From assembly GCA_022565795.1 (NCBI GenBank), contig JAIUMA010000008.1, forward strand, positions 1 to 64,000: a DNA stretch of 64,000 nt. The letters are read 5' to 3'. Position numbers and translations under genes: made by a program. This stretch comes from Balneolia bacterium. GTDB lineage: Bacteria > Bacteroidota > Rhodothermia > Balneolales > Cyclonatronaceae. This document shows positions 1-64,000 of the stretch, one piece after another. The notes under the pieces are model-generated. The model was not told the DNA's origin and did no database searches. It saw nothing but the letters and a program-made list of their open reading frames with translations. Numbering within the stretch: the first letter of the stretch is position 1; each line of letters begins with the position of its first letter.

Positions 1-1968
1 CTATGGCAGCCGACCGAAAAGCAAAAGAACGATGCCAACCTTACCCGCTATATTAAATGGCTGGAGGCCAAAAAAGGACTTCAGTTCATGGATTACAACG
101 CTTTATGGGAGTGGTCGGTAAAGGAAACCGAAGCGTTTTGGGAGTCTCTGTGGGAATATTTTGAAATCAAATCGACGCTGCCATATTCTGCAGTTCTTAA
201 AAAAAGCAGAATGCCGGGAGCAGAGTGGTTTCCTGGAGCGCGGTTGAATTTTGCCGAGCACGTATTCAGAAACGAAACCACCGAAAGCCCTGCATTGATA
301 TTCAGGTCAGAGACGGTTTCCTATCAGGAAACTTCCTGGGAAGAGCTTCGGCAGCAGGTGAGCTCACTTGCACATTTTTTCCGGAAGTCAGGTGTAGAAA
401 AAGGGGACCGGGTTGCGGCGTATTTGCCGAATACGCCACATGCGTTTGTCGGAATGCTGGCGGCATCGGCCGTTGGTGCGGTATGGTCGAGCTGCTCGCC
501 CGATTTTGGCACGGACAGCGTAATTGAGCGATTCAGCCAGATTGAGCCGAAGGTGCTCATCACGGTAAACGGATATCGCTACAACGGCAAAGCACACGAC
601 CGGCGAGAGCGGGCTACAAAAATTATTAAGGCCATGCCGGGGCTTAAGCACGTCATTCATATTCCGTATCTCGATGACGCTCCGAAAGTTGATACGCCCG
701 ATGAAGCCATCACCCTTACAAGCTGGGAAAATGCTGCCGGAATTAAGGATATGCCGCTTCAGTTTGAAGCCGTCCCTTTCGACCATCCGCTTTGGGTTTT
801 GTACTCTTCCGGCACGACGGGGCTGCCGAAGCCGATTGTTCATGGTCATGGCGGCATGCTGCTGGAGCATTTAAAGTACATGGAGTTCCACGCCGATGTT
901 AGGAAGGGCGACCGGTTTTTCTGGTTCTCGACAACGGGCTGGATGATGTGGAACGTGGTGATGGCCGCCTTGCTGCGTGGAGCGACAGCCGTGGTGTACG
1001 ACGGAAGCCCGGCATATCCGGACATGAATGCGCTCTGGGATTTTGCGGATGCATCAAAAATGACCACCTTTGGCACCAGTGCTACCTACATTGTTAACTG
1101 CATGAAGCAGGGCATAGAACCGGCAAATAACAACGATTTGAGCAGTCTGCGCTCGGTAGGCTCGACAGGCTCACCGCTTCCGCCGGAAGGCTTCAAATGG
1201 GTTTATGAACACGTTGGCAAGCACATACAGCTGAACTCGACCAGCGGGGGAACCGATATTTGCTCCAGCTTTGTGGGCGGAAATCCACTTCTGCCCGTAC
1301 ATGCCGGAGAAATACAGTGCCGGATTTTGGGCGCTTCGGTCTATGCATTTAACGAGCAGGGTGAAGCCGTGACGGGTGAAGTCGGTGAAATGGTCATTAC
1401 CAAACCGATGCCGTGCATGCCGGTATATTTCTGGGGTGATGAGCAGATGAAGCGCTATAAAGAAAGTTATTTCGGTATGTTTCCGGGCGTTTGGCGACAT
1501 GGCGACTGGCTGAAGGTTACCGGGCGCGGGAGCTGCGTAATTTATGGACGTTCGGACGCAACGCTCAACAAAATGGGCGTACGTATCGGAACGTCCGAAA
1601 TTTATCGGGCTGTTGAGACCAACGACCGAATCAAAGACAGCCTGGTAGTAAGCATCGAGCGGCCCGACGGAAGCTGGTTCATGCCGCTGTTTGTCGTGCT
1701 GGGTGATGATAATCCGGTCGATGATCAGCTTCGGAAGCAGGTAGCTGCCGAAATTCGGGAGCGGATCGCACCCCGCTTCGTGCCCGATGAAATCATCAGT
1801 GTAAAAGAGATTCCCTATACGCTGAGCGGCAAGAAAATGGAAAAACCTGTGAAGCGCATTCTTGAAGGTATAGCGCCGGAAAAAGCCGCAAGCCGCGATT
1901 CCATGAAAAATTCGGCTTTGCTGGAATATTATGGCGAAATTGCCCGGACGCTGAAGCGAAAATTTTAA
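1..1968 (+). CDS. Acetoacetate--CoA ligase (acetoacetyl-CoA synthetase), 5' end cut by window
   Basis: ATP-dependent activation of acetoacetate to acetoacetyl-CoA in the cytoplasm (ketone body or polyhydroxybutyrate breakdown). The frame is open from base 1: codons before the ATG at 88 read LWQPTEKQKNDANLTRYIKW, the usual N-terminus of this family, so the gene starts just left of the window and the ATG at 88 is internal. The visible 655 residues match the family length of about 650. The adenylate-forming core motif YSSGTTGLPKP lies near bases 802-834, and the C-terminal lysine motif SGKKMEKPVKR closes the AMP-binding fold. The FGTDS and HSGRSDATL-like region (YGRSDATLNKMGVRIG) is typical of the acetoacetate branch rather than acetyl-CoA synthetase. 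Substrate assignment is by family recognition. Confidence 0.93.
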   Translation, partial: LWQPTEKQKNDANLTRYIKWLEAKKGLQFMDYNALWEWSVKETEAFWESLWEYFEIKSTLPYSAVLKKSRMPGAEWFPGARLNFAEHVFRNETTESPALIFRSETVSYQETSWEELRQQVSSLAHFFRKSGVEKGDRVAAYLPNTPHAFVGMLAASAVGAVWSSCSPDFGTDSVIERFSQIEPKVLITVNGYRYNGKAHDRRERATKIIKAMPGLKHVIHIPYLDDAPKVDTPDEAITLTSWENAAGIKDMPLQFEAVPFDHPLWVLYSSGTTGLPKPIVHGHGGMLLEHLKYMEFHADVRKGDRFFWFSTTGWMMWNVVMAALLRGATAVVYDGSPAYPDMNALWDFADASKMTTFGTSATYIVNCMKQGIEPANNNDLSSLRSVGSTGSPLPPEGFKWVYEHVGKHIQLNSTSGGTDICSSFVGGNPLLPVHAGEIQCRILGASVYAFNEQGEAVTGEVGEMVITKPMPCMPVYFWGDEQMKRYKESYFGMFPGVWRHGDWLKVTGRGSCVIYGRSDATLNKMGVRIGTSEIYRAVETNDRIKDSLVVSIERPDGSWFMPLFVVLGDDNPVDDQLRKQVAAEIRERIAPRFVPDEIISVKEIPYTLSGKKMEKPVKRILEGIAPEKAASRDSMKNSALLEYYGEIARTLKRKF

Positions 1969-2137
1969 ATGTTAAATTTTAAGTTTTATATCATTTATTC
2001 TCTGAGCCGATCCGTAACCTTCCGGATTGATATTTCACTTTTGAAGGACACAAATTTTCACGGATAGATTCACATTAAAACTCAACACTTAAAATTTGAT
2101 ATTACGAGCGGGACGAGCATAACCGAAGGAAAATAAA

Positions 2138-2479
2138 ATGTCGAACAAAAACGATTCAGAAGATATAGAGCGGCAGGGTGCTATGAGGACACTCACCACC
2201 GATGAAGTGGTGAAAATCCTGACCGGCCTGAAGGCTGAGCTGAAGCAGCGTTTTGGCGTAACCCGGATTGGTTTTTTTGGCTCATTTGCCCGAAATGAGC
2301 CTGATCGTGACAGCGATGTGGATATTCTGGTTGAGCTTGAAGAACCGCTTGGCTGGGAGTTCTTCGAAATGCTCGAGCTGCTTGAGGAAAAGCTTGGAAA
2401 ACCGGTTGACCTCACCACCAACACAGCGCTCAAAAAGCAGCTCCGTGATTCTATTCTGAAGGAGGTTCGCTATGTATAA
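2138..2479 (+). CDS. mntA: MntA-type nucleotidyltransferase antitoxin
   Basis: 113-residue minimal nucleotidyltransferase. The motif GSX10DXD is complete (G48-S49, D60-V61-D62: GSFARNEPDRDSDVD). In characterised HepT/MntA pairs this enzyme adds AMP to a tyrosine of the HEPN toxin and so neutralises it; that role is known for the family, inferred here. The adjacent downstream gene is a HEPN protein 21 bp away, which fits one operon. The ATG at 2138 follows a GAAGGA-like ribosome site; a start at the Met of MRTLTTDEV (2183) would remove a non-conserved leader and is possible. Note that the annotated order is antitoxin first. Confidence 0.88.
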   Translation: MSNKNDSEDIERQGAMRTLTTDEVVKILTGLKAELKQRFGVTRIGFFGSFARNEPDRDSDVDILVELEEPLGWEFFEMLELLEEKLGKPVDLTTNTALKKQLRDSILKEVRYV

Positions 2480-2500
2480 CAGCAGCAGTAGGTCCGTCGG

Positions 2501-2866
2501 ATGAATATTCCCCGTACATCAAGAAAAAAGAGAAGCTACAGATATCTGCTCGAAGATATTTATGATGCCATGCTCCGGATTGAAAAGTATATAGAGCGCT
2601 CGAACGCTAAAACCTTTATGCGGGATGAGCTTGTTAGCGATGCTGCAATTCGCAATTTTGAGGTGATTGGCGAAGCTGCAAACAATCTGCCGAGGCGCAT
2701 CAAAAATAAATACCCTGAAATTCCGTGGGACCGCATGTACAAGCTCCGGAATTTCCTCGCCCACGAATACTTCGGAGTTGATCTTCATCTCGTATGGCGT
2801 ATCGCCAAAGACCACATACCCGGGCACATCAGGGATATGGAGCGGATTTTGGAAATGGAGGGGTGA
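2501..2866 (+). CDS. hepT: HepT-type HEPN (DUF86) RNase toxin
   Basis: 121-residue all-helical HEPN protein of the DUF86/HepT family. The catalytic RX4HXY motif is intact: R83, H88 and Y90 in RNFLAHEYF. In known systems R and H cut RNA (often tRNA) and the tyrosine of the motif is the AMPylation target of MntA. The preceding gene is the matching nucleotidyltransferase, so the two form a complete toxin-antitoxin module. Nothing is truncated. It sits between acetoacetyl-CoA synthetase and a broken kinase gene, without other mobile genes near by. Which RNA it cuts cannot be read from sequence. Confidence 0.88.
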   Translation: MNIPRTSRKKRSYRYLLEDIYDAMLRIEKYIERSNAKTFMRDELVSDAAIRNFEVIGEAANNLPRRIKNKYPEIPWDRMYKLRNFLAHEYFGVDLHLVWRIAKDHIPGHIRDMERILEMEG

Positions 2867-3046
2867 GGGGATACCTTTCTAGTTTTTTATCAGCATGCAA
2901 AAGGAATAGTTTAGTGCATATTGTACTTGAAAGATATGCTTATATTTTATTCATATTTATCATTATTTTTGTTCGGGTTATTTAGTGGAAGTCATCTATA
3001 GTTACGTGATGGCTAATATTTAGGCATTTTGTCGGGAGACACTTTT

Positions 3047-5149
3047 TTGAAACTATTATTTACGTTAATGGCGGTTTTCTTTCTGCTCATATTTCATGCT
3101 GGCGTTTCAGCTGTGCATATCTCTGCCGGCAGTACAGAAACAGACGCTAATGCTCACCGGTTGATAGATCAAAGCAGAGATGCTCTTACATCAGGGAACT
3201 TGAGCTTAGCACTTGAACTTACCGTCCAGGCTGAACAAGTGTTTCGAGATTTTGGTGATGAAGAAGGTACACTTAAGGCTCTCCTTATAAAGAGCAGAGC
3301 AAACCAGCTTGGCGGTGATGCCTCTGCTGCGCTTTATATCCTGAATACAGCACTAGAAGAGTTTCCGGAATCTATCAATTTGTCAAAGCTCTATAATCAG
3401 CTTGGTACATTAAGTAGCGAAAGGGGGGATCTGATTAAGGCTATAGCATATCACAAAACTGCCTTGAACTATATTTACAGACTACCGGATAATGAACAGG
3501 TAAATTTAAGGGCACGTAATCTTCATAATATTGCATTAGCATATTCGAGTACAGGAGAATTATCTCTTTCGCTGGAGTATTTTTTGGAGGCTTTAGAGTT
3601 AGCAAGGTTTACAGATGATCAAGAATTACTATCATACATTTATAATAATTTAGGCGCTGAATATGGTCGCCAAAAAGACTTTGAGCGAAGTCTGTTTTAT
3701 TTGAATGAGTCTCTGAACATGGCAATGGAAAGAGATGCTAAACTCGAAATATACAGAGCCCAAATTAATCTTGGGAATGTCTATACAGATGCTGGAAAAT
3801 ATCAGGAAGCTCTTCTAAGTTACGACAGCGCTCTGGCAGCGCTGGCTGTATTGAGTCCTGGTGCGCCATCAGCTATTGTGGTACACAACCAGGGGCGTAC
3901 ACTTTCTCTGATGCAGCGTTACGAAGAAGCTGAAGAAAAGCTAATGAGTTCTCTGGCGATAAGCCGCCAGTCGGGTCAACTCACCGGGGAATACTATAAC
4001 TTTTTTGAGTTAGGCAAGCTATATGCCAGCCAAAACCGTTTACCCGAGTCAATTTATAAGCTGGAGCTTGCCCATGAGCGCGCAAGAAATCTTGTAAATG
4101 CTGATTTCCGCAGGGATGTAGCTCTGGAACTTCACAATGCTTATGCAAAGGAACAACGTTTCGGTGAGGCTTATGAAATACTATTAGAATATTCAGCCCT
4201 GTCTGATAGCCTTAATGAAGCCAGATGGACAAGTGAACTGGCGCAGGCGGAAAATCGACTTGAATTGGAAAGGCAGAACCAGATTAACCGTTTATTAAAT
4301 GAGAAGCAGCTTCAGAGTGAAAAACGGCTTCGTCTTCAATACACTGTAATTATTATCAGCGGGTTGTTCATTCTTCTTTTTTTTGTACTGCTAATCCAAA
4401 TGAAAAAAAGTACCCGCGAAAAAGAGGTGATGCTTGAAAAACTACAAATTCAAAAAGAAAGTCTCCAGGAACTGAACAAATCGAAAGATAAGCTCTTTGC
4501 TATTGTCTCACATGATTTGCGTAATGCGCTAATGTCTATGCAGGGCCTTCTGAGTCTGCTTAAAAGTGGTTTAATTACGCAGGAGGAACTGCAGGAACTG
4601 GTTCCGCAGCTTGAAGTTTCTGTACAGGAAAACGCAAACGTCATGGTTGATCTATTGGCCTGGGCTACCGAGCAGCTAGCCGGTGTAGAGATCATCACAA
4701 CTTCTGTGGATATCAGGGAACTGGTGAGTGAAGTTTACCAGTCTCAACAATTTGTTGCAGACACAAAGAAAATAACTTTGGTGAGCGGAAATCTCAATGT
4801 GCCAGCTGTAAAAGCTGATTACAACGCTATGCTTTTTGTTCTGTGAAACCTGATTACCAATGCTGTAAAATTCTCAGATTCCGGCGATTCAATAACCGTT
4901 TCTGCTGAAGAACACGAAAACGGAATATTACTATCTGTTAGTGATACCGGAATCGGAATACCCGATGACATGAAGTCTAAAGTATTTGGCAAAGAAAACT
5001 GGACGCGAAGGGGAACCAAAAATGAAAAAGGTACAGGCTTTGGCCTCACCTTAACCCGCGATTTTATTGTCCGGATGAATGGAGAAATCTGGTTTGAAAG
5101 TAAACATGAATTGGGAACTACTTTCTTTATCCTTCTGCCAAAATCTTGA
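3047..5149 (+). pseudogene. TPR sensor histidine kinase interrupted by one in-frame TGA
   Basis: A membrane sensor kinase: signal/anchor segment at the N-terminus, about ten tetratricopeptide repeats (roughly residues 40-400), one transmembrane segment (VIIISGLFILLFFVLLIQ), a coiled coil, the phosphoacceptor box SHDLRNAL (His about residue 489) and the ATPase domain. The reading frame stops at TGA 4844-4846, yet codons after it continue the domain without shift: the N box NLITNAVKFS, then DTGIGIP and GTGFGLTL, ending at TGA 5147-5149. Relatives usually have Arg just before NLITNA (LRNLITNA), so a single CGA-to-TGA change explains it. The start chosen is TTG 3047, with GGGAG 8 bases upstream. 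The first product would lack ATP binding. No partner response regulator is adjacent. Confidence 0.85.
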
Positions 5150-5277
5150 TTTAGCGAAACGCAGGATTACTACGAGGAAAAGGTCTAATGATCTGGCAGG
5201 ACCTGTTCATCCTGATTATCCGCAAATCCTCAAAATCTTGTTCACCTTGCAAAAGAATGCCATCACTTTTGCTATTA

Positions 5278-6606
5278 TCACCCTTTCATCAATGCCTCTA
5301 TATCAGCTCGTTTTTTCGGTACGTCTGTGAGGTTTTCGTTTCCGGATTCGATGATGACCAGATTGTCTTCGATACGTATACCTCCAAAACCGAGAAGCTT
5401 ACGCAGCTTGCTTTCGTTCAGGAAAGGTTTGTATTTCGGATCGCTGAATGCGGGTTCGAGCAGGGCGGGAATCATGTACAGTCCCGGCTCGATGGTTATA
5501 ACCATGCCTTTTTCGAGGGTACGGCGTGCACGCAGGAAACGGAGCCCGGGGCGGTCGATGGGCTCAACCCCCTTGAGGTAGCCGCCTACGTCGTGGGTAT
5601 CGAGTCCGAGGAAATGACCCAGCCCATGAGGGAAAAAGAGCGCAAACAGGTTCACCTGCATCATCTCTTCCACGTCTCCTTTAATGTAGCCGCAGTTTTT
5701 TAATCCTTCAACTATCACTCTTGCGGCATGCAGGTGTAGGTCCTCCATTTTAACGCCTGGTCTCGCTCCGCTGCTTGTTTCGGATAGGGCCTGCAGGGTG
5801 ATGTCGTACAGCTCTGAGAGCGGATTTGAAAAGGTTCCGTTTACCGGAAAAGTACGGGTGATGTCCGCTGCGTAGCCTTTGTATTCGGCTCCGGCATCTA
5901 TGAGGAAGTGGCCGTTTTTCTCAATGGCGCTGGTGTTTTTTACATAGTGCAGAATGGCACTGTTGCTTCCGGATGCAAATATGCCGCCATAAGGCTGGTG
6001 GAGCATCCCGTTTTTCTGGGTGACATGCTCAAAAGCGGCTTTTACTTCATATTCATATTCGGCCTGTCCAACCATCTTCATGGCGGTACGATGGGCTTCG
6101 CTTGCAACTTTATTGGCGCGGCGCATCAGCTTAAGCTCTTCTTCCGATTTTATACTCCGGCAGTACGCCATCGCTTCGGGAAGGGTATCGGTGTTGCACG
6201 CTAAGCCAAGCTCCCGAATAGCAGCAGCGCACTCTTCATTCAAACAAAAAATGGTTTCCGGCTCACGCTTTTTGAAGACCATCTCCATCTGATCATCATA
6301 CAAAACGCTGTCGGGAGAAAAGCGCTCCTTGTAGTATTCCGGCGGATTCACATGACCCATCCAAACGGCGAATTTGGCATCACGTCTTGGCATCACCAGA
6401 TGCCAGGTGCGGTCTTTGAGATCCAGAATGACGTGAAAATCGGGTTCGTTCACGCCCGTGAGATACAAGAAGTTGGACTCCTGACGAAAAGTGTACTCGA
6501 AATCGGTGTCGTAGCGATGCTTTACGGATCCTGCTTTCAGGTAAACGAGTGCATCGGTGTCAGGTTTAAAAACGTCGAAAAGCTTTTCCCGGTTGATTTT
6601 TTCCAT
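5278..6606 (-). CDS. Xaa-Pro aminopeptidase/dipeptidase (M24B)
   Basis: 442-residue metallopeptidase that removes the N-terminal residue preceding proline or splits Xaa-Pro dipeptides in the cytoplasm. The N-terminal creatinase-like domain covers about residues 1-150 and the pita-bread catalytic domain 165-430. All five metal-ligand positions are visible: D237 (LIDAGA), D248 (ADITRTFP), the HGLGH motif 327-331, E373 (IEPGLY) and E413 (RIEDNL). The HFLGLDTHDVGGY segment is shared with prolidases, so dipeptidase and aminopeptidase cannot be told apart from sequence. The gene lies 111 bp downstream of the HsdR-N-type gene on the same strand. Confidence 0.92.
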   Translation of the reverse strand: MEKINREKLFDVFKPDTDALVYLKAGSVKHRYDTDFEYTFRQESNFLYLTGVNEPDFHVILDLKDRTWHLVMPRRDAKFAVWMGHVNPPEYYKERFSPDSVLYDDQMEMVFKKREPETIFCLNEECAAAIRELGLACNTDTLPEAMAYCRSIKSEEELKLMRRANKVASEAHRTAMKMVGQAEYEYEVKAAFEHVTQKNGMLHQPYGGIFASGSNSAILHYVKNTSAIEKNGHFLIDAGAEYKGYAADITRTFPVNGTFSNPLSELYDITLQALSETSSGARPGVKMEDLHLHAARVIVEGLKNCGYIKGDVEEMMQVNLFALFFPHGLGHFLGLDTHDVGGYLKGVEPIDRPGLRFLRARRTLEKGMVITIEPGLYMIPALLEPAFSDPKYKPFLNESKLRKLLGFGGIRIEDNLVIIESGNENLTDVPKKRADIEALMKG

Positions 6607-6717
6607 ATATGGGTGTGCAGTAATCTTAAGTCGAAGTCAAAGTCAAATTCAAATTTTATTGAAAGTAATAAAATCTGCGCAATTGTTTGGCATCCGGCCA
6701 TGATATCCTTCAGGAAA

Positions 6718-7674
6718 TCACGGAGTTTTGTTGCTGCAGATTTCGGTTAGCAGCCTTGACAGTTGTTCCGGGTCAAAACCGGGAGACATCAGCTGCTCAA
6801 CAACCGAATCTGCTGCAGAGGAAGGCAGCATTTCTGGCCCACTTTTGCTGAAAACCACATCCGGAGATGTTGAGCCTGAATTTCCGTTGAGGCAGATCAG
6901 GAGCATCAGGTTGCCCGATTCGGGTGAAGCGTGAAGCCCGCACAGCCAGTTCAAGCCATCGGCATGTGCTAAAACGCCTGCACTCCAGTTTTTAAGCGTG
7001 ATGTAGTAGTGATTTGCATGCGGATAGCCGTCCATTTTTGGGGCTCTGATGTAGCTGATTTTTGCTGACTCACCCGAGTAAAGCCGGTTAAGCATAGCTG
7101 AATGCGCGTCCCGATCTTCACTCTTCTGTCCTAAAAAACCGCGTTTCATCCAGTAGGACGCATCACGGGGAAAGTCTGCAGACTTCTGATCCTCAGAATG
7201 CAATGATGCCGGATTCAGGGCCTCGATGCCATCACCGTTTATACGGAAGCCAAGCTCTCCCAGTCCGTTACTGAGAACGATATAAGGAGCCTTAATCTGC
7301 TCATTGTACCGCGCTGCCTGCATCGCGGCGGCCTCGTTAAGCTTTACGTCCTCCGACTTACACTCAACCAGGATGAAGGGCTTCATGGAAGCATCGTAAG
7401 CCAGTATATCAGCGCGAAACTGATCACCAACGGCTTTTCGCCTCACCGGCAACTCGGTCGACATTCGGTTAAAGGGCACGCCGCAACCGTAGTACAGCCA
7501 CTCCATACACCGAAGTCGCACCCGCTCCTCCGGACGGTCCCGTAGCAGCCTTTTTTGAGCTGGATTCCATAACCACTTTTCGCCCTCATGAAACCTCACC
7601 TCATGAAAATGACGCCCGCTGAGCTGCTTTGAAGCCGAATTTTGGGAACCGGAAGGAGTTTTGGGTATGCTCAA
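6718..7674 (-). CDS. Orphan HsdR N-terminal-type (HSDR_N) nuclease-domain protein
   Basis: 318 residues. The N-terminal half (about 40-150) matches the type I restriction HsdR N-terminal fold: a PD-(D/E)XK pattern D89...E104-C105-K106 (RADIL...VECK) followed by a QAARY helix, as in HsdR. No helicase motor, HsdM or HsdS lies near by, so it is not a working type I restriction enzyme by itself. The C-terminal half (about 160-318) is not recognised. Such stand-alone proteins are widespread in Bacteroidetes-type genomes and their function is not established; DNA repair or defence are possibilities. It is divergent from the cupin gene. Confidence 0.8.
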   Translation of the reverse strand: MSIPKTPSGSQNSASKQLSGRHFHEVRFHEGEKWLWNPAQKRLLRDRPEERVRLRCMEWLYYGCGVPFNRMSTELPVRRKAVGDQFRADILAYDASMKPFILVECKSEDVKLNEAAAMQAARYNEQIKAPYIVLSNGLGELGFRINGDGIEALNPASLHSEDQKSADFPRDASYWMKRGFLGQKSEDRDAHSAMLNRLYSGESAKISYIRAPKMDGYPHANHYYITLKNWSAGVLAHADGLNWLCGLHASPESGNLMLLICLNGNSGSTSPDVVFSKSGPEMLPSSAADSVVEQLMSPGFDPEQLSRLLTEICSNKTP

Positions 7675-7805
7675 GCTAAATGAATTTGGTATGTTGGTGG
7701 TTTAAGGTGATGCGTTCCGTGCGTTCGAAAATCGCCTGAATCGACCAAAATGTACTGGTTTCTGAGGTGCATCCAAAGTTTAAACCCGTTAAATACCACA
7801 AAATA

Positions 7806-8324
7806 ATGCCAAGCCGCAAAGAGAGCCTGATTGAGAAACTGAAGCTGAAGCCGCATCCCGAAGGTGGATTTTACAAAGAGACATACCGCAGCTCCATGAT
7901 GATTCCTGTGCATCAGCAGAACGAAGCCTTCAGCGGGCCTCGTCCGGCATCAACGGGGATTTACTATCTGCTTGGCACGGGTGACTTTTCTGCCTTTCAC
8001 AGAATTCAATCCGATGAAATGTGGCATTATTACGAAGGAGACGCTATCACTATACACATGATTCATAATGATGGTCTTTATCAAGCGGTCGAGCTGGGGC
8101 CGAATGTTGAAAAAGGAGATACTTTCCAGCTTGTGGTACCCGCAGGTGTTTGGTTTGCAGCCGAGCTGTCGCACAAAGCAAATGAAAATTCAGACTCTTT
8201 CTGTCTGGCGGGCTGCACGGTATCGCCCGGCTTTGATTTTGAAGAGTTCGAAATGGCCGATGGCTACATGCTAAAAAATGCGTTTCCCGAGCACAGAGAA
8301 ATCATTGAGCGCTTTGTAAGATGA
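7806..8324 (+). CDS. Cupin family protein (DUF985)
   Basis: About 172 residues from the ATG at 7806 (MPSRKESLIEKL), chosen over an in-frame ATG at 7767 that would add a 13-residue extension not seen in the family. The protein shows the DUF985 hallmarks: HPEGGFYKETYRS near the N-terminus, TGIYYLL, then FHRIQSDEMWHYYEGD and VPAGVWFAAEL, ending with VSPGFDFEEFEM. The fold is a single-domain cupin related to RmlC sugar epimerases; metal-binding or sugar-binding roles are proposed for relatives but no reaction is established. Soluble, no signal peptide. Confidence 0.88.
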   Translation: MPSRKESLIEKLKLKPHPEGGFYKETYRSSMMIPVHQQNEAFSGPRPASTGIYYLLGTGDFSAFHRIQSDEMWHYYEGDAITIHMIHNDGLYQAVELGPNVEKGDTFQLVVPAGVWFAAELSHKANENSDSFCLAGCTVSPGFDFEEFEMADGYMLKNAFPEHREIIERFVR

Positions 8325-8372
8325 AATTCGGACTTATTTAACGTAAATTGGTTTCCGCAAAACCGACCGGAA

Positions 8373-10190
8373 ATGACAACGCTGCAAGCACTGCTGATTA
8401 TGAGACAACTATTATACGGACACCAAAGAGTCTACGCTTTTTCAATCCTGACCATTATACTTATGATTGCAGGAATAAATTCGAATGTTAGTGCTCAGGC
8501 TCCCGCTGAGCCGTTTTCGTTTACGGATGGGTTACAGGTGTGGAGCGAAGATTTTGCAGCCTATGCGGGCTCTTTTGGGACCGTCCCGGCCCATATGTTT
8601 GTAACCTGGGACGAAGAACGGACCGATAATCCGTTTACGGGTATAGGAGATTTTTTTACTTCAAATCCGGAGACCGGATATGGTGGATTTGCAGCTTACA
8701 CCTCGGAAGAGGGCTCTCTTTCATTCGGAATCCGTGAGCGGGCACCAATCGATCTCCGCGATGCCAGGCTGTTTTTCAGCTTCACCAACAACACTTCGGA
8801 ACCGGTAAGCACATTCGAAATTAGCTATGATGTTGAGGCCTGGTATATAGGCGACCGCCGAAACCGGATTCGCCTGAAATACGATACCGTTATCGATTCG
8901 GATGACCGTGCTACGTTTGAGGTAGACCTCATTTCTACCGATAACCCTTCAGAAACGATGACTCCGGACACCAAAGTGAACGGTGCGCTTGCCGAAAACC
9001 GCGTTCAGGTAAGTGAGGTGATAGATATTACGCTGATTGACGACGGAACCGGCACTAATTTCGAACCGGTTCAACCCGGTGAAACGGCCTATTTCCGCTG
9101 GCAGTTTTCAAATCTGGAGGCCGGTGAAAGCGGAGATCTCAGATCAGGGCTCGCCGTAAATAACATCACAATCGCAATTTCTGATGATGAGGTACCTGGC
9201 CCCGTTCAGGAGCGCTTCGCTTTTAATGCCGAGAACCAAATCTATACGGAGAGTTTCAACAGCTACCGCGGAACTGTGGAGACGCTGCCTGCCGTAATGT
9301 TCGTAACCTGGGATGAAACCCGGCTTTTCGACCCCTTTAACGGAGTCGGCGATTTTAACACCAGCAACCCGGATGAGGCCTACGGAAACTTCACCGCCTA
9401 CACCTTTGATGGTGCTGACCACTCATTCGGAATCCGGGAGCGTGCTCCGGCCGACCTCCGTGATGCCCGCCTGTTTTTTGCCTTCACAAACGATACCGAT
9501 CAGCCGCTCAGCGAGTTTGAAATCAGCTATGATGTGGAGGCCTGGTATATTGGCGACCGAAGAAACCGGATTCGCCTTAAGTACGATACAGAGATAGAGT
9601 CAGCGGAAAGAAGCGTTTTTGAAGACGACATATTCTCAACCGACAATCCATCATCGGTGCTCACTCCGGATACCAAAGTGCCGGGTGCGCTGGCTGAGCA
9701 CCGTACAGAAGTGAGCGGAACAATCGACATTACATCTCTTCGGAAAAACCCGGAAACCAACGAGTTCTTCGAGCCGCTTCAGCCGGGAGAGACGGCCTAT
9801 TTCCGCTGGCAGTTTTCTAACCTGGAGGAAGGAGAGTCGGGTACGCTCCGATCCGGTCTTGCTGTAAATAATGTGCGGATTGCGCTTCAGGGCGCCACTT
9901 CTGCCGGACCAGAACCTGATCTTCCGTATCAGCTTAAGCTCAGCCAGAACTACCCCAATCCGTTTAATCCGGTAACGCAGATCAGCTATCAGCTCCCGGA
10001 ACGGGCTGAGGTTACCCTCGATGTTTATAATATACAGGGGCAGCGTGTGGCAACGCTGGTCAATGCCACGCAGGCGTCGGGCAATTATACCGTTAGCTTC
10101 GAGGCCAACAGCCTGTCGAGCGGCGTCTACATTTACAGGCTTCGGGCCGGAGACATGGCGCTCACCCGAAAGATGACGCTTATTAAATAG
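8373..10190 (+). CDS. Secreted protein with two tandem repeats and T9SS-type sorting domain
   Basis: 605 residues: an N-terminal signal sequence (hydrophobic SILTIILMIAGI, end near NVSAQ), two repeats of about 215 residues and a C-terminal sorting domain. Both repeats carry MFVTWDE, TSNP, SFGIRERAP, DLRDARLFF and the block YDVEAWYIGDRRNRIRLKYD, so they arose by internal duplication. The last 80 residues (LSQNYPNPFNPVTQISY ... GVYIYRL ... KMTLIK) are the type A C-terminal signal for type IX secretion. The repeat domain is not one I can name. Start may be the ATG at 8400 (MRQLLYGHQR), which gives a tidier signal peptide. Secreted or surface-attached; substrate unknown. Confidence 0.85.
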   Translation: MTTLQALLIMRQLLYGHQRVYAFSILTIILMIAGINSNVSAQAPAEPFSFTDGLQVWSEDFAAYAGSFGTVPAHMFVTWDEERTDNPFTGIGDFFTSNPETGYGGFAAYTSEEGSLSFGIRERAPIDLRDARLFFSFTNNTSEPVSTFEISYDVEAWYIGDRRNRIRLKYDTVIDSDDRATFEVDLISTDNPSETMTPDTKVNGALAENRVQVSEVIDITLIDDGTGTNFEPVQPGETAYFRWQFSNLEAGESGDLRSGLAVNNITIAISDDEVPGPVQERFAFNAENQIYTESFNSYRGTVETLPAVMFVTWDETRLFDPFNGVGDFNTSNPDEAYGNFTAYTFDGADHSFGIRERAPADLRDARLFFAFTNDTDQPLSEFEISYDVEAWYIGDRRNRIRLKYDTEIESAERSVFEDDIFSTDNPSSVLTPDTKVPGALAEHRTEVSGTIDITSLRKNPETNEFFEPLQPGETAYFRWQFSNLEEGESGTLRSGLAVNNVRIALQGATSAGPEPDLPYQLKLSQNYPNPFNPVTQISYQLPERAEVTLDVYNIQGQRVATLVNATQASGNYTVSFEANSLSSGVYIYRLRAGDMALTRKMTLIK

Positions 10191-10200
10191 CCCGGTTCAA

Positions 10201-11286
10201 TTAATTTGGGAACTTCTGGCTTTCACTATTGTGGTAGAGCCAGGGGACTACCTGATTTTCCATCAGGGCAAAGATGCGGTTGTTCAGGCCCCGGTCGCGC
10301 TGGTCAGGGTTTCCGGTGAACACCGCCACAGCGTTGAAATCGGGCAGAATGAAGACATACTGACCTCCGTAGCCCCATGCGAACCATGTGCTGTGCGGGC
10401 CGAAGGTGTTATGCCACCACAGGTAGCCGTAGTCGTGCCCGCGTCTGTTGTAGCTGCTTTGCTCAAAATGCGTAGTGAAACTCTCCTCAACCCACCCGGC
10501 TGAAAGCACCTGACGACCGTTAAGTGCGCCGCCGTTCAGGTAGAGCAGGCCGAGATTCAGCAGACCGTCAGGAGTTAAAGCCATGTTGTTTCCACCGAAA
10601 TAAAATCCTCTTGGATCGGTATCCCAGCCGCCAACCCGGATTCCGGTTGGTTCGGTGAGGTAGTGGTTGGCAAAGGTGCGGAGGTTCATGCCGGTTGCGC
10701 GGGTAAGCACTGCCGAAAGCAGATGCGTATCGCCGGTGCTGTAAACCATACGCGTGCCCGGCTCATGCTGCAGATCAGAGTTCAGCACAAAGGCAACCCA
10801 GTCGGGACTAACGACCCAGCGGCCATAATTGCCAAAGCTGGTCGATCTAAGGCCTGTTGACATTGTGACGAGGTGGCGAACGGTGATTTTCCGCTTGCGC
10901 TCATCATCGATTTGTTCGAAGTAGTCAGAAAGCCAGGTTTCAATAGGCTGGTCCAGGCTTTCGATATAGCCGTTTTCAAGGGCTGCGTAAACCAGCACAT
11001 TCATCAGGCTTTTGGAAGCGGACTTTACGTTGGTGAAGCGCTCACGAGCTGCATTGCCAACGTAATGCTCGGTTACAACGTCATCACCGGAGTACAGAAT
11101 AAAAGAGGTGAGACCTGCCGTAGACTGAACCGCATCCTCAAGGGCGCCTATCTCGATTTCGGGATAGCTAAAGGTTGACTCAGCTGGACGTGCCTTATAG
11201 ATGCTGCCATCCTCATCGGTCTGAGCAGGAGGCTCGCTGCATGCGGCAGTTGAAAACAGGAACAGATAAAGGAGGAAAATCTTCAT
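10201..11286 (-). CDS. Serine hydrolase, class C beta-lactamase-like lipoprotein
   Basis: 361 residues with a lipoprotein signal (TAAC, Cys16), so probably anchored in an envelope membrane. The penicillin-binding fold is shown by SxxK at S89-K92 (SASK), the Y182-S-T motif (YSTGDT) and the late glycine-rich strand GYGGQYVFI. The family includes esterases, D-aminopeptidases and beta-lactamases; substrate cannot be assigned. It is the last gene of a minus-strand series ribD-ribE-unknown-this gene with small gaps (55 bp to the preceding gene). It converges with the secreted protein gene, whose stop is only 10 bp away, and no terminator hairpin is visible between them. Confidence 0.87.
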   Translation of the reverse strand: MKIFLLYLFLFSTAACSEPPAQTDEDGSIYKARPAESTFSYPEIEIGALEDAVQSTAGLTSFILYSGDDVVTEHYVGNAARERFTNVKSASKSLMNVLVYAALENGYIESLDQPIETWLSDYFEQIDDERKRKITVRHLVTMSTGLRSTSFGNYGRWVVSPDWVAFVLNSDLQHEPGTRMVYSTGDTHLLSAVLTRATGMNLRTFANHYLTEPTGIRVGGWDTDPRGFYFGGNNMALTPDGLLNLGLLYLNGGALNGRQVLSAGWVEESFTTHFEQSSYNRRGHDYGYLWWHNTFGPHSTWFAWGYGGQYVFILPDFNAVAVFTGNPDQRDRGLNNRIFALMENQVVPWLYHNSESQKFPN

Positions 11287-11341
11287 GTGCTAAACAACGC
11301 CGAAATCGCACAGAATGTTCTGCAAAGCGATGTGTAGATTG

Positions 11342-11812
11342 TTAAACTTGTGCAGCTGCCTCTTCCTGTTCGCGCTGCTCCCGTTCGTAGAGTCGGGCCG
11401 TTTTAACCAGCTTCAGGTCACGACCGCTGAACTGGGCTACATAGGTTGTCCAACGGCTGTAAAAAAGAAGCTTGAAGGTCCGGAAACTGAGCACGATATC
11501 GAGCGTTGTATCAGCCGTACTGTCGTTTACGGTTATGATGTCCACAAACGGCACTTCATCATAAAAACGCTTTGGCGCCTCACCCTTTTCACGTTCCCAG
11601 GCGTCGATTACCTTTCCGCGTATGTCATCCATGTAGTCGAGATGATTTGTCTGAAAGTCCAGATACGCATACAGCTGAGCATCGGTAGGGCCTTCCTCTC
11701 CGGCTACAAAAAAAAGCTCAAAAACCTGACCTTCACCATACCAGAATTCATCACCCTCTTTGTCGTGATATTTCAGATAGTCCCGTAATTCGTCTCTGCT
11801 TTTTAAATACAT
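11342..11812 (-). CDS. Conserved-looking hypothetical protein in rib gene run
   Basis: 156 residues, not recognised. Soluble, acidic, rich in aromatic residues (EFWYGEGQVFELFFVAGEE near 22-40), ending in a charged helix with EREQREQEEAAAQ. No signal peptide or transmembrane segment. It lies 38 bp downstream of ribE and 55 bp upstream of the serine hydrolase on the same strand, so it is probably cotranscribed with the riboflavin genes. Codon use resembles the neighbours. The opposite strand of the same stretch also has an open frame, but this strand fits the operon and base composition better. Function unknown. Confidence 0.7.
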   Translation of the reverse strand: MYLKSRDELRDYLKYHDKEGDEFWYGEGQVFELFFVAGEEGPTDAQLYAYLDFQTNHLDYMDDIRGKVIDAWEREKGEAPKRFYDEVPFVDIITVNDSTADTTLDIVLSFRTFKLLFYSRWTTYVAQFSGRDLKLVKTARLYEREQREQEEAAAQV

Positions 11813-11850
11813 GAAATAGGTTTGGCGTGAACAATTGGTGATTTTACTTC

Positions 11851-12474
11851 TTACTTAACGATATCGCCCGGTGCTTTCGGGGTGATGTAGCCGGTTTCGA
11901 GCGCTCTAAGCACATATTTACCAAGAACATCGAACTCAAGGTTTACCCTGTCTCCTGTTTTGCGCTCATTCAGATTGGTATGATCCCAGGTGTACGGAAT
12001 GATAGCCAGTGTGAAGCGGTCGTTTTCCAGCCGGGCAACCGTAAGACTGATGCCATCAACCGAAATGCTTCCGCGGGGAACAATCAGATGGGCAAAGTCA
12101 GGGCTGTACGAAACCGTAACCAGCCAGTTGGCGCCCTCTTCCTCGATAGCAGCAATGGTGCCCGTCGTGTCAACATGGCCCTGGACGATGTGCCCGTCCA
12201 GCTTTTTCTGCATGGTGAGTGAGTCCTCGAGATTGACCTTGCTGCCTTCTTTGAGGTCGCCGATGGACGTCTTGCGCAGTGTTTCCTCAACCGACTGAAC
12301 GGTGAAACTAGTGTCATCCCGGGAGACGACCGTATGGCAGGCGCCGTTTATACTCACGCTGTCGTCAATCTCCAGGGAAGCAGCCAAAGCTGATTCAATA
12401 GTAATCTGAAGACCGCCTTTTAAGGGCTCCAGTTTGGAAACCCGTCCTGTTTGTTCAATTATTCCCGTAAACAT
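11851..12474 (-). CDS. ribE: Riboflavin synthase, alpha subunit
   Basis: 207 residues, normal length. Converts two 6,7-dimethyl-8-ribityllumazine molecules to riboflavin and the pyrimidine precursor in the last step of riboflavin synthesis. Begins with the family signature MFTGIIEQTG. The two lumazine-binding repeats are visible: the first with SVSINGACHTV near 40-50, the second with GSISVDGISLTVARL near 137-150. GHIVQGHVDTTG joins them. It is 64 bp downstream of ribD on the same strand. Enzyme is cytoplasmic. The symbol follows the B. subtilis naming (ribC in E. coli). Confidence 0.95.
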   Translation of the reverse strand: MFTGIIEQTGRVSKLEPLKGGLQITIESALAASLEIDDSVSINGACHTVVSRDDTSFTVQSVEETLRKTSIGDLKEGSKVNLEDSLTMQKKLDGHIVQGHVDTTGTIAAIEEEGANWLVTVSYSPDFAHLIVPRGSISVDGISLTVARLENDRFTLAIIPYTWDHTNLNERKTGDRVNLEFDVLGKYVLRALETGYITPKAPGDIVK

Positions 12475-12538
12475 AGTGGAAAGAAAAAGCTAAAATGATG
12501 GAATAGTGTGTGAAGGGTGATGGCTTTACGGCTCAGTT

Positions 12539-13669
12539 CTAAAAATACGCTGAAACCAGTAAATCATCACCAACTTGAGTGGTCGTGATATTCTTTAGCT
12601 GTAACGCTTCATTCAGGCTGTCAATTCCGAGGCCTACAAACGAGCGCGTGCCGCCGCCGAGAAGCTTGGGCGCGATGAAAAGCTCCAGCTTGTCAACAAG
12701 TCCGCGTCTAAGAAGCGCACGGGCAAGGTCACTGCCAGGTTCAACCAGAACAGAGGCGACGTCCAGCCTGGCCAGCTCTGAAAAAGCTTGTCTCAGGTCG
12801 CTGTGCCCCTCAAACTTATTCACCAGCAGTGTCTGACCGCGGAAGCCGTCCGGATCCAGAATATTGAGCATCGGATCGGCTGACTGCCGGTATTTAGTTT
12901 CGTTATGCGTAATTACGATCGTGCGATCCTCATACTGGTCGGTGAAGACGTTCATCGTGCGCGGCAGGCTCAGAGGGCCGTCAACAATGATTCGCTTGGG
13001 CTGTCGTCCCTCCACATGGCGTACGGTAAGGCGGGGATTATCATTCAGGACGGTATTTCTGCCCACCATCACCGAGTCGTATCGTGCCCGCCATTCGTGG
13101 ACCAGACTTCTGGCCATTTTGCCCGTAATCCACTGGGAGCTGCCGTCCGGAGCGGCAATGTAACCGTCGAGCGTCTGCGCCATTTTCATCACCACAAAAG
13201 GGCGTCCGGTTTTAGTATAGTGCAGAAAACTTTCATTTTGCGAGGTGGCTTCATCGCTCAATAGTCCGGTTTCAACTTCAATTCCAGCTTTCTGGAGAAT
13301 TTCAATGCCCTTCCCGTTTACCTTAGGATTTGGATCCTCAAGGGCAACCACAACCCGCTTAACGGGCAGCTTTGACAGCGTGACGGCGCAGGAGGGCGTT
13401 TTCCCGACATGCGCACAGGGTTCAAGGGTAACGTAAACCGTAGCTCCTTCAAGTCCGGATTTGTCTTTTACACTCGTGAGCGCATTAACCTCCGCATGGG
13501 CCTTTCCATAGCGTTCGTGATAGCCCTGACCAATTTTGGTACCTTCAGCATTGATGATTACGCAGCCGACCAGCGGATTCGGGCTCACATGTCCCCGACC
13601 CAGCTCAGCGAGACGGAGTGCTTTTTTCATCCATTTGGTGTCATCCTTTGTGAAGCGGCTTGCTGGCAT
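12539..13669 (-). CDS. ribD: Bifunctional riboflavin biosynthesis deaminase/reductase RibD
   Basis: 376 residues, full length. The N-terminal deaminase domain (about 10-150) has the zinc motif HAEVNAL and the PCAHVGKTPSC cluster; the C-terminal reductase domain (about 155-376) has KMAQTLDGYIA and the NADPH-binding LLGGGTRSF region. It turns the pyrimidine product of GTP cyclohydrolase II into the ribitylamino intermediate. First gene of the run ribD-ribE-unknown-serine hydrolase. A strong terminator lies immediately upstream, so its promoter must be in the short gap 13670-13716. I see no FMN riboswitch there. Confidence 0.95.
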   Translation of the reverse strand: MPASRFTKDDTKWMKKALRLAELGRGHVSPNPLVGCVIINAEGTKIGQGYHERYGKAHAEVNALTSVKDKSGLEGATVYVTLEPCAHVGKTPSCAVTLSKLPVKRVVVALEDPNPKVNGKGIEILQKAGIEVETGLLSDEATSQNESFLHYTKTGRPFVVMKMAQTLDGYIAAPDGSSQWITGKMARSLVHEWRARYDSVMVGRNTVLNDNPRLTVRHVEGRQPKRIIVDGPLSLPRTMNVFTDQYEDRTIVITHNETKYRQSADPMLNILDPDGFRGQTLLVNKFEGHSDLRQAFSELARLDVASVLVEPGSDLARALLRRGLVDKLELFIAPKLLGGGTRSFVGLGIDSLNEALQLKNITTTQVGDDLLVSAYF

Positions 13670-13716
13670 GTAGCGTATAATGGGCTGATGTGTTGAGTTG
13701 ATGGCGTAAAATAAAA

Positions 13717-13746
13717 AAGGCGGGAATCATATTTGATTCCCGCCTT
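13717..13746 (-). terminator. Rho-independent terminator after ppiD-like gene
   Basis: Perfect 13-bp stem (AAGGCGGGAATCA and its complement) with a 4-base loop. Read on the minus strand the stem is followed by a T run (TTTTTTAT), so it ends the PpiD-like transcript that stops at 13799 and insulates ribD. Confidence 0.9.
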
Positions 13747-13798
13747 CTAAAGTACAAAAGTTGAAGGCTTGATGCCTTCAGGAAAAAAAGGTTTGCGC

Positions 13799-15574
13799 TT
13801 AACGCTGCTGCATAGCGGTTACCTGACGATTGTCGCGCACGCGAACCTGATCCTGCAGACGCTGTACAAGCTGCTCTGTGAAGGTACGGTTCTTTTGCTG
13901 GGTGAGGCGTGTGCGAATACGATCGCGCTCACTGCTGCTTAGCTCAGCCAGGTCTGCATCCATGCGCTCATTAACAACTACGAAGAATACAGCACTCTCG
14001 CCTTTGAACGGGCCTTTGAGCGTTTCAACTTCGGAACCAAAGATTTTGCCAACTACACCAGGCTCACGTCCGGCACCGGAAATGTTGGTGCTGTTCATGC
14101 GAACGCTGGATGCGGTCTGGATTGAACGCTCGGAGCGCTCAGCAATTTCTTCAAGCGAACTCAGGGAAGCATACTGCTCGCGAACGCGCTCAAGCATGAT
14201 GTCACGACGCTTCTCAGCACGTACAGCGTTTTCAACCTGCTGGCGAACTTCATCCAGTGGACGCACGCCTTGATCGATAACACGGTTTACTTTGATAACG
14301 ATGAACTGGTTGTCCAGCTCTATTACCGGAGAAATGCTGTTGCGGCGGAGGTTTTCCAGCTCGCGAAGCGTTACGCGGCTTTCACCGATTCCAGAAATGA
14401 AAGGAGCGCCTCTGGTTGCAGTGGCGTTTGTTACAGTGAGACCTTCGCGCTCAGCTTCAGTCTCGAAGCCGTCAAGGCGGGCAAACTCACGGAAATCTTC
14501 TGCGTTCGACTGCTGGATGGTGATGGTGCGGTCCGCGGCAATTACGCGCGAAACCACGGCAAAGCGAACTTCGTCATCACGCTCGTCGGTTTTCTTTACG
14601 ATTACGATCTGGTTTTCATCAACAAGCGGCTCACTTACTTCGCCAACTTCCATGTCGAAAACGATATCGAACGGAGGGCGAACTTCATCGCGGCTTCTGA
14701 AGCTGCCATCGTAGGCTGTTGAAGAGAAGTTTATCTGAACAAACAGGGAATCGTCCTGCGCATCAGCGAATTGAGCACGGAGGCCGGCAAGCTCTTCTTT
14801 TGAACGAAGCGTATCAGCAGATGTAGGATCCTTGCTGAAGCTTACGAAGCTGAATTCCCATGTTTTCTCACGCTCGAACTGCTTGCTGTTTTCGCGGTGG
14901 TAGCGCTGAAGATCGGAGTCAGAAATCTCGATTTCGCTGTCTGAGATATCAGAAAACGGAAAACGGATAAAAGAAATATTGGCCGTGGTGTTGGTACGGA
15001 TGAAATCCTGCTCGATTTCACGACTGGTAACCATTACAGCAGACTGAAGGAACTGGTTGATCTTCTGCTGACGACGATTCTCGCGAATCTGGTCTTCAAT
15101 CAGGATCCAGTCGGCCTGGGTATCAGGCTGATCGATAAGCGCACGTAGAGTCGCGCGGTCGATGCTGCCGTCAGGCCGGCCGAAGAACTGGCGGATAATC
15201 GGGTCGGGGTTGTCACCCAAAATAGCGTCGATAATCTCTCGGTCGGTTACCTCGATACCAAGCTTTTCCATTTCACTCTGAAGGGCGAGCTCAACGACCA
15301 GCTGATCCCAAACCAACTCTTCGAAACGGGCACGCTCTTCAATAGAAGGAGGGTTGCCTGTCTCGCGGGTATACTGCTCGGTGTAGGCGTTGATGCGCTG
15401 ATTGTAGTCGTTTTGTGTGATCGGACGGCCGTCGACATCACCTAAGTGGCGCGGCCCTGCTTGTAGTGAGGAGAATACGTCTGTATCCTGAAGCATAAAC
15501 AAGATGCCAAAAGCAAAAACCAGTACCCAAAGTACGGGCCCGGTGGCACCTCTCATCTTTTCCATGAATCCCAT
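13799..15574 (-). CDS. PpiD/SurA-like peptidylprolyl isomerase or periplasmic chaperone
   Basis: 591 residues: a single N-terminal membrane anchor (VLWVLVFAFGILFML), then a SurA-N-like helical chaperone region (about 45-200, with VVELALQSEMEKLGIEVTD) and one or two parvulin-like parts (about 235-420 with the repeated FDIVFDMEVGEVSEPL element). This layout is that of PpiD, an inner-membrane-anchored folding factor facing the periplasm. The parvulin active-site residues are poorly conserved by eye, so it may be a chaperone without isomerase activity. The Met at position 4 (MEKMRG) is an alternative start. Transcribed as a single gene ending at a strong terminator. Confidence 0.85.
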   Translation of the reverse strand: MGFMEKMRGATGPVLWVLVFAFGILFMLQDTDVFSSLQAGPRHLGDVDGRPITQNDYNQRINAYTEQYTRETGNPPSIEERARFEELVWDQLVVELALQSEMEKLGIEVTDREIIDAILGDNPDPIIRQFFGRPDGSIDRATLRALIDQPDTQADWILIEDQIRENRRQQKINQFLQSAVMVTSREIEQDFIRTNTTANISFIRFPFSDISDSEIEISDSDLQRYHRENSKQFEREKTWEFSFVSFSKDPTSADTLRSKEELAGLRAQFADAQDDSLFVQINFSSTAYDGSFRSRDEVRPPFDIVFDMEVGEVSEPLVDENQIVIVKKTDERDDEVRFAVVSRVIAADRTITIQQSNAEDFREFARLDGFETEAEREGLTVTNATATRGAPFISGIGESRVTLRELENLRRNSISPVIELDNQFIVIKVNRVIDQGVRPLDEVRQQVENAVRAEKRRDIMLERVREQYASLSSLEEIAERSERSIQTASSVRMNSTNISGAGREPGVVGKIFGSEVETLKGPFKGESAVFFVVVNERMDADLAELSSSERDRIRTRLTQQKNRTFTEQLVQRLQDQVRVRDNRQVTAMQQR

Positions 15575-15746
15575 TGCGAAACTATAAACGTGTTTAAGTT
15601 AATATCGGTGGCTCAACTTTGGCCTGGAACGGTTGTTTATTGCAAAAGTTGATATAGCTTTCAAAAATAAGGGGTTTCCTTGGCATTTCAAAGAAGGGGT
15701 TTCGCTATCTGAGAAGGCCCTGCCACGACAGTTTAAAATACTTTCC

Positions 15747-16667
15747 CTAAAAGATATCGATGAGCCTCATGTGCTTGAGGAAATCTCTCGGATTTTCGTT
15801 GAAGTTCTTGATCAGCTCATTCAGGTTGTATGAAAGGCTGTCAAGATTGTTATATAACGAAGGATCATTGATTAGCTTGCCCATGCTGCCTTCGCCGCGA
15901 TTAATTTTACGAATGACCTCATTCAGCTCTGTCGAGAGCTCGTCCATTTCGCCGGCGATGGAGTCAAACTGACGCGTAGTGGACTCCAGATTTGCAATTA
16001 TGTTTTCAATCTGATCCTGCTGATCTGCGGTGATTCCGTCTATGGTTTGCAGCGTGTTGCGAAGGTGAACAATAGATTGTTCAATGTCCTGCCCGCGGGA
16101 ATCAAGAATTTGCTCGATTCCGGCTATTGTGCTGTTCAGGCCGCTCAGCGTCTGCTGAATGTCATCCTGACCGCCTTCCTCAAGCATAAGGTCGATTCTT
16201 GAAAGCAGGCTGCTAAGCTTTTCGGTCGAGTCTTCTATGTTGCGACCGGCGCTTTCACCAATGTCCCGAACGGTACCCATAATGCCTTCATCATAGCGGC
16301 CGATAATTCTGCCACCGCTTTCCACCATTTCGGAGGATGAAGAGCGCTCTATTTCGATGGCCGTATCCAGAAGCTGTACAGTACGGATGTAGGCGATGGT
16401 GCCAACAGGCAGCATGCGATCCATGTTAAAGGTCATATCTACGCGAAGGCTGTCGTTGTCGGAAAACTCGACGCGGCGCACACTTCCCACCTTTACACCC
16501 TGCATAAATACAGACGTACCTGAAACCACGCCATCCACACGATCGAAATTGGCGTAGACCTCATAGGTCTGGCTGAATAGCGGAATCTCGGCCATGAACC
16601 GGTATCCCAGAATACCAACCACAATGGCTACAAGAATGGTTATGCCTACTTTATATTCGTTTTTCAT
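15747..16667 (-). CDS. MCE/MlaD-family lipid transport protein
   Basis: 306 residues. One N-terminal transmembrane segment (VGITILVAIVVGILGYRFM) followed by the MCE domain (about 35-115, with VDGVVSGTSVFMQGVKVGSV) and a long alpha-helical C-terminal part rich in I/L-heptads (about 140-290), as in MlaD relatives that bridge the periplasm. Binds phospholipid for transport between the membranes. Third gene of permease-ATPase-MCE order on the minus strand, 62 bp after the ATPase. MlaA, MlaB and MlaC are not in the window. Confidence 0.93.
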   Translation of the reverse strand: MKNEYKVGITILVAIVVGILGYRFMAEIPLFSQTYEVYANFDRVDGVVSGTSVFMQGVKVGSVRRVEFSDNDSLRVDMTFNMDRMLPVGTIAYIRTVQLLDTAIEIERSSSSEMVESGGRIIGRYDEGIMGTVRDIGESAGRNIEDSTEKLSSLLSRIDLMLEEGGQDDIQQTLSGLNSTIAGIEQILDSRGQDIEQSIVHLRNTLQTIDGITADQQDQIENIIANLESTTRQFDSIAGEMDELSTELNEVIRKINRGEGSMGKLINDPSLYNNLDSLSYNLNELIKNFNENPRDFLKHMRLIDIF

Positions 16668-16729
16668 CTGTTTGCTTAGCTAATTAATATCTGTCAGTCT
16701 GATTAAGCCGGAAGCCGTTGTCTTTAATT

Positions 16730-17464
16730 TTAAATTTGATACTCGCTTGCTTTGATGAAGCTGTTGAGACGTTTGTGGTCGGATTTAGTCATTTCTTCGA
16801 TTGTGCCAAACCAGCTCAGCTTTTGTTCGTCCAGAAATGCCGCATAATCGGCAATTTCGAGCACGCTGTGCATATCGTGGGTAACCACAATAGATGTAAT
16901 GTTCAGATTATCCGAGAAGTGTACAATCAGTTCGTTAATCTCGTTTGATGTTTCCGGATCCAGCCCGGAAGTTGGTTCATCATATAAGAGATAGGCCGGC
17001 TCCAAAACAATAGCGCGCGCAAGACCTACGCGTTTACGCATACCCCCGGAAAGTTCGGACGTGGACTTGTTGCCGATATCCCCAAGATTTACCATCTCGA
17101 GGCACTCCATCACCCTTTTACGAATTTCATCTTCTTTCTTATTGGTGAAGTAACGAAGCGGAAACGCCACGTTTTCGAACGCGCTGATGGAGTCAAAAAG
17201 TGCTGCACCCTGAAACAGAACGCCGAAGCGCTGTCTTTGAATGCGCAAATCAACATAAGATAGCTCAAAAATGTTTTGTCCGTCCAGTAGTACCACGCCT
17301 TCATCGGGAGTCAGAAGAGCGTTTAGATGTTTCATTAGCACGGACTTTCCGCAGCCGGATTTGCCGATAACAGCAAGCGTTTCTCCATTAGGAACGGTAA
17401 GGGATACGTTTTCCCAAACGAGATTGTTGCCAAAGCTTTTTGTTAGATTTTTTACTTCAATCAT
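16730..17464 (-). CDS. Mla-type ABC transporter ATP-binding protein
   Basis: 244 residues. Complete ABC ATPase: Walker A GKSGCGKS (34-41), signature LSGGMRKRVGLAR (138-150), Walker B YLLYDEPTSGLDP (158-170) and the switch His of THD. The LSGGMRKRV signature and the FGVLFQGAALFDS Q-loop are typical of the MlaF (YrbF) family of phospholipid transporters. Starts 1 bp after the permease stop, so translation is probably coupled. Works at the inner membrane with the permease and MCE protein next to it. Confidence 0.95.
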   Translation of the reverse strand: MIEVKNLTKSFGNNLVWENVSLTVPNGETLAVIGKSGCGKSVLMKHLNALLTPDEGVVLLDGQNIFELSYVDLRIQRQRFGVLFQGAALFDSISAFENVAFPLRYFTNKKEDEIRKRVMECLEMVNLGDIGNKSTSELSGGMRKRVGLARAIVLEPAYLLYDEPTSGLDPETSNEINELIVHFSDNLNITSIVVTHDMHSVLEIADYAAFLDEQKLSWFGTIEEMTKSDHKRLNSFIKASEYQI

Positions 17465-17465
17465 A

Positions 17466-18203
17466 TCAGAGCAGGATTATTGCAAGGAGCAGGTCGGCCA
17501 GAAGAATAAAAATACAGCTTAGTACGGTTGCATTCGTGGTCGACTTGCCCACGCCTTCTGCCCCCCCGGATGCATAATAGCCTTTATAGCAGGAAATAGA
17601 GGTGATGATGAAACCGAACACGATCGACTTGGTCATGCCAAAAATGATGTCCCACGGGAGAAAGAACGAGCGCGCTCCGAGCATGAAGTCAGCTGCCGGA
17701 ACCTGACCTGTAATTATACCGGCTAGTAATCCGCCGCCTACGCCTGTGGTCGCTGCAGCAATGTAGAGAACTGGAAACATAACAAAGCTGGCGAGTACGC
17801 GGGGTACAACGAGAAAGGAGACGCTGTTGAAGCCCATCGACTCGAGCGCATCAATTTGTTCACTTACCCTCATGGTGCCGAGCTCGGTGGCTATTCGCGC
17901 GCCAACCCGGCCGGCAAGTACCAGTCCGCTGATTACAGCCGCGAGCTCAATAATAATAGACTGCGTTACAATAGCTCCGATGGTAGACTTGGGAATAAGC
18001 GCCGAAACCAGCTGATAGGACGTCTGAATAGAAAGTACGGCTCCGGTGAACACACCGGCCAAAATGACGATTGGCAGGGAATCGTACCCTGTCTTAATCA
18101 TTTCGGAAACAAAATTCCGATAATAAGACTTAAACTCCGAAGATGATCGTATAGCCTGGTACAGGAGCTGGCAATAGCGTCCGAAATCGTAAAATACCTG
18201 CAT
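17466..18203 (-). CDS. Mla-type ABC transporter permease
   Basis: 245 residues of the MlaE/YrbE permease family. Five or six hydrophobic segments are visible (for example SLPIVILAGVFTGAVLSIQ, VTQSIIIELAAVISGLVLAG, FGMTKSIVFGFIITSISCYK). The diagnostic stretch ELGTMRVSEQIDALESMGF lies near 107-125, and GGAEGVGKSTTNATV near the end is conserved in the family. First gene of the three-gene lipid-transport operon. Its 5' end faces porQ in a short divergent intergenic region. Confidence 0.95.
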   Translation of the reverse strand: MQVFYDFGRYCQLLYQAIRSSSEFKSYYRNFVSEMIKTGYDSLPIVILAGVFTGAVLSIQTSYQLVSALIPKSTIGAIVTQSIIIELAAVISGLVLAGRVGARIATELGTMRVSEQIDALESMGFNSVSFLVVPRVLASFVMFPVLYIAAATTGVGGGLLAGIITGQVPAADFMLGARSFFLPWDIIFGMTKSIVFGFIITSISCYKGYYASGGAEGVGKSTTNATVLSCIFILLADLLLAIILL

Positions 18204-18315
18204 TGTCGATTGTTGGGTTCATACAAACCGTGGTAATATACACGGAATCATTGTAATTTCATGTATCATGTTTTCTTCCCATATTAGAGCAAATTCAAAT
18301 CGGATAACCACCCAC

Positions 18316-19335
18316 ATGCACGTTTTTACCCCTGTAAAGCTGTTTTTTTCTCGCGCTGCCATTTTGCTTATGGCTATGACTCTTGCTCTGGGTAATGTAA
18401 ATATCTCAGAGGCATCAAATAATGGCGACAGCGTGTATCGCTTTCTGGAGCTTACGGGATCTGCCCGTGCTGCAGCGCTTGGCGGCAACCATGTGGCGCT
18501 CAATAATCCCGATGCAACGCTTTTCTTTGCCAATCCGGCCTACCTGAATGCCGATGCCCACGGCAACTTCGGCCTTTCGTACCTCAACCACGTTACGGAT
18601 GTTAACATGGGATTTGTGAGCGGTGCCTGGCATTTTAACGATATTGGCACATTTGCGGCCGGCGTGCGCTTCATCAATTATGGGGAAATGCGTCGCGCGG
18701 ATGCTACCGGAACCGACCTCGGTTCTTTTTCGGCTAACGACCTGGCGCTTACCATCGGCTACGGTCGCGAGCTTGCCACAAATCTTCAGCTGGGCATTGC
18801 AGGCACAGCCGTTTATTCAAGTTATGATGAATTTACCTCCACCGGCCTTGCTGTTAATGCGGGGCTGTACTACTTTTGGGAAGAACTCAATATGGTCGTG
18901 GGTGGAGCGGTCACAAACATCGGCTACCAGGTTTCGAGATACGATAACCGCAATGAGCCTCTGCCGCTGGATATCAGGCTGGGTATAAGCCGACGTCTGG
19001 AGTATGTGCCGCTGAGGCTAAACGTTACGCTGCATTCGCTTGACCGCTGGGACATGGAAACGTTCCGCGATGAGGGTGAGTCCCCGTCATTTTCAACCAA
19101 TTTATTCCGTCATCTTACCTTCGGCGGTGAAATCATGTTTTCGGAAAACGTACACGCCCGCGTAGGATACGATCACCTTACAAACAACGAGCTAAAAACA
19201 AACGAACGTCTTGATGCGGCAGGCTTTAGCTACGGAGTGGGAATCCGGTTTCGCGGCATCACCTTTGACTTTAGCAGAAATTCCTTTTCCGATCTTGGTG
19301 GCATCACCCGAATTGGAATTCAAACCTACCTGTAG
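18316..19335 (+). CDS. porQ: Type IX secretion system protein PorQ
   Basis: 339 residues from the ATG at 18316, chosen because it gives a regular signal peptide (MHVFTPVKLFF..AAILLMAMTLAL); an in-frame ATG at 18268 is also possible. Outer-membrane FadL-like beta barrel of the PorQ family: the hallmark YRFLELTGSARAAALGGNHVA follows the signal, and the protein ends in a beta strand (RIGIQTYL). PorQ-type proteins belong to the type IX secretion apparatus or its accessory barrels, which fits the two secreted proteins here that carry sorting domains. First gene of a run with aroC 50 bp downstream. Confidence 0.85.
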   Translation: MHVFTPVKLFFSRAAILLMAMTLALGNVNISEASNNGDSVYRFLELTGSARAAALGGNHVALNNPDATLFFANPAYLNADAHGNFGLSYLNHVTDVNMGFVSGAWHFNDIGTFAAGVRFINYGEMRRADATGTDLGSFSANDLALTIGYGRELATNLQLGIAGTAVYSSYDEFTSTGLAVNAGLYYFWEELNMVVGGAVTNIGYQVSRYDNRNEPLPLDIRLGISRRLEYVPLRLNVTLHSLDRWDMETFRDEGESPSFSTNLFRHLTFGGEIMFSENVHARVGYDHLTNNELKTNERLDAAGFSYGVGIRFRGITFDFSRNSFSDLGGITRIGIQTYL

Positions 19336-19385
19336 CTGTTCTGAAATTCAGATATGAGAAACAGCACAATTACATCACACATTAC

Positions 19386-20597
19386 ATGATAAGATATTTA
19401 ACGGCGGGCGAGTCACACGGCCCGCAGCTTACCGGCATCGTTGAGGGACTTCCAGCCGGACTTGAACTAACAGCAGAACACATTTCGCTTCATCTTGCCA
19501 GACGGCAGGAAGGATACGGCCGGGGCGGCCGAATGGCGTGGGAAAAAGACCTCGTTACGTTCAGTTCCGGGCTCAGGTTTGGCAAAACAATGGGAAGCCC
19601 GGTGAGCATGAGCCTGGCAAACCGCGCATGGGCAAAAGACAAGGCCAACTGGCCGGTAACCATGTCGCTCGACAAAATTGAGAACGAAGCTGAGATTGAG
19701 AAAATAACTCTTCCGCGCCCGGGACATGCCGACTTAGTTGGCGTGCAAAAATTCCGTTTTGATGATATCAGGCCGGTAATCGAACGTTCCAGTGCGCGGG
19801 AAACGGCTATGCGCGTTGCATGCACCGCAGCTGCCCGTGTCTTCCTGAAAGAACTGGGCGTTGAAATCGGTGGACACGTCGTGCAATTGGGTGAAAGCGG
19901 ATACGAGAGTTGGGAGGAACTTCGCTCCAAGACAGATCATTTCTACGAAGAGGATGGCGCTGAAAACCTGTTCCGCAAAGCTGACGAATCGGAAGTGCGC
20001 TGCCTCGATGAAAAGCTGACCGAGTCCATGGTCGATGAGATCAAGCGACGCCGGAAAGAAGGTTCCTCGCTGGGCGGAATTTATGAAATTGTAGTGACCG
20101 GCCTCCCTCCGGGGCTTGGCAGTTATGTGCACTGGGACCGTAAGCTGGATGGACTTCTCGCCCAGGCGCTGATTAGCACGCAGGCGATGAAAGGCGTTCA
20201 GATTGGCCTTGGATTTGAGGCCGGGCGCCGCGATGGCAGGAACGTGCACGACGCCATCAAAAAAGATGTTAACGCGCCGGGCGGCATCGGAAGAGAGACA
20301 AACCGCGCTGGCGGAATAGAGGGCGGCATGACAACCGGGCAACCGGTGCTTATACAAGGGGTGATGAAACCCATCCCCACCATGCTCGACCCGCTCAATA
20401 CGGTGGATATTGCTTCGGGTGAAGCCACCTCGACCCGCTACGAGCGCTCCGACGTTTGTGCGCTACCGAGAGCAGTGGTCGTTGCTGAGTGCGTTATAGC
20501 GCCTGTGCTGGCAAACGCCATACTCGAAAAGACCGGAGGCGACTCGATGGAAGAGATAAAAGAGCGTTTTAGTAAGTTGTTTGAATCAATTGTATGA
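19386..20597 (+). CDS. aroC: Chorismate synthase
   Basis: 403 residues. Last step of the shikimate pathway: 5-enolpyruvylshikimate-3-phosphate to chorismate with reduced FMN. Family signatures are present: GESHGPQL (7-14), GRGGRMAWEKD, the RPGHADLVG block near 115, SSARETA near 135 and the C-terminal RSDVCALPRAVVVAE. Length is at the upper normal range. The stop overlaps the next start by 4 bases (ATGA at 20594-20597), so the small TPR protein is translationally coupled. Confidence 0.97.
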   Translation: MIRYLTAGESHGPQLTGIVEGLPAGLELTAEHISLHLARRQEGYGRGGRMAWEKDLVTFSSGLRFGKTMGSPVSMSLANRAWAKDKANWPVTMSLDKIENEAEIEKITLPRPGHADLVGVQKFRFDDIRPVIERSSARETAMRVACTAAARVFLKELGVEIGGHVVQLGESGYESWEELRSKTDHFYEEDGAENLFRKADESEVRCLDEKLTESMVDEIKRRRKEGSSLGGIYEIVVTGLPPGLGSYVHWDRKLDGLLAQALISTQAMKGVQIGLGFEAGRRDGRNVHDAIKKDVNAPGGIGRETNRAGGIEGGMTTGQPVLIQGVMKPIPTMLDPLNTVDIASGEATSTRYERSDVCALPRAVVVAECVIAPVLANAILEKTGGDSMEEIKERFSKLFESIV

Positions 20598-20926
20598 GCG
20601 AAGCACGAATTGCGCAGTTGAAATCGTTTCTTGAAGCAGACCCAACCGATACCTTCACCAGTTTTGCACTTGCGCTTGAGTATCTTAAGCATGAGCGGGA
20701 GAGCGAAGCGATGGATATTTTCACCCGGATTATCCGAAATAATCCTGATTACTCCGGCGTGTACTATCATTTGGGCAAGCTGTACGAAAAGCAGGGAAAG
20801 CAGGATGATGCCGTGCGCATTTATTCCGAAGGAATCGTAATTTGCAGGCAGAAAAATGAACTGCATGCCCTGCAGGAGCTTCAGCAGGCTCTGAATGAGG
20901 CTTTGGATTCCGAATCGGACGATTAA
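20594..20926 (+). CDS. Small tetratricopeptide protein
   Basis: 110 residues with two to three TPR units (for example PTDTFTSFALALEYLKHER and YSGVYYHLGKLYEKQGKQDD), no signal peptide and no transmembrane segment, so cytoplasmic. Overlaps aroC by 4 bases. TPR repeats indicate a protein-binding helper; the partner is unknown. The same aroC-TPR neighbourhood cannot be checked here. Coding status is supported by the coupled start and the clean repeat structure. Confidence 0.85.
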   Translation: MSEARIAQLKSFLEADPTDTFTSFALALEYLKHERESEAMDIFTRIIRNNPDYSGVYYHLGKLYEKQGKQDDAVRIYSEGIVICRQKNELHALQELQQALNEALDSESDD

Positions 20927-20978
20927 AACGCCGGCAAACCCTGCGGTTATCAAAACTTAGGCTAAAATCACGCTCGTA

Positions 20979-22280
20979 ATGTATCTGAAAAAAACAGCCC
21001 TGGCATTTTTATCACTTCTTCTTGTACCGGTCGCTCCGGATGCTTTCGCTACTGCTTATGGTGGCTCACCTGAGCTATCGGAGCAATTACAGACTACTGA
21101 CCGGAAGACACATGAAGTAGCCGTACGAGAAACGCTGTTTTCTATTTCCCGGCAGTATGGCGTTTCCGTTCAGGACTTAAGGGACTGGAACAACCTCACA
21201 AGTGATGCGCTTTCGCCGGGCACTGTGTTGTACGTAGAGCCTGAGCAGACGCCATCCAGGCCGGAGCGGGAACAGCCAGGAGAGCGGCCCAGGCCACAGC
21301 AGCCATCACCAGAACCACAACCTGAGCGGGAGCAGCAGCGACCATCCGAACAGCGCATGCATACGGTAGCGCAGGGTGAAACCATGTTCAGTATTGCAAG
21401 ACAGTACAACATTACAGTTCAGGATCTAGCGGAGTGGAATGAGCTCGAAAGCTCGGCGCTCCGTATCGGGCAGAGACTAATTGTCGGGCGCGGTGGCCAG
21501 GCTGCTGCCGATCAGCCTGCCGAGCAGCCCATAACGGCCACAGCCCCGCAGGAAACGGAGCGCCTGAGCCTGCGCAGAGACGGTCCGGCCTACACGTACC
21601 ACACGGTTCAGCGGGGAGAAACCCTGAGCGGCATTTCAAGAATTTACGGCATCACGGTATCGGATATTCGCTCCATGAATAATCTGCAGAGTGATGTGCT
21701 TTCCATCGGTCAGGAGCTGATCGTGGGCCGCGAAGCATCATCGTCGGGAGTGACCGGTCTTATGGTTGAGTCGACCGCACAGGGAAGATTCTACTCCTAT
21801 GAGGTTCAGCGAAACGACAGAATTGCCACCATACTGGAAAACCACCAGATGGATGAGGCAGATTTCCGGGCGCTGAACCCCGGAATGCGTCCTTCGGATG
21901 TGCGTCCCGGTCAAAGCATAGTGCTACTTGCTCCGCCAACGGTAAGCCACCGGAATCCCTATCGCAGAGCTTCGGCCTCCCAGGCGACTGGTACCAATGA
22001 TGCGATGAGCGTTACGGTTTACAGCAGCAACGAGCGCGGACAAACAACAACAAGCGGTGAGCTATACAATCCGAATCAGCTTACGGCTGCACATCCTTCT
22101 CTGGCGCTTGGCTCAGTGGTACACGTTCAAAACCCTGAAAACGGCCGGGGTATTTTTGTGCTGATTAATGACCGCACCACCGACAACCGACTCAAGCTCA
22201 GCGCAAAAGCGTTCAACGCGCTCCAGCTTGGAGAAAGCAGCTCGCCTCAGGTTGTTGTCGATTCCCGCCTCGACAGGTAA
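20979..22280 (+). CDS. Secreted LysM-repeat protein with RlpA-like domain
   Basis: 433 residues: signal peptide (1-24), three clear LysM modules (about 44-88, 126-170, 207-251) and a degenerate fourth (about 270-313), then a double-psi beta-barrel RlpA-like domain (about 345-430, with TTSGELYNPNQLTAAHPSL and VLINDRT). The first linker is Pro/Glu-rich. LysM units bind peptidoglycan; RlpA proteins act on naked glycan strands at division sites, and here the catalytic Asp is in NDRT. Its likely job is cell-wall binding or glycan cleavage in the periplasm. The gap to the upstream TPR gene is 52 bp. Confidence 0.88.
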   Translation: MYLKKTALAFLSLLLVPVAPDAFATAYGGSPELSEQLQTTDRKTHEVAVRETLFSISRQYGVSVQDLRDWNNLTSDALSPGTVLYVEPEQTPSRPEREQPGERPRPQQPSPEPQPEREQQRPSEQRMHTVAQGETMFSIARQYNITVQDLAEWNELESSALRIGQRLIVGRGGQAAADQPAEQPITATAPQETERLSLRRDGPAYTYHTVQRGETLSGISRIYGITVSDIRSMNNLQSDVLSIGQELIVGREASSSGVTGLMVESTAQGRFYSYEVQRNDRIATILENHQMDEADFRALNPGMRPSDVRPGQSIVLLAPPTVSHRNPYRRASASQATGTNDAMSVTVYSSNERGQTTTSGELYNPNQLTAAHPSLALGSVVHVQNPENGRGIFVLINDRTTDNRLKLSAKAFNALQLGESSSPQVVVDSRLDR

Positions 22281-22300
22281 GCTAAAACGAAATCCCAGGC

Positions 22301-23050
22301 GTGAAATCCTACTTCAGACAGACCTCAACGCTAACCTACAGCTATCTGGCCTGTCTGCCGCTGTTCGTGGTTTATGAGGTGCTGATTCGCATTTCCCAGC
22401 CCGATGCAACGGCTGTAGTTCGGCTAAGTGCGGATATCTGGATTCAGAATCTGCTCCTGCTTTTTCATGAGAATACGCTGCTGCTTAGTTTTATTGTGAT
22501 TGCTGTGCTGGGCGGCTTCATTTTCTACAGAGAGCGAAAGAAAACCTTTGTCTTCAGGCCAGGATATTTTGTCGGAATGGTGGGCGAATCGACGGTTTGG
22601 GCCGTGGTGCTGGCGGTTTTTGTTTCGGGCGTAACGGGTCTGTTATTTGCGCTTTCGGCTGTTGAAATTCCGGCAAATGCTTCCTTGCTGCTCGCTGAAG
22701 GCAGCGCGGGTATCACAAGGCTGCAGATGCTTGCCCTCTCTATCGGCGCCGGACTCTATGAGGAGCTGGTATTTCGGGTCGTGCTTGTCTACCTGCTCAT
22801 TTATGCTTTTGGCTACTTCCTGGAACAAAAACACGCCATGATTCTGGCGGTGGTAATAGCTGCAGCCCTGTTCAGCGCCGTGCACTACACCGGTTCACTG
22901 GGCGACCCGTTTACGCTGTCATCATTTGTATTCAGAATGCTTTTCGGGCTGGCGCTCAATGCACTTCTTGTCGTACGGGGCTTCGGTATCACCGCATGGA
23001 CCCACTCGATGTACGACGTGATTCTGGTTGTGTTCTTCTGGCCGGGTTAG
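22301..23050 (+). CDS. CPBP-family intramembrane metalloprotease
   Basis: 249 residues with about seven hydrophobic segments. The CPBP/Abi signatures are complete: motif 1 EELVFR (E154-E155...R159), motif 2 FSAVHY (His195) and motif 3 AWTHSMYDV (His235, Asp239). These glutamic intramembrane proteases cleave or process membrane proteins; the substrate is unknown. Starts at GTG 22301, 20 bp after the LysM gene, and ends the plus-strand run. Its stop is 14 bp from the convergent glycosyltransferase gene, without a visible terminator. Confidence 0.88.
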   Translation: MKSYFRQTSTLTYSYLACLPLFVVYEVLIRISQPDATAVVRLSADIWIQNLLLLFHENTLLLSFIVIAVLGGFIFYRERKKTFVFRPGYFVGMVGESTVWAVVLAVFVSGVTGLLFALSAVEIPANASLLLAEGSAGITRLQMLALSIGAGLYEELVFRVVLVYLLIYAFGYFLEQKHAMILAVVIAAALFSAVHYTGSLGDPFTLSSFVFRMLFGLALNALLVVRGFGITAWTHSMYDVILVVFFWPG

Positions 23051-23064
23051 CCTTAAGGGAAAAT

Positions 23065-25806
23065 CTATTTTTTGTTGGAGCCTGAGCTAGCTTCGTTTGT
23101 GTCTGCCTCAGCCTCTGCTGCGTCCTGGCTAAGTCCGGATTCGTCCTCTTCGGTGGCAGATGGCGGTGGCCACGGATAGCGATAGGGATCCAGCTGACCA
23201 GCGATTTCGAAGAACTCTTCCATCTCCTTTTTATTCCCGTCCAGCTTGTGCATTTCTCCGGCAAGGTGATTCGCCTCGGCCATTGCAGGGTAGCTCGTCA
23301 GAATTGTATTCAGATGGTCTGCGGCAGATTCCATGTCTTTTTCACCCCATGCGATTCTCAGTTCGAACATCAGGTGGAGCGGGGTTCTTTCGCCTTTGAT
23401 ATTGTTGAGGTGCTTGCGGCAGCGGGAATAGATGTGGCGGTCGTAGTAGTACTGAACCAGCTCCATTCCGGTGATGTCGTCTACCGGGCCGGACAGCTGC
23501 TCTTCAAGAAAGCGCAGCATCGGGCGGTTGTCGATGGCCATCATTGCGCGTATGAAACAAATGAGGGTTTCATCATTCATGCCTTTATGCTGGCGCAGCT
23601 CCGTTTCGGTTTCGACCGTGAAGAGCTCTTTGATGCGGTCACGGTGCGCATCAAACGGATGAAGCGGATGCACAACCTGACCTAACAGAAATATTTCTTC
23701 CAGCGGATGAGCGTCTTCCTCAACATCGGGGAACATGGCGGTGATGTTCCATTTCTTATTGTATCTGCGCAGATTGGTGTGGAAGAGATTCGTCTCGCTG
23801 CCAAAGCCCATAGGGTCTGAAGTACCGCTGAGGTAGTGACGCAGAAAAACTCCGGTTGCAATCGCAACGCGCTTCTTTGCGCTTTGAACCTGAGCGCTCA
23901 AATCGTAGTCCTCAAACCAGGCAATGCCATACGACTCGTCGAAAGTGAACCCATCGGCTTTTCTCATGCAGAGACAGAAGCTGTCGAGCCACATGGTATC
24001 TTCCGTATAGGTGGCATCACCGGAGGGTTCCATCATCTGCGACTCGTTGAATGATTTGTCGGTAACAGGGCCGACCAGACCAATATCCGGATTGCTTTCA
24101 AGAATGGCGGAAAGCTGCGCCGGTACGTTGCTTTCCAGGGCGACGTCGCTGTGGATAATACACAAATATTCGCCCTGCGCTTTTGCAATGGCCTGATTGA
24201 CAGCAGCGCCAAAGCCTTTGTTGTAGCTGTTCTTTATGATGCGGGCATGGAAGAAATGGTTCTCGGCCAACTGCTGCAGATACTGGTAGGTCTCGTCCAT
24301 GCAGACGTTATCGACGATGATAAGCTCAGTATCATCCGGGTTACAGTTTTCATGCAGCGTTATCATACAGTTTTCGATAAACGGAAGCGTGATTCCGGCT
24401 ACCGGAATGATGATGGTGTTTCTGAACGATTCAGGACGAACATAGGGCGCTTCTTCCTCTGCTTCAGGGTCTTCCTCATCATCTTCGGCCTCTTCTGCAA
24501 TTTTCGGCTGAGCGGCTGATCCCGTAGCAGGCTCAGGCTCAGGTTCCACCGGGCGCGTTTCGTAGCCGTCACCCTTGGTTTTGGCCTCGTCTTCAGGCTC
24601 TGATTCCGGTTCAGGCTGCTCGGCGGTCGTCGCTTCGCTTTCATCATCTTCATTATCTTCTTCATCACCAAAAAGAGAAGGCTGGAGCTCAACGGGTTTG
24701 GGTGAAACTTTCTCTTTGGTTTCTTCCGGAACTTCTTCAGTCAACTCTTCCCCGGCTGTCTGCGCTTCAGCTTCAGTCGTTTCTTCTGAGGACAGCTCGG
24801 GAACAGTCCCTTCTTCATCAATTTGCGATGATTTCAGCTCGGAATCGGCATCAGGATCGGGAATTACATCACCCTGCTTTTGTCGCGCCTGACGATGCTT
24901 CAGCTCTGAGGCCTTCACAAACTGTTTTAGTCGCTGAAGCAGATTTATTTTAAGCGCAATGGTATCATCGTGTCGCGGGTGTTCTTTCAGTATGATGTCG
25001 CACTGCTGCAGCGCATCGGCAATACGGCCTTCCACGAGCAGCGAGTAGGCTTTTTCATAGAGAAGCTCAACGTCGCCGGTTTCGTCCAGCACAGAGCTGA
25101 CTTCCTCGGCAAAGTGCTTGGTGTGAAATCTGATGACAGAGGCATCCTTGTCGGAAACCGGTGCGTAGGTGTCTTCGGCTTTTTCGAGCAGGAAAAAGGA
25201 TGAAACTTCGCGTCCGTGGGCAGAGGCTCCTGCGCGCATGAGCAATTCAGCGCTGTGTCCGGTTTGAATAAACGGATTAAAAAACAGACGGTCGGGTCGT
25301 ATACGATCCGTCCGAATCAGATAGTTGATGGAAGATGGAATGCGCTGCCGCTTCAGATGGCGGCTGAGGTCAGCCGGATTAAAAGCAGGATGCGTTTCCG
25401 GAATAGTGTAAGAGTCCTGCGAGCGTCCTAGATCCTTAATTACCTGGCGAAGGGCTTCGACCTCGATAGTGGCAGCGCTGTCGGCTACGAGAATAGTTTT
25501 GGCGCGCGCTTCACGAAGGGCTTCATTAAGGCACAGACCCGTGCCGCGACGAAGGTCATTTCGGAAATAAAAGGCGTTGTCGCTGTTATGATAATCCAGC
25601 AGCGAAGAGATGGCGTGATCCGTGCCATCGGTGGAACCGTCATCAAAAATAATGCACTCTGCCTTCAGCCCCTCGGCAGCCAGCCAGGGAGAAAGAATAG
25701 ATTCTACGTGCTGTTGCTGATTGTGAAAAACAAACAGAATGCTGCACTCAGGTAAATCCTGATGTCCGGCTCTGGAATCGGAATCGGTATGGCTGTCAGG
25801 ATTCAT
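23065..25806 (-). CDS. Double family-2 glycosyltransferase with TPR regions and acidic linker
   Basis: 913 residues, unusually long. First GT2-like domain at about 20-230 (SILFVFHNQ, IFDDGSTDGTDHAI, VADSAATIE where the usual DxD is altered); then a helical TPR part (about 240-305); an acidic low-complexity stretch (about 310-455, E/D/P/T-rich); a second, typical GT2 domain (about 460-700) with IIIPVAG, LIIVDNVCMDET, IIKNSYNKGFGAAVNQ and HSDVALES; and C-terminal TPRs (about 750-880). The second domain resembles rhamnosyl- or O-antigen-type transferases. Substrate unknown. Start codon overlaps the stop of the small upstream ORF by spacing of one base. Confidence 0.87.
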   Translation of the reverse strand: MNPDSHTDSDSRAGHQDLPECSILFVFHNQQQHVESILSPWLAAEGLKAECIIFDDGSTDGTDHAISSLLDYHNSDNAFYFRNDLRRGTGLCLNEALREARAKTILVADSAATIEVEALRQVIKDLGRSQDSYTIPETHPAFNPADLSRHLKRQRIPSSINYLIRTDRIRPDRLFFNPFIQTGHSAELLMRAGASAHGREVSSFFLLEKAEDTYAPVSDKDASVIRFHTKHFAEEVSSVLDETGDVELLYEKAYSLLVEGRIADALQQCDIILKEHPRHDDTIALKINLLQRLKQFVKASELKHRQARQKQGDVIPDPDADSELKSSQIDEEGTVPELSSEETTEAEAQTAGEELTEEVPEETKEKVSPKPVELQPSLFGDEEDNEDDESEATTAEQPEPESEPEDEAKTKGDGYETRPVEPEPEPATGSAAQPKIAEEAEDDEEDPEAEEEAPYVRPESFRNTIIIPVAGITLPFIENCMITLHENCNPDDTELIIVDNVCMDETYQYLQQLAENHFFHARIIKNSYNKGFGAAVNQAIAKAQGEYLCIIHSDVALESNVPAQLSAILESNPDIGLVGPVTDKSFNESQMMEPSGDATYTEDTMWLDSFCLCMRKADGFTFDESYGIAWFEDYDLSAQVQSAKKRVAIATGVFLRHYLSGTSDPMGFGSETNLFHTNLRRYNKKWNITAMFPDVEEDAHPLEEIFLLGQVVHPLHPFDAHRDRIKELFTVETETELRQHKGMNDETLICFIRAMMAIDNRPMLRFLEEQLSGPVDDITGMELVQYYYDRHIYSRCRKHLNNIKGERTPLHLMFELRIAWGEKDMESAADHLNTILTSYPAMAEANHLAGEMHKLDGNKKEMEEFFEIAGQLDPYRYPWPPPSATEEDESGLSQDAAEAEADTNEASSGSNKK

Positions 25807-25807
25807 C

Positions 25808-26002
25808 TTAAAAAGGGACCGAAGTTTTTTTGAAATACTCAGCGGATTTATCCTCGGTGTATAGATTGGAAAATGTCGGGTTAGTTGTCTCGGATTGTCT
25901 GGCGTACTGCTTGCGGAAGTCCCGGTCGAAATAGGAAATGCGGGATGATTCAGGCGCTAAAGTCGCAACTTTTTTGTATTCTGATGATGTAAATCGAAGC
26001 AT
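25808..26002 (-). CDS. Small hypothetical protein coupled to the glycosyltransferase
   Basis: 64 residues from the ATG at 26002-26000, no known family. The stop TAA and the glycosyltransferase ATG are separated by one base (TAAGATG), the usual sign of translational coupling. Sequence is hydrophilic with many S/T/Y/K (for example SEYKKVATLAPESSRIS, SRISYFDRDFRKQYARQSE). A longer reading from TTG at 26038 would overlap the divergent S9 peptidase start. GGAG lies only one base before the ATG, so the true start is uncertain. Could be an accessory peptide or a leader; I cannot assign function. Confidence 0.5.
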   Translation of the reverse strand: MLRFTSSEYKKVATLAPESSRISYFDRDFRKQYARQSETTNPTFSNLYTEDKSAEYFKKTSVPF

Positions 26003-26030
26003 ACTCTCCAAACACCCGATTAATCTGAAT

Positions 26031-28649
26031 ATGAACAAAACAATATATAAAATTAAATCTATAATTATTCTTAGCTGTGTTGTATTAATCTCGCTTCCTT
26101 ATTCATCTTACGGTCAGGAAGATAAAAGCGAAATACAGCTCACAGACTGGCTGATTGCCGGTCCAGTTGTGCAGCATATGCCTGCATTTGCCGATGTTGA
26201 AAATATCCGGGGTGAAACATTCGGACTCCGCCAGTTTATGGACAGCGAATTCCTGAGTATCGCTGACCTTCGCCCGGCAGCCGGAGAGCGTCTGACTGCC
26301 CGGCAGGGTCTCTCTCTCCGCTGGCAGCAAACAAATCTTCCTGAAGACGGAAATCTATCCGGCTTCGAAAGTCCGTCGGCCGAAAATCGGATGCACACCT
26401 GGTATCTTGCAACGAATCTGGTTACCAATCGCTGGACGGAATCGACCATTACCGTGAAAACTCCGCATTCCGTTGCGCTGTACGTGAACGGACACAGAGC
26501 ATCCGTTAAGCACAGCATGGAGTCGCAGGATGATGAACCCGGAAGCCTGACCCACAACCTGAAGCTGGAGCAGGGCTCGCACCGCATCATCCTTAAATAC
26601 GTGATGGACTCCGAAACCGAAACGCCTGCTTCGCTCACGACCACGCTTTCTTTCGATGAGATGTACGACGGAGCATTCTCATCAGGTACGCAGCCATATG
26701 GGCCGCTTTCGCTCCGGCATATCACCGAGCTTCCCGAAACCAGAAGCGTAAGCATCTCGGCCGACGGAAACTATGTGGCCGTTATGCTGCGTGAAGCCCG
26801 CCCTGATAACAACAGCTGGGAAAGCTGGATTGAGCTCCGTGATTTTGAGTCGGGCAGCACCGTGCAGACATGGCGCGGCGGAATGAACATTACAGGTATG
26901 AACTGGTCGAAGAAAGATCACGTCTTCACCTACACTACACGTGAGGGTGGTAAAGGTACCATCTGGAAAGTAAATTTAAATGAGGGTTCACATACCGCAA
27001 TTTTGAGGGATGTGGAAAATCTCGGAGGGCATCAGTGGGGCCCCGATAACGCCTTCATATTGTACACGATTACCGAACGCCCGGATGCCAACACCACAGG
27101 CGTTTCAAGGCTTGATGGTATGCACGACCGTTATCCGACCTGGCGCCACAGAAGCCAGATTTACCGGCTTGACCCGGCATCAGGAAGTTCGGAGCGTCTT
27201 ACAGCAGGGCTTCTGAGTTCGCAGATTCACACTATCAGTCCGGACGGAAACACGCTTATTTTCAGCCGTACGCACGTGGATTATTCCGAGCGTCCGTTTA
27301 CGAAAGTGGAGCTTCTCAGCATGGATTTGAACACCCTGGAAACAGAGCAGCTAATGAAGGCGCCGTGGATTGGTGGAGCATCCTACTCGCCCGATGGAAG
27401 CCGCCTTCTTATTACAGGAAGTCCGAATGCATTTGGTGATGCCGGGCGACAGATCGATGGTTTGGCCAACGATTACGATACACAGGCCTACCTTTTCGAT
27501 CCATCAACAGGCGACGTGACCGGCTTCACCAGAGATTTCGATCCTTCTGTGAACAGCGCGGTATGGGGGTACGACGGCCGTTTTATCTACCTCACAACAA
27601 CCGACCGAAGCTTTGTGAACGTCTATCGCTACGATACACGCAGCAACCGCTTCGAAAAGCTTGATACCGGCGTGGAGGTAACCGGAAGCTTTTCCGTTGC
27701 AGAAAACGCAAGAAGAGCCGCCTACATTGGTAACGGAATCAATGATCCGCACAAAGCCTATACCTTCGATTTACGACGCGACAGAAGCCGTTTGCTCCAT
27801 TTCGCAGCTTCTGATGAATACGACCGAATTCGTTTCGGAACCTCCAGAGACTGGACGTTTACGACGGAAGCCGGATCAGAAATTGATGGCCATGTGTACT
27901 ACCCGCCACAGTTCAATGCTGATGAAAGCTATCCGGTAATTGTTTACTACTATGGCGGAACGACTCCCGTGAACCGTAGCTTTTCGGGCCGCTATCCGAT
28001 GGAGCTTTACGCCGCGCACGGGTACATCGTTTATGTGCTTCAGCCGAGCGGAGCAATTGGCTACGGGCAGGAGTTTTCAGAGCGTCATATCAACGATTGG
28101 GGAATTCGGGTATCCGGGGAAATCATTGAAGGCGTGGAGAAATTCCTGGAGGCTCACCCCTATGCCGACGGTGATCGCGTCGGTGCCATTGGTGCTTCAT
28201 TTGGCGGCTTCATGACGCAATTGGTCATCACCGAGACCGATATGTTTGCCGCAGCTATTTCGCATGCCGGAATCAGTAATATCACCAGCTATTGGGGTGA
28301 TGGCTTCTGGGGCTATCTCTACAGCTCGGTGGCATCGGCAAACTCATATCCGTGGGACAGCCCGGAAATCTATGTGGATCAGAGCCCGATATTTCGCGCC
28401 GATCAGATCAACACGCCGCTGTTGCTGCTGCACGGGATGAGCGACACCAACGTGCCGCCAGCCGAAAGCACGCAGCTCTATACCGCGCTTAAACTTCTTG
28501 GACGCGATGTGGAGTTTGTGCAAATCGATCAGCAGGATCACCACATTGTAGATTACAACAAATTCATTCTGTGGAAAAATACCATCATTTCCTATTTCGA
28601 TCGCTATCTGAAAGATGAACCGCAGTGGTGGGAAGACAAATATCAGTGA
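26031..28649 (+). CDS. S9 family prolyl oligopeptidase, secreted
   Basis: 872 residues from ATG 26031, chosen because it begins with a signal peptide (MNKTIYKIKSIIILSCVVLIS, end near SSYGQ); an open frame extends to 25938. Beta-propeller region about 220-600, alpha/beta hydrolase domain about 630-860. Catalytic triad: Ser in GASFGGF (about 723), Asp in MSDTNVPP (about 805) and His in QQDHHIVD (about 838). Cleaves peptides after proline or is a dipeptidyl peptidase-like enzyme; the class is known, substrate inferred. Between the signal and the propeller lies a sugar-binding-like NH-module (about 40-210) of unknown role. Ends before a bidirectional terminator. Confidence 0.9.
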   Translation: MNKTIYKIKSIIILSCVVLISLPYSSYGQEDKSEIQLTDWLIAGPVVQHMPAFADVENIRGETFGLRQFMDSEFLSIADLRPAAGERLTARQGLSLRWQQTNLPEDGNLSGFESPSAENRMHTWYLATNLVTNRWTESTITVKTPHSVALYVNGHRASVKHSMESQDDEPGSLTHNLKLEQGSHRIILKYVMDSETETPASLTTTLSFDEMYDGAFSSGTQPYGPLSLRHITELPETRSVSISADGNYVAVMLREARPDNNSWESWIELRDFESGSTVQTWRGGMNITGMNWSKKDHVFTYTTREGGKGTIWKVNLNEGSHTAILRDVENLGGHQWGPDNAFILYTITERPDANTTGVSRLDGMHDRYPTWRHRSQIYRLDPASGSSERLTAGLLSSQIHTISPDGNTLIFSRTHVDYSERPFTKVELLSMDLNTLETEQLMKAPWIGGASYSPDGSRLLITGSPNAFGDAGRQIDGLANDYDTQAYLFDPSTGDVTGFTRDFDPSVNSAVWGYDGRFIYLTTTDRSFVNVYRYDTRSNRFEKLDTGVEVTGSFSVAENARRAAYIGNGINDPHKAYTFDLRRDRSRLLHFAASDEYDRIRFGTSRDWTFTTEAGSEIDGHVYYPPQFNADESYPVIVYYYGGTTPVNRSFSGRYPMELYAAHGYIVYVLQPSGAIGYGQEFSERHINDWGIRVSGEIIEGVEKFLEAHPYADGDRVGAIGASFGGFMTQLVITETDMFAAAISHAGISNITSYWGDGFWGYLYSSVASANSYPWDSPEIYVDQSPIFRADQINTPLLLLHGMSDTNVPPAESTQLYTALKLLGRDVEFVQIDQQDHHIVDYNKFILWKNTIISYFDRYLKDEPQWWEDKYQ

Positions 28650-28718
28650 ACAGTATGCCAGGGCTGCAGTGCCAACAGTATAGTAGCTGAATTAACAATG
28701 ATTTAATTAACAATAAAC

Positions 28719-28759
28719 AAAAAAGGCGCTGTCTGGTTAATACCCGGACAGCGCCTTTT
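28719..28759. terminator. Bidirectional terminator between S9 peptidase and metalloprotease
   Basis: GGCGCTGTC pairs with GACAGCGCC, flanked by A run on the left and T run on the right, so it can stop transcription from either side. The converging genes end at 28649 (plus) and 28835 (minus). Confidence 0.88.
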
Positions 28760-28773
28760 TATTTTTTGAATAA

Positions 28774-28804
28774 GGGCTAAGAGGGTGAATCACACTCTTA
28801 GCCC
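28774..28804. repeat. Hairpin next to bidirectional terminator
   Basis: GGGCTAAGAG and CTCTTAGCCC form a perfect 10-bp stem, extended by GTG/CAC around a 3-base loop with one mismatch. No T run follows on either strand, so it may be an RNA-stabilising 3' end of the metalloprotease mRNA rather than a classic terminator. Confidence 0.55.
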
Positions 28805-28805
28805 C

Positions 28806-28836
28806 ATTCAAAATTCAACACTCAAAATTAAAAATT
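28806..28836. repeat. AT-rich CAAAATT/CAACACT short repeat
   Basis: The stretch around the metalloprotease stop reads as CAAAATT-TTCAACACTCAAAATTA type units. Very similar text occurs at 2080-2100 (AACTCAACACTTAAAATT) and in diluted form near 1960-1986 and 6630-6660. Either a dispersed short repeat or simple AT-rich composition. Confidence 0.35.
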
Positions 28837-31800
28837 ACTTTATTAGAGTCATCTTCTCGGTGCGAACCTGACCTGCAGCGGTGAGGCGGTACAGGTACAC
28901 GCCTGATGCCAGACGGGATGCATCGAACGTGATGGTATGGAATCCGCTGTTCATGCGGGAGTTGTTCACCAGAGTTGCTACGCGCTGACCTGCCACGTTA
29001 TAAACCTCGAGCGTTACATCAGCGGCCTGCGGCAGACCAAAGGTGATGTTGGTTGTCGGGTTGAACGGGTTTGGATAGTTCTGGCGCAGCTGAACCTGCT
29101 GCGGTACATCCAGTTCCTCATTGTCGATATTGACAGGAGTGTCGAGGTTGAATGTAGCCAGGAAGCGTGGTGACGTTTCCGAATCCAGAATAAAGCCGGG
29201 AAGATTAGTAAAGGCTTTAACCGGGTCTTCAGAAAGCTCCTCGCCATTCTCGGGCGCTTCGTAGCTAAAGGTGTAGGAATCTCCCAGACCTAAAGATACG
29301 GTTTCACCCGTAAGCTGGTCAGTAAACTCAAGGCTGCCAAAGTTATCGACAGGTCCTGTTAGCTGGCTCAGGGTAATGGTGAATTCTCCGTCGAAGGTTG
29401 CTTCCACATTCATGGGTATAGCCACGGAGGTGGCATCCTGATTAAGGGAACGCGACTCAACCACTCTGGCGCGCGTCGGGTTCGACGAAACAGAGTAGAA
29501 ATAGGCGTAATCGTTCGACAGCGCGGTAAGCTGATCAGAATCGTAGGCATCAATACCGAGGGTTCCGGCATCGGAGAACATCACTACGTTGTAGGTCGTG
29601 AAATCGCCTGCGGTTAGCTCGAGCGTGTAATAGGCGGCCATGAGTCGCTCTTCCGGATCGGGAGTGAACTCATTATCCGTGAGGATATCCTCATCAAGAG
29701 TAATCGAAGCATTGTTGCTTAGAGCACGTGCCCAGAAGCCCTGGAAAGGCTGTATCTGACCCCGGAAGGCCTGATTGTTAGGTACGTTATCAGGGTAAAC
29801 ATCGTATCCCGGCCATGCGAGATAACCGCCGTTACCATTGTTGATACGGGGGTTCCAGACCTGGAATGTCCTGGAGGTGTTTACCATATCGTCGCTGCTG
29901 AGGTTGGCAAGGTTAATGTTCTGAGCAAAAGGATTACCTTTCAAATTCCAGCCGCTTTGTGAATTTCCTGCTGCTTCACCCTGACCAATAACCAGCTGGT
30001 TCGACAGCTCCATTTCGAATGGGGAACGGTTGGAAAATCCAAACGCGCGAATGTTTGCCGGCAAATCATCTGCAAAAAGATAGGAAAGGACTGCTTCACC
30101 GCCCTCAATCGCGAATTCGGCATCAGGTACGGCACGCAGGCCGGTAACGGACATGTAGTACACCGAAGGGTTGAGCTCTTCGCTGTCGTTATCCGCACCT
30201 TCAAAGCCCTGGGTGGTGAAATTCTGGAATACTCCGCTCACCGTTTCTTGTGTAACAGGGGCAGCTGAAATTCTCCATCCTTCGATAGATGTAATGATTT
30301 GTGAATTAAGCGCAGGGGTGCGGATATCCATCAGTACGATAATACTGACAGGATCCACGCCACTATCTGAGACCAGCGTCAGGCGGGCAGCATACAGGTC
30401 TTCATCAAGGCCGTCGGCATCTACCAAAAATTCGATTTCACGGCTGCTGTTACCCTGCATCGATCCCGAGCTGCTGGTGAAGCTGATACGGTCTGCCGGC
30501 ATTTCCATTACGCCGTCCGGCAAGTCGGAGTTATCAGCGACTACGCCATAATTGTAGGTTATCGAATTTTCGACGGATATGGAAAAGCTGCCCGCTGTAG
30601 GCTCTTCGGTGCTTACTTCGAGATCAATTGGTCCTTCCTGAATGCTTACCAGCGGTACTTCCACATCGTTGCTGATTGAGAAGTTAGCCGGAGAAACGTT
30701 AAAGAAAACGTGCTCTTCAGCCTTTACTTTTACTCTTGCCTGCGATGTGGTAACGCCTGCAGGAAGTTCGACCAGGGCGAATCCGCTATTCGGCAGGCTC
30801 TCAGCAAGAACGACGTCAAAATCGTTGCCCGCATTTGTGGAAAGGTAAATCGTAACCGTTTCTGCACTTACCGGGGCAACGTTGGTGTTGGCAACGTCCC
30901 ATGCAACAAGCACTTCATTGCCGCTGAGCCACTGCGTTCCGTTGCCAGGGCCGGGAACCAGAAACGGACCGGCGTTAGCGGTTACAGAGAACTGTACTTC
31001 GTCGAAGCCCACGCCTCCGTTAATTGGAACATTGTCCCGGGCGGTCAGGCGAAAGCGCATGTTCCGGGTGTAGTCCGGCAGGATCTCGCCAAGGGTTTGC
31101 GTACCGCCAAGAATATCGTTCCAGCGCGGGAATGTACGAACAGGCTCGTCAACAGAAGGGAAAGAGCGGAAAAGTGGAGCATTACCGGTTGGCTGGTTTG
31201 GCGGGCCCTGAGGGCCAAGGTCGTACTGCTCCCAGTTGAACACTAATTCATCACCATCTGGATCTGTAGCAGTCCCTTCCAGGGTGAACGGGGTGCTGAC
31301 AGGAAGCGTGAGCCCTGTGAGACCACCGTCTACAACGGGAGGATTGTTGTCGGTTGGGGTGTCAACAGAGCAGGAGCCGCCGGTGTTGGCGTTGTTGATG
31401 AAGTTCACCATTTGATTCAGGCTTCCGATATGGAAGTAGTCATCAGATGCAAACTGAATGTTTTGCGGGGCACAAATCCCGGCATAAGCCATAATAGTTG
31501 AGCCACTACCAGGTTCAAAAGCGGACTGGCCGGTATAATTTCCACCACTGCAGTTTCCTGAAGAAGCGTTGAAGGTATGGGTAGCACCAAACTGATGACC
31601 AATTTCATGGGAGACGAAATCCACGTAAAAAGGATCACCTATAGGCTGTGGGAGACCTGTTACTCCTCTGGCCTTACCTGAGTTATTACATACCGAGCTC
31701 AGCTGCGCCACACCACCGCCTCCGGTTGAAAATACGTGGCCAATATCATAGTTAGCTGAGCCAATGAGATTATCTATACGGGCCTGATTCTGGTTAAGCA

Positions 31801-32689
31801 TGGCAAAACCGCTATTGTTTGAGTAGTCCCCCGGGTTTTGTGAAATCAGGATATCATTATTATCAATCAGGTTCATAGTAACGGCTATATCGCGTTCATA
31901 CAGGCCATTAACACGGTTCATTGCCACTACAATGGCCGCCATAGCACAGGCCACAGGATCCTCAGGTGTTGAGCAGCGGCTGGGCTGGCTGTGAAAACTG
32001 GTGTATTCGGCAGTTGTAGCCATAGCCAGACGGTACGAGCGATGGACGGTGCCGCTAAACTGCAGGTCTTCATTCATTAATGCGTCGATGGATTGTTGCT
32101 CGAGGGCTGGATCGGTCACCTCCGGCTCGTGCTGCTCGACCCCAACACGTCGCTGGAAGGTCTCCACAAACTGGTCGCGGTCATACACCATTGCATAGTC
32201 GGGCTGCTGTGCGTTAAATGAATCTATGTAAATGGTGGAGGCGCCTCTGCGTAGTATCATGGCGTTGAAGCCATTCGGTGTGATGCTGAAACGACCGTAA
32301 GCACCCGGATCGTCGATACCGGCAACCCGGAACGTTTTTATGTCCGGAAAGCTGGCTGAAAGGCCTTCCTGCATGATGGGAGCTTCAACTACGTTAAAAC
32401 GCTGGAAGGTCCCATCAGGAAGAGGAAGGGTGATCTCGGGAGCTCCATCCAGACGGCCCGTAGCGCGAAGCGGAGCCTGGCTGAGCGTGGATTCGAGGGA
32501 GCTGAAGTCGATACGAACGGTTTTGTATTCAACTGGCTGGATGTCACGCTCTGCGGTGAGCATCGGTGTGGCTGTGAATTCGAAAGAGCTGCTTGTCTGA
32601 AGCTGTGCCTGCACTGCAGGAGTATTCAAGAACAGCATGAACACAACAGGCAACAACCAGCTGAAAAGTCTGGTAGTGGTATATGTCAT
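28835..32689 (-). CDS. Reprolysin-like zinc metalloprotease with T9SS sorting domain
   Basis: 1284 residues. Signal peptide 1-29; an N-terminal propeptide-like part (30-200); a metzincin catalytic domain (about 210-440) with the full zinc motif HEIGHQFGATH at 361-371 and a downstream Met-turn candidate (STIMAYAGIC); then Ig/fibronectin-like strands (about 455-790), a further beta-rich region (about 790-1190) and a C-terminal sorting domain (about 1200-1284: LRQNYPNPFNPTTNITFGLP ... MTLIK) for type IX secretion. So it is probably an exported, surface or released protease that breaks down external protein. It is transcribed alone; the other side is a 415-base intergenic region. Confidence 0.9.
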   Translation of the reverse strand: MTYTTTRLFSWLLPVVFMLFLNTPAVQAQLQTSSSFEFTATPMLTAERDIQPVEYKTVRIDFSSLESTLSQAPLRATGRLDGAPEITLPLPDGTFQRFNVVEAPIMQEGLSASFPDIKTFRVAGIDDPGAYGRFSITPNGFNAMILRRGASTIYIDSFNAQQPDYAMVYDRDQFVETFQRRVGVEQHEPEVTDPALEQQSIDALMNEDLQFSGTVHRSYRLAMATTAEYTSFHSQPSRCSTPEDPVACAMAAIVVAMNRVNGLYERDIAVTMNLIDNNDILISQNPGDYSNNSGFAMLNQNQARIDNLIGSANYDIGHVFSTGGGGVAQLSSVCNNSGKARGVTGLPQPIGDPFYVDFVSHEIGHQFGATHTFNASSGNCSGGNYTGQSAFEPGSGSTIMAYAGICAPQNIQFASDDYFHIGSLNQMVNFINNANTGGSCSVDTPTDNNPPVVDGGLTGLTLPVSTPFTLEGTATDPDGDELVFNWEQYDLGPQGPPNQPTGNAPLFRSFPSVDEPVRTFPRWNDILGGTQTLGEILPDYTRNMRFRLTARDNVPINGGVGFDEVQFSVTANAGPFLVPGPGNGTQWLSGNEVLVAWDVANTNVAPVSAETVTIYLSTNAGNDFDVVLAESLPNSGFALVELPAGVTTSQARVKVKAEEHVFFNVSPANFSISNDVEVPLVSIQEGPIDLEVSTEEPTAGSFSISVENSITYNYGVVADNSDLPDGVMEMPADRISFTSSSGSMQGNSSREIEFLVDADGLDEDLYAARLTLVSDSGVDPVSIIVLMDIRTPALNSQIITSIEGWRISAAPVTQETVSGVFQNFTTQGFEGADNDSEELNPSVYYMSVTGLRAVPDAEFAIEGGEAVLSYLFADDLPANIRAFGFSNRSPFEMELSNQLVIGQGEAAGNSQSGWNLKGNPFAQNINLANLSSDDMVNTSRTFQVWNPRINNGNGGYLAWPGYDVYPDNVPNNQAFRGQIQPFQGFWARALSNNASITLDEDILTDNEFTPDPEERLMAAYYTLELTAGDFTTYNVVMFSDAGTLGIDAYDSDQLTALSNDYAYFYSVSSNPTRARVVESRSLNQDATSVAIPMNVEATFDGEFTITLSQLTGPVDNFGSLEFTDQLTGETVSLGLGDSYTFSYEAPENGEELSEDPVKAFTNLPGFILDSETSPRFLATFNLDTPVNIDNEELDVPQQVQLRQNYPNPFNPTTNITFGLPQAADVTLEVYNVAGQRVATLVNNSRMNSGFHTITFDASRLASGVYLYRLTAAGQVRTEKMTLIK

Positions 32690-33104
32690 AATTAGTGTTG
32701 TTAGTCGGTTTGTTTGGGGATAGGCCGGAAGGGGAGTGAGGCTGCTTCCGGTTAGTTAGTCATGTTATAAAATACATTAATCACCTCTTTGCACAAAATT
32801 ACAGTTAAGCATCGGCTCTTTACAGCTGTTAGAAACAGAGTGGGATTATCGTCTGCAGATAACACCGTTTAATGAAAATTAAGACTGACTGACATTAAGC
32901 ATGAGAGGATATTGATTTAGCACTATAGTACTGACGGTTAGGGGCCTGGCCTAAAGAATCTGCAATGGCAGTAGGAAAAAAACGAGGTTTGAAAACTTTC
33001 TTGGGAAAAACCGCGAGTTAATCCGCATTGTCGGGTGAAGAATTTGAGCGGTTAGAAAATTCCGCGATGAATCAAACTTTGTAATTCAATTAACCAACAA
33101 CAAT
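32690..33104. other. Divergent intergenic region, metalloprotease and lipoprotein promoters
   Basis: 415 bases without a gene. On the minus strand TAATTTTG (32801-32794) fits the TAnnTTTG box of Bacteroidetes promoters and lies about 105 bases before the metalloprotease ATG; no TTTG partner box at the usual spacing was found. No hairpin, repeat or RNA gene was seen. Confidence 0.35.
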
Positions 33105-33953
33105 ATGTGTACCTCAATCAAACAACTAACGTTAATTCTGATTGCATTATCCTTGCTGTGGGCGTGCAGCGACAGTAGTACCGGGCCATCAGCCGATGAG
33201 CCGCCGGAGCCGCCAAGCTTCGAGCGGATTGAAATGGACCTGGATATTTTCGACAACGCTTTCTTTAACAAGAGTGAATTCCCACAGGATATAGAAAAGC
33301 TCCGTTCAATGATGCAAAACGGGGAGGCAACGCCGATGAATCAGGATCAGTCTCCGTATGAAGCGGCCGCTTTCTTCGCATTCTATGCCGATCTGCTATT
33401 TCAGTCGATGAGTATATATCCAACGGTTTTCTTTGATATAAACGTGTGGGGTGATGCCAGAGTAGAGGGTGACACCTGGGTTTGGGAGTTTTCGCAGTCC
33501 TTCGAAGGTGAGAGTTTCACCATGAGGGTAACGGCAGAAACGACCTCCACAAACAGGATATGGGAGCTCCGCTACTCCTACAGCGGAAGTGAAGGGCCGG
33601 ACGTAGAAAATGCACTGTTCATGAGAGCGGAAATAAGTCTGAATGGCAATATCGGAGAATGGGCCATATATGATCTGTTTGAAGGGCAGCAGTCCACGGC
33701 AATTGTCACTTTCGATTATGTTATCGAAGATGATATAACCACTATGCTCGAAATGAATATCCCTGATGGCGACGAACGCCTTCTCTATGAAGTAGACGGA
33801 CAAATTGCCACGCTAACAGGATTCGAATCCGGAAGCGTCATCACAACCATACAATGGAACCGGGATACCGGCAGCGGATGGATACAGAGCGACGATTACA
33901 ACAATGGCGCACAGACCTGCTGGGATGAAAACTTTCAAACAACCTCTTGCTGA
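33105..33953 (+). CDS. Hypothetical secreted lipoprotein
   Basis: 282 residues. Lipoprotein signal with Cys21 (SLLWAC), then a Ser/Pro-rich spacer and a beta-rich domain of about 240 residues rich in W, F and acidic residues. Not recognised; it may be a lipocalin-like or other beta barrel, but that is a guess. The C-terminus is Trp/Cys-containing (TCWDENFQTTSC), which could form a disulfide. Located upstream of a small barrel protein on the same strand, 63 bp apart, so they may be cotranscribed. Confidence 0.75.
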   Translation: MCTSIKQLTLILIALSLLWACSDSSTGPSADEPPEPPSFERIEMDLDIFDNAFFNKSEFPQDIEKLRSMMQNGEATPMNQDQSPYEAAAFFAFYADLLFQSMSIYPTVFFDINVWGDARVEGDTWVWEFSQSFEGESFTMRVTAETTSTNRIWELRYSYSGSEGPDVENALFMRAEISLNGNIGEWAIYDLFEGQQSTAIVTFDYVIEDDITTMLEMNIPDGDERLLYEVDGQIATLTGFESGSVITTIQWNRDTGSGWIQSDDYNNGAQTCWDENFQTTSC

Positions 33954-34016
33954 TATCCTTCAGCACCTTTAAACATCAACAAAACACAATAAACAACTAC
34001 CTAATACACTGTGATT

Positions 34017-34508
34017 ATGAAAAAAGTACTTAGTATTGCTGTCCTGTTTGCACTTGCAATGATGTTCAGCACTTCAGCGAATGCACAAAATGCCGAAGGC
34101 GACATCGTGGCTGGTGGTGGTCTCGGCTTCGGTTTCGATATCGAGGAAATCGGCCTTAACCTGAACGGTTATTATTCGATAACCGATGAAATTCGCGCTG
34201 GTGCAGATATCCTTTATTATTTTGTAGATGGTGATGGCGTCTCTTTCTGGGAGCTTAACCTTCTCGGTAATTACCTGTTCATCAACGATGAAGAGCTTCG
34301 CGTATATGCGCTTGCGGGTATTCACAGATTTAACGTAAGTGTAGATACTGGCTTTGGCAGCTTTGGCGGCTCGCAAACCGGCCTGATGATTGGCGGCGGT
34401 GTTGAATATGATCTCGGTGCCGTATCACTTTATGGCGAGCCTCGTATCTCCCTTGTTTCGGCATGGGGTCAGCTTTCACTTACCGCAGGTGTGCGCTATA
34501 AGTTCTAA
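34017..34508 (+). CDS. Small outer-membrane beta-barrel protein
   Basis: 163 residues from the ATG at 34017 (MKKVLSIAVLFALAMMF, signal end near ANAQ); ATG 34011 would add two residues. After the signal come about eight amphipathic strands (for example GGGLGFGFDIEEIGLNLNGYY, YALAGIHRF, YEPRISLVS), ending in aromatic YKF, typical of OmpW/OmpX-sized barrels. Role unknown; small barrels of this type often mediate stress or small-molecule passage. A strong terminator follows at 34555. Confidence 0.82.
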   Translation: MKKVLSIAVLFALAMMFSTSANAQNAEGDIVAGGGLGFGFDIEEIGLNLNGYYSITDEIRAGADILYYFVDGDGVSFWELNLLGNYLFINDEELRVYALAGIHRFNVSVDTGFGSFGGSQTGLMIGGGVEYDLGAVSLYGEPRISLVSAWGQLSLTAGVRYKF

Positions 34509-34554
34509 TTCGTTTCGCGTGCTTAACAAAGGTTTTTAGAACCTGAACCGAACG

Positions 34555-34593
34555 AAAAGAGCCGCCCGGATTACTCCGGACGGCTCTTTTTTT
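34555..34593 (+). terminator. Terminator after barrel protein
   Basis: AGAGCCGCCCGGA pairs with TCCGGACGGCTCT with one mismatch (loop TTAC) and is followed by TTTTTTT. Ends the lipoprotein-barrel transcript; the minus-strand amidohydrolase stop is 20 bases away. Confidence 0.9.
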
Positions 34594-34613
34594 GAATTAA
34601 ATCTGTGCTGGGA

Positions 34614-35819
34614 TTACTGACACTTGTCGCTGGCCAGTGCTCCGTTTATGAAAACAGTACAAACCCGGTTGGTGTACTCAAACGGGTCGCCTTCCCATAG
34701 CACGATATCGGCATCTTTACCAGCCTCAAGCGAGCCGGTGCGATCATCGATCCCTAAAAAGCGCGCGGCGTCTATGGTTAATGCGCTCAGGCCATGATTA
34801 AATGAAAGGCCGTTTGCAACAGCAATGCCGGCTTCATAATGAACCACTCTGGTTTTTGGCACGTAGCCCTCATAACCACTCTGAAAGGTAAAAGGTATGC
34901 CCGCTTCAGCTAAGACAGATGCTGTCGTGAAGGCCGCGTTGGTCGTTTCGCCCCTGGTGCGAACCATGGTCGGATGCAGTATAATGTGCACGCCGGCTTC
35001 TTTAAGCTCATCCAGAACCAGGTAGGCTTCAGATGCGCCCTCAATGACCAGGTCAAATCCGAACTCACGCTGAAGCCTCAGCGCTGACATGATTTCAGTG
35101 ACACGGTGGGCGCCTATCATCGCGCGGATTTCTCCGTTAAGAACCGAAACCATTGTCTCCATTTTGAGATCTCTTGAACCACCGTCGCGGTTCATGTACT
35201 CCTGAGCTTTGATGAATTCGGCGCGGAGCATGGCCATGGCTCTTGAGCGGGAGCCGGGGTTGTTGTTGAAATTCGAGCTTACCGATGGTCCAAGCGTAAA
35301 CGCGACCATGGTTACTGAATCGATAACTGCTTCCTCGACGGTATTGCCGAACGTTTTAGCAATCATAGTTTGTCCGCTGGCGAGTGCCCCGGGACCGTGA
35401 CCCGTATGGACCGTGGTAATTCCCAGATTACGAAGCCAGACAACAAGGTCCTCTCGTGCATTATAGGCATCAATCGCGCGTAAATCGGGCTGAAATGGAT
35501 TCGAAGTTTCGAGTTGATCCTGATCGTGCGGTACGTTGAAAATACCAGAAAGTCCGACTACCGAACGGGTGTCAATGATGCCCGGCGTAACAACCGGCGC
35601 CTCAAAGACCTCATAGCCATCAGGTATGGAAATATCCGATGCGTTGCCCACACGCTCGATTTTGCCATCATTAATTAATACAACACCGTTAAAAATAGGC
35701 TCGCTGCTCATGGTATAAACAGTGTCTCCGAGGACGGCAAACTGCTGCGCGCGTGCTTCACTGACAAAAAGGAAGCATGCAGCTGTGATGAGTGCTGCGA
35801 TTAGATTTAAAAGTCTCAT
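34614..35819 (-). CDS. Amidohydrolase-like protein with missing metal ligands (probable pseudoenzyme)
   Basis: 401 residues, exported (signal to about residue 24, ARAQ). Same fold and strong similarity to its neighbour on 35816-37117, but the HxH ligand pair is replaced (DTRSVVG, R85-S86-V87, where the neighbour has DTHSH). The conserved LHHVTDA becomes EGASEA and HTDD becomes QSGY. So the metal centre is probably lost, and the protein may be a partner or regulator of the active neighbour. Overlaps it by 4 bases (ATGA), so production is coupled and a heteromer is plausible; inferred, not shown. Confidence 0.85.
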   Translation of the reverse strand: MRLLNLIAALITAACFLFVSEARAQQFAVLGDTVYTMSSEPIFNGVVLINDGKIERVGNASDISIPDGYEVFEAPVVTPGIIDTRSVVGLSGIFNVPHDQDQLETSNPFQPDLRAIDAYNAREDLVVWLRNLGITTVHTGHGPGALASGQTMIAKTFGNTVEEAVIDSVTMVAFTLGPSVSSNFNNNPGSRSRAMAMLRAEFIKAQEYMNRDGGSRDLKMETMVSVLNGEIRAMIGAHRVTEIMSALRLQREFGFDLVIEGASEAYLVLDELKEAGVHIILHPTMVRTRGETTNAAFTTASVLAEAGIPFTFQSGYEGYVPKTRVVHYEAGIAVANGLSFNHGLSALTIDAARFLGIDDRTGSLEAGKDADIVLWEGDPFEYTNRVCTVFINGALASDKCQ

Positions 35820-37117
35820 TGTGCACCTCCTGTAGAATAGTGGTCAAAGAAATCACCGCGGTAAATTTCATGCCCGCCTGTAGCATAGGGCAGCTGATCC
35901 GGATTGTCGCGATCGAACACTTTTACCCCATCTATCCAGGTTTGCTGCACATGGGTGTACACGCTGAACGGGTCTCCGGTAAGCAGGATGAAGTCGGCAT
36001 CCTTGCCGGGCTCAAGTGATCCGACACGGTCTTCAAGATCGAGCATTCTGGCGCCCGCCAGGGTTAAAGCTTCAAGAGCTTTTTCGCGGCTCATGCCGTC
36101 ACGCACTGCAAAGGCAGCCATACGGAAGAAAAGCCGGGAGTCGGTTACGCCGTCGTCGGTATGGAAAGCAACGTCGGCACCTGCTTCTTCCAGATAATGT
36201 CCGGATTTATAGAGAAGGTTGATGGCTTCAAGTTTGCCGCCGGGCGTATCAAGTACGATAATTGAGCTGGGGATGCCTGCTTCAGCGATTTCATCGGCCA
36301 CCAGCCATGCGTCGGTAACATGATGCAGCACTACACGAAATCCGAATTCACGCTGAAGGCGAATAACCGTCATGATATCATCGTGGCGGTGAGTGTGAAA
36401 GTGGATGATGCGCTTGCCTTCAAGTGCCTCCACCACAGACTCCAGGCGAAGGTTTCGGGTAGTGCCCGGGTCGTCGGCCATTCGCTGCTGATACTCCTGA
36501 GCTTGAATAAACAGTTCGCGCTGAAGTGCAGCAGAGCGTGCGCGGGTTCCTGGAAACGGGGCCTGACGTAAAGGATTCGTCCCGTTGGCCATTTTTATTC
36601 CGCCGGCAAAGCCATCATGCAGATTCTCATCTTCTATGAGCATGCCATAAATGGTATTTGCATCCCGTAGCTTCAGATAGGCTGTTTGCCCGCTGAGCAG
36701 GTGTCCGGAGCCGGGCATTACATTGGCAACGGTAACCCCGCCGGTGCGGGCTTTTTTGAAGGTGTCGGAGCGGACATCAATCGCGTCGGAGATGCGAACG
36801 TCCGGATGCAGGGGTGAAGTACGGTCTCCACCGTCGCCTCCGCCGATATGCGAATGCGTATCAACAAGTCCTGGCATAATGATGAAGCCCGAAGCGTCGC
36901 GTCTTTCGGCACCGGATGGAATAGAAACCTCGCCGGTTGTGCCAACGGCCAGAATCTTGCCTTCATGAACGACAAAAGTGCCGTTTTCTATTGGCTCGGA
37001 TGAGATCGGATAGATGGTAGCGCCCTCAAAAGCTATCGGTCTCTCCTGAGCAAACAGTGCCGACGAATACCCGAAAAGTCCGAGCGCCAGCGCCAAGGTG
37101 AGTGCAGTTCGTAACAT
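35816..37117 (-). CDS. Exported amidohydrolase (imidazolonepropionase-like)
   Basis: 433 residues with a signal peptide (1-23, LFAQ). Metal-dependent amidohydrolase fold with intact ligands: DTHSHIGGG (H88, H90), the later HFHTHRHDD and LHHVTDAW histidines and HTDDG as the catalytic Asp. The usual composite domain at both ends (EGATIYPISSEPI at start, LEPGKDADFILLTGDPF at end) is present. Likely hydrolyses a cyclic amide or an N-acylated substrate outside the inner membrane; the exact one is unknown. First gene of a two-gene operon with its degenerate paralogue. Confidence 0.88.
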   Translation of the reverse strand: MLRTALTLALALGLFGYSSALFAQERPIAFEGATIYPISSEPIENGTFVVHEGKILAVGTTGEVSIPSGAERRDASGFIIMPGLVDTHSHIGGGDGGDRTSPLHPDVRISDAIDVRSDTFKKARTGGVTVANVMPGSGHLLSGQTAYLKLRDANTIYGMLIEDENLHDGFAGGIKMANGTNPLRQAPFPGTRARSAALQRELFIQAQEYQQRMADDPGTTRNLRLESVVEALEGKRIIHFHTHRHDDIMTVIRLQREFGFRVVLHHVTDAWLVADEIAEAGIPSSIIVLDTPGGKLEAINLLYKSGHYLEEAGADVAFHTDDGVTDSRLFFRMAAFAVRDGMSREKALEALTLAGARMLDLEDRVGSLEPGKDADFILLTGDPFSVYTHVQQTWIDGVKVFDRDNPDQLPYATGGHEIYRGDFFDHYSTGGAQ

Positions 37118-37447
37118 AGTACTAAAAGCTATTAGTTAATGAACCAGCACCGATGGTTTCCGGATAAACATTCATACAGTCGCTGACCGCATCGTTTTTC
37201 GGCAGACAAAAACCGGCAGGCTGGTTGTTAGTGTCGTGTTTGGTTTATCTATTTCGATTAAAACAGTCCTGCCAATATAGGTAAGTGAGGAGAAAACCCT
37301 AAGGGGAAATGGGCTTGGTGAAAAAATATCCTTAAAACAACAACAGCCGCACCATATATATCTGGCGCGGCTGTTTATTTCGATCAGTGATTATCCGTCT
37401 TCGGTGCGTGCAGAGTTTTGCTGCATACACGGGATTTCTCCCCCGGC
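37118..37447. other. Intergenic region with terminator of the minus-strand hypothetical gene
   Basis: 330 bases. AACAGCCGC (37342-37350) pairs with GCGGCTGTT (37367-37375) around a 16-base AT-rich loop, a likely but weak terminator for the gene ending at 37448: on the minus strand the following bases are GTTGTTTTAAGG. Promoter of the amidohydrolase pair must lie in 37118-37330; no specific box was identified. No other gene or RNA is seen. Confidence 0.5.
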
Positions 37448-37918
37448 TCACTGGTTTGCTTCGTTTACCGATAGAAAGGTTGTGTTCATTAATTCCGCAC
37501 CATTGCGGTAAACATCACTCTCAGAAGGACGGGCTTCTGCGGTCTCGAGAAATGCAAAGTTGTCATTCTCAAAAAGGAACAAAGCAATGTGTGCTTTATG
37601 ACGAATACGCGGCTGATCTTCAGCTGAAAGAAGTGCGTTCAGAGACTGAATGATTCGCGTAGTATCCACTTCCGGATTTTGCGAACGGAACATGATTGCA
37701 TTGAAAATGGCCGTTTCACGCACGCCCTCATAAGGAGAGTTGATTGAGTTAACCAGGTTGGTTTCAATTACAATTGAGCGCTCAGGAAGGGTATCCCAGT
37801 TAGCAGCAGCTGAATCAGATTCGGCATTGTAAGCCGAAGCAGTAGTTCCGGCAGCAAGCGTCATCATTACAAGTAAACCTGCAAAGAGGTTTTTGGTGTA
37901 TTTATGAGTGTTTTTCAT
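37448..37918 (-). CDS. Hypothetical secreted helical protein
   Basis: 156 residues from the ATG at 37918 (MKNTHKYTKNLFAGLLVMMTLAAG, cut near TASA); a longer frame begins at 37969 but places a short peptide before the signal. After the signal the protein is helical with HEAT-like spacing (VNSINSPYEGVRETAIFNAIMFR, RIIQSLNALLSAEDQPRIRHKAHIALFLFEN), resembling the small proteins that follow extracytoplasmic sigma or BlaI systems in related genomes; that is only a similarity by eye. It faces the blaI gene across a 449-base gap. Function unknown. Confidence 0.7.
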   Translation of the reverse strand: MKNTHKYTKNLFAGLLVMMTLAAGTTASAYNAESDSAAANWDTLPERSIVIETNLVNSINSPYEGVRETAIFNAIMFRSQNPEVDTTRIIQSLNALLSAEDQPRIRHKAHIALFLFENDNFAFLETAEARPSESDVYRNGAELMNTTFLSVNEANQ

Positions 37919-38330
37919 GGTATGTGTATTTCGTTGATATGAATTATATAGTAGTGTTGTAGTTGGCATCGTCCCGCACGTTACGGTCTGATGCTCCTTT
38001 ATAATTGCACAAACTGTACCCGAAATGTTATGAAAGCGCTATCTTATTGCCATATTTGCAGTTACCAAATCATTAAGCACAGAAATGCACTGTTTGTAAG
38101 CGTTTTTAGCTTCGAAAAAAGCCCTACCAAATCTAAGTGACAGGTGCGATTATAGACCACCGAATTTCTGACAAATTTGCCGTTTTATTCAGTTTTGGGG
38201 CAATTATGGGCCATTTTCGACAATGGGATTACCTGTTCTTACACTCCGAAACGGCATTTTTTGGCACGGTACCCATCAACATCATTTGGCATGCGAAAAA
38301 AAGTGTTGCGCAGTGTTGCTTTGTTTTATT
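37919..38330. other. Intergenic region upstream of blaI-like operon
   Basis: About 410 bases between the minus-strand helical protein and the BlaI operator. Moderately AT-rich. Apart from a TTGCGC (38306-38311) - 18 bases - TATACT (38330-38335) pair, a plausible primary-sigma-like promoter that the BlaI operator overlaps, nothing was seen: no RNA gene, repeat or ORF with coding signature. Confidence 0.45.
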
Positions 38331-38348
38331 ATACTATAACCATAGTAT
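38331..38348. promoter_or_regulatory. BlaI-type operator, overlapping a possible -10 box
   Basis: ATACTAT-AACC-ATAGTAT: a perfect 7-bp inverted repeat with a 4-base centre, 19 bases before the blaI start at 38368. BlaI/MecI regulators bind TACANNTGTA-like or TACTA..TAGTA dyads in their own promoters. The left arm overlaps TATACT (38330-38335), a candidate -10, so binding would block polymerase. Autorepression is inferred. Confidence 0.75.
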
Positions 38349-38367
38349 TAACTAAATCGTAAAAAGC

Positions 38368-38745
38368 ATGAAAAAACCACTTACGCCGCTTGGCGACTCA
38401 GAAATGGAAATTCTTCACATCGTGTGGGAGAAGGATGAAGCTACCGTTGCCGACGTTCATGAACATATTTTGGGCTATCGCAAAGTGGCCTACACTACGG
38501 TGATGACCATCATGAAAAAACTGGCCGACAAAGGCATTCTTACGTTTCGAAAAGATGGTGTTACCTATATCTACCGCGCGGCTCAGCCGCAGGAAAAGGT
38601 AAAACACGGTCTACTGCGTCAGACGCTGGCTAAGGTTTTCAAAGGATCACCGGCCGAGATGGTGCAAAGCCTTGTTGAGCATGAGGACCTGAGCGATGAA
38701 GAAAAGAAACAGCTTGCTCAAGTACTCAAAACCCTTAAAAAGTGA
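38368..38745 (+). CDS. BlaI/MecI/CopY-family transcriptional repressor
   Basis: 125 residues, winged-helix repressor of the penicillinase repressor family (PLTPLGDSEMEILHIVWEKDEATVADVHEHI, YTTVMTIMKKLADKGILTF, typical recognition wing TVMT..L..KG). The next gene encodes a BlaR1-type membrane protease that in the known systems cleaves the repressor. Its own start is preceded by a 7-bp dyad operator. In Bacteroidetes-type genomes such pairs control varied envelope genes, so a beta-lactam role is not implied. Confidence 0.92.
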   Translation: MKKPLTPLGDSEMEILHIVWEKDEATVADVHEHILGYRKVAYTTVMTIMKKLADKGILTFRKDGVTYIYRAAQPQEKVKHGLLRQTLAKVFKGSPAEMVQSLVEHEDLSDEEKKQLAQVLKTLKK

Positions 38746-38752
38746 GGATGCC

Positions 38753-40372
38753 ATGATTACGATAAATCCGGCTTCCATCCTTTTAGCCATTATGATCTGG
38801 ACTGTTTTTGCAGCGGGAACGGTATTTTTTGTAAAGTTTGCCCGAAAAACAAATCCGCTGCTGCGCTATCATATTGCAACGGCTACGCTCATTGGTCTGC
38901 CTCTTGGGTTGATTATGAGCCTGTTTATGACCGCGCCGGCCTGGATGCTGTCAGGACCCGGCACTATTCAGCTTGTGCAGAATTCGATGCCTTCAGTAAT
39001 GCTAAATGAGATTGTCATTGGCGGCGGAGCGGTAACTTCAGCAGCGCAAGAGTCCGTAGGAAGTAGTCTGTCGGCGGCTACGATTGCACTGTATGGCCTG
39101 TTTATTATGATGGCTCTTGGGCTGACCCGGCTGATCTTTTTGTATGCGAGCCTAAAAAATCAGCTCAGGCGCGCCAGCTTAGTTGAAAACGAACAGGTGA
39201 ACGAGGCGTTTGACTCAATCAAGAGGAACCTTGCCCTTCCCGGTAAAGTGAAGCTGTTCCGCATGGATGAGGCCAATATCCCGTTTACGGCTGGTTTCAG
39301 GAACCCGGTAATTGTACTGCCTACCCGTGCGATTGAGGAATGCACGCCAGAGCAAACCCGATTGATTTTGATGCATGAGTCGGTACATATCAGCCGGCTC
39401 GATTATCTCTTTCACAGTTTTGAGCTGATGGTGCGGCATCTGTTCTGGATGCATCCATTGGTACATGTACTCTATCGTCAGGCAACCGTGATGCGCGAAA
39501 TGGCCTGCGATCAGGAAGTGATGCGGGAAGATTCCGGAAATGTGGATGAATACGCTCAGATACTTTGCCAGTTTGCGCTGAAGCCAGGTTCAGCTCCCGT
39601 ATTTAAAGCCGCGATGGCCCATGAACACCATCTGCTGACCCGTATTCGTCAGCTTTCAACTTTACAAACCCCAAACAAACAGAAGGTAACAACAATGAAA
39701 TCAAGCATACTTATGGCAGCGGCAGCGCTGCTTTTGATAACAGGCGCAATGGCCTGCTCCGACCTCGCCCAAAATCCGGACACTGAAACGGTGGTGCTGG
39801 GAATGGATGATGAAATCGAGGTTCGCGGTCAAACCTATACCGTACAGCAATTTCGCGATTCCGTCGCTGCTACACGTGATGATTTGAACCGGGCACTCGA
39901 AGAAAATGCAAATTCGGAGCATGCTGAATCCATACGGGAAACCAGGGATTTATACGCGAATGTGCTGATGCTCATAGATAATGGTCAGGCCGGCCGTGCA
40001 GCACAGTTGTATGCAGAATCAATGCCATCTCCCGGAGATAAAACTGAAAGTGATTTCGAAGTTTTCATGGTCGTAGAGGAAATGCCACAAATGGTTGGCG
40101 GCCAAATGGCTCTGTACGAAGCTTTAACCTACCCTGAAATGGCCAGACGCGGTGGAATTGAAGGAAGAGTGATTATGCAGTTCATTGTAAATGAAGACGG
40201 CAGCGTATCGGATATGGATATTGTTCGCAGTGCCGGTGCGGGCGGTCTGGATGAAGCAGCCATAGAGGCCATGAGCCAGATGGAGTTTACCCCGGGCATT
40301 CAGCGCGGCAGAGCCGTAAAAGTGCAGATGACCCAACCGGTTATTTTCAGACTCAATTCAGATTCAGAATAA
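38753..40372 (+). CDS. BlaR1-like M56 membrane protease with TonB-type C-terminal domain
   Basis: 539 residues from ATG 38753, with GAGG 6-8 bases upstream; a reading from 38696 would overlap the repressor gene by 50 bases. Four transmembrane segments; M56 zinc motif HESVH (H208-E-S-V-H212) between TM3 and TM4; a fourth segment near 320-340 (SILMAAAALLLITGAMAC); then a periplasmic region ending in a TonB-C-like energy-transfer domain (VIMQFIVNEDGSVSDMDIV ... GRAVKVQMTQPVIFRL). BlaR1 with a TonB-type tail is common in Bacteroidetes. The sensing domain of penicillin-binding type is absent, so the signal is not beta-lactam. Paired with the repressor just upstream, 7 bases apart. Confidence 0.9.
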   Translation: MITINPASILLAIMIWTVFAAGTVFFVKFARKTNPLLRYHIATATLIGLPLGLIMSLFMTAPAWMLSGPGTIQLVQNSMPSVMLNEIVIGGGAVTSAAQESVGSSLSAATIALYGLFIMMALGLTRLIFLYASLKNQLRRASLVENEQVNEAFDSIKRNLALPGKVKLFRMDEANIPFTAGFRNPVIVLPTRAIEECTPEQTRLILMHESVHISRLDYLFHSFELMVRHLFWMHPLVHVLYRQATVMREMACDQEVMREDSGNVDEYAQILCQFALKPGSAPVFKAAMAHEHHLLTRIRQLSTLQTPNKQKVTTMKSSILMAAAALLLITGAMACSDLAQNPDTETVVLGMDDEIEVRGQTYTVQQFRDSVAATRDDLNRALEENANSEHAESIRETRDLYANVLMLIDNGQAGRAAQLYAESMPSPGDKTESDFEVFMVVEEMPQMVGGQMALYEALTYPEMARRGGIEGRVIMQFIVNEDGSVSDMDIVRSAGAGGLDEAAIEAMSQMEFTPGIQRGRAVKVQMTQPVIFRLNSDSE

Positions 40373-40395
40373 GCATTATCATTACCCCAAAAAGA

Positions 40396-40431
40396 AAAGG
40401 TCCCGGACTCTCAAGAGCCGGGACCTTTTTT
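40396..40431. terminator. Terminator between BlaR1 and dienelactone hydrolase genes
   Basis: GGTCCCGG pairs with CCGGGACC, one bulged A, then CTC/GAG and a TCAA loop; A run on the left, TTTTTTT on the right. Usable by both converging genes (stops at 40372 and 40462). Confidence 0.88.
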
Positions 40432-40461
40432 TATGCGATTACTAAATAAATTGACGTGAAA

Positions 40462-41313
40462 TCAGCGTAGGCGGTTATTTAAAAACTCAAGCGTCTTTTC
40501 CCAGGCATCAGCCGCGGCTTCCGGCTTGTAGCGGTTGCCTGACGGATTGGCAAAAGCATGATCTGCGCCTTCATAGATGTGGATGTCAGCATCTTTTCCT
40601 AAATCATTAAGGACAGATTCGAACTCACGAACGCCTTCTACCGGAATGCCGCCATCTTCCTCGCCAAAAATACCCAGAAGCGGAATGTCTATATTCGCCA
40701 GCTCTTCAGGATCGGTGTTTACGCGGCCGTAGTAAATCACGCCGGCGTCCAGCTTGTCAGAAAGGTTGATGGCTGCGTTGAGCGTCCATGCCCCGCCGAA
40801 ACACCAGCCCATGATACCCACCGATCCGCTGCTATGCGCTGCTAAAAAGTCGGCAGCCAGTTCGAGATTACCCAGGCCTGCATCAAAATCGGACATTGCG
40901 GCACGCATCAGGCGCTGGGCGTTCTCCATATCGGCTGCGACTTCACCGCCATAGAAATCTACAGCCAGCACGCGGTAACCCTCACCGGCTAGTCTGCGGG
41001 TCATGGTTTGGATGTTCTCATTCAATCCCCACCATTCGTGGATAAGAATAACTGACGGAATAGAATCGTCGCCTTGAGACGCTTCCGGTTCAGCCATGAA
41101 GCCATTCAGGGGCTGATCTCCAATCTCACCATACTGTACAGTCGAGGTGACTACGGCTTGTGCCGGCTCATAATCGGATGACACATTTGAAACAGGAGCA
41201 TCATCCCGGTGCTCATGCGCCATGGCGTCGGTGTAGTCGGGTGAATGCTGTTCGTGGTCGGAGCTGCAGCTGAATAAAACAGCGAGTGAGGCAAGCAGAA
41301 ACAAAAATCGCAT
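40462..41313 (-). CDS. Dienelactone hydrolase family lipoprotein
   Basis: 283 residues. Lipoprotein signal with Cys16 (LFSC) and a His/Asp-rich spacer (HEQHSPDYTDAMAHEHRDD), then an alpha/beta hydrolase of the dienelactone hydrolase type. Catalytic triad C171 (GWCFGG), D220 (FGEEDGGIP) and H252 (EGADHAF). HEWWGLNENIQ and VDFYGGEVAAD are family landmarks. Substrate not assignable. It lies 84 bases downstream of ccoI on the same strand; whether it belongs to the cbb3 operon is uncertain. Confidence 0.88.
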   Translation of the reverse strand: MRFLFLLASLAVLFSCSSDHEQHSPDYTDAMAHEHRDDAPVSNVSSDYEPAQAVVTSTVQYGEIGDQPLNGFMAEPEASQGDDSIPSVILIHEWWGLNENIQTMTRRLAGEGYRVLAVDFYGGEVAADMENAQRLMRAAMSDFDAGLGNLELAADFLAAHSSGSVGIMGWCFGGAWTLNAAINLSDKLDAGVIYYGRVNTDPEELANIDIPLLGIFGEEDGGIPVEGVREFESVLNDLGKDADIHIYEGADHAFANPSGNRYKPEAAADAWEKTLEFLNNRLR

Positions 41314-41396
41314 AGCTTTGGTATTTGGTTGAAATTAATTAACAACGCGGAAAACATCCCGATTGCTCAAAAAGTTACAAAGCCAGTTTTTCGGGG

Positions 41397-43445
41397 TTAA
41401 TCCTCCTTATTTACCTGCTGAGCCAGCTCAGCTAACTCCGGTGTTGCTGTCCTCATTCGCAGTGAATTCATGGTGACGAATAGGGAACTTAAAATCATTG
41501 CAAGAATAGCGAAAAAGGGGTGAAGCAGACCCATTGCAGCAATGCTCATCCCCACAATATTATACACCAGCGCCCAGAAAAAATTTGTTTGAATTACCTT
41601 TTTGACTCGTTTTGAAAATTTGAGTACGTGAGGAATTACCATCAGATTCGGGTGAAGTAAAATGATATCAGCGGTTTCTTTAGCCTTGGCGGGCCCGTCA
41701 CCGAGAATAACTCCGATATCAGCCGCTGCTGATGCCATCATATCGTTGGTGCCATCACCGGCAAAAAGAATTTTGTTTCCGTTCTGCTGATATGCCTTTA
41801 CCTTTTCAAACTTCTGCTCCGGACTGACATTGCCAAAGTAGTTATCTGCATCCATCCACTCGGGTGCGGGAGCGGGGTCGCCGCTTATGATGCAGTAGCT
41901 CACCCCGAGCTTTTGCAGCATATCCAGAGAATCTGACAGATGCTCTTTAGGAGGCTGATAAAGCGCGAAAGTTATCTGAAGCTTGTTATTTACGAAAAGC
42001 CCGAATCGGTCTTTTGGAAGCAGGGTATTTGCAATCGGGTGCTTATGATTGACCAGTAAAACTTCATCTTCTCCGGAAAAACCACGAAGCCCTTCACCCG
42101 GAAGAACGGATGGCTCTGAAACAGGGCGGGAGGTAAGATTACGGGCGGTAAGCCAGTTACGTACAGCTGTAGCAATCGGGTGAGCCTGCTGTGCCTCCAG
42201 TCCGCCCGCAAGCTGCATAGCTTCGTTAACCGACAGAGAGCCGTGGGTTTCAGGATGGGAGACTGCTATTCCGGAAGTTAAAGTACCGGTTTTGTCAAAA
42301 ATGACAAGATTGACGGAAGTAAGGCCCTCGATGGTTTGTCCGCCGCCAACTACCAGCAGACCGCTGTCCTGCAGCCGCTGATTAGCAATCCAGATGGCAG
42401 CCGGCGTAGATATAGAAAAAGCGCAGGGGCAGCCAATTAAAAGAACAGAAAGTGCATTTCGTAAAGCTATATCCCAGCCAGCCGTATTGGCATAATAGAG
42501 CAAAACGCTGCTTGCAGTAAGCAGTACAAAAAATAGCAGAATGCTGGCGCCACGATGAGCCATTCTCTCGTAAAATCCAGGCTGATAGCGGCTGTTACGA
42601 GCTTTTTCGAGATATCGCTGAAAGGTAGACTGATCAAACAGAGAGGATGTGATAAACTCAAGGCCGCCATCGATGCTTTTGCTCCCTGCCCGAATCGTAT
42701 CGCCTACGGTTTTTAAGATGGGGTTGGGTTCGCCGGTAAGGTGGGATTCGTCGACTAATCCTGATCCTGTTTTCACAATCCCGTCAAACCATAAATACTC
42801 GCCGGGAATTGATACGGCCGTACTTCCTGCGGAAATTAGGTTGGCCGGCTGCAGCTCGGTAAGGCCTTCATTATTTTTAACGGGTGCTTCAGGTATCGTT
42901 CTGTCTTCAAAAGTTTTACCATAGCCGGCCAGTTTACGCTTAAAGTGGGCATCCAGAAGCAGGCTTCCAATGTAAAACGTCAGAATCATAGAAGCCGTCT
43001 CAAAATAGGTCTCACCCGTAGCGGTAAATAAACTCCAGACCGATAGTCCGTAGGCCGCCATGGTTCCGGTAAAAATGAGGCTTGCCAGACTAACACGAAG
43101 CGAAAAAAGCTCCCGAACCAGATTTGGCAGGAATATGGAACCAAGCAGAAAAAGCACCCCACTGCTCAGAACAAAGTTTACCCATCCCAGAAATTCAGGG
43201 GCCATTTCACCCTCAAAAAACATGGTGATACTTATGAACACCTGAAACATGGATAAAACAAAAGCCAAGAGCCACCTGAGAACAAGAATTTTGTAGGCTG
43301 AAGAGCTATTGGCGCTATCGCTATTCTCCCGCTGCAGTTCGAACACCATTTTGCAGCCAAAACAGCAAAAAACATTTTCAACTGCTTTGGTCGCTGAGGA
43401 CCTGACGTCGTTTACAGGAAGCCCGCAATGTGAACAAGCGGCCAT
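41397..43445 (-). CDS. ccoI: Copper-type P1B ATPase of CcoI/FixI family, without HMA domain
   Basis: 682 residues. Membrane copper pump that loads cbb3 oxidase. N-terminal Cys cluster C4, C7, C27, C28, C31 (HCGLPV ... FCCFGC) is the CcoI zinc/copper-binding start, but the heavy-metal-associated (HMA) ferredoxin-like domain normally following it is absent; the first transmembrane segment begins near residue 52. CPC metal motif C339-P-C341, phosphorylation site DKTGTLT (D384), TGEP (237-240) and the GDGTNDMMAS hinge are intact. Last gene of the cco run, but separated from ccoP by a terminator hairpin (43471-43512), so partly independent expression is likely. Confidence 0.9.
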   Translation of the reverse strand: MAACSHCGLPVNDVRSSATKAVENVFCCFGCKMVFELQRENSDSANSSSAYKILVLRWLLAFVLSMFQVFISITMFFEGEMAPEFLGWVNFVLSSGVLFLLGSIFLPNLVRELFSLRVSLASLIFTGTMAAYGLSVWSLFTATGETYFETASMILTFYIGSLLLDAHFKRKLAGYGKTFEDRTIPEAPVKNNEGLTELQPANLISAGSTAVSIPGEYLWFDGIVKTGSGLVDESHLTGEPNPILKTVGDTIRAGSKSIDGGLEFITSSLFDQSTFQRYLEKARNSRYQPGFYERMAHRGASILLFFVLLTASSVLLYYANTAGWDIALRNALSVLLIGCPCAFSISTPAAIWIANQRLQDSGLLVVGGGQTIEGLTSVNLVIFDKTGTLTSGIAVSHPETHGSLSVNEAMQLAGGLEAQQAHPIATAVRNWLTARNLTSRPVSEPSVLPGEGLRGFSGEDEVLLVNHKHPIANTLLPKDRFGLFVNNKLQITFALYQPPKEHLSDSLDMLQKLGVSYCIISGDPAPAPEWMDADNYFGNVSPEQKFEKVKAYQQNGNKILFAGDGTNDMMASAAADIGVILGDGPAKAKETADIILLHPNLMVIPHVLKFSKRVKKVIQTNFFWALVYNIVGMSIAAMGLLHPFFAILAMILSSLFVTMNSLRMRTATPELAELAQQVNKED

Positions 43446-43470
43446 TTAATACTATTGACGTGAATTGGTT

Positions 43471-43512
43471 AAAAAACACCATCCGTGCTGAGTAGACAGC
43501 GCAGATGGTGTT
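43471..43512 (-). terminator. Terminator/attenuator between ccoP and ccoI
   Basis: AACACCATC (43475-43483) pairs with GATGGTGTT (43504-43512) and an inner GCTG/CAGC extends it. On the minus strand it is followed by TTTTTTAACC, so it can end the ccoSNOP transcript, lowering read-through to ccoI. Confidence 0.75.
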
Positions 43513-43550
43513 GTTAAACGAATGAACTAACAGGTAAAGCCGTGGCTGTT

Positions 43551-44252
43551 TTATTCTGAAACAGCTTCGGCTGATCCTTCCAGTTCAGGTTCTATACGCG
43601 TAATCCATTCTTCTATGGTTTCAGCCGTGTAAGCTCCGCTTTTATCGGCCGTGAGCTCCCTGATCTGAGCAACGCGATCTTCGCTAATCTCTCCGGCGTC
43701 GTTACCGAAAGAGGAGCGAACGTAGCTGATAACCGCAGCGATATCAAGATCATCCAGCTGGTTACCAAAGCCCGGCATCACGCCATCATAAACGGCACGT
43801 TCGCGGACCAACTCACCGCGTAACCCATTAATCGTTAGCATTACGGCGTAATCGGGTTCATCCACTACCCATTCCGCACCAACGAGGCTTGGGAAAACAC
43901 CGCTTATACCTTCGCCGTTTGCCTGATGGCAGGCCTGACAAACACGAGTGTAAATGCGCTGCCCCTCTGCAAGGAGATCAAATTCCACTTCCCCGGTAAC
44001 TTCTGCACCCGGAGGTGCGGTGAACAATACGTGGGCACGGTCGGAAACCTCACCCAGATACCTGCCCATGTAGAAAAACCCAAATGCAAGCGTGAGCACA
44101 ATGACTACGTACATCCAAACGGGACCACGCTCATTTCCTTCTTCAGGTAACGGTGCTTCCCGGAGAGCAGCAGTGTGAATATCGAAAATGCTGTCTTTCC
44201 GTTCCTCGTCGCCAAATGGCTTATTATTTTGATTTTTTTCGTTATCAGCCAT
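43551..44252 (-). CDS. ccoP: cbb3 cytochrome oxidase subunit III, monoheme form
   Basis: 233 residues. One N-terminal transmembrane segment (WMYVVIVLTLAFGFFYM) and a single periplasmic cytochrome c domain with CQACH (C105-C108-H109) and axial Met159 (GVMPGF). Proteobacterial CcoP has two heme c sites and is longer (about 300 residues), so this is the one-heme variant seen in Bacteroidetes-type oxidases. Delivers electrons to the catalytic subunit. Starts 2 bases after ccoO, in the order ccoS-N-O-P. Confidence 0.9.
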   Translation of the reverse strand: MADNEKNQNNKPFGDEERKDSIFDIHTAALREAPLPEEGNERGPVWMYVVIVLTLAFGFFYMGRYLGEVSDRAHVLFTAPPGAEVTGEVEFDLLAEGQRIYTRVCQACHQANGEGISGVFPSLVGAEWVVDEPDYAVMLTINGLRGELVRERAVYDGVMPGFGNQLDDLDIAAVISYVRSSFGNDAGEISEDRVAQIRELTADKSGAYTAETIEEWITRIEPELEGSAEAVSE

Positions 44253-44254
44253 GA

Positions 44255-44833
44255 TTAATTCTCCACCCCGGGGATTTCCTGGTTTAAAGAAAGCAAGAAG
44301 GCTACCAGATAGCGCGCTTCGTCTGTAGGAAGTACTTTCTTGCCTGGTATTCGATATTCTTCAGGTAAACTGAGACCCTCACGATTGGGGCGGGCCGTCT
44401 CGCTTACGACTTCAAAAAGCCAGGGGTATGGAGGCATAATCGAGCCTTCGGATACCGCTCTGGGTTGATAAAGGTGAATCAAATGCCAGTCGACACTGGG
44501 TTGTCTTGAGCCAATGTTAGACAGGTCGGGTCCGGTTCTCATGGTTCCCAGAAGATGAGGAGTAAGGTTTCTGTAGTCTTCAGCTTCGGAGGCACGACCC
44601 CAGCCCCGCTCAAAGTCAGCGCCAAACCCTTCAGGGCGAACCTGCATACTATGGCAGTAAATGCAGCCCTCACGAACATAAATAGCATGCCCCTGAACAA
44701 TCTCAAACGTGTTGCTAAATTCAACCTGGTCGACACGAGGGTCTACCACCAGTTTTGGAAGGATGGTTAAACCAACCATTGCGGCTGAAAAAACCGCGAT
44801 TATTCCGAAAAGTAAAATCCAGTTTTTAACCAT
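44255..44833 (-). CDS. ccoO: cbb3 cytochrome oxidase subunit II, monoheme cytochrome c
   Basis: 192 residues. N-terminal membrane anchor (WILLFGIIAVFSAAMVGLTIL) and one heme c site EGCIYCHSMQVRPE (C57-C60-H61), a well-known family signature, with RTGPDLSNIGSR and the late MPPYPWL loop. It passes electrons from CcoP to subunit I. Gap to ccoN is 2 bases, to ccoP 2 bases, typical of tightly packed cbb3 operons. Confidence 0.95.
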   Translation of the reverse strand: MVKNWILLFGIIAVFSAAMVGLTILPKLVVDPRVDQVEFSNTFEIVQGHAIYVREGCIYCHSMQVRPEGFGADFERGWGRASEAEDYRNLTPHLLGTMRTGPDLSNIGSRQPSVDWHLIHLYQPRAVSEGSIMPPYPWLFEVVSETARPNREGLSLPEEYRIPGKKVLPTDEARYLVAFLLSLNQEIPGVEN

Positions 44834-44835
44834 AA

Positions 44836-46266
44836 TTACGCCTCCTTAATTTTTTTTGACCAAACGCCTGGTATCTCGGGTTTTAACCCGACTTTGGCAA
44901 CGATTCGTATCACCAAATAGGCAAAAATAAGATGACCAACCGTTAGAAGAACACCTGCGACGGAGCGTGCAATCAGATATGGAATGGTGAGATTCATTGT
45001 ATCCATGAATGGAATATCCGGGTTGTTCATAGCAAGTCCCTGAAGAACACCGCCAACCTGTAGCGGTACGGTATAAAGGATGATGCCAATAGCGCTAAGC
45101 CAGAAATGGGCTTTGATGAGCTTGTGCGACTGCCATTCCCAGTTTGTAAGCCTTGGGAGAATGTAATAACAGGAGCCGAAAAGCATCATGGTTACAAAGG
45201 CGTACATTCCTATGTGGGCGTGAGCGACAACAAAGTGTGTGAAGTGAATAATTTCGTTGGTTGTTCTTAGCGCCTGAATACTACCCTGCAGACTTACGAA
45301 GGTATAGCTCATAGCCGCAAAAACGACAAACCGAAGCGTAGGAGAATGCTTAACCGCGCTGAAAGATCCCACAACGGTCATGTGATGATTCACGGCCACA
45401 ACAACTACAGGGATAATCATCATTACGCTTGCTGCAATAGAAATGGTTACGAACCATGTAGGCAATGGTGAGCCGATTAGGTGGTGAAATCCGTTCCAGT
45501 TGTAGAACAGCGCCAGTCCCCAGAATCCAAGTAAGGACAGGCCATAGCTGTAAATTGGCCTGCCAATTACCTTAGGAATGAAATAGTAGGCTGCAGCAAG
45601 CCCGATTGGAGTAAACCACAGGCCAAGTGCATTATGGGCAAACCACCAGTTCATTCCGGCTTGTACGGTGGGGGTATCGAAAATAGGCATTGATGAAACC
45701 CCGCCAAGAAGTGGAAGCCAGAGAAATGCAGCGATAATATACCAGACGGATACGTACAAAGTTTTCACATTTCGATAGAAAAGCATAAACATGGCGGCAA
45801 TGCCAATAACCAGAATACACCATACGATTACGATCATGGTGCTAACCGGGAATTCAAGCCATTCTATGCCTCGTGTAAATCCGGCAAGTATTTGAACACT
45901 TCCTACCAAAAGCGCGATATTCCATAAAGCCGTTACGCCTATAATGTAGGGGCGCATCGGTATGGCAACCCGCAAGGTTCTGCTTAGCAGCCAAAGCGCA
46001 ACACCAGCACCGGTCATGGAGGCCCAGCCATAAACCATTGTATTGAGGTGAAGCGGACGAACCCTGCCGAATGTAAGGAATGACAACTGTCCGAGAAATT
46101 CCGGTGCATGCATTTTAACTGAAGCCATAAGAGCGAGCAGAGAACCGAAAAGCAGCCAGAAAACTCCCGATACGACAAGAAAAAGTACAGGGTATCGAGC
46201 TTTTTCGTCGAGAAAACGTATCGACTGAAAGGTCGAGTCGATTTCAGATTGATGTCCGCCAATCAT
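44836..46266 (-). CDS. ccoN: cbb3 cytochrome oxidase subunit I
   Basis: 476 residues with about 12 transmembrane segments. Haem-copper oxidase catalytic subunit of the C family (reduces O2 at low concentration, pumps protons). Visible signatures: HLNTMVYGWASMTG (low-spin haem ligand region), the WFAHNALGLWFTP / NHHMTV Cu-binding histidine region, and the VVAHAHIGMYAF haem-binding helix. Preceded by ccoS (18 bases). The operon lacks a recognisable ccoQ, ccoG and ccoH inside the window. Confidence 0.96.
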   Translation of the reverse strand: MIGGHQSEIDSTFQSIRFLDEKARYPVLFLVVSGVFWLLFGSLLALMASVKMHAPEFLGQLSFLTFGRVRPLHLNTMVYGWASMTGAGVALWLLSRTLRVAIPMRPYIIGVTALWNIALLVGSVQILAGFTRGIEWLEFPVSTMIVIVWCILVIGIAAMFMLFYRNVKTLYVSVWYIIAAFLWLPLLGGVSSMPIFDTPTVQAGMNWWFAHNALGLWFTPIGLAAAYYFIPKVIGRPIYSYGLSLLGFWGLALFYNWNGFHHLIGSPLPTWFVTISIAASVMMIIPVVVVAVNHHMTVVGSFSAVKHSPTLRFVVFAAMSYTFVSLQGSIQALRTTNEIIHFTHFVVAHAHIGMYAFVTMMLFGSCYYILPRLTNWEWQSHKLIKAHFWLSAIGIILYTVPLQVGGVLQGLAMNNPDIPFMDTMNLTIPYLIARSVAGVLLTVGHLIFAYLVIRIVAKVGLKPEIPGVWSKKIKEA

Positions 46267-46284
46267 AGTTGAGTGAGATTATTG

Positions 46285-46509
46285 TTAATTTTTTTGTTTT
46301 GAATCATTGTCTTTAAATATTTGGTCAGTTGGTTCACCTGCCGGCTCTTCTTCATTGAATGGAAGCTGAGCACCTTTGTTGATGTCGTCAAACTGGCCGG
46401 AAAAATAGGCCCAAATAAACAGGCCTATACCGCTAAGAATGATGAGCAGCGAAAAAAGCAGGAGAATCCAGATTCCGTAGCTTACGTTAATTGATGTTTC
46501 TAATAGCAT
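46285..46509 (-). CDS. ccoS: cbb3 oxidase assembly protein CcoS
   Basis: 74 residues. One transmembrane segment (GIWILLLFSLLIILSGIGLFIWAY) followed by the CcoS-type motif SGQFDDINKG and an acidic tail (LPFNEEEPAGEP). CcoS is required for cofactor assembly of cbb3 oxidase; in most genomes it sits at the other end with ccoI, here it leads the operon. The start is 10 bases from a TTGAG-N6-CTCAA inverted repeat. Confidence 0.9.
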   Translation of the reverse strand: MLLETSINVSYGIWILLLFSLLIILSGIGLFIWAYFSGQFDDINKGAQLPFNEEEPAGEPTDQIFKDNDSKQKN

Positions 46510-46518
46510 GGGTTAAAA

Positions 46519-46534
46519 TTGAGCCAATACTCAA
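46519..46534. promoter_or_regulatory. Inverted repeat upstream of cbb3 operon
   Basis: TTGAG-CCAATA-CTCAA, a perfect 5-bp dyad 10 bases before the ccoS start. FNR/CRP-family boxes have TTGAT-N4-ATCAA, so spacing and the fifth base differ; an oxygen-responsive regulator is only a guess. Arms are short enough to arise by chance. Confidence 0.3.
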
Positions 46535-46617
46535 ACAGAGACCTGTTCTAATTCAGAATGTAATATCCGATTCCGAATGATCAGGACGATGTTTAATAAA
46601 GCAGTAGCTGGTTGTAA

Positions 46618-46674
46618 TTAAAAACCCGCCAATCTCATATCGTCAGAGATGTGTAGTTAGCAGGGATCGGCGGG
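46618..46674 (-). terminator. Terminator after small secreted protein, upstream of ccoS
   Basis: CCCGCCGAT pairs with ATTGGCGGG (one wobble) across a loop of about 30 bases with weaker inner pairing, then TTTTTAATT on the minus strand. Separates the 46688-47107 gene from the cbb3 operon. Confidence 0.6.
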
Positions 46675-46687
46675 GCAAAGGCTTGAA

Positions 46688-47107
46688 CTAGCCCTTAATC
46701 GGCGGCATCAGAAGCTGAAGCTCCGCCTGGTCCGGAATAGATACTTTTAACTCGCAGAGAAGTTCAGATGCGTGCTGGTCTCGCTGCAAAACAGACTTTT
46801 GAATAAGGGGGAGAAAAGCTTCGTAGTTATCTAAGTCGAGGAGATTTTGAGTTTTGTCTCTGTTTTGATTTTCGGGAAATGGCGCAAGCTTTTCTGAAGG
46901 AGGTGCGGGAACAAGAAATGTAATAAAGGGAAGCTTGGTATCATCTGTTTCGTATTCCCCAGAGCAGTAGCATGGTACACCAGTAGCCTGTTCGCCGAGC
47001 AGTGAAGTTATACAACCGTCGCCGAGCTGAAAATGAATCATTGGCATCACCGGCTGAACAAGAAGGAACAGGTAAACACCTAAGAGTATGGTAACCTTTA
47101 TTCTCAA
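46688..47107 (-). CDS. Small secreted Cys-containing protein upstream of cbb3 operon
   Basis: 139 residues, not recognised. N-terminal hydrophobic signal/anchor (VTILLGVYLFLLVQPVMPMI), then Cys at 32, 46 and 48 (GCITSLL, PCYCSGEYE) and one near the end (LLCELKV). Starts at TTG (47107-47105) with no clear ribosome site; a start at the ATG of MPMIHF would lose the signal. The CxC pair could bind copper or form a disulfide, which would fit the cbb3/copper setting, but this is an inference only. It is ended by its own terminator before ccoS, so it is a separate transcript. Confidence 0.6.
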   Translation of the reverse strand: MRIKVTILLGVYLFLLVQPVMPMIHFQLGDGCITSLLGEQATGVPCYCSGEYETDDTKLPFITFLVPAPPSEKLAPFPENQNRDKTQNLLDLDNYEAFLPLIQKSVLQRDQHASELLCELKVSIPDQAELQLLMPPIKG

Positions 47108-47256
47108 AAAAATAGATGTTGCAACAATATTACTGGTTAGTAATAAACTTAATCAACATGTCTGTCAAAACCTATTTTTAAAGCTTTTTTTCCACCTTTT
47201 TTGGAGAACAAATCGCTAAGCTGTTGCTACTCAATTAAACAGAATTTCCTTAAACC

Positions 47257-47289
47257 AAAAAAGGCCATCCGGAAACCGGACGGCCTTTT
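47257..47289 (-). terminator. Terminator after aconitase gene
   Basis: AAAAGGCC-A-TCCGG pairs with CCGGA-C-GGCCTTTT, AAA loop, one mismatch. On the minus strand it is followed by a T-rich tail (TTTTTTGG). Aconitase stop is at 47336. Confidence 0.88.
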
Positions 47290-47335
47290 AAGTGCAAGTA
47301 GTGAAAGAAGCCACTACAATTTATTTGAGGTTTGT

Positions 47336-50065
47336 TTAGACGTTGTCCTCTTTCATAAACTTCCGGAGGACTGTCTGTAAAATACCACCATTTTTGAAAT
47401 AATCAACCTCTACCGGTGTATCTATACGGCAAATGGTCTTAAATTTAGACACTTTTCCGTCGAAGTCCGGATCTTCGCTCTTGCTGGCGGTGACCCAAAT
47501 CTCCTGACCTGCCTTGATGTTGTCGTCGATTTCAATGGTGAAATATTCATTGCCGTCGAGGCCAAGTACCTCAGCGTTTTGACCGTCGGTGAACTCCAGC
47601 GGCAACACGCCCATCCCAACCAGGTTGGAGCGGTGAATACGCTCAAAAGATTCGGCGATTACGGCCTTTACACCAAGAAGGTTGGTGCCTTTAGCAGCCC
47701 AGTCGCGTGATGATCCTGTACCGTATTCCTTACCAGCGATTACTACCAGAGGCGTTTCGTTTTTCTGATAGTCCATGGATGCATCATAAATGAAGCGAAC
47801 TTCGCCGGTAGGGAAGTAGGTGGTGTATCCACCTTCGGTGCCCGGAGCAAGCTGATTCTTAAGACGTACGTTCGCGAAGGTTCCGCGTGTCATTACCCTG
47901 TCGTTTCCTCTTCTCGAGCCATAAGAGTTGAAGTCTTTGTTTTCAACACCGTTGGTAAGCAGATAGAAACCGGCAGGGCTGTCGGCTTTAATATTGCCTG
48001 CAGGTGAAATGTGGTCTGTGGTGATGGAATCACCAACTTTAACCAGCACGCGGGCGTTGCGAATTGGTTTCACAGAGTCGAGCTCAGGGCTCATGTCTAC
48101 GAAGAAAGGCGGCTCCTGAATGTAGGTGGAATCATCTTTCCATTCGAACAGTGCACCTCCGGTAATCGGTATGTTGTTCCACTCTTCGTTTGAGTCTGCG
48201 ATGCCATCATACATCTTATGGAAAAGGTCCGGGCGAACAGCGTTGTCGAGATGTTCAAAAATCTCGTCGGTTGTCGGCCAGATTTCCTTCAGATAAACGT
48301 CTTTGCCGTCCTTATCCTTACCTATTGGCTCTTTGGAAAGGTCGATATCGACCGTTCCGGCAAGAGCGTATGCTACTACGAGCGGCGGGGAAGCGAGGTA
48401 GTTCGCCTTCACGTTTGGATGGATCCGGCCTTCAAAGTTTCTGTTACCTGAAAGTACCCCTGCCACAATCAGCTCGCCTTCATTAATGGCGGCTTCAACG
48501 GCTTCCGGAAGCGGACCGGAGTTACCGATACAGGTTGTGCAGCCGTAGCCCACGAGGTTGAATCCGAGGCGATCAAGTTCCGGCGTCAGTTTGGCTTCAT
48601 CAAGGTACTCGGTTACCACGCGGGAACCAGGCGCGAGCGATGTCTTCACGTACGGAGGGACCTTAAGGCCACGCTCGTTAGCTTTTTTTGCCAGAATTCC
48701 GGCACCAAGCATTACCGAAGGGTTTGACGTATTGGTACATGAGGTGATGGCGGCAATAACCACATCACCATGCTTCATGTCTACAGTTGTACCGTTTTTG
48801 AAGGTGCCTTTGCTGGCAAGTTTTTCCTGGGCCAGGGCAAAACCGCTGGTTGGCTCCTTGCTGGTAAGCGAGGTGTTGAAAGACTTCTTCATCTCGTCGA
48901 GAGGTACTCTGTCTTGCGGGCGCTTTGGTCCGGCAAGGGAGGTCTCGATGGTGGAAAGGTCGAGCTCGAGCGTGTCGGTGAAGACAGGATCAGTCATGCC
49001 GTCCTCGCGGAAGAGGCCCTGCTCCTTGCAGTAGCGCTCTACGGTATCGCACAGCTCTTCAGAGCGACCGGTGCGCAGCATGTAGCGGATGGATTCTTTA
49101 TCCACAGGGAAGAATCCGACGGTAGCACCGTACTCAGGAGCCATGTTGGCGATGGTTGCACGGTCGGGCAGACTCATGCTTGAGAGGCCATCACCATAAA
49201 ACTCAACAAACTTACCTACCACGCCTTTTTTGCGCAGCATTTGGGTAACGGTAAGGGTAAGGTCGGTTGCGGTTACGCCTTCAGGCATTTTGCCGGTAAT
49301 TTTGAATCCGATTACCTCCGGAACAAGCATGTAGATTGGCTGGCCCAGCATTACGGCTTCTGCTTCGATACCACCAACGCCCCAGCCAAGGATACCAAGA
49401 CCGTTGATCATTGTGGTGTGCGAATCGGTACCAACGAGTGAATCCGGATAGATAACACGCTCACCGTTTTCTTCTTTGCTCCAAACGGTTTTGGCCAAAT
49501 GCTCAAGGTTCACCTGGTGAACGATACCGCGTGCCGGTGGCACAACGCTGAAGTTTTTAAACGCCTTTTGTCCCCAACGAAGGAACTCGTAACGCTCGCG
49601 GTTGCGCTCGAACTCTTTCTCACGGTTGAACATGAATGCAAATTCCTGACCAAAGGTATCGACCTGAACAGAGTGGTCGATTACAAGATCTACGGGCACA
49701 ACCGGGTTGATTTTCTGCGGGTCGCCGCCAGCGCGGGACATGGCGGAACGAAGCGCTGCAAGGTCTACAACGGAAGGTACCCCGGTGAAATCCTGCAGCA
49801 CCACACGTGCCGGCTTGAAAGGAATTTCGGATTTAGCGGGATTCTTTGCATCGTAGCCGGCAAGCAGCTTAATATCTTTTTCGGTAACAACGTAGTCGTC
49901 GTATTCTCTTAGTACGGATTCAAGAAGCACCTTGATTGAAAACGGGAGCTTGCTCATGTCGCCGTATCCGGCTTTTTCGAGTGCGTCCAGACGGTAGATT
50001 ACGGCCGGTCCGCTTTTTGTGTCTAACGTGGAGCGACTGTCCGCGAAGTTTTTAGGATTGCTCAT
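47336..50065 (-). CDS. acnA: Aconitate hydratase A
   Basis: 909 residues, full AcnA/IRP1-type aconitase: citrate to isocitrate in the TCA cycle. [4Fe-4S]-binding Cys are in [13 protein letters not shown] and [42 protein letters not shown] and the C-terminal swivel motif [16 protein letters not shown] are intact. Transcribed alone. On the minus strand TACTTTTG (50205-50198) upstream matches the Bacteroidetes -7 element. Confidence 0.97.
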
Positions 50066-50310
50066 AATAATGTTTTCCCGGTATTGTAATGATTTCAGTT
50101 CTGCTGCTGCACCTGTAATCGCAATTGCCGACTCCTTTTCGCTTGGAGTGACTTTTGAATCAAGATTTCAATCGAATCAACCGCAGTTTGGTACAGCCAA
50201 AAGTATTGAGATTTATAAAATAACGATTAATACGCAGATATTCTCAACGATGTGAGCGTAGCGCCTAATTGAGGTTTGCAGGCTACGGTGCGTGAAAAAT
50301 ATGGAAATAA
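50066..50310. other. Intergenic region upstream of acnA
   Basis: About 245 bases before the sod terminator. Candidate -7 box TACTTTTG on the minus strand at 50205-50198, about 130 bases before the acnA start; no matching -33 TTTG at 19-base spacing. Nothing else was seen. Confidence 0.3.
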
Positions 50311-50339
50311 AAAAGGCTTCCTGGTAAAGGAAGCCTTTA
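50311..50339 (-). terminator. Terminator after superoxide dismutase gene
   Basis: AAAGGCTTCCT pairs with AGGAAGCCTTT with a 5-base loop; on the minus strand a T run (TTTTTTATTTCC) follows. Sod stop is at 50368. Confidence 0.9.
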
Positions 50340-50367
50340 ATCACGCTTAGTAATTTGAAAACTATCC

Positions 50368-51093
50368 TCAGCCTGCAGATGCTGCTGCATCGTACATTTC
50401 GGCTACCTTTTCCCAGTTTACAACGTTCATAAAGTTCTCTACGTATTCGCCGCGTCTGTTTTGGTAGCGAAGGTAGTAGGCGTGCTCCCATACGTCAACC
50501 ATGAGAAGCGGACGTGTAGCCCAAAGCGTAAGGTCACTCTGTCTTTCAGCCTGATGAATAACCAGATTACCGCTGTTGGGTTCGTATGACATGATGCCCC
50601 ATCCGCTGCCTTCAACAGCGCCTGATGCCGCCTTGAAATGGCGCTTAAAACCATCGAAGCTTCCAAAAGAACGGTTGATGGCGTTTCTGAGGGTGCGGTC
50701 AGACGGCTCTCCGCCTCCGTTCGGGCCCATAACCTCCCAAAACATGGCGTGAAGAAAATGTCCGCCGCCGTGGAAAGCCGTTTCGCGGCTCCAGTGCTTC
50801 ACAAGAGAGAAATCATCGCTCTCGCGTGCTTCAGCCAGCTTTTCGAGCGCATTATTTAGTCCGTTCACATAACCTTGATGATGGCGGCTGTGGTGCAATT
50901 CCATAGTCTGTGCGTCGATATACGGCTCCAGTGCATCATAGCTGTAATTAAGTTCAGGAAGGACATACTCTCCGTCTCTGAAAGTGTCTGCGGCTACGCT
51001 TGCGGCGAAAGAGTTTGCTGGCATACCTAAACCGGCAGTACCAAGCAAGGCGGCTCCCGCCAGTGACTTCTTTAAGTATTCTCTTCGTGTCAT
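50368..51093 (-). CDS. Exported Fe/Mn superoxide dismutase with Tat signal
   Basis: 241 residues: an N-terminal twin-arginine signal (MTRREYLKKSLAGAALLG, then hydrophobic GTAGLGMPANSFAAS) and a mature Fe/Mn dismutase of about 200 residues. Metal-ligand motifs are present: MELHHSRHHQGYV, HFLHAMFW and DVWEHAYY. The Tat signal implies folding with its metal in the cytoplasm and export to the periplasm. It removes superoxide near the envelope. Fe and Mn forms are not separable by eye. Transcribed alone, with terminator at 50311. Confidence 0.93.
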   Translation of the reverse strand: MTRREYLKKSLAGAALLGTAGLGMPANSFAASVAADTFRDGEYVLPELNYSYDALEPYIDAQTMELHHSRHHQGYVNGLNNALEKLAEARESDDFSLVKHWSRETAFHGGGHFLHAMFWEVMGPNGGGEPSDRTLRNAINRSFGSFDGFKRHFKAASGAVEGSGWGIMSYEPNSGNLVIHQAERQSDLTLWATRPLLMVDVWEHAYYLRYQNRRGEYVENFMNVVNWEKVAEMYDAAASAG

Positions 51094-51312
51094 GACTGTA
51101 GGATTTAAGAGTAATTAATTCCGAGTTAGCAGTGAATTACAGTATCAAATAAGGCATTAAACGCCGGAATCATTCCGTAAAAGGTTAAGGTTAAGTCTTT
51201 TAACAATCAAATGGTCTTGTGCATGCCTGTTCATGTATGCCTCTTGTATCACTGCGGGCCAAATACGTACATTGTTTATATACTATCAGAAAACCGCTTA
51301 CAGTGTCATGAA

Positions 51313-52515
51313 ATGAAAAAAAACGGAAGAAGAAGGCGTGTTCCCAAAATTGGTTTAGCCTGCGCGGGCGGAGGAATCGAAGGGGCGGTTTATGAAATCG
51401 GGGCGTTATGTGCGCTGGAAGAAGCTATTGAGGGACTTAGTTTCTCAAATGCCCATGTGTATGTTGGTGTAAGCGCCGGTGCCATCATCACGGCCAGCCT
51501 TGCTAACGGGATAACTCCGCGCCAGATGAGCCGTGCGATATTATCTGCTCAGCACGATGTGCACCCGATTACCCCATCCACCTTCTATAGTCCGGCCTAT
51601 CGCGAGTACTTCAGCCGGGCCGGACATATTCCGCATACCATTGGCTCTATGGTGTGGGGCTACATCCGGCATCCCGGTGATATCAGCCTCGGAGGTTCGC
51701 TATCGCGGCTGACAGAGCTCCTGCCCGTTGGTGTATTCGACAATACCCCGATTCGCGACTACATGAAGCTTAACTTTAGCTATGAAGGCCGTACCGATGA
51801 CTTCCGGGAGCTAAAAACGAGACTTAGAATTGTGGCAACGGATCTGGATTCCAGCAAGACCGTTGTTTTCGGCTCGCCCGGCTTCGATGATGTACCGGTT
51901 AGCCTTGCGGTGCAGGCGAGTACAGCTCTTCCCGCTGTCTACACCCCGGTACGCATTAATAACAGAAACTATATTGATGGCGTGGCTCAGCGTACGGTTC
52001 ATGCCAGCGTAGCCATGGATGAAGGCGCTGACCTCACCATCTGCGTGAATCCGATTGTACCCTATGAAGCGCTGGAAGATGCTGAGTCTGTTCTTAAAGA
52101 GATGTTGATGGAGCGCGGACTCCCGGCCGTATTGTCACAGACGTTTCGCACGATGATTCACTCCAGAATGAATGTGGGCATTAATCGCTATAAACAGGAG
52201 TATAAAGATCAGGATATCATCGTGATTGAACCTGATTCAAAAGACTATCGAATGTTTTTTACAAATATTTTCAGCTTTTCATCAAGAAAAGAAGTGTGTA
52301 ATTATGCCTATCAAAGTACACGCCTTCATCTTAAAAAAAATGCCGACGAAATTAACGCTATCCTCAATAAATACGGGCTTTTTTTGAATGAAACTTCGCT
52401 TAGGGATGAACTTAAATCTCTTTACGACAACAGGTATCGGAATACAGGAGAGAAAACGGTATCGGACTTGTCTATCACACTGAAAAAACTGGATATGGTT
52501 CTGGATGATATGTGA
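51313..52515 (+). CDS. Patatin-like phospholipase
   Basis: 400 residues from ATG 51313, just before the conserved start (MKKNGRRRRVPKIGLACAGG); a reading from 51211 would add a hydrophobic non-conserved leader. Patatin dyad: oxyanion-hole GGGIEGAVYEIGAL (19-31), nucleophile S54 in GVSAG, and D222 of the YIDG motif. Cytoplasmic-looking, no signal. Cleaves acyl chains from phospholipids. It precedes three outer-membrane paralogues by 161 bases; a functional link is not visible. Confidence 0.88.
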   Translation: MKKNGRRRRVPKIGLACAGGGIEGAVYEIGALCALEEAIEGLSFSNAHVYVGVSAGAIITASLANGITPRQMSRAILSAQHDVHPITPSTFYSPAYREYFSRAGHIPHTIGSMVWGYIRHPGDISLGGSLSRLTELLPVGVFDNTPIRDYMKLNFSYEGRTDDFRELKTRLRIVATDLDSSKTVVFGSPGFDDVPVSLAVQASTALPAVYTPVRINNRNYIDGVAQRTVHASVAMDEGADLTICVNPIVPYEALEDAESVLKEMLMERGLPAVLSQTFRTMIHSRMNVGINRYKQEYKDQDIIVIEPDSKDYRMFFTNIFSFSSRKEVCNYAYQSTRLHLKKNADEINAILNKYGLFLNETSLRDELKSLYDNRYRNTGEKTVSDLSITLKKLDMVLDDM

Positions 52516-52676
52516 GTTGGGTCGAAGATATTAACAGATAGGGTCAGGCTTCATTTATAACTCTCAAAGGGCTATATTGGCGGAATTCTTAACAGACCAA
52601 CGTGAAATTACTCCGCTGAAAGTCTTTGCACATCGTTACTAAGCCGTAACAAATCCTTAATACTGATTCAATCTAA

Positions 52677-53867
52677 ATGCGTTATTTATCTCTTACGTTA
52701 ATACTTGCGTTAACCGTATGTATTTCAACACTCCTCAATACACAAACAGCTTTTGCCAGCCAGGATGGTGACACTGGATTTATCATCGATTTAAGAGGTG
52801 AAAGGGTTGATGGCTTTTTCCCTGAAATGAGATCCTTCGATCGTGCAACGGCTATTTTATTTATTCCGGAAGGCGAGACAGTAGCGCAAGAGCTAACCGC
52901 AGATGATTTCCGCTCTGCAGAGTTTGCCACTGGTGAAGTATTCCGTGCATTTCCGGAATCAGTATCAAATGAAGAGGCTCCGGCAGTAATCGGCCAAAAA
53001 ATTCACGACAGTGATATCAGTTTGTATGTTGCCGAGCCTTTTCCACGAGAGCGGTACTTCTTTGCTATAAACCGTGCCGGCAGCCCGGTGTTTATCAGCC
53101 CGAATCGCTACATTATTCAGCTTCGTTCTATCTTTGGTGAATGTGGTACCGTAGTTAGAGAGTACAGCGATATTGCTCAAAACTATACCCCGGGTTACAT
53201 GATGCGTATTTTCCAGGAATACGACAGATGTATGGGCGTGGAAGATGATGTAACGCGTCGTTTTGGCACCGATCTTTATCGTATTAAGTTTGGTGTAATT
53301 GGCGGTCCGTCAAATTCTAAGGTTAATCAGTCGAGCCCGATAGATATATTCAGAAACAACGATTATATATATACAATTGACTATATGGTGGGCATATTTG
53401 CAGATATTCGTCTGCAGAGAAGCTCTATTTTTGTCCGCCCTGAAATCAACTATATGAAGGTTACTTCTGAGGCATCAGGTTTTGATATAGTTAGAAATGT
53501 GGACCAGCAAGCCACCGCAGAACTCGAAATGATAACGCTTGAATTACCGGCAAGATATGAGTTTGGGTTTTGGACTGTCAGACCATATTTAGGCGGTGGT
53601 CTTTCAGTGGCCTATATTTTCAATGAAGATGTATTGATTACCGATACAACCGCAGCTGGAGATGTATTTACAGCCAGGGATATCAATCTAAGCACAAACA
53701 TTTCTCCGGGGTTTCATGCTGTGGCAGGAACGCGGTTTCATGAACTGCTTGGGAGTTTTGATTTATTTACAGAGGTCCGCTACAGATACGCCTATTCCGA
53801 CGAAAAAAGGTTTAATGCACTCAGTGGTATATCAGCCTTCAATTTCCTGGTTGGGATTAGCTTCTAA
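52677..53867 (+). CDS. Outer-membrane barrel paralogue 1 of tandem array
   Basis: 396 residues. Signal peptide (1-27, AFAS), an N-terminal beta-rich domain (about 35-195), a linker and a C-terminal PorT-like barrel domain (about 215-396) ending in a strand with F (NFLVGISF). The barrel half (KFGVIGG ... SKVNQSSPIDIFRN ... RPEINYM ... DLFTEVRYRYAY) matches paralogue 2 closely, whereas the N-terminal half differs from both others. Role unknown. It does not share the upstream block seen before paralogues 2 and 3. Confidence 0.82.
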   Translation: MRYLSLTLILALTVCISTLLNTQTAFASQDGDTGFIIDLRGERVDGFFPEMRSFDRATAILFIPEGETVAQELTADDFRSAEFATGEVFRAFPESVSNEEAPAVIGQKIHDSDISLYVAEPFPRERYFFAINRAGSPVFISPNRYIIQLRSIFGECGTVVREYSDIAQNYTPGYMMRIFQEYDRCMGVEDDVTRRFGTDLYRIKFGVIGGPSNSKVNQSSPIDIFRNNDYIYTIDYMVGIFADIRLQRSSIFVRPEINYMKVTSEASGFDIVRNVDQQATAELEMITLELPARYEFGFWTVRPYLGGGLSVAYIFNEDVLITDTTAAGDVFTARDINLSTNISPGFHAVAGTRFHELLGSFDLFTEVRYRYAYSDEKRFNALSGISAFNFLVGISF

Positions 53868-53904
53868 GTATGAGCTTTAAAACCATGAGCATCGTGTGAG
53901 CTGC

Positions 53905-54005
53905 TTGTGTGATTTTCAGTATCTTTGGGCTCATTTCCAAAACAGGTCAATCACACAAACGCTCATAGTGCTGGTATATATCTATTCAAAACAAAGCAGT
54001 AGAGC
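53905..54005. promoter_or_regulatory. Conserved upstream block with 10-bp inverted repeat, copy 1
   Basis: About 100 bases, nearly identical to 55226-55326 (about 8 differences). Contains TTGTGTGATT (53905-53914) and its complement AATCACACAA (53949-53958), 34 bases apart. Between them is TATCTTTG (53920-53927), a match to the TAnnTTTG -7 promoter box. So a promoter framed by an operator-like dyad, or a leader hairpin. The stretch is also open in the reading frame of the gene, so partial coding cannot be ruled out. Confidence 0.6.
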
Positions 54006-54006
54006 C

Positions 54007-55188
54007 ATGCGTCTGTTTACTTTTTCTCTTCTTCTGCTGGTGGTCTCAGCAGGCTCAGCTTACGCTCAGTCTTCCGCAGATTCTGTAACCGGTAAACTTA
54101 TCACTACTTCTGCCGATACCCTTTACGGCAGTATTCTGCTCGGGGATCAGTACGACCATTCATGGCAGGTACGCTTTCGCGAAAGCGGGGCAAATGACTA
54201 TCAGACGTACGGTCCGGATGAGGTGCACATGTACGACAAAGACGGCAGCTTCCGATACTTCAGCGTGGAAGGTGATTTTGAAGACTACGGGCTTCGGACC
54301 GTATTTATCCGGGAAGACATCGGTGGTGAATTAACACTTTACTCCACCATGGTATCGCGGGAGGAGGCTGCTTTTTTTGTTGGAACAAGGGATGGCCGCC
54401 TGATTTATCTGCAAAGCGGGTTTTATATCGACCAGCTCCGAAGTATATTTTCGGGCTGTAATGAATTTCTGCGCGGCGGAGAACGAGTGAGCCGCAGATA
54501 CCGGCTGACACACGAAGGAATGTATAGTGTATTCACCAGCTATTATGAATGTGCTGATTCAGAAGCTCAATGGAACGTGGAGCCCCGGGGTGTGCATCGC
54601 ACAACAAAATTTGGTGTTATCGCAGGAGCCTCTTACTCAAAAGCTAACCAGTCCAGCCCTATTAGCATCTTTCGGAATGTAGATTATGGGTATACGCTTG
54701 ATTATCTGGCAGGTGTATTTCTTGATATACGTCTTCGGAACACCGGCTTATTCGTACGACCGGAGCTAAACTATATGTACATTAGTTCTGAAGTAACCGA
54801 TTTTGATGCATCAAGAAATGTGGAGAAATTCGCCAGAGCTGAAGTGCACATGATATCCATCGAAGCACCATTCAGGAAAGAGTTTGAATATAGCAATACC
54901 CTGCCTTATTTCGGAGGCGGTGCTTCTGTAGGGTACATTATCGATGAAAATGTCACCCTTACCGAAACCTTCTCAGGCGGTACGGTAGCCAACCAAAATG
55001 AAGTTAGGCTACACACTTATTTTACTCCCGGATTTAATTTAAAAGCTGGCATGCGCTTTGAAGAACTTTTCGGAGACTCTGATCTTTTTACAGAAATTCG
55101 TTACCGGTATGCCTTTACCGACGATCGGAGTTCGAGTGCCCTTAATGGAATCAGGGCTTTTAATTTGATGGTGGGTATAACCTTTTAA
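54007..55188 (+). CDS. Outer-membrane barrel paralogue 2 of tandem array
   Basis: 393 residues from ATG 54007, which begins a good signal peptide (MRLFTFSLLLLVVSAGSAYAQ); the open frame extends to 53896. The N-terminal domain (about 22-190: SVTGKLITTSADTLYGSILL, FRYFSVEGDFED, IDQLRSIFSGCNEFLRGGE) is nearly identical to paralogue 3. The C-terminal barrel (about 200-393, KFGVIAGASYSKANQSSPISIFRN ...) is close to paralogue 1. Thus a mosaic of its neighbours. Role unknown. Confidence 0.82.
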   Translation: MRLFTFSLLLLVVSAGSAYAQSSADSVTGKLITTSADTLYGSILLGDQYDHSWQVRFRESGANDYQTYGPDEVHMYDKDGSFRYFSVEGDFEDYGLRTVFIREDIGGELTLYSTMVSREEAAFFVGTRDGRLIYLQSGFYIDQLRSIFSGCNEFLRGGERVSRRYRLTHEGMYSVFTSYYECADSEAQWNVEPRGVHRTTKFGVIAGASYSKANQSSPISIFRNVDYGYTLDYLAGVFLDIRLRNTGLFVRPELNYMYISSEVTDFDASRNVEKFARAEVHMISIEAPFRKEFEYSNTLPYFGGGASVGYIIDENVTLTETFSGGTVANQNEVRLHTYFTPGFNLKAGMRFEELFGDSDLFTEIRYRYAFTDDRSSSALNGIRAFNLMVGITF

Positions 55189-55225
55189 GACTACTTCTGA
55201 AAACCAGTTGCATCATATGAGCAGT

Positions 55226-55300
55226 TTGTGTGATTTTCAGTATCTTTGGGCTCATTTCCAGAACAAGTCAATCACACAAACGCTCATAGTGTTGGTATAT
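55226..55300. promoter_or_regulatory. Conserved upstream block with inverted repeat, copy 2
   Basis: Second copy of the block at 53905. TTTGTGTGATT and AATCACACAAA (55225-55235, 55270-55280) form an 11-bp inverted repeat around TATCTTTG (55241-55248). Similarity to copy 1 continues into the gene start, to about 55326. Together with copy 1 it shows duplication including control sequence. Confidence 0.6.
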
Positions 55301-56545
55301 ATGTTTTTAAACCAAAGCAGCAGAGTTATACGCCTGCTCATGCTCCCCTTAATTCTGCTGTTGGTTTCAGCAGGTACGGCTCATTCGCAATCTTCTCAGG
55401 ATTCGGTAACAGGCAAGCTCATTACAACAAGCGCCGATACCCTCTATGGCAGCATTCTCCTCGGGGATCAGTACGACCATTCGTGGCGGGTGCGCTTCCG
55501 TGAAGAAGGTGCCGAAAGCTATATCATATATCGCCCGCATGAAGTGTTTATGTATGAAAAAAACGGCAGCTTTAGATACTTCAGCGTAGAAGGTGATTTT
55601 GAAGACGACGGCCTGCTTACCGTATTCATGCGTGAAGACATCAGAGGAGATATTACCTTATACTCAACCAAGTTAACCAGAGACAGGGCTGCTTTTTTAG
55701 TAAGAGAAAGGGACGGACGTCTTTCTTACCTGCAAACTTTATTCTATATCGATCAGCTTCGAAGTATTTTTGCCGGCTGCAATGAATTCCTGCGCGGCGG
55801 GGAGCGCATAAGCCGCAGATACAGACTCACGCACGAAGGAATGTACAGTGCCTTTGCCAGCTATTACGAGTGTGCCGAAAGCGAAGCCCGGTGGGCTGTT
55901 GAACCAGAAGAGACATCTCGCAAAACTCGATTTGGGGTAACGGCAGGCTTTAATACGAGCAACATGCGTATTACCGGTTCCAACAATATTTATCGTGGTG
56001 TTGCATTCGACTATGTACCTGGATATACGTTTGGCGTTTATCTTGATATCCCAGTGTTCTCGAAAAACTTCTTTTTCAAACCCGAGCTATTATTCACATC
56101 CCGGGGAGGGGAAGCTTCGGTACCGTTCCCACTACCAAATCCCCCCGCATTGCTTTTAACAGACGACGAGATTGAGGGTAGTTTCCGATATTTGATGTTT
56201 AACTTTCCATTACGCTATGAAACGTCCCTACTCGGAGTAAACCCCTACATCTCTGGCGGTGGAATAATTGGTATTCTGGTAGGCAGAAACGCTACGGTTA
56301 ACCGACTTACGCTGCCTTTGGATAATGACCCTGATGCTGAAGCTGAGATTATTGAAAATGATTTATTCCAGTTCTACAACGACATTTCACTCGGGTTAAA
56401 TCTGGGGCTGGGCGTACGTATGCCAATCGGGTCGGTTGACTTATTCACGGAAGGACGCTATACCCGAATCTTTTCGAATCTCGACGATAGTGTTGATAGC
56501 TTCAGAACAACCGCGCTGGAAATTCTGGTAGGCTTCTCTTTTTAG
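55301..56545 (+). CDS. Outer-membrane barrel paralogue 3 of tandem array
   Basis: 414 residues from ATG 55301 (MFLNQSSRVIRLLMLPLIL, cut near AHSQ); the upstream frame opens at 55208. The N-terminal domain is nearly identical to paralogue 2 (SVTGKLITTSADTLYG, FRYFSVEGDFEDDG, IDQLRSIFAGCNEF, ISRRYRLTHEGMYSAF), but the C-terminal barrel (about 215-414) is unlike both and has its own loop with Pro-rich FPLPNPPALL. Ends in an outer-membrane-type strand (LEILVGFSF). So the N-module and barrel have been exchanged. Role unknown. Confidence 0.82.
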   Translation: MFLNQSSRVIRLLMLPLILLLVSAGTAHSQSSQDSVTGKLITTSADTLYGSILLGDQYDHSWRVRFREEGAESYIIYRPHEVFMYEKNGSFRYFSVEGDFEDDGLLTVFMREDIRGDITLYSTKLTRDRAAFLVRERDGRLSYLQTLFYIDQLRSIFAGCNEFLRGGERISRRYRLTHEGMYSAFASYYECAESEARWAVEPEETSRKTRFGVTAGFNTSNMRITGSNNIYRGVAFDYVPGYTFGVYLDIPVFSKNFFFKPELLFTSRGGEASVPFPLPNPPALLLTDDEIEGSFRYLMFNFPLRYETSLLGVNPYISGGGIIGILVGRNATVNRLTLPLDNDPDAEAEIIENDLFQFYNDISLGLNLGLGVRMPIGSVDLFTEGRYTRIFSNLDDSVDSFRTTALEILVGFSF

Positions 56546-56561
56546 TAGACATGAATCGTAC

Positions 56562-56597
56562 AAAAAAGGCCCGCTGGTTTCCCGGCGGGCCTTTTTT
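56562..56597. terminator. Terminator between paralogue 3 and TonB receptor
   Basis: AAGGCCCGC pairs with GGCGGGCCTT-type bases, flanked by A run and T run, so usable from both sides. Stops are at 56545 (plus) and 56617 (minus). Confidence 0.9.
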
Positions 56598-56616
56598 ATT
56601 TAGATAGAAATCACGT

Positions 56617-59073
56617 TTAAAAGTTGAGCGTTACTTGCGCCAGCACGTTCCGCTCTGCCTGCGGATAGTAGTAGTTGAAGCGCTGCATTTCGCCCCCGGA
56701 AACAAATCCGAACGTGTAGCCATTGGTCTCATACAGCTCGTTAAAGACATTATTAATCTGGAACGAGCTTGTCATAGATTTAACCAGTGGAATCCTGGTA
56801 GTTGTGTAGCTCAGGCGCAGGTCGGTAACGAAATACGGGTCGATAGAGCGGTCGCGGCTGGATGTGTTGTCCAGATACTGACGTGAAACAAACTGGCTCA
56901 TCAAATCAGCAGAGAAGCCACGGTGAGAAAACCGGAATTGCGATGCCGAAATAACGTTGGGTGACAATGCAATATCGGTGTTTTCATAAATGACGCTTTC
57001 CTGAATTCCGGTATCGAAGTTATCGATGAATTCGGTGTATTCATCAATTTTGTTCTGGCTGAACGTTACATTCCCGCTCCACTCAAGCCAGGGAAGGAAG
57101 CGGTAGCCACCCTCAAGCTCAACACCGGCACGGTAGCTATCGGGCACGTTGGTACGAATAGCCTGACCAACATCATTGATTTCACCGGTTAGAATAAGCT
57201 GGTCATCATAAAGCATATAGTAGAGATTTGCGCCAAAAAATCCTCGGCCAAATTCGCCCCTGTAGCCGGCCTCAAGGTTATACAGTGTTTCCTTGTTCGG
57301 ACGAGAATCGGGCGTTGAGCGTGTGTACTCCCGGCGTGTTGGCTCTTTGCCGGCAACCGAGAAAGAGGTGTACAGACGCTGATTAAGCTGTGCACCAAAA
57401 CGATAAACGAGTCCGGCTTTAGGATTGAAGAACCAGAGCTCATCATCCTGCGTAACGTTGCTCAAGTCGCGGTCGAACCCAAGGAAGCGATAATAAATAC
57501 GGCGAACCTGGGCATCACCGTAAACCGTGAACTGGTCGGTGAGGTTGTAGCTTAGCTTGGCATATACGTTTCCGTCGGTTTTGAAACCGTTGTTGTCGTA
57601 ATAGCGCTCGCGGATATCGCTGTCGCCGGCAAACCTTGCCCAGATAACTTCACCAAAGTGGTCGCCGTCATACTCGTTATATCCGCCGCCTGCTACGAGA
57701 GAAAAGCGATCCTGATTCCATTCGGTAGATGCTACGAAACCGTAGAAATGGTTATCCAGCCAGCGACGACGTATAATATCTGAACGATCGATAATCTCAT
57801 CACCAATTATAATCGGATCAATCTGATAGCTGCTAAGGCGGTCGTTGGCACGGAACTCCTCGAAGTAGCCGCGTCCGTAGGTGTAGTGAAGCGATGCATT
57901 GGCCAGCCAGATGTCGGTCAGGCGGTAGGAGTAATGAAGCTGATAATGATCCTGACGATAGTTATCGGTTTGGTTATCGTAGGTGAATTCATTCATCCGT
58001 CGGTTGTTCTCCAGTTCCGACTCCGGTACGCCGTTCCAGGCCTGGTATGTCTGCTCACGCCCGCTAAGTACGTTTATTTTCAGCAGGCTGCGCTCGCCAT
58101 AACGGCTTCCTGTTAAGGCGTAGGATGAAAGGTCTGAAAACGCACGGTCGATGTATCCGTCGGACTCAATCTTAGACAGGCGCGCGTCGAACGACCAGCC
58201 GTTGTCCAGAAGTCCGGTACCGGCCAGGATATTATGCCTGCGGGTGTTATAGCTTCCAACGGCATTCGTAACCGTGGCATATGGATTCTGATTGAGGCTT
58301 CCCGTTTGAATGTTTACGCTTGCCCCAAAGGCAGCCTGACCATTTGTTGATGTTCCAACACCGCGCTGAATCTGCAGGTTTTCAATAGATGAAGCAAAAT
58401 CGGGCATATTCACCCAAAATACACCGTGTGATTCAGAGTCGTTAAGCGGAATTCCGTTTACAGTTACATTGATGCGGGTAGGATCCACGCCGCGAATGCG
58501 AATTCCGGTATAGCCAATTCCGGCACCAGCGTCAGAAGTTGAAAGCACAGATGGCGCCATCTGAAGCAGAAAGGGCAGATCCTGACCAAGATTACCCTCC
58601 TCGATTTCTTCACGGGTAACGTTGGTGAAGCTCATCGGAGTGGATTCATCAACTCTGAGCCCGGATACGATAACGTCATCGCTCAGGAAAGCATCAAAAT
58701 CGAGATAAATGGACAGGTCGGATGTTTGTCCGGAACGGATACGAAGTTCACGGCTTTGGTAGCCAACGTAGCTTACTTCAATCCGCCGGGCATCGTTTGG
58801 GCGGAGCGTCAGCTCAAAGTATCCACTGTCATTGGTGGATGTTCCGTTTGTAGTATTGGCCTGAAGAACGGTGGCGCCAGGAAGCGGCTCCTGGGTTCTG
58901 GAGTCCATTACCGTCCCGCTAATGCGCGTTTGCGCCTCTGCCTCTTCGACAGTAAAAAGCAGTGTGAAGGTTAACAGTAGACAAAACGCCCCGGAGAGAA
59001 ACCGGAATCTTGTTTTTGGTTGACTGCCAAAGGCAACACGTTCAGTCTGCCCGGCTGTTGTAAAAAGTGACAT
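56617..59073 (-). CDS. TonB-dependent receptor, riboswitch-controlled (probable thiamine receptor)
   Basis: 818 residues. Signal segment near 30-47, carboxypeptidase-D-like N-terminal domain (ISGTVMDSRTQEPLPGATVL ... GYFELTL, about 52-125), plug (about 140-260: FTNVTREEIEEGNLG, IRIRGVDPTRINVTVNG) and a 22-strand barrel ending in VLAQVTLNF. Imports a substrate across the outer membrane with TonB energy. A complete TPP riboswitch upstream on the same strand makes thiamine, its phosphates or precursors the likely ligand; such riboswitch-receptor pairs are known in Bacteroidetes. ATG follows AGGAGG by 6 bases. Confidence 0.9.
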   Translation of the reverse strand: MSLFTTAGQTERVAFGSQPKTRFRFLSGAFCLLLTFTLLFTVEEAEAQTRISGTVMDSRTQEPLPGATVLQANTTNGTSTNDSGYFELTLRPNDARRIEVSYVGYQSRELRIRSGQTSDLSIYLDFDAFLSDDVIVSGLRVDESTPMSFTNVTREEIEEGNLGQDLPFLLQMAPSVLSTSDAGAGIGYTGIRIRGVDPTRINVTVNGIPLNDSESHGVFWVNMPDFASSIENLQIQRGVGTSTNGQAAFGASVNIQTGSLNQNPYATVTNAVGSYNTRRHNILAGTGLLDNGWSFDARLSKIESDGYIDRAFSDLSSYALTGSRYGERSLLKINVLSGREQTYQAWNGVPESELENNRRMNEFTYDNQTDNYRQDHYQLHYSYRLTDIWLANASLHYTYGRGYFEEFRANDRLSSYQIDPIIIGDEIIDRSDIIRRRWLDNHFYGFVASTEWNQDRFSLVAGGGYNEYDGDHFGEVIWARFAGDSDIRERYYDNNGFKTDGNVYAKLSYNLTDQFTVYGDAQVRRIYYRFLGFDRDLSNVTQDDELWFFNPKAGLVYRFGAQLNQRLYTSFSVAGKEPTRREYTRSTPDSRPNKETLYNLEAGYRGEFGRGFFGANLYYMLYDDQLILTGEINDVGQAIRTNVPDSYRAGVELEGGYRFLPWLEWSGNVTFSQNKIDEYTEFIDNFDTGIQESVIYENTDIALSPNVISASQFRFSHRGFSADLMSQFVSRQYLDNTSSRDRSIDPYFVTDLRLSYTTTRIPLVKSMTSSFQINNVFNELYETNGYTFGFVSGGEMQRFNYYYPQAERNVLAQVTLNF

Positions 59074-59079
59074 TTAAGT

Positions 59080-59113
59080 CCTCCTAATATGTTATGAATA
59101 ACAGATTTGGAGG
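59080..59113 (-). promoter_or_regulatory. RBS-sequestering hairpin, riboswitch expression platform
   Basis: The ribosome site AGGAGG (59085-59080, minus) can pair with CCTCC (59113-59109), and TGTTAT/ATAACA inside (59103-59090) adds a second short stem. This can hide the start region of the receptor mRNA and suggests control at translation. Which form wins when TPP is bound cannot be folded by eye. Confidence 0.6.
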
Positions 59114-59208
59114 TGCTTTAACTAACGGTGAGCTCGTTCGCTGCTGTTCTGTTTGTTCATCATCATACAAAAAATAAATATGATAGCATCTGAAACAGAA
59201 TAGCTGCA

Positions 59209-59286
59209 AGGTTTCCCTACGCCGGTATTACCCGGATCAGGTTACGGGGTATGATCTCAGCTCGCTTTTGCAAGCACCCCCAACCT
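59209..59286 (-). ncRNA. TPP (thiamine pyrophosphate) riboswitch
   Basis: On the minus strand the THI element core is present: GGGGGTGC near the 5' end, GCTGAGAT, ACCCC, CCTGATCCGG, TAATACCGGCG and GTAGGGAA. The closing stem P1 is AGGTT (59286-59282) with AACCT (59213-59209). It lies about 135 bases before the TonB receptor start. Binding of TPP normally shuts expression. Confidence 0.95.
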
Positions 59287-59305
59287 CATTGGTTGGTGTG
59301 AATCC

Positions 59306-59313
59306 CAAATTTA
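59306..59313 (-). promoter_or_regulatory. Candidate -7 promoter box of the riboswitch transcript
   Basis: Minus strand TAAATTTG fits TAnnTTTG, about 20 bases before the riboswitch P1 stem, the right place for a start just upstream. No convincing -33 TTTG at 19-base spacing was found. Confidence 0.45.
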
Positions 59314-59432
59314 CGAAGAATAGCAGTGAAAGTCGAATCAGGTGAACAGGTGCTATCCATCCCTGAACCCGTCACTTATGGAAATGAGGGGCTTTTTTAC
59401 GACTCGTAAACCGGAAGTATGAAGGCATCAGC

Positions 59433-59906
59433 TTAGGCAAGCTCGACCTTCGCAGCTCTTTTTGCGGTCTTTTTCTTCAGGCCCGGCTTTTTCTTAAATC
59501 TGTCGCGTATGATAACCTCAAGACTCGGTGTGCATAAATCATACAGCCTGTTTATCGTAGCCCTGCTGAATGTGACGTCGAGATGTCCGTCTCCGTCCAT
59601 ATCGAGAAAGTCACGTCCTACAAGAATACAGCCCAGCGTATCATGGAAAAAATTGCCGTAATGAATAAGGATTTCGCTACGGCCTTTTACGCCAAAAAGA
59701 AGGATACAGTTGCCAAATCGTGGTGACTGATGACGCATGGCCTGATAGCGCCCTGCCGGGATACAGCTAACCGTGCGTTTATTCTCTCTCCAGGGAAGCT
59801 CAAGCGTTCTGCATTTGAACTTTACTTCTCCGGACTCGTTTATCAGACGAAGCAAGCCTTCGGTCTGAAACTCATTCTGTGCGATGCGATCGACATAGAT
59901 ATACAT
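59433..59906 (-). CDS. DUF5675 family protein
   Basis: 157 residues from the ATG at 59906 (MYIYVDR), preceded by GGAGG 7 bases upstream; the frame opens at 59942. The DUF5675 landmarks are visible: TLELPWRENKRTVSCIPAGRY near 37-57, FGNCILLFGVKGRSEILIHYGN near 67-90 and the late GDFLDMDGDGHLDVTFS-like stretch with the GCILVG block. Function is not established; relatives are often found in phages or integrated elements. C-terminus is Lys-rich (KKKPGLKKKTAKRAAKV). It sits next to a 9-bp tandem repeat and a tRNA gene with a duplicated end. Confidence 0.8.
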   Translation of the reverse strand: MYIYVDRIAQNEFQTEGLLRLINESGEVKFKCRTLELPWRENKRTVSCIPAGRYQAMRHQSPRFGNCILLFGVKGRSEILIHYGNFFHDTLGCILVGRDFLDMDGDGHLDVTFSRATINRLYDLCTPSLEVIIRDRFKKKPGLKKKTAKRAAKVELA

Positions 59907-60051
59907 AATAGACCTCCATAGGGGAGCTTTTTGGAAGATCAACGGATAAGGTGTATTTGTAATATAGTTTTTTTAAAGAGCATCATCTACTGCCAAAGTT
60001 AAGTTTTTACTTAATTTGCCTTAGAACTTTTCGAGGGGAGATTGTAATATT
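59907..60051. other. Intergenic stretch before 9-bp repeat
   Basis: AT-rich, no gene, RNA or hairpin that I could support. It begins at the DUF5675 promoter side and ends at the tandem repeat. Confidence 0.4.
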
Positions 60052-60114
60052 CAGTGCCAACAGTGCCAACAGTGCCAACAGTGCCAACAGTGCCAACAGT
60101 GCCAACAGCGCCAG
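60052..60114. repeat. 9-bp tandem repeat (CAGTGCCAA)
   Basis: Six perfect copies (60052-60105) followed by one degenerate copy (CAGCGCCAG, 60106-60114). It is outside any recognised gene. Identical unit units in direct order; no spacer, so not CRISPR. Copy number may vary by slippage. Confidence 0.95.
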
Positions 60115-60115
60115 C

Positions 60116-60136
60116 CAAGTGATCCCGCCGGGACTC
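60116..60136. repeat. Duplicated tRNA 3'-end, possible attachment site copy
   Basis: CAAGTGATCCCGCCGGGACTC (21 bp, shown in halves: CAAGTGATCCC-GCCGGGACTC) is identical to 60216-60236 inside the tRNA-Arg gene. Distance is exactly 100 bp. After it, CCCCGAA-TCG-TTCGGGG forms a small hairpin (60136-60152). Typical of an integrase attachment remnant or a tandem site, yet no integrase is near. Confidence 0.8.
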
Positions 60137-60219
60137 CCCGAATCGTTCGGGGTAAACTTCTCGTCCCGTTTGGTGTTGAGTAATCTGATACAGGATAATG
60201 ATAAATTTATTTTAGCAAG

Positions 60220-60292
60220 TGATCCCGCCGGGACTCGAACCCAGATCTAAAGCTTAGGAGGCTATCGTTCTATCCGGTTGAACTACGGGATC
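60220..60292 (-). tRNA. tRNA-Arg (anticodon CCT)
   Basis: Minus strand cloverleaf: acceptor GATCCCG/CGGGATC, D stem GTTC/GAAC, anticodon loop CTCCTAA with CCT (codon AGG), T arm CTGGG-TTCGAGT-CCCGG, discriminator A. The anticodon stem has one T-T mismatch. CCA is not encoded. Its 3' end is duplicated 100 bp away. Confidence 0.92.
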
Positions 60293-60465
60293 ATTCTGAG
60301 GGCTAAAAATGTTCGAAACAGGGGCTTCAAATTTACGTATTCAACCGGTAAAATGCCCCGGAGTTTTTCGTATTCTGATGCTGCAGACGCTGCAATTACT
60401 AAGGCGGTTTTGAATCACATCACATCACTTTTATAACATACCAACCTACTCTTCTATTCTTACTG
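60293..60465. other. Intergenic region upstream of DUF5686 gene
   Basis: 173 bases with the promoter of the downstream gene; no consensus box, RNA or hairpin that I could support. Confidence 0.3.
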
Positions 60466-62943
60466 ATGCCGACTTTGCCTAACTCCAATCGCTCAGCCCG
60501 AAGGCGCTCCGAATTATTAACTGCCGGATTGCTGTGTCTGGTGATGGCGCTATCAATCTATTTTCAGCCGGCTGAAGCCATGGCAGGTCTGGCAGACTCA
60601 TCTTCCGATAGCGAGTCCGAATCCGGCTATGTGCTTACCGGGCGCCTGGTGGATGCCGGGACCCGCGAGTCGCTTCCGGCGGCCAACATACAGCTGAAGG
60701 ATACTTTCCGGGGCAGCATCACCAACAATCGGGGTTTTTTTGAAATGCGTGTTCCGGAGCTTCCGGCCACGCTGGTATTCAGGTACATCGGGTACGAAAC
60801 GCAGGAAGTTGAGTTCAAGGCTGAGTCAACCGATAAAATTGTGGAGCTGGTGCCATCATCGGTCGAGCTTGAGGAACTGGTTTTTACTGGCGAAGATCCA
60901 GCTATCCACATTATGGAGCGCGTTATCGCCCGAAAGCAAATCTGGCGGGAAGAGCTGGAGTCGTGGAAGGCCGACGCCTACACCAGACAGTCGCTGAGCA
61001 ACGATCAGGAGATTGTGACCATCACCGAGAGCCTTTCGGAGACTTGGTGGCAGCGCGGAAGCGGCTTCAGGGAGTTTATCGTCGACCAGCGGCAGACCAA
61101 CAATGTGCTCGCTGATCAAAATTTTGCGGGTACCAGCTATCTGCCCAACTTTTATGATGATGAAATTGAAGTGGCCGGCTTCAGGGTAATCGGCGTTACG
61201 CATCCAAATGCGTTTCGATACTACGATTTCAGAATTGAAGACCGCCGGATACTGGACGACCAGACCGTCTACGACATTAGGGTGATTCCGCGCACCCGCC
61301 TCCAGCCTGTTTTTGAAGGTATGATATCCGTGCTTGGCGAGGAATATGCGCTCATAGAAGTCGACCTTGTGCCTGGTGAAATGATCTTTTTCCCGCCGCC
61401 GGTGCAGGAAGTGAACCTTAGCTACAGGCAGCAGTTCAACAATTATGGAGGCAGCTTCTGGCTTCCGACAGACGTGCGAATTAGCGGCAAGCTGGAAATC
61501 GGTATCCCCGGATTCAGGATACCGGAGATCCGTTTTAACCTGGTATCGTCCATCACCAATTACGAGATTAATGTTGTGGTGCCGGATTCAGTTTTCGGAC
61601 GCCAGGCGCGCATCTCGCGCTTGGATGACGCCCAGCGGGAGCGAATCGGGCGAAGTTTTGAGATACAGTCTGAGTTCATTCCGCTCAGCGATGAAGAGCA
61701 GGAAGCTTATGATACTATCGATTCGACCCGAACAATTCAGGATGCGTTTCAGCCCACCGGCTTTCTTGCCCGATTAGCAGGTGATGGCAGCGTGCAGGTT
61801 GGTGATGGCAGCACCTCAAGCTTTCGCAACCGGTTCTCCCTGAATCCGGACCTTCGCTATAATCGCGCTGAAACGTTCTACGGAGGTATCAAGCCTGATT
61901 TCAGAATATCCCGTGATCTTCGTGTTTCGGGCAAAATTGGCTACGGAACGGGACAGGAGGAGTGGTCCTACGGTGGCGGACTAAATATGAGGATTCCGGG
62001 CACGCAGAGACGTCTTAGTTTGGGGCTGAGCTACGATTATGATACCGCGCTTCGAATCGAATCACAGAACTTCATTCCGCTTATGAGCAGCGTGAATATG
62101 CTGGCCGGATTCGATGATTATTTCGACTACTACAACCGGGAGCAGTTCCGCGCTGAAGCTATCTATCGAATTCCTTCGCGCGTACTGGGAATCAGAATGG
62201 AGCCGGGCGTGAGTTTCTACGCCGAAAAACATCGTTCGCTTGAAAAAACGACAAACTACTCAATAAGAGGGGGCGTCACTCAGCGGGATAATTCTGCGGT
62301 TGATGAAGGAAGACTGAACGCGCTCGCTTTCTCTCTCAGGCTTGGTGATACACCGGCACCCTTTGGGATTGCGGGCAGTACGGGCGCAATCATAAAAGCC
62401 GAGCACGCTTCAGAAGCATTTGGAAGTGACTTCGGCTTTATGCGCTATGAGGCCGTGGTGGATGTTCGCATCAACACGTTTTTGCAGCGGCGCTTTTTAT
62501 CGAATACCCTGGACGTTAGACTGGAAGGTTTTACCCACACCGGCGACCTCCCCGTGCAGCGGTTTGGCGGTCTTGACGGCCGACACGCACTTTTCACTCC
62601 GTTCGGAGGTTTTAAGACGGCCTTTAGCCGCATGCCTGAGGGCGAGCACGGAGCAGCTATGTTCTGGGAGCACAACTTCCGGACCATCCCATTCGAGCTG
62701 CTCGGTCTGATGGGCGTGGCCAGATCCGGTCTCGGGCTTATTGTCCACGGCGCTTCAGGCCGAACCTGGATCGATGATGACCGGCTGCAAAATCTGAGCT
62801 TCACTCCCTTTTACGACGACGGCTGGAGACACGAAGCGGGCGTTTCGCTTAACAGCATCTTTGGAATTATGCGTCTTGATACCGCCTGGCGACTGGATCA
62901 GCCTGGATTCTACATAGGAGTAAGCGCGGCCCGGTTCTTCTAA
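60466..62943 (+). CDS. DUF5686 outer-membrane protein with carboxypeptidase-D-like domain
   Basis: 825 residues. Hydrophobic signal (LLTAGLLCLVMALSIYF, about 18-34), a carboxypeptidase-regulatory-like domain (about 50-135: VLTGRLVDAGTRESLPAANIQL ... NRGFFEMRV), then the DUF5686 region (about 140-400) and a long beta-barrel-like C-terminal part (about 440-825) ending in RFF. It is typical of Bacteroidetes surface proteins, with unknown function. The start at ATG 60466 gives an n-region rich in Arg. Converges with the carbonic anhydrase-like gene. Confidence 0.87.
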   Translation: MPTLPNSNRSARRRSELLTAGLLCLVMALSIYFQPAEAMAGLADSSSDSESESGYVLTGRLVDAGTRESLPAANIQLKDTFRGSITNNRGFFEMRVPELPATLVFRYIGYETQEVEFKAESTDKIVELVPSSVELEELVFTGEDPAIHIMERVIARKQIWREELESWKADAYTRQSLSNDQEIVTITESLSETWWQRGSGFREFIVDQRQTNNVLADQNFAGTSYLPNFYDDEIEVAGFRVIGVTHPNAFRYYDFRIEDRRILDDQTVYDIRVIPRTRLQPVFEGMISVLGEEYALIEVDLVPGEMIFFPPPVQEVNLSYRQQFNNYGGSFWLPTDVRISGKLEIGIPGFRIPEIRFNLVSSITNYEINVVVPDSVFGRQARISRLDDAQRERIGRSFEIQSEFIPLSDEEQEAYDTIDSTRTIQDAFQPTGFLARLAGDGSVQVGDGSTSSFRNRFSLNPDLRYNRAETFYGGIKPDFRISRDLRVSGKIGYGTGQEEWSYGGGLNMRIPGTQRRLSLGLSYDYDTALRIESQNFIPLMSSVNMLAGFDDYFDYYNREQFRAEAIYRIPSRVLGIRMEPGVSFYAEKHRSLEKTTNYSIRGGVTQRDNSAVDEGRLNALAFSLRLGDTPAPFGIAGSTGAIIKAEHASEAFGSDFGFMRYEAVVDVRINTFLQRRFLSNTLDVRLEGFTHTGDLPVQRFGGLDGRHALFTPFGGFKTAFSRMPEGEHGAAMFWEHNFRTIPFELLGLMGVARSGLGLIVHGASGRTWIDDDRLQNLSFTPFYDDGWRHEAGVSLNSIFGIMRLDTAWRLDQPGFYIGVSAARFF

Positions 62944-62952
62944 ACAGAGACT

Positions 62953-63498
62953 CTATTTCTTGGTGTAGAACGGATTGGTTTCGTAGGTGTCGACACGCAG
63001 ATACGTGCGGCTGTACTTCACGTAGTTGTCGGAGTACTCTGTGATCGACTTAATCTCTTCTTCGGTAAGCTTGCGCACGGGCTTGGCGGGGCTTCCCATG
63101 CAAAGCCATCCTGAAGGCATCACTTTACCGGGTGCTACCAGGCTTCCGGCCGCGATGATGCAATCTGACTCAACCACAGCTTTATCCATCACCGTAGCCT
63201 TCATGCCGATTAATACGCGGTCGTGTATGGTGCAGCCGTGAATCATAGCGCTGTGGCCGATGGTCACCTGATCACCAATGTGCGTTGGCCCGTCTTGATT
63301 CATCACGTGCACACAGCTGTTATCCTGGATATTGGATCGCTTCCCGATTTTGATAAAGTTTACGTCGCCGCGAATGGTGGTATTGAACCAAACGCTGCTC
63401 TCTTCGCCTAGTTCAACATCACCAATAATATCGGCGCTTGGAGCGATGAAGTTGGTTTCATTGTAAACGGGTTTGCTGTCAAGAAACTGGTAAATCAT
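62953..63498 (-). CDS. Gamma carbonic anhydrase family protein
   Basis: 181 residues. Left-handed beta-helix of hexapeptide repeats (for example ADIIGDVELGEESSVWFNTTIRGD, TIGHSAMIHGCTIHDRVLIGM). The three zinc histidines of the family are present: H64, H82, H87. Catalytic acid residues typical of archaeal Cam are not evident, so it could be a YrdA/CaiE-type protein without proven activity. Cytoplasmic. Transcribed on the minus strand; its start is close to the yidC terminator. Confidence 0.92.
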   Translation of the reverse strand: MIYQFLDSKPVYNETNFIAPSADIIGDVELGEESSVWFNTTIRGDVNFIKIGKRSNIQDNSCVHVMNQDGPTHIGDQVTIGHSAMIHGCTIHDRVLIGMKATVMDKAVVESDCIIAAGSLVAPGKVMPSGWLCMGSPAKPVRKLTEEEIKSITEYSDNYVKYSRTYLRVDTYETNPFYTKK

Positions 63499-63571
63499 GT
63501 GGCGGAATGGCTTATGGAAATAGTTTTAATGAAAAGGCTTGTGGGCAAGGTAAAGAATTGCGGCCAAAAAA

Positions 63572-63603
63572 TAAGGGAGCCACCTGTCAGAGGGGCTCCC
63601 TTA
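63572..63603 (-). terminator. Terminator after yidC
   Basis: AAGGGAGCC pairs with GGCTCCCTT, loop of 12 bases; on the minus strand TTATTTTTTGG follows. The yidC stop is at 63636. Confidence 0.85.
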
Positions 63604-63635
63604 AAATAATGAGAGGGTATGATACTTATAAAACG

Positions 63636-64000
63636 TTATTTATCCGTTTTATTGCGTTCATCCTTCAATTTTTTACGCTCTTCCATCTTTTGTTCTTTGG
63701 CCATCTGGCGTGCTTTTTTCTTATCAACGGTCTCCATCATCTTAACGTGATCGATTTGTTTGTTGATAAGCATCTGCTGACCAATGGACAGGGCGTTGTA
63801 AATCAGGTAGTACAAACTCAGACCTGAAGCAAACTGGTTGAAGAAGAAGAAGAGAACGACCGGAAGGACGTACTGGAAAATCTTCATCTGCGGATTCGAG
63901 GCTGCGCCGCCACCGCTAATCTTCATTTGTACAACCATGGTAAGCGACATCAGAAGTACGAAACCACCAATGAAGTCACCCAAAAACGGAATGGTGAACG
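63636..64000 (-). CDS. yidC: Membrane protein insertase YidC, C-terminal part (gene cut by window edge)
   Basis: The last 121 residues of YidC/Oxa1 are visible: FTIPFLGDFIGGFVLLMSLT, the QMKIFQYVLPVVLFFFFNQFASGLSLYYLIYNALSIGQQ region and a charged Lys-rich tail (KKKARQMAKEQKMEERKKLKDER). The frame continues through the window edge, so the start lies beyond 64000. Inserts proteins into the inner membrane. Confidence 0.95.
   Translation of the reverse strand, partial: FTIPFLGDFIGGFVLLMSLTMVVQMKISGGGAASNPQMKIFQYVLPVVLFFFFNQFASGLSLYYLIYNALSIGQQMLINKQIDHVKMMETVDKKKARQMAKEQKMEERKKLKDERNKTDK

Follow-up and report, generated by a model that had tools for sequence, protein, structure and literature searches.

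Within a 64,000-nucleotide window of a Balneolia bacterium genome (GCA_022565795.1 JAIUMA010000008.1:1-64000), three genes, here called p1, p2 and p3, stand in tandem on the + strand, each with an N-terminal module followed by a C-terminal barrel. Their similarities raise the question of whether the middle gene was put together from its two neighbours and, if it was, by what kind of event. The three genes are flanked by a patatin-like gene, which also marks the locus in relatives, and by a TonB-receptor-like gene. The features are as follows.

51211 to 52515 (likely start 51319), + strand: patatin-like phospholipase, left neighbour (PF01734, 78 bits; 71–89% amino acid identity in G001 to G005)
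52677 to 53867, + strand: p1, an ORF with signal peptide, p1-type N module (approximately residues 27–203) and p1-type barrel (from 53286)
53286 to 54606, + strand: copy A of a 1,321-bp unit, running from the p1 barrel through the intergenic leader to the end of the N module of p2 and including the p2 signal peptide
53868 to 54006, + strand: leader upstream of p2, whose inverted repeat, TTGTGTGATT...AATCACACAA, encloses a TATCTTTG box; fold z −1.91
54007 to 55188, + strand: p2, the hybrid gene, with p3-type signal peptide and N module (54007–54606) and p1-type barrel (54607–55188)
54567 to 54630, + strand: fusion region, with the best-scoring breakpoint after p2 residue 200 (54606/54607), within the linker before a conserved [KR]FGV patch
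54607 to 55927, + strand: copy B of the 1,321-bp unit, running from the p2 barrel through the intergenic leader to the end of the N module of p3 and including the p3 signal peptide
55189 to 55327, + strand: leader upstream of p3, with a second inverted repeat and TATCTTTG box; the likely p3 start, 55301, falls within it; fold z −3.88
about 55301 to 56545, + strand: p3, the core member of the family
56617 to 59073, − strand: TonB-dependent-receptor-like protein, right neighbour, adjoining the array in G001, G002 and G003 at 81–89% amino acid identity

The product of 56617–59073 is one that we take, from its sequence and general knowledge, to be TonB-dependent-receptor-like. Longer listed ORFs with starts at 53896 (GTG) and 55208 (TTG) begin inside the intergenic leader; the likely start of p2 is the ATG at 54007 and that of p3 the ATG at 55301. 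The p3 codon matching the position of the p2 ATG is ATA, suggesting that the p3 start was probably shifted upstream to 55301. Also in the window, a superoxide-dismutase-like protein (50368–51093) has an N-terminus, MTRREYLKKSLAGAALLG, that resembles a Tat export signal by eye, which suggests a secreted enzyme.

The original prediction held that p2 and p3 share their N-terminal domain, that p1 and p2 share their barrel, and that uniform divergence, with no sharp change at about residue 195, would speak against shuffling. The amino acid identities bear out this pattern. In the N module, p2 and p3 are 77% identical, as against about 20–21% for p1/p2 and 22% for p1/p3; in the barrel, p1 and p2 are 54% identical, as against 27% for both p2/p3 and p1/p3. 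Divergence is not uniform: in windows along the proteins, identity shifts abruptly at p2 residue 200, a point that corresponds to the end of the predicted linker between N module and barrel. A breakpoint scan over the informative residues (n = 200) gave 117 p3-like to 5 p1-like residues on the left of the breakpoint and 12 to 66 on the right, a split matched by none of 20,000 shuffles. Trees of the two parts showed the same switch, with p2 grouping with p3 by N module (95/94) and with p1 by barrel (84/90), and in AU tests the opposite placements were rejected, that of p2 with p1 in the N-module tree at p = 1.0e-6 and that of p2 with p3 in the barrel tree at p = 2.4e-8. It is thus well supported that p2 is a real hybrid gene, with the front half of the following gene and the back half of the preceding one. 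The N modules of p2 and p3 had been described as almost identical, a wording that their divergence does not bear out, since 27% of nucleotides differ (73% identity) and dS is about 1.9.

The similarity extends beyond what had been described before, as it also covers the intergenic leader. Copies A and B of the 1,321-bp unit abut head to tail and, at an offset of 1321, match at 904 of 1321 positions (68.4%) ungapped, with zero indels, so that the intergenic DNA was copied along with the coding halves and in the same register; other offsets gave 25.3 ± 1.3% identity, with a maximum of 28.1%. Within the unit, nucleotide identity is 62% in the barrel, 82% in the leader and 72% in the signal peptide and N module. 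Beyond it, identity in the same register is 20–45% just to the left and 33–57% just to the right, and gapped alignment of the flanks gave 41% for the N modules of p1 and p2 and 45% for the barrels of p2 and p3. The array therefore reads p1N-[p1C-leader-p3N]-[p1C'-leader'-p3N']-p3C, and p2 spans the joint of the two copies. Both parents flank it, in the order parent of the 3' half (p1), hybrid (p2), parent of the 5' half (p3). Just such a structure is expected from one tandem duplication whose end points lay in the p1 and p3 linkers.

We therefore consider that a single tandem duplication, turning an ancestral p1-p3 into p1-p2-p3, explains the whole array, with a probability of roughly 0.87. 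The starting state would have been a two-gene array, p1-p3, in which one duplication with both end points in N-module/barrel linkers, that of p1 and that of p3, produced two head-to-tail copies, each of 1,321 bp, of the segment made up of the p1 barrel, the leader and the signal peptide and N module of p3. The joint would then have become the new gene p2, with the leader, signal peptide and N module of p3 and the barrel of p1. The duplication itself probably came about through unequal exchange or slippage during replication, at the short conserved stretch that codes for [KR]FGV. Besides these codons, p1 and p3 today share little at the joint, so that, judged from present-day sequences, short-homology exchange or slippage is likelier than a long homologous exchange. 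The recombination between neighbours that had been proposed can thus be specified as one duplication of p1 barrel, leader and p3 N module.

The two leaders (53868–54006 and 55189–55327) are 82% identical without an indel, whereas the linked N modules differ at 57% of fourfold-degenerate sites; the leader has changed much less than synonymous sites have, suggesting that it is probably constrained. Each carries an inverted repeat around the promoter-like TATCTTTG box (53890–53975 and 55211–55296). The consensus of the Bacteroidetes −7 element is TAHHTTTG (PMC6847099), and the box in the leaders fits it. Similar foldable leaders, with different arm sequences, precede p3 in G002, G004 and G005; a leader of this kind was not seen in G001 or G003. 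Three other readings of the leader were rejected. As a protein-coding N-terminal extension, it shows little third-position bias (3/4/6 vs 32/24/91 in the N module) and its frame is lost in G002; as a dispersed genomic repeat driving recombination, it fails because the motif has only two close matches genome-wide, which are both local copies; and as a known RNA family, it has no Rfam match. From this arrangement, p2 probably inherited the promoter region of p3, which would place a p1-type barrel under the p3 promoter together with the p3 N module, and p2 would be expressed from p3's regulatory sequence.

The protein halves were characterized by profile search and structure modelling; solved relatives were also sought by sequence, and no credible one came up. 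All three C-terminal halves exceeded the curated cut-off of 27 bits for PF13568 (OMP_b-brl_2): p1 at residues 202–372 (31.0 bits), p2 at 198–372 (42.8 bits) and p3 at 198–385 of the sequence from 55328 (41.6 bits). The claim that p3 has a different barrel thus holds for its divergence, at 27% identity to p1 and p2, and not for its family, which is the same PF13568. Against the T9SS PorT/SprT equivalog NF052311 (cut-off 125 bits), p3 scored 13.8 bits, and p1 and p2 gave no match. The p3 model (mean pLDDT 85; 12-sequence alignment) showed a signal helix, an N module rich in beta structure with helices at its C-terminal end, a low-confidence linker at 202–206, a first barrel strand at 210–224 and eight long strands after residue 209. 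The top PDB matches of the barrel model were Ail, OmpX, OmpW and NspA, and the C-terminal half is accordingly predicted to be an eight-stranded OmpX/OmpW-like outer-membrane barrel.

The N module was modelled alone with a pLDDT of 90 and a pTM of 0.85. It had no Pfam or NCBIfam match, and its fold search of the PDB gave no hit at E ≤ 0.001 (best 0.083). The module (54064–54606; 55385–55927) has an invariant Cys pair, and distant copies of it are present in further families of the order and phylum. Because it precedes an eight-stranded barrel whose C-terminus ends in Phe, the module is predicted to be a folded domain of the periplasm rather than of the surface, which makes it unlikely to be the part that varies. 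In the proposed scheme the eight-stranded barrel of p2 would lie in the outer membrane and its N module on the periplasmic side, so that p2 would pair a p1-type outer face with the periplasmic partner(s) of p3.

Relatives were searched for the same array in a different order, and only plain p3 or p1-p3 was found. The p3 gene is present in all five genus relatives (G001 to G005) and in one other genome of the family. In G001, G004 and G005 the locus holds a single gene of p3 type, and in G003 patatin, p1 and p3 are contiguous. In G002, the closest relative, p1 and p3 lie on two contigs overlapping by 121 identical nucleotides inside the N module; if the contigs are joined there, the arrangement is likely p1-leader-p3. 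No gene combination other than p3 alone or p1-p3 occurs at the locus in the five genus relatives. The modules had been called swapped and exchangeable, a description that goes beyond one novel and ancient combination.

The duplication is old, judged by synonymous sites near saturation. In separate N-module and barrel trees, the G002 orthologues branch outside both the p2N+p3N and the p2C+p1C pairs, and a p2-type barrel was not found elsewhere in G002. A collapsed second copy could be concealed at the contig break of G002, which falls inside the N module. The AU test did not reject p2C with the G002 p1C (p = 0.12), so the event may be older than the G002 split, with p2 lost afterwards. A duplication later than that split is likely rather than proven. 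The end branch of p2 is longer in both trees (0.21 vs 0.11 and 0.63 vs 0.19), as expected of a new copy. Divided by the mean dN to the G002 orthologue, the paralogue dN comes to about 0.61 in the N module (0.174/0.29) and about 0.52 in the barrel (0.353/0.69), suggesting that both halves are of similar relative age, as a single event predicts.

The genes of the array evolve fast. To G002, dN is 0.52 for p1 and 0.21 for p3, against 0.065–0.071 for patatin, superoxide dismutase and the adjoining receptor, so that p1 is 7–8 times and p3 about 3 times faster than immediate neighbours; p1 and its G002 orthologue are 45% identical in amino acids, and the adjoining patatin gene is 89% identical. Between species, the predicted outer loops of p1 orthologues are 12% identical and the strands 45%, whereas between p1 and p2 of the same genome the divergence is even (loops 49%, strands 57%). 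These figures agree with a degree of external pressure acting on the barrel overall, without showing that the hybrid came into being for surface variation.

Such variation is what a recurrently recombining locus, of the kind formed by the Helicobacter pylori bab or Treponema tpr genes, would provide, and tandem outer-membrane barrels, the fast p1 and the scant identity of its outer loops are in keeping with one. The array holds, however, a single old hybrid, with no further combinations in five genus relatives; recent exchange tracts were not found in them either, and near-saturated synonymous sites speak against recent exchange between the copies, whose longest identity is about 35 bp, in the leader (by eye). 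Programmed shuffling or phase variation was rejected on the finding of one combination only and no short tandem tract. A recombining surface-variation locus is accordingly very improbable, and repeated shuffling, phase variation or immune escape finds no support. The array came about by ordinary duplication and divergence of genes rather than through a programmed switch.

A more serious competitor, still an unlikely one, begins with a full copy of p1 (or p3), after which a conversion tract from the neighbour replaced the 5' part with the leader, or the 3' part. Similarity is indeed higher in the leader and in parts of the N module than between the barrels, and fourfold sites differ less between the copies of the N module (0.57) than between those of the barrel (0.77), which could mean later conversion of the N half; the orthologues differ in the same direction, more weakly (0.64 vs 0.72). 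Against it, this course needs at least two events and tract ends that fall exactly at the ends of the head-to-tail unit, the dN-based relative ages of the halves are similar, and the intermediate is absent from the relatives examined. Divergence of one family at different domain rates, with no recombination, has in its favour that, in ordinary tandem pairs of the wider family, the barrel as a rule diverges more than the N module. In a control genome of another order (G272), ordinary tandem pairs had N/barrel identities of 0.48/0.38 and 0.43/0.28, the N module being more alike in each without a switch of partner; two such pairs lie side by side there (L065:5872-13211). The p1/p2 pair reverses this order (N 0.20, barrel 0.54), rate differences cannot place p2 nearest p3 in one half and nearest p1 in the other, the AU tests reject this reading in both halves, and the alignment of the 1,321-bp unit refutes it, leaving it a negligible chance. 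An equally minute chance attaches to mis-joining of p1 and p3 reads into p2, which a draft genome of 145 contigs might invite: the copies differ at about 32% of positions, far more than assemblers merge, and p2 has an intact frame with its own substitutions throughout.

The single duplication leaves an unusually readable record, in which one can still see both parents, the hybrid, the copy of the control region and relatives without the duplication, and in which the joint falls on a domain linker. The array also points to a conserved leader and to an outer-membrane family whose N module has neither a Pfam entry nor a solved fold relative; it does not establish a surface-variation system. As a speculative and rather doubtful extension, leader and N module might form a portable expression-and-docking cassette that recruits a fixed periplasmic partner, with lineages rewiring the attached barrel through linker-breaking duplications.

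The formation of a new gene by tandem duplication is a well-known kind of event, and this array is a new instance of it. In hybrid genes that arise by tandem duplication or unequal crossing over, the parents flank the hybrid made at the joint and the intergenic region is copied too. The p1-p2-p3 array shares with this general class the flanking parents and the copied intergenic region; it differs in that the p2 joint lies between parents now about 22–27% alike in protein, and exactly on a domain linker. Like PorT-like outer-membrane barrels of PF13568, the three proteins have C-terminal halves above the family cut-off; unlike them, they carry the extra N module without a Pfam match, and they are not the T9SS PorT/SprT equivalog. 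In Helicobacter pylori, the bab chimeras (babAB, babBA, babBC) arise by gene conversion between loci, are polymorphic among isolates and undergo CT-repeat phase variation (PMC4552749). Both systems have hybrids of outer-membrane paralogues in which a 5' control region is joined to the body of another paralogue, whereas p2 is one fixed, ancient tandem-duplication joint with no repeat tract. The chimeric tpr alleles of Treponema (tprGI, tprGJ) vary among closely related strains (PMC3656149). These too are hybrid barrel-protein genes within a paralogue family with variable predicted outer loops; unlike in tpr, both parents and the hybrid here coexist side by side, widely diverged.

Follow-up and report, generated by a model that had tools for sequence, protein, structure and literature searches.

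The gene of a TonB-dependent outer-membrane receptor in the window (the whole stretch of 64,000 nucleotides of the Balneolia contig JAIUMA010000008.1) carries a real, conserved TPP switch in its leader, which probably acts as a TPP-responsive OFF switch on translation of a receptor for outer-membrane thiamine uptake. The aptamer, two pairings of one downstream strand that exclude each other, their conservation and the order of states with transcript length were all computed. The features of the leader and the receptor gene are as follows.

59306..59313, minus strand: TAAATTTG, Bacteroidota-type promoter box, read from the sequence and enriched upstream of receptor-linked aptamers
59280..59296, minus strand: possible 5' hairpin CCAACC/GGUUGG, weak, which would capture the P1 5' strand
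59197..59291, minus strand: TPP riboswitch aptamer (RF00059, 72.6 bits), P1 formed by 59287-59282 with 59213-59208
59272..59283, minus strand: aptamer switching strand UUGGGGGUGCUU, 12 of 12 pairs, one of them G-U, with 59118-59107
59147..59200, minus strand: spacer hairpin TTCTGTTT...AAACAGAA between the aptamer and the platform, present in every constrained fold shown
59107..59118, minus strand: switching strand AAGCACCUCCAA (also written AAGCACCTCCAA), predicted anti-SD strand in the OFF state and antisequestor arm in the ON state
59080..59113, minus strand: SD-masking hairpin, CCUCC 59113-59109 with GGAGG 59084-59080, inner stem TGTTAT 59103-59098 / ATAACA 59095-59090
59080..59085, minus strand: ribosome-binding site (SD) AGGAGG, found by inspection 7 bases ahead of the ATG at 59073
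56617..59073, minus strand: TonB-dependent outer-membrane receptor, 818 aa, OMthi-like (Pfam PF00593, PF07715, PF13715)

In the proposed mechanism, for which we infer TPP binding, a kinetic trap, the direction of control and the cargo (thiamine or its phosphates), transcription would start just upstream of the aptamer, which would fold first and could bind TPP during synthesis of the spacer. With TPP bound, P1-P2-P3 would be closed, and the emerging anti-SD strand (59118-59107) would be free to mask AGGAGG. With no TPP, the same strand would invade the aptamer 5' strand (59283-59272), opening the aptamer and leaving the SD free for the ribosome. By likeness to thiC, the stretch in which TPP is sensed would extend from about 59208 to 59093. 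Most likely, the receptor is made only when vitamin B1 is scarce.

The match to RF00059 spans 59291-59197 of the minus strand and the full model (positions 1-105 of 105), with 72.6 bits against the gathering score of 54.3. According to the covariance model, this segment is a TPP riboswitch, and it would bind TPP. The search had been suggested by the initial annotation, which placed a complete TPP aptamer about 135 bases ahead of the receptor; the distance from the end of P1 (59208) to the receptor ATG (59073) is 134 bases. No second TPP aptamer was found in the 3.59 Mb of the genome. The upstream neighbour of the riboswitch is a gene encoding a DUF5675 protein (59433-59942, minus strand), whose frame ends 120 bases before TAAATTTG.

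TPP aptamers were found in 105 of the 116 genomes searched (the window's own genome included). The loci read (110, taken by rank rather than at random, 30 from the search and 80 fetched) yielded 97 distinct aptamers recognised by the pattern. Among them, 65 were assigned to receptors with an SD and 32 remained unassigned; the latter include receptors missed by the pattern but visible by eye (for example, L023, L025, L026, L030, L031, L048, L071, L094, L101), and others precede ThiM-like genes (L005, L008, L014, L034) or other genes. L057, lacking the GGGGTG box and lying near a contig edge, was excluded, leaving 64 receptor-linked loci from 26 genera.

The consensus of the Bacteroidota promoter is TAnnTTTG. 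The box TAAATTTG, proposed initially as a promoter just ahead of the aptamer, is located at 59313-59306 and is recurrent in relatives: all six consensus positions are matched upstream of the aptamer in 18 of the 64 loci (window included), compared to 1.3 expected from shuffles, and at least five of six in 51 of the 64, compared to 18.2. No sigma-70 promoter was found, and the Bacteroidota-type box fits instead. An intrinsic terminator was rejected as the control device of the leader, as none was found on its coding strand, the single match being on the plus strand.

This bears on a tentative alternative, namely that control is exerted mainly at the RNA level, so that TPP-bound leaders would be left untranslated and then terminated by Rho or degraded, masking being the first step only. 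Such a scheme has precedents, as thiC and tbpA of E. coli combine control of translation with lower mRNA levels, according to the accessible parts of the two reports (PMC5234074, PMC11487190), but the coding strand of the leader has no intrinsic terminator. RNA-level control adds to the proposed translational switch more than it opposes it.

The Plug (PF07715) and TonB-dependent barrel (PF00593) domains of the receptor are above the cut-off, and a CarboxypepD_reg domain is also present. The predicted structure contains the barrel (mean pLDDT 64) and resembles TonB-dependent receptors of many cargoes from PDB, so the cargo cannot be read from this model. Among solved structures, the receptor sequence retrieved only two short SusC-type domains. 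RF00059 is found upstream, on the same strand, in 61 of the 80 closest receptor homologues kept, which come from across Bacteroidota (18, 15, 16 and 12 of 20 each). Three adjacent plus-strand ORFs at 52677-56545 (396, 430 and 445 aa) appear to be tandem paralogues: the outer-membrane beta-barrel domain PF13568 is matched by the first and the third, and the second has long stretches in common with the third.

The window's own genome lacks ThiC, and so do all the 116 searched (13 of 14 control genomes were positive); the switch may hence guard the entry of a cofactor that these cells cannot make. In the own genome, ThiE has only a match below the cut-off, PnuT was not found, and thiamine pyrophosphokinase is present. 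The frame of the latter, on another contig of this genome (C7; L193, 4638-6673, plus strand), overlaps the frame of a sodium:solute symporter, a candidate for thiamine transport across the inner membrane in this genome, which has no PnuT.

It is unlikely that the receptor, being controlled by TPP, imports some other cargo (for example, a thiamine ester or precursor). The switch does report the need for TPP rather than the cargo, no NCBIfam match (that is, no equivalog) was found above the cut-off, and the PDB fold matches are to receptors of many cargoes. However, precursors would be of little use without ThiC and without ThiE above the cut-off, and thiamine pyrophosphokinase is present. Moreover, deletion of OMthi in Bacteroides raises the need for thiamine, as stated in the available portion of the source (PMC5613172), the window receptor being only OMthi-like.

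Thiamine uptake remains the preferred function, and its control would depend on the hairpin upstream of the start codon. The hairpin of CCTCC with AGGAGG and the inner stem TGTTAT/ATAACA, described initially, was found where it had been placed. When the window leader is folded alone, freeing the SD costs 10.5 kcal/mol, compared to 4.0 +/- 1.8 in dinucleotide shuffles, only 2 of 400 of which reach this value, and thus the predicted fold masks the ribosome-binding site beyond chance. In 11 loci of the window's family, the outer pairing of CCUCC (or CCUUC) with GGAGG is kept, and the inner stem varies, still folding in each. The SD is paired with probability at least 0.80 in all 65 receptor-linked leaders folded alone. 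Given these predicted hairpins, the coding strand free of terminators and the aptamers upstream of the homologues, the initial proposal of outer-membrane thiamine uptake under translational control is the best reading, with the direction of control and the cargo presumed.

The masking hairpin itself stood as initially described, with no link to the aptamer; our analysis has shown that its anti-SD strand has a second pairing, with the 5' strand of the aptamer. The strand AAGCACCUCCAA (59118-59107) is complementary to UUGGGGGUGCUU (59283-59272) in all 12 positions, with one G-U pair. On the 5' sides of the helices, the latter segment runs from the last bases of P1 through the conserved GGGGUG of P2 into the beginning of the P3 arm. 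As the antisequestor and the SD hairpin use the common strand 59118-59107, they exclude each other, and the predicted pairing would take the aptamer apart. In particular, AAGCA (59118-59114), adjacent to the anti-SD bases, is dispensable for masking and matches the aptamer. With CCUCC held fixed, a match as good as that in the window is modestly unlikely (33 of 2000 shuffles), and the complementarity of the whole aptamer to the whole leader is reached in 1 of 500 shuffles. The bases of the proposed switching strand are now explicit for the control of a probable thiamine receptor in Balneolales.

The relatives show the same relation. With an aptamer upstream, freeing the SD costs 4.5 instead of 10.1 kcal/mol, and the cost is lower in each of the 64 loci. 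The locus's own aptamer frees the SD better than foreign ones in 54 of 64 loci and 23 of 26 genera; the window is an exception, with 5.9 kcal/mol for its own aptamer and 3.7 for foreign ones. With one locus taken per genus, own arms and own leaders give a mean of -19.4 compared to -17.8 when re-paired, and none of 10,000 re-pairings is as good, although the 26 genera are related and not independent. The same result (0 of 10,000, again for related genera) is obtained from the P3 arm and the flank of the anti-SD alone, and re-pairing restricted to the 18 genera whose arm is of the GCUU type gives 7 of 10,000 as good. The flank varies between genera together with the P3 arm, GCUUGC occurring with AAGC or GCAAG, and GCUUGUAC with GUACAGC; no such signal was seen in genera g25 and g38. 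In 59 of 64 loci, the segment that best complements the arm overlaps the anti-SD. Just before the SD emerges, the antisequestor has probability above 0.5 in 55 of 64 loci and 22 of 26 genera, exceeding that with foreign aptamers in 49 loci and 21 genera; it is essentially missing in four genera (g8, g14, g19, g27). As related genera are not independent, all these counts overstate the evidence.

Folding of transcripts of increasing length, with 14 bases held in the polymerase and a model without ligand or tertiary contacts, orders the states. If the transcript ends upstream of the SD, the antisequestor form has -66.1 kcal/mol, which is 9 kcal/mol better than the bare aptamer including P1 (-57.0) and nearly equal to the free ensemble (-67.0). 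Exposure of the SD brings the antisequestor and aptamer forms level (-66.8 and -66.7 kcal/mol), and the free ensemble, in which the SD is masked, is at -71.9, compared to -66.8 for the antisequestor. The probability of P2/P3 is at least 0.84 up to the exposed end 59117 and collapses at 59111; that of the antisequestor is 0.88-0.97 for exposed ends 59105-59087 and then 0.60 at 59081; from the exposed end 59075, the SD hairpin has 0.99 and the antisequestor 0.01. Thus, as the transcript grows, the aptamer helices are followed by the antisequestor and then by the masking hairpin. The probability of P1 is near zero in this model, which has neither ligand nor tertiary contacts.

A free ribosome-binding site was not obtained for the ligand-free full-length RNA at equilibrium: with the SD exposed, it is unpaired with probability 0.17, and the antisequestor has 0.00-0.16. 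Equilibrium switching of the free full-length RNA is thereby ruled out, since the free ensemble masks the SD and, unless kinetics intervene, the switch would stay OFF. The plain fold with and without the aptamer, suggested in the initial annotation, gives an SD masked in the ligand-free full-length minimum, and the fold alone does not show switching. The equilibrium model predicts a platform open only within a short range of transcript lengths and masked afterwards. As the ligand-free full-length fold keeps the SD masked, the ON state would have to be co-transcriptional, that is, kinetic.

The masked SD of the predicted ligand-free full-length RNA would also be expected from a static hairpin that sets a low basal level of translation, the aptamer having little or no effect, and the window's own aptamer freeing the SD less than foreign ones points the same way. 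Nevertheless, such a hairpin does not need AAGCA, which matches the aptamer and changes with the P3 arm between genera, and the aptamer is intact and conserved ahead of the receptor; we consider this explanation quite improbable. Direct occlusion of the ribosome-binding site by the aptamer end, with an incidental downstream hairpin, is of a type known for TPP switches, as the consulted part of one paper has it (PMC2258182), and agrees with the start codons 4-7 bases after the aptamer in L013 and L043, but hardly applies to the window, where more than 120 bases separate P1 from the SD and the latter is masked by a strand of its own. In L013 and L043, which are order-level relatives, this short distance to the receptor start codon suggests direct masking of the ribosome-binding site by the aptamer end.

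The proposed kinetic switch could have one more element on the 5' side. A hairpin with at least five pairs is found there in 58 of 64 loci, compared to 39.5 expected, but its mean pairing probability (0.69) is no better than that of shuffles (0.66). With only the five-pair count in excess, it was rejected as a firm part and kept as a possibility. Upstream of the aptamer in L035, L038 and L098, AACC...GGTT surrounds an inner stem that differs by locus yet is paired (GTAGTTTAACTAC, GTAGCAAAAGCTAC), which hints at a maintained 5' hairpin. A two-sided lock, in which the 5' CCAACC arm would take the P1 5' strand and the downstream anti-SD strand would take P2/P3, is a rather doubtful extension; it would belong to ThiC-less Balneolales reliant on thiamine import, with a platform evolved around the strong SD that most other receptor leaders of Bacteroidota lack. 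Such a design is not described for TPP switches in the literature consulted.

In Bacteroidota, a strong SD is found in 6 of 8 Balneolia loci (one Balneolia start being mis-set), compared to 2 of 52 other loci; 60 of 61 loci were counted (L141 has no start), and the start taken for L119 is wrong, GGAGG being visible there. The same design was therefore rejected for the rest of Bacteroidota, where the SD is present in those 2 of 52 loci and the cost of opening the start codon is unchanged (4.5 and 4.4 kcal/mol). Complementarity between aptamer and leader has p <=0.05 in 20 of the 52 other loci. Under whole-leader shuffles, a weaker test than the re-pairing centred on the anti-SD, 1 of 8 Balneolia loci reaches p 0.05.

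In six flavobacterial leaders (L147, L160, L178, L179, L183, L186, at about 560-740), CCCCT is seen by eye to be complementary to AGGGG of the aptamer, and the TTCTTGTT-like bases after it might pair with AACAAGAA of the initial codons; these leaders may be a version without SD that masks the start codon. In the leader of L159 (350-448 and just beyond), the first aptamer is followed by another TPP-aptamer-like stretch (GGGGTGCC...CTGAGATTATACCC...ACCTGATCCGGATAATGCCGGCGTAGGGAAA), which may make a tandem riboswitch. For studies on the evolution of kinetic switches, the numerous diverged leaders provide a natural test set.

Among known systems, the translational TPP riboswitch of E. coli thiM masks the SD by an anti-SD strand depending on TPP, and the proposed OFF state is similar in this respect. 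PMC7366714 cites a preprint of 2019 (Costliow, Degnan and Vanderpool) whose subject is transcriptional or translational control in Bacteroides. The pairing of receptor and riboswitch, which the initial annotation held to be known in Bacteroidetes, is indeed exemplified by OMthi (BT2390) of B. thetaiotaomicron, where a TPP aptamer precedes a TonB-dependent receptor with a role in thiamine uptake established by deletion, as given in the parts of the papers at hand (PMC5613172, PMC7366714 for the arrangement; PMC5613172 for the deletion). The level of control by TPP switches in Bacteroidetes is called uncertain in the portion of that 2017 study consulted (PMC5613172), and the window is likened to BT2390 by gene arrangement. 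A search of the accessible literature found no paper naming both Balneolaceae and riboswitch.

The closest parallel is with thiC and tbpA of E. coli. Switching by antisequestors is an established mechanism (PMC2258182) and has been measured for these two leaders (PMC5234074, PMC11487190), as far as the accessible text of these papers goes. In both, and by prediction in the window, a TPP aptamer is combined with a long-range stem between the aptamer 5' part and a downstream strand, which excludes P1 and the ribosome-site hairpin, and the ON state is favoured while the ribosome-binding site is held back and not in the free full-length RNA. In thiC, the anti-P1 stem forms while the polymerase holds back the ribosome-binding site, and the anti-P1 form is not the predominant one in the ligand-free full-length RNA, according to the same part of the report (PMC5234074). 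By this analogy, SD exposure at equilibrium would not be a defining trait of kinetic members such as thiC. The window differs from thiC and tbpA in the gene and lineage, the product being an outer-membrane receptor, in the 95-base spacer with its own hairpin and in the arm reaching into P2/P3. It is a clear fresh example of a known switch type with an explicit switching strand, which would work, as we judge from this likeness, by the anti-P1 scheme of thiC and tbpA, here in Balneolia and on an OMthi-like receptor.
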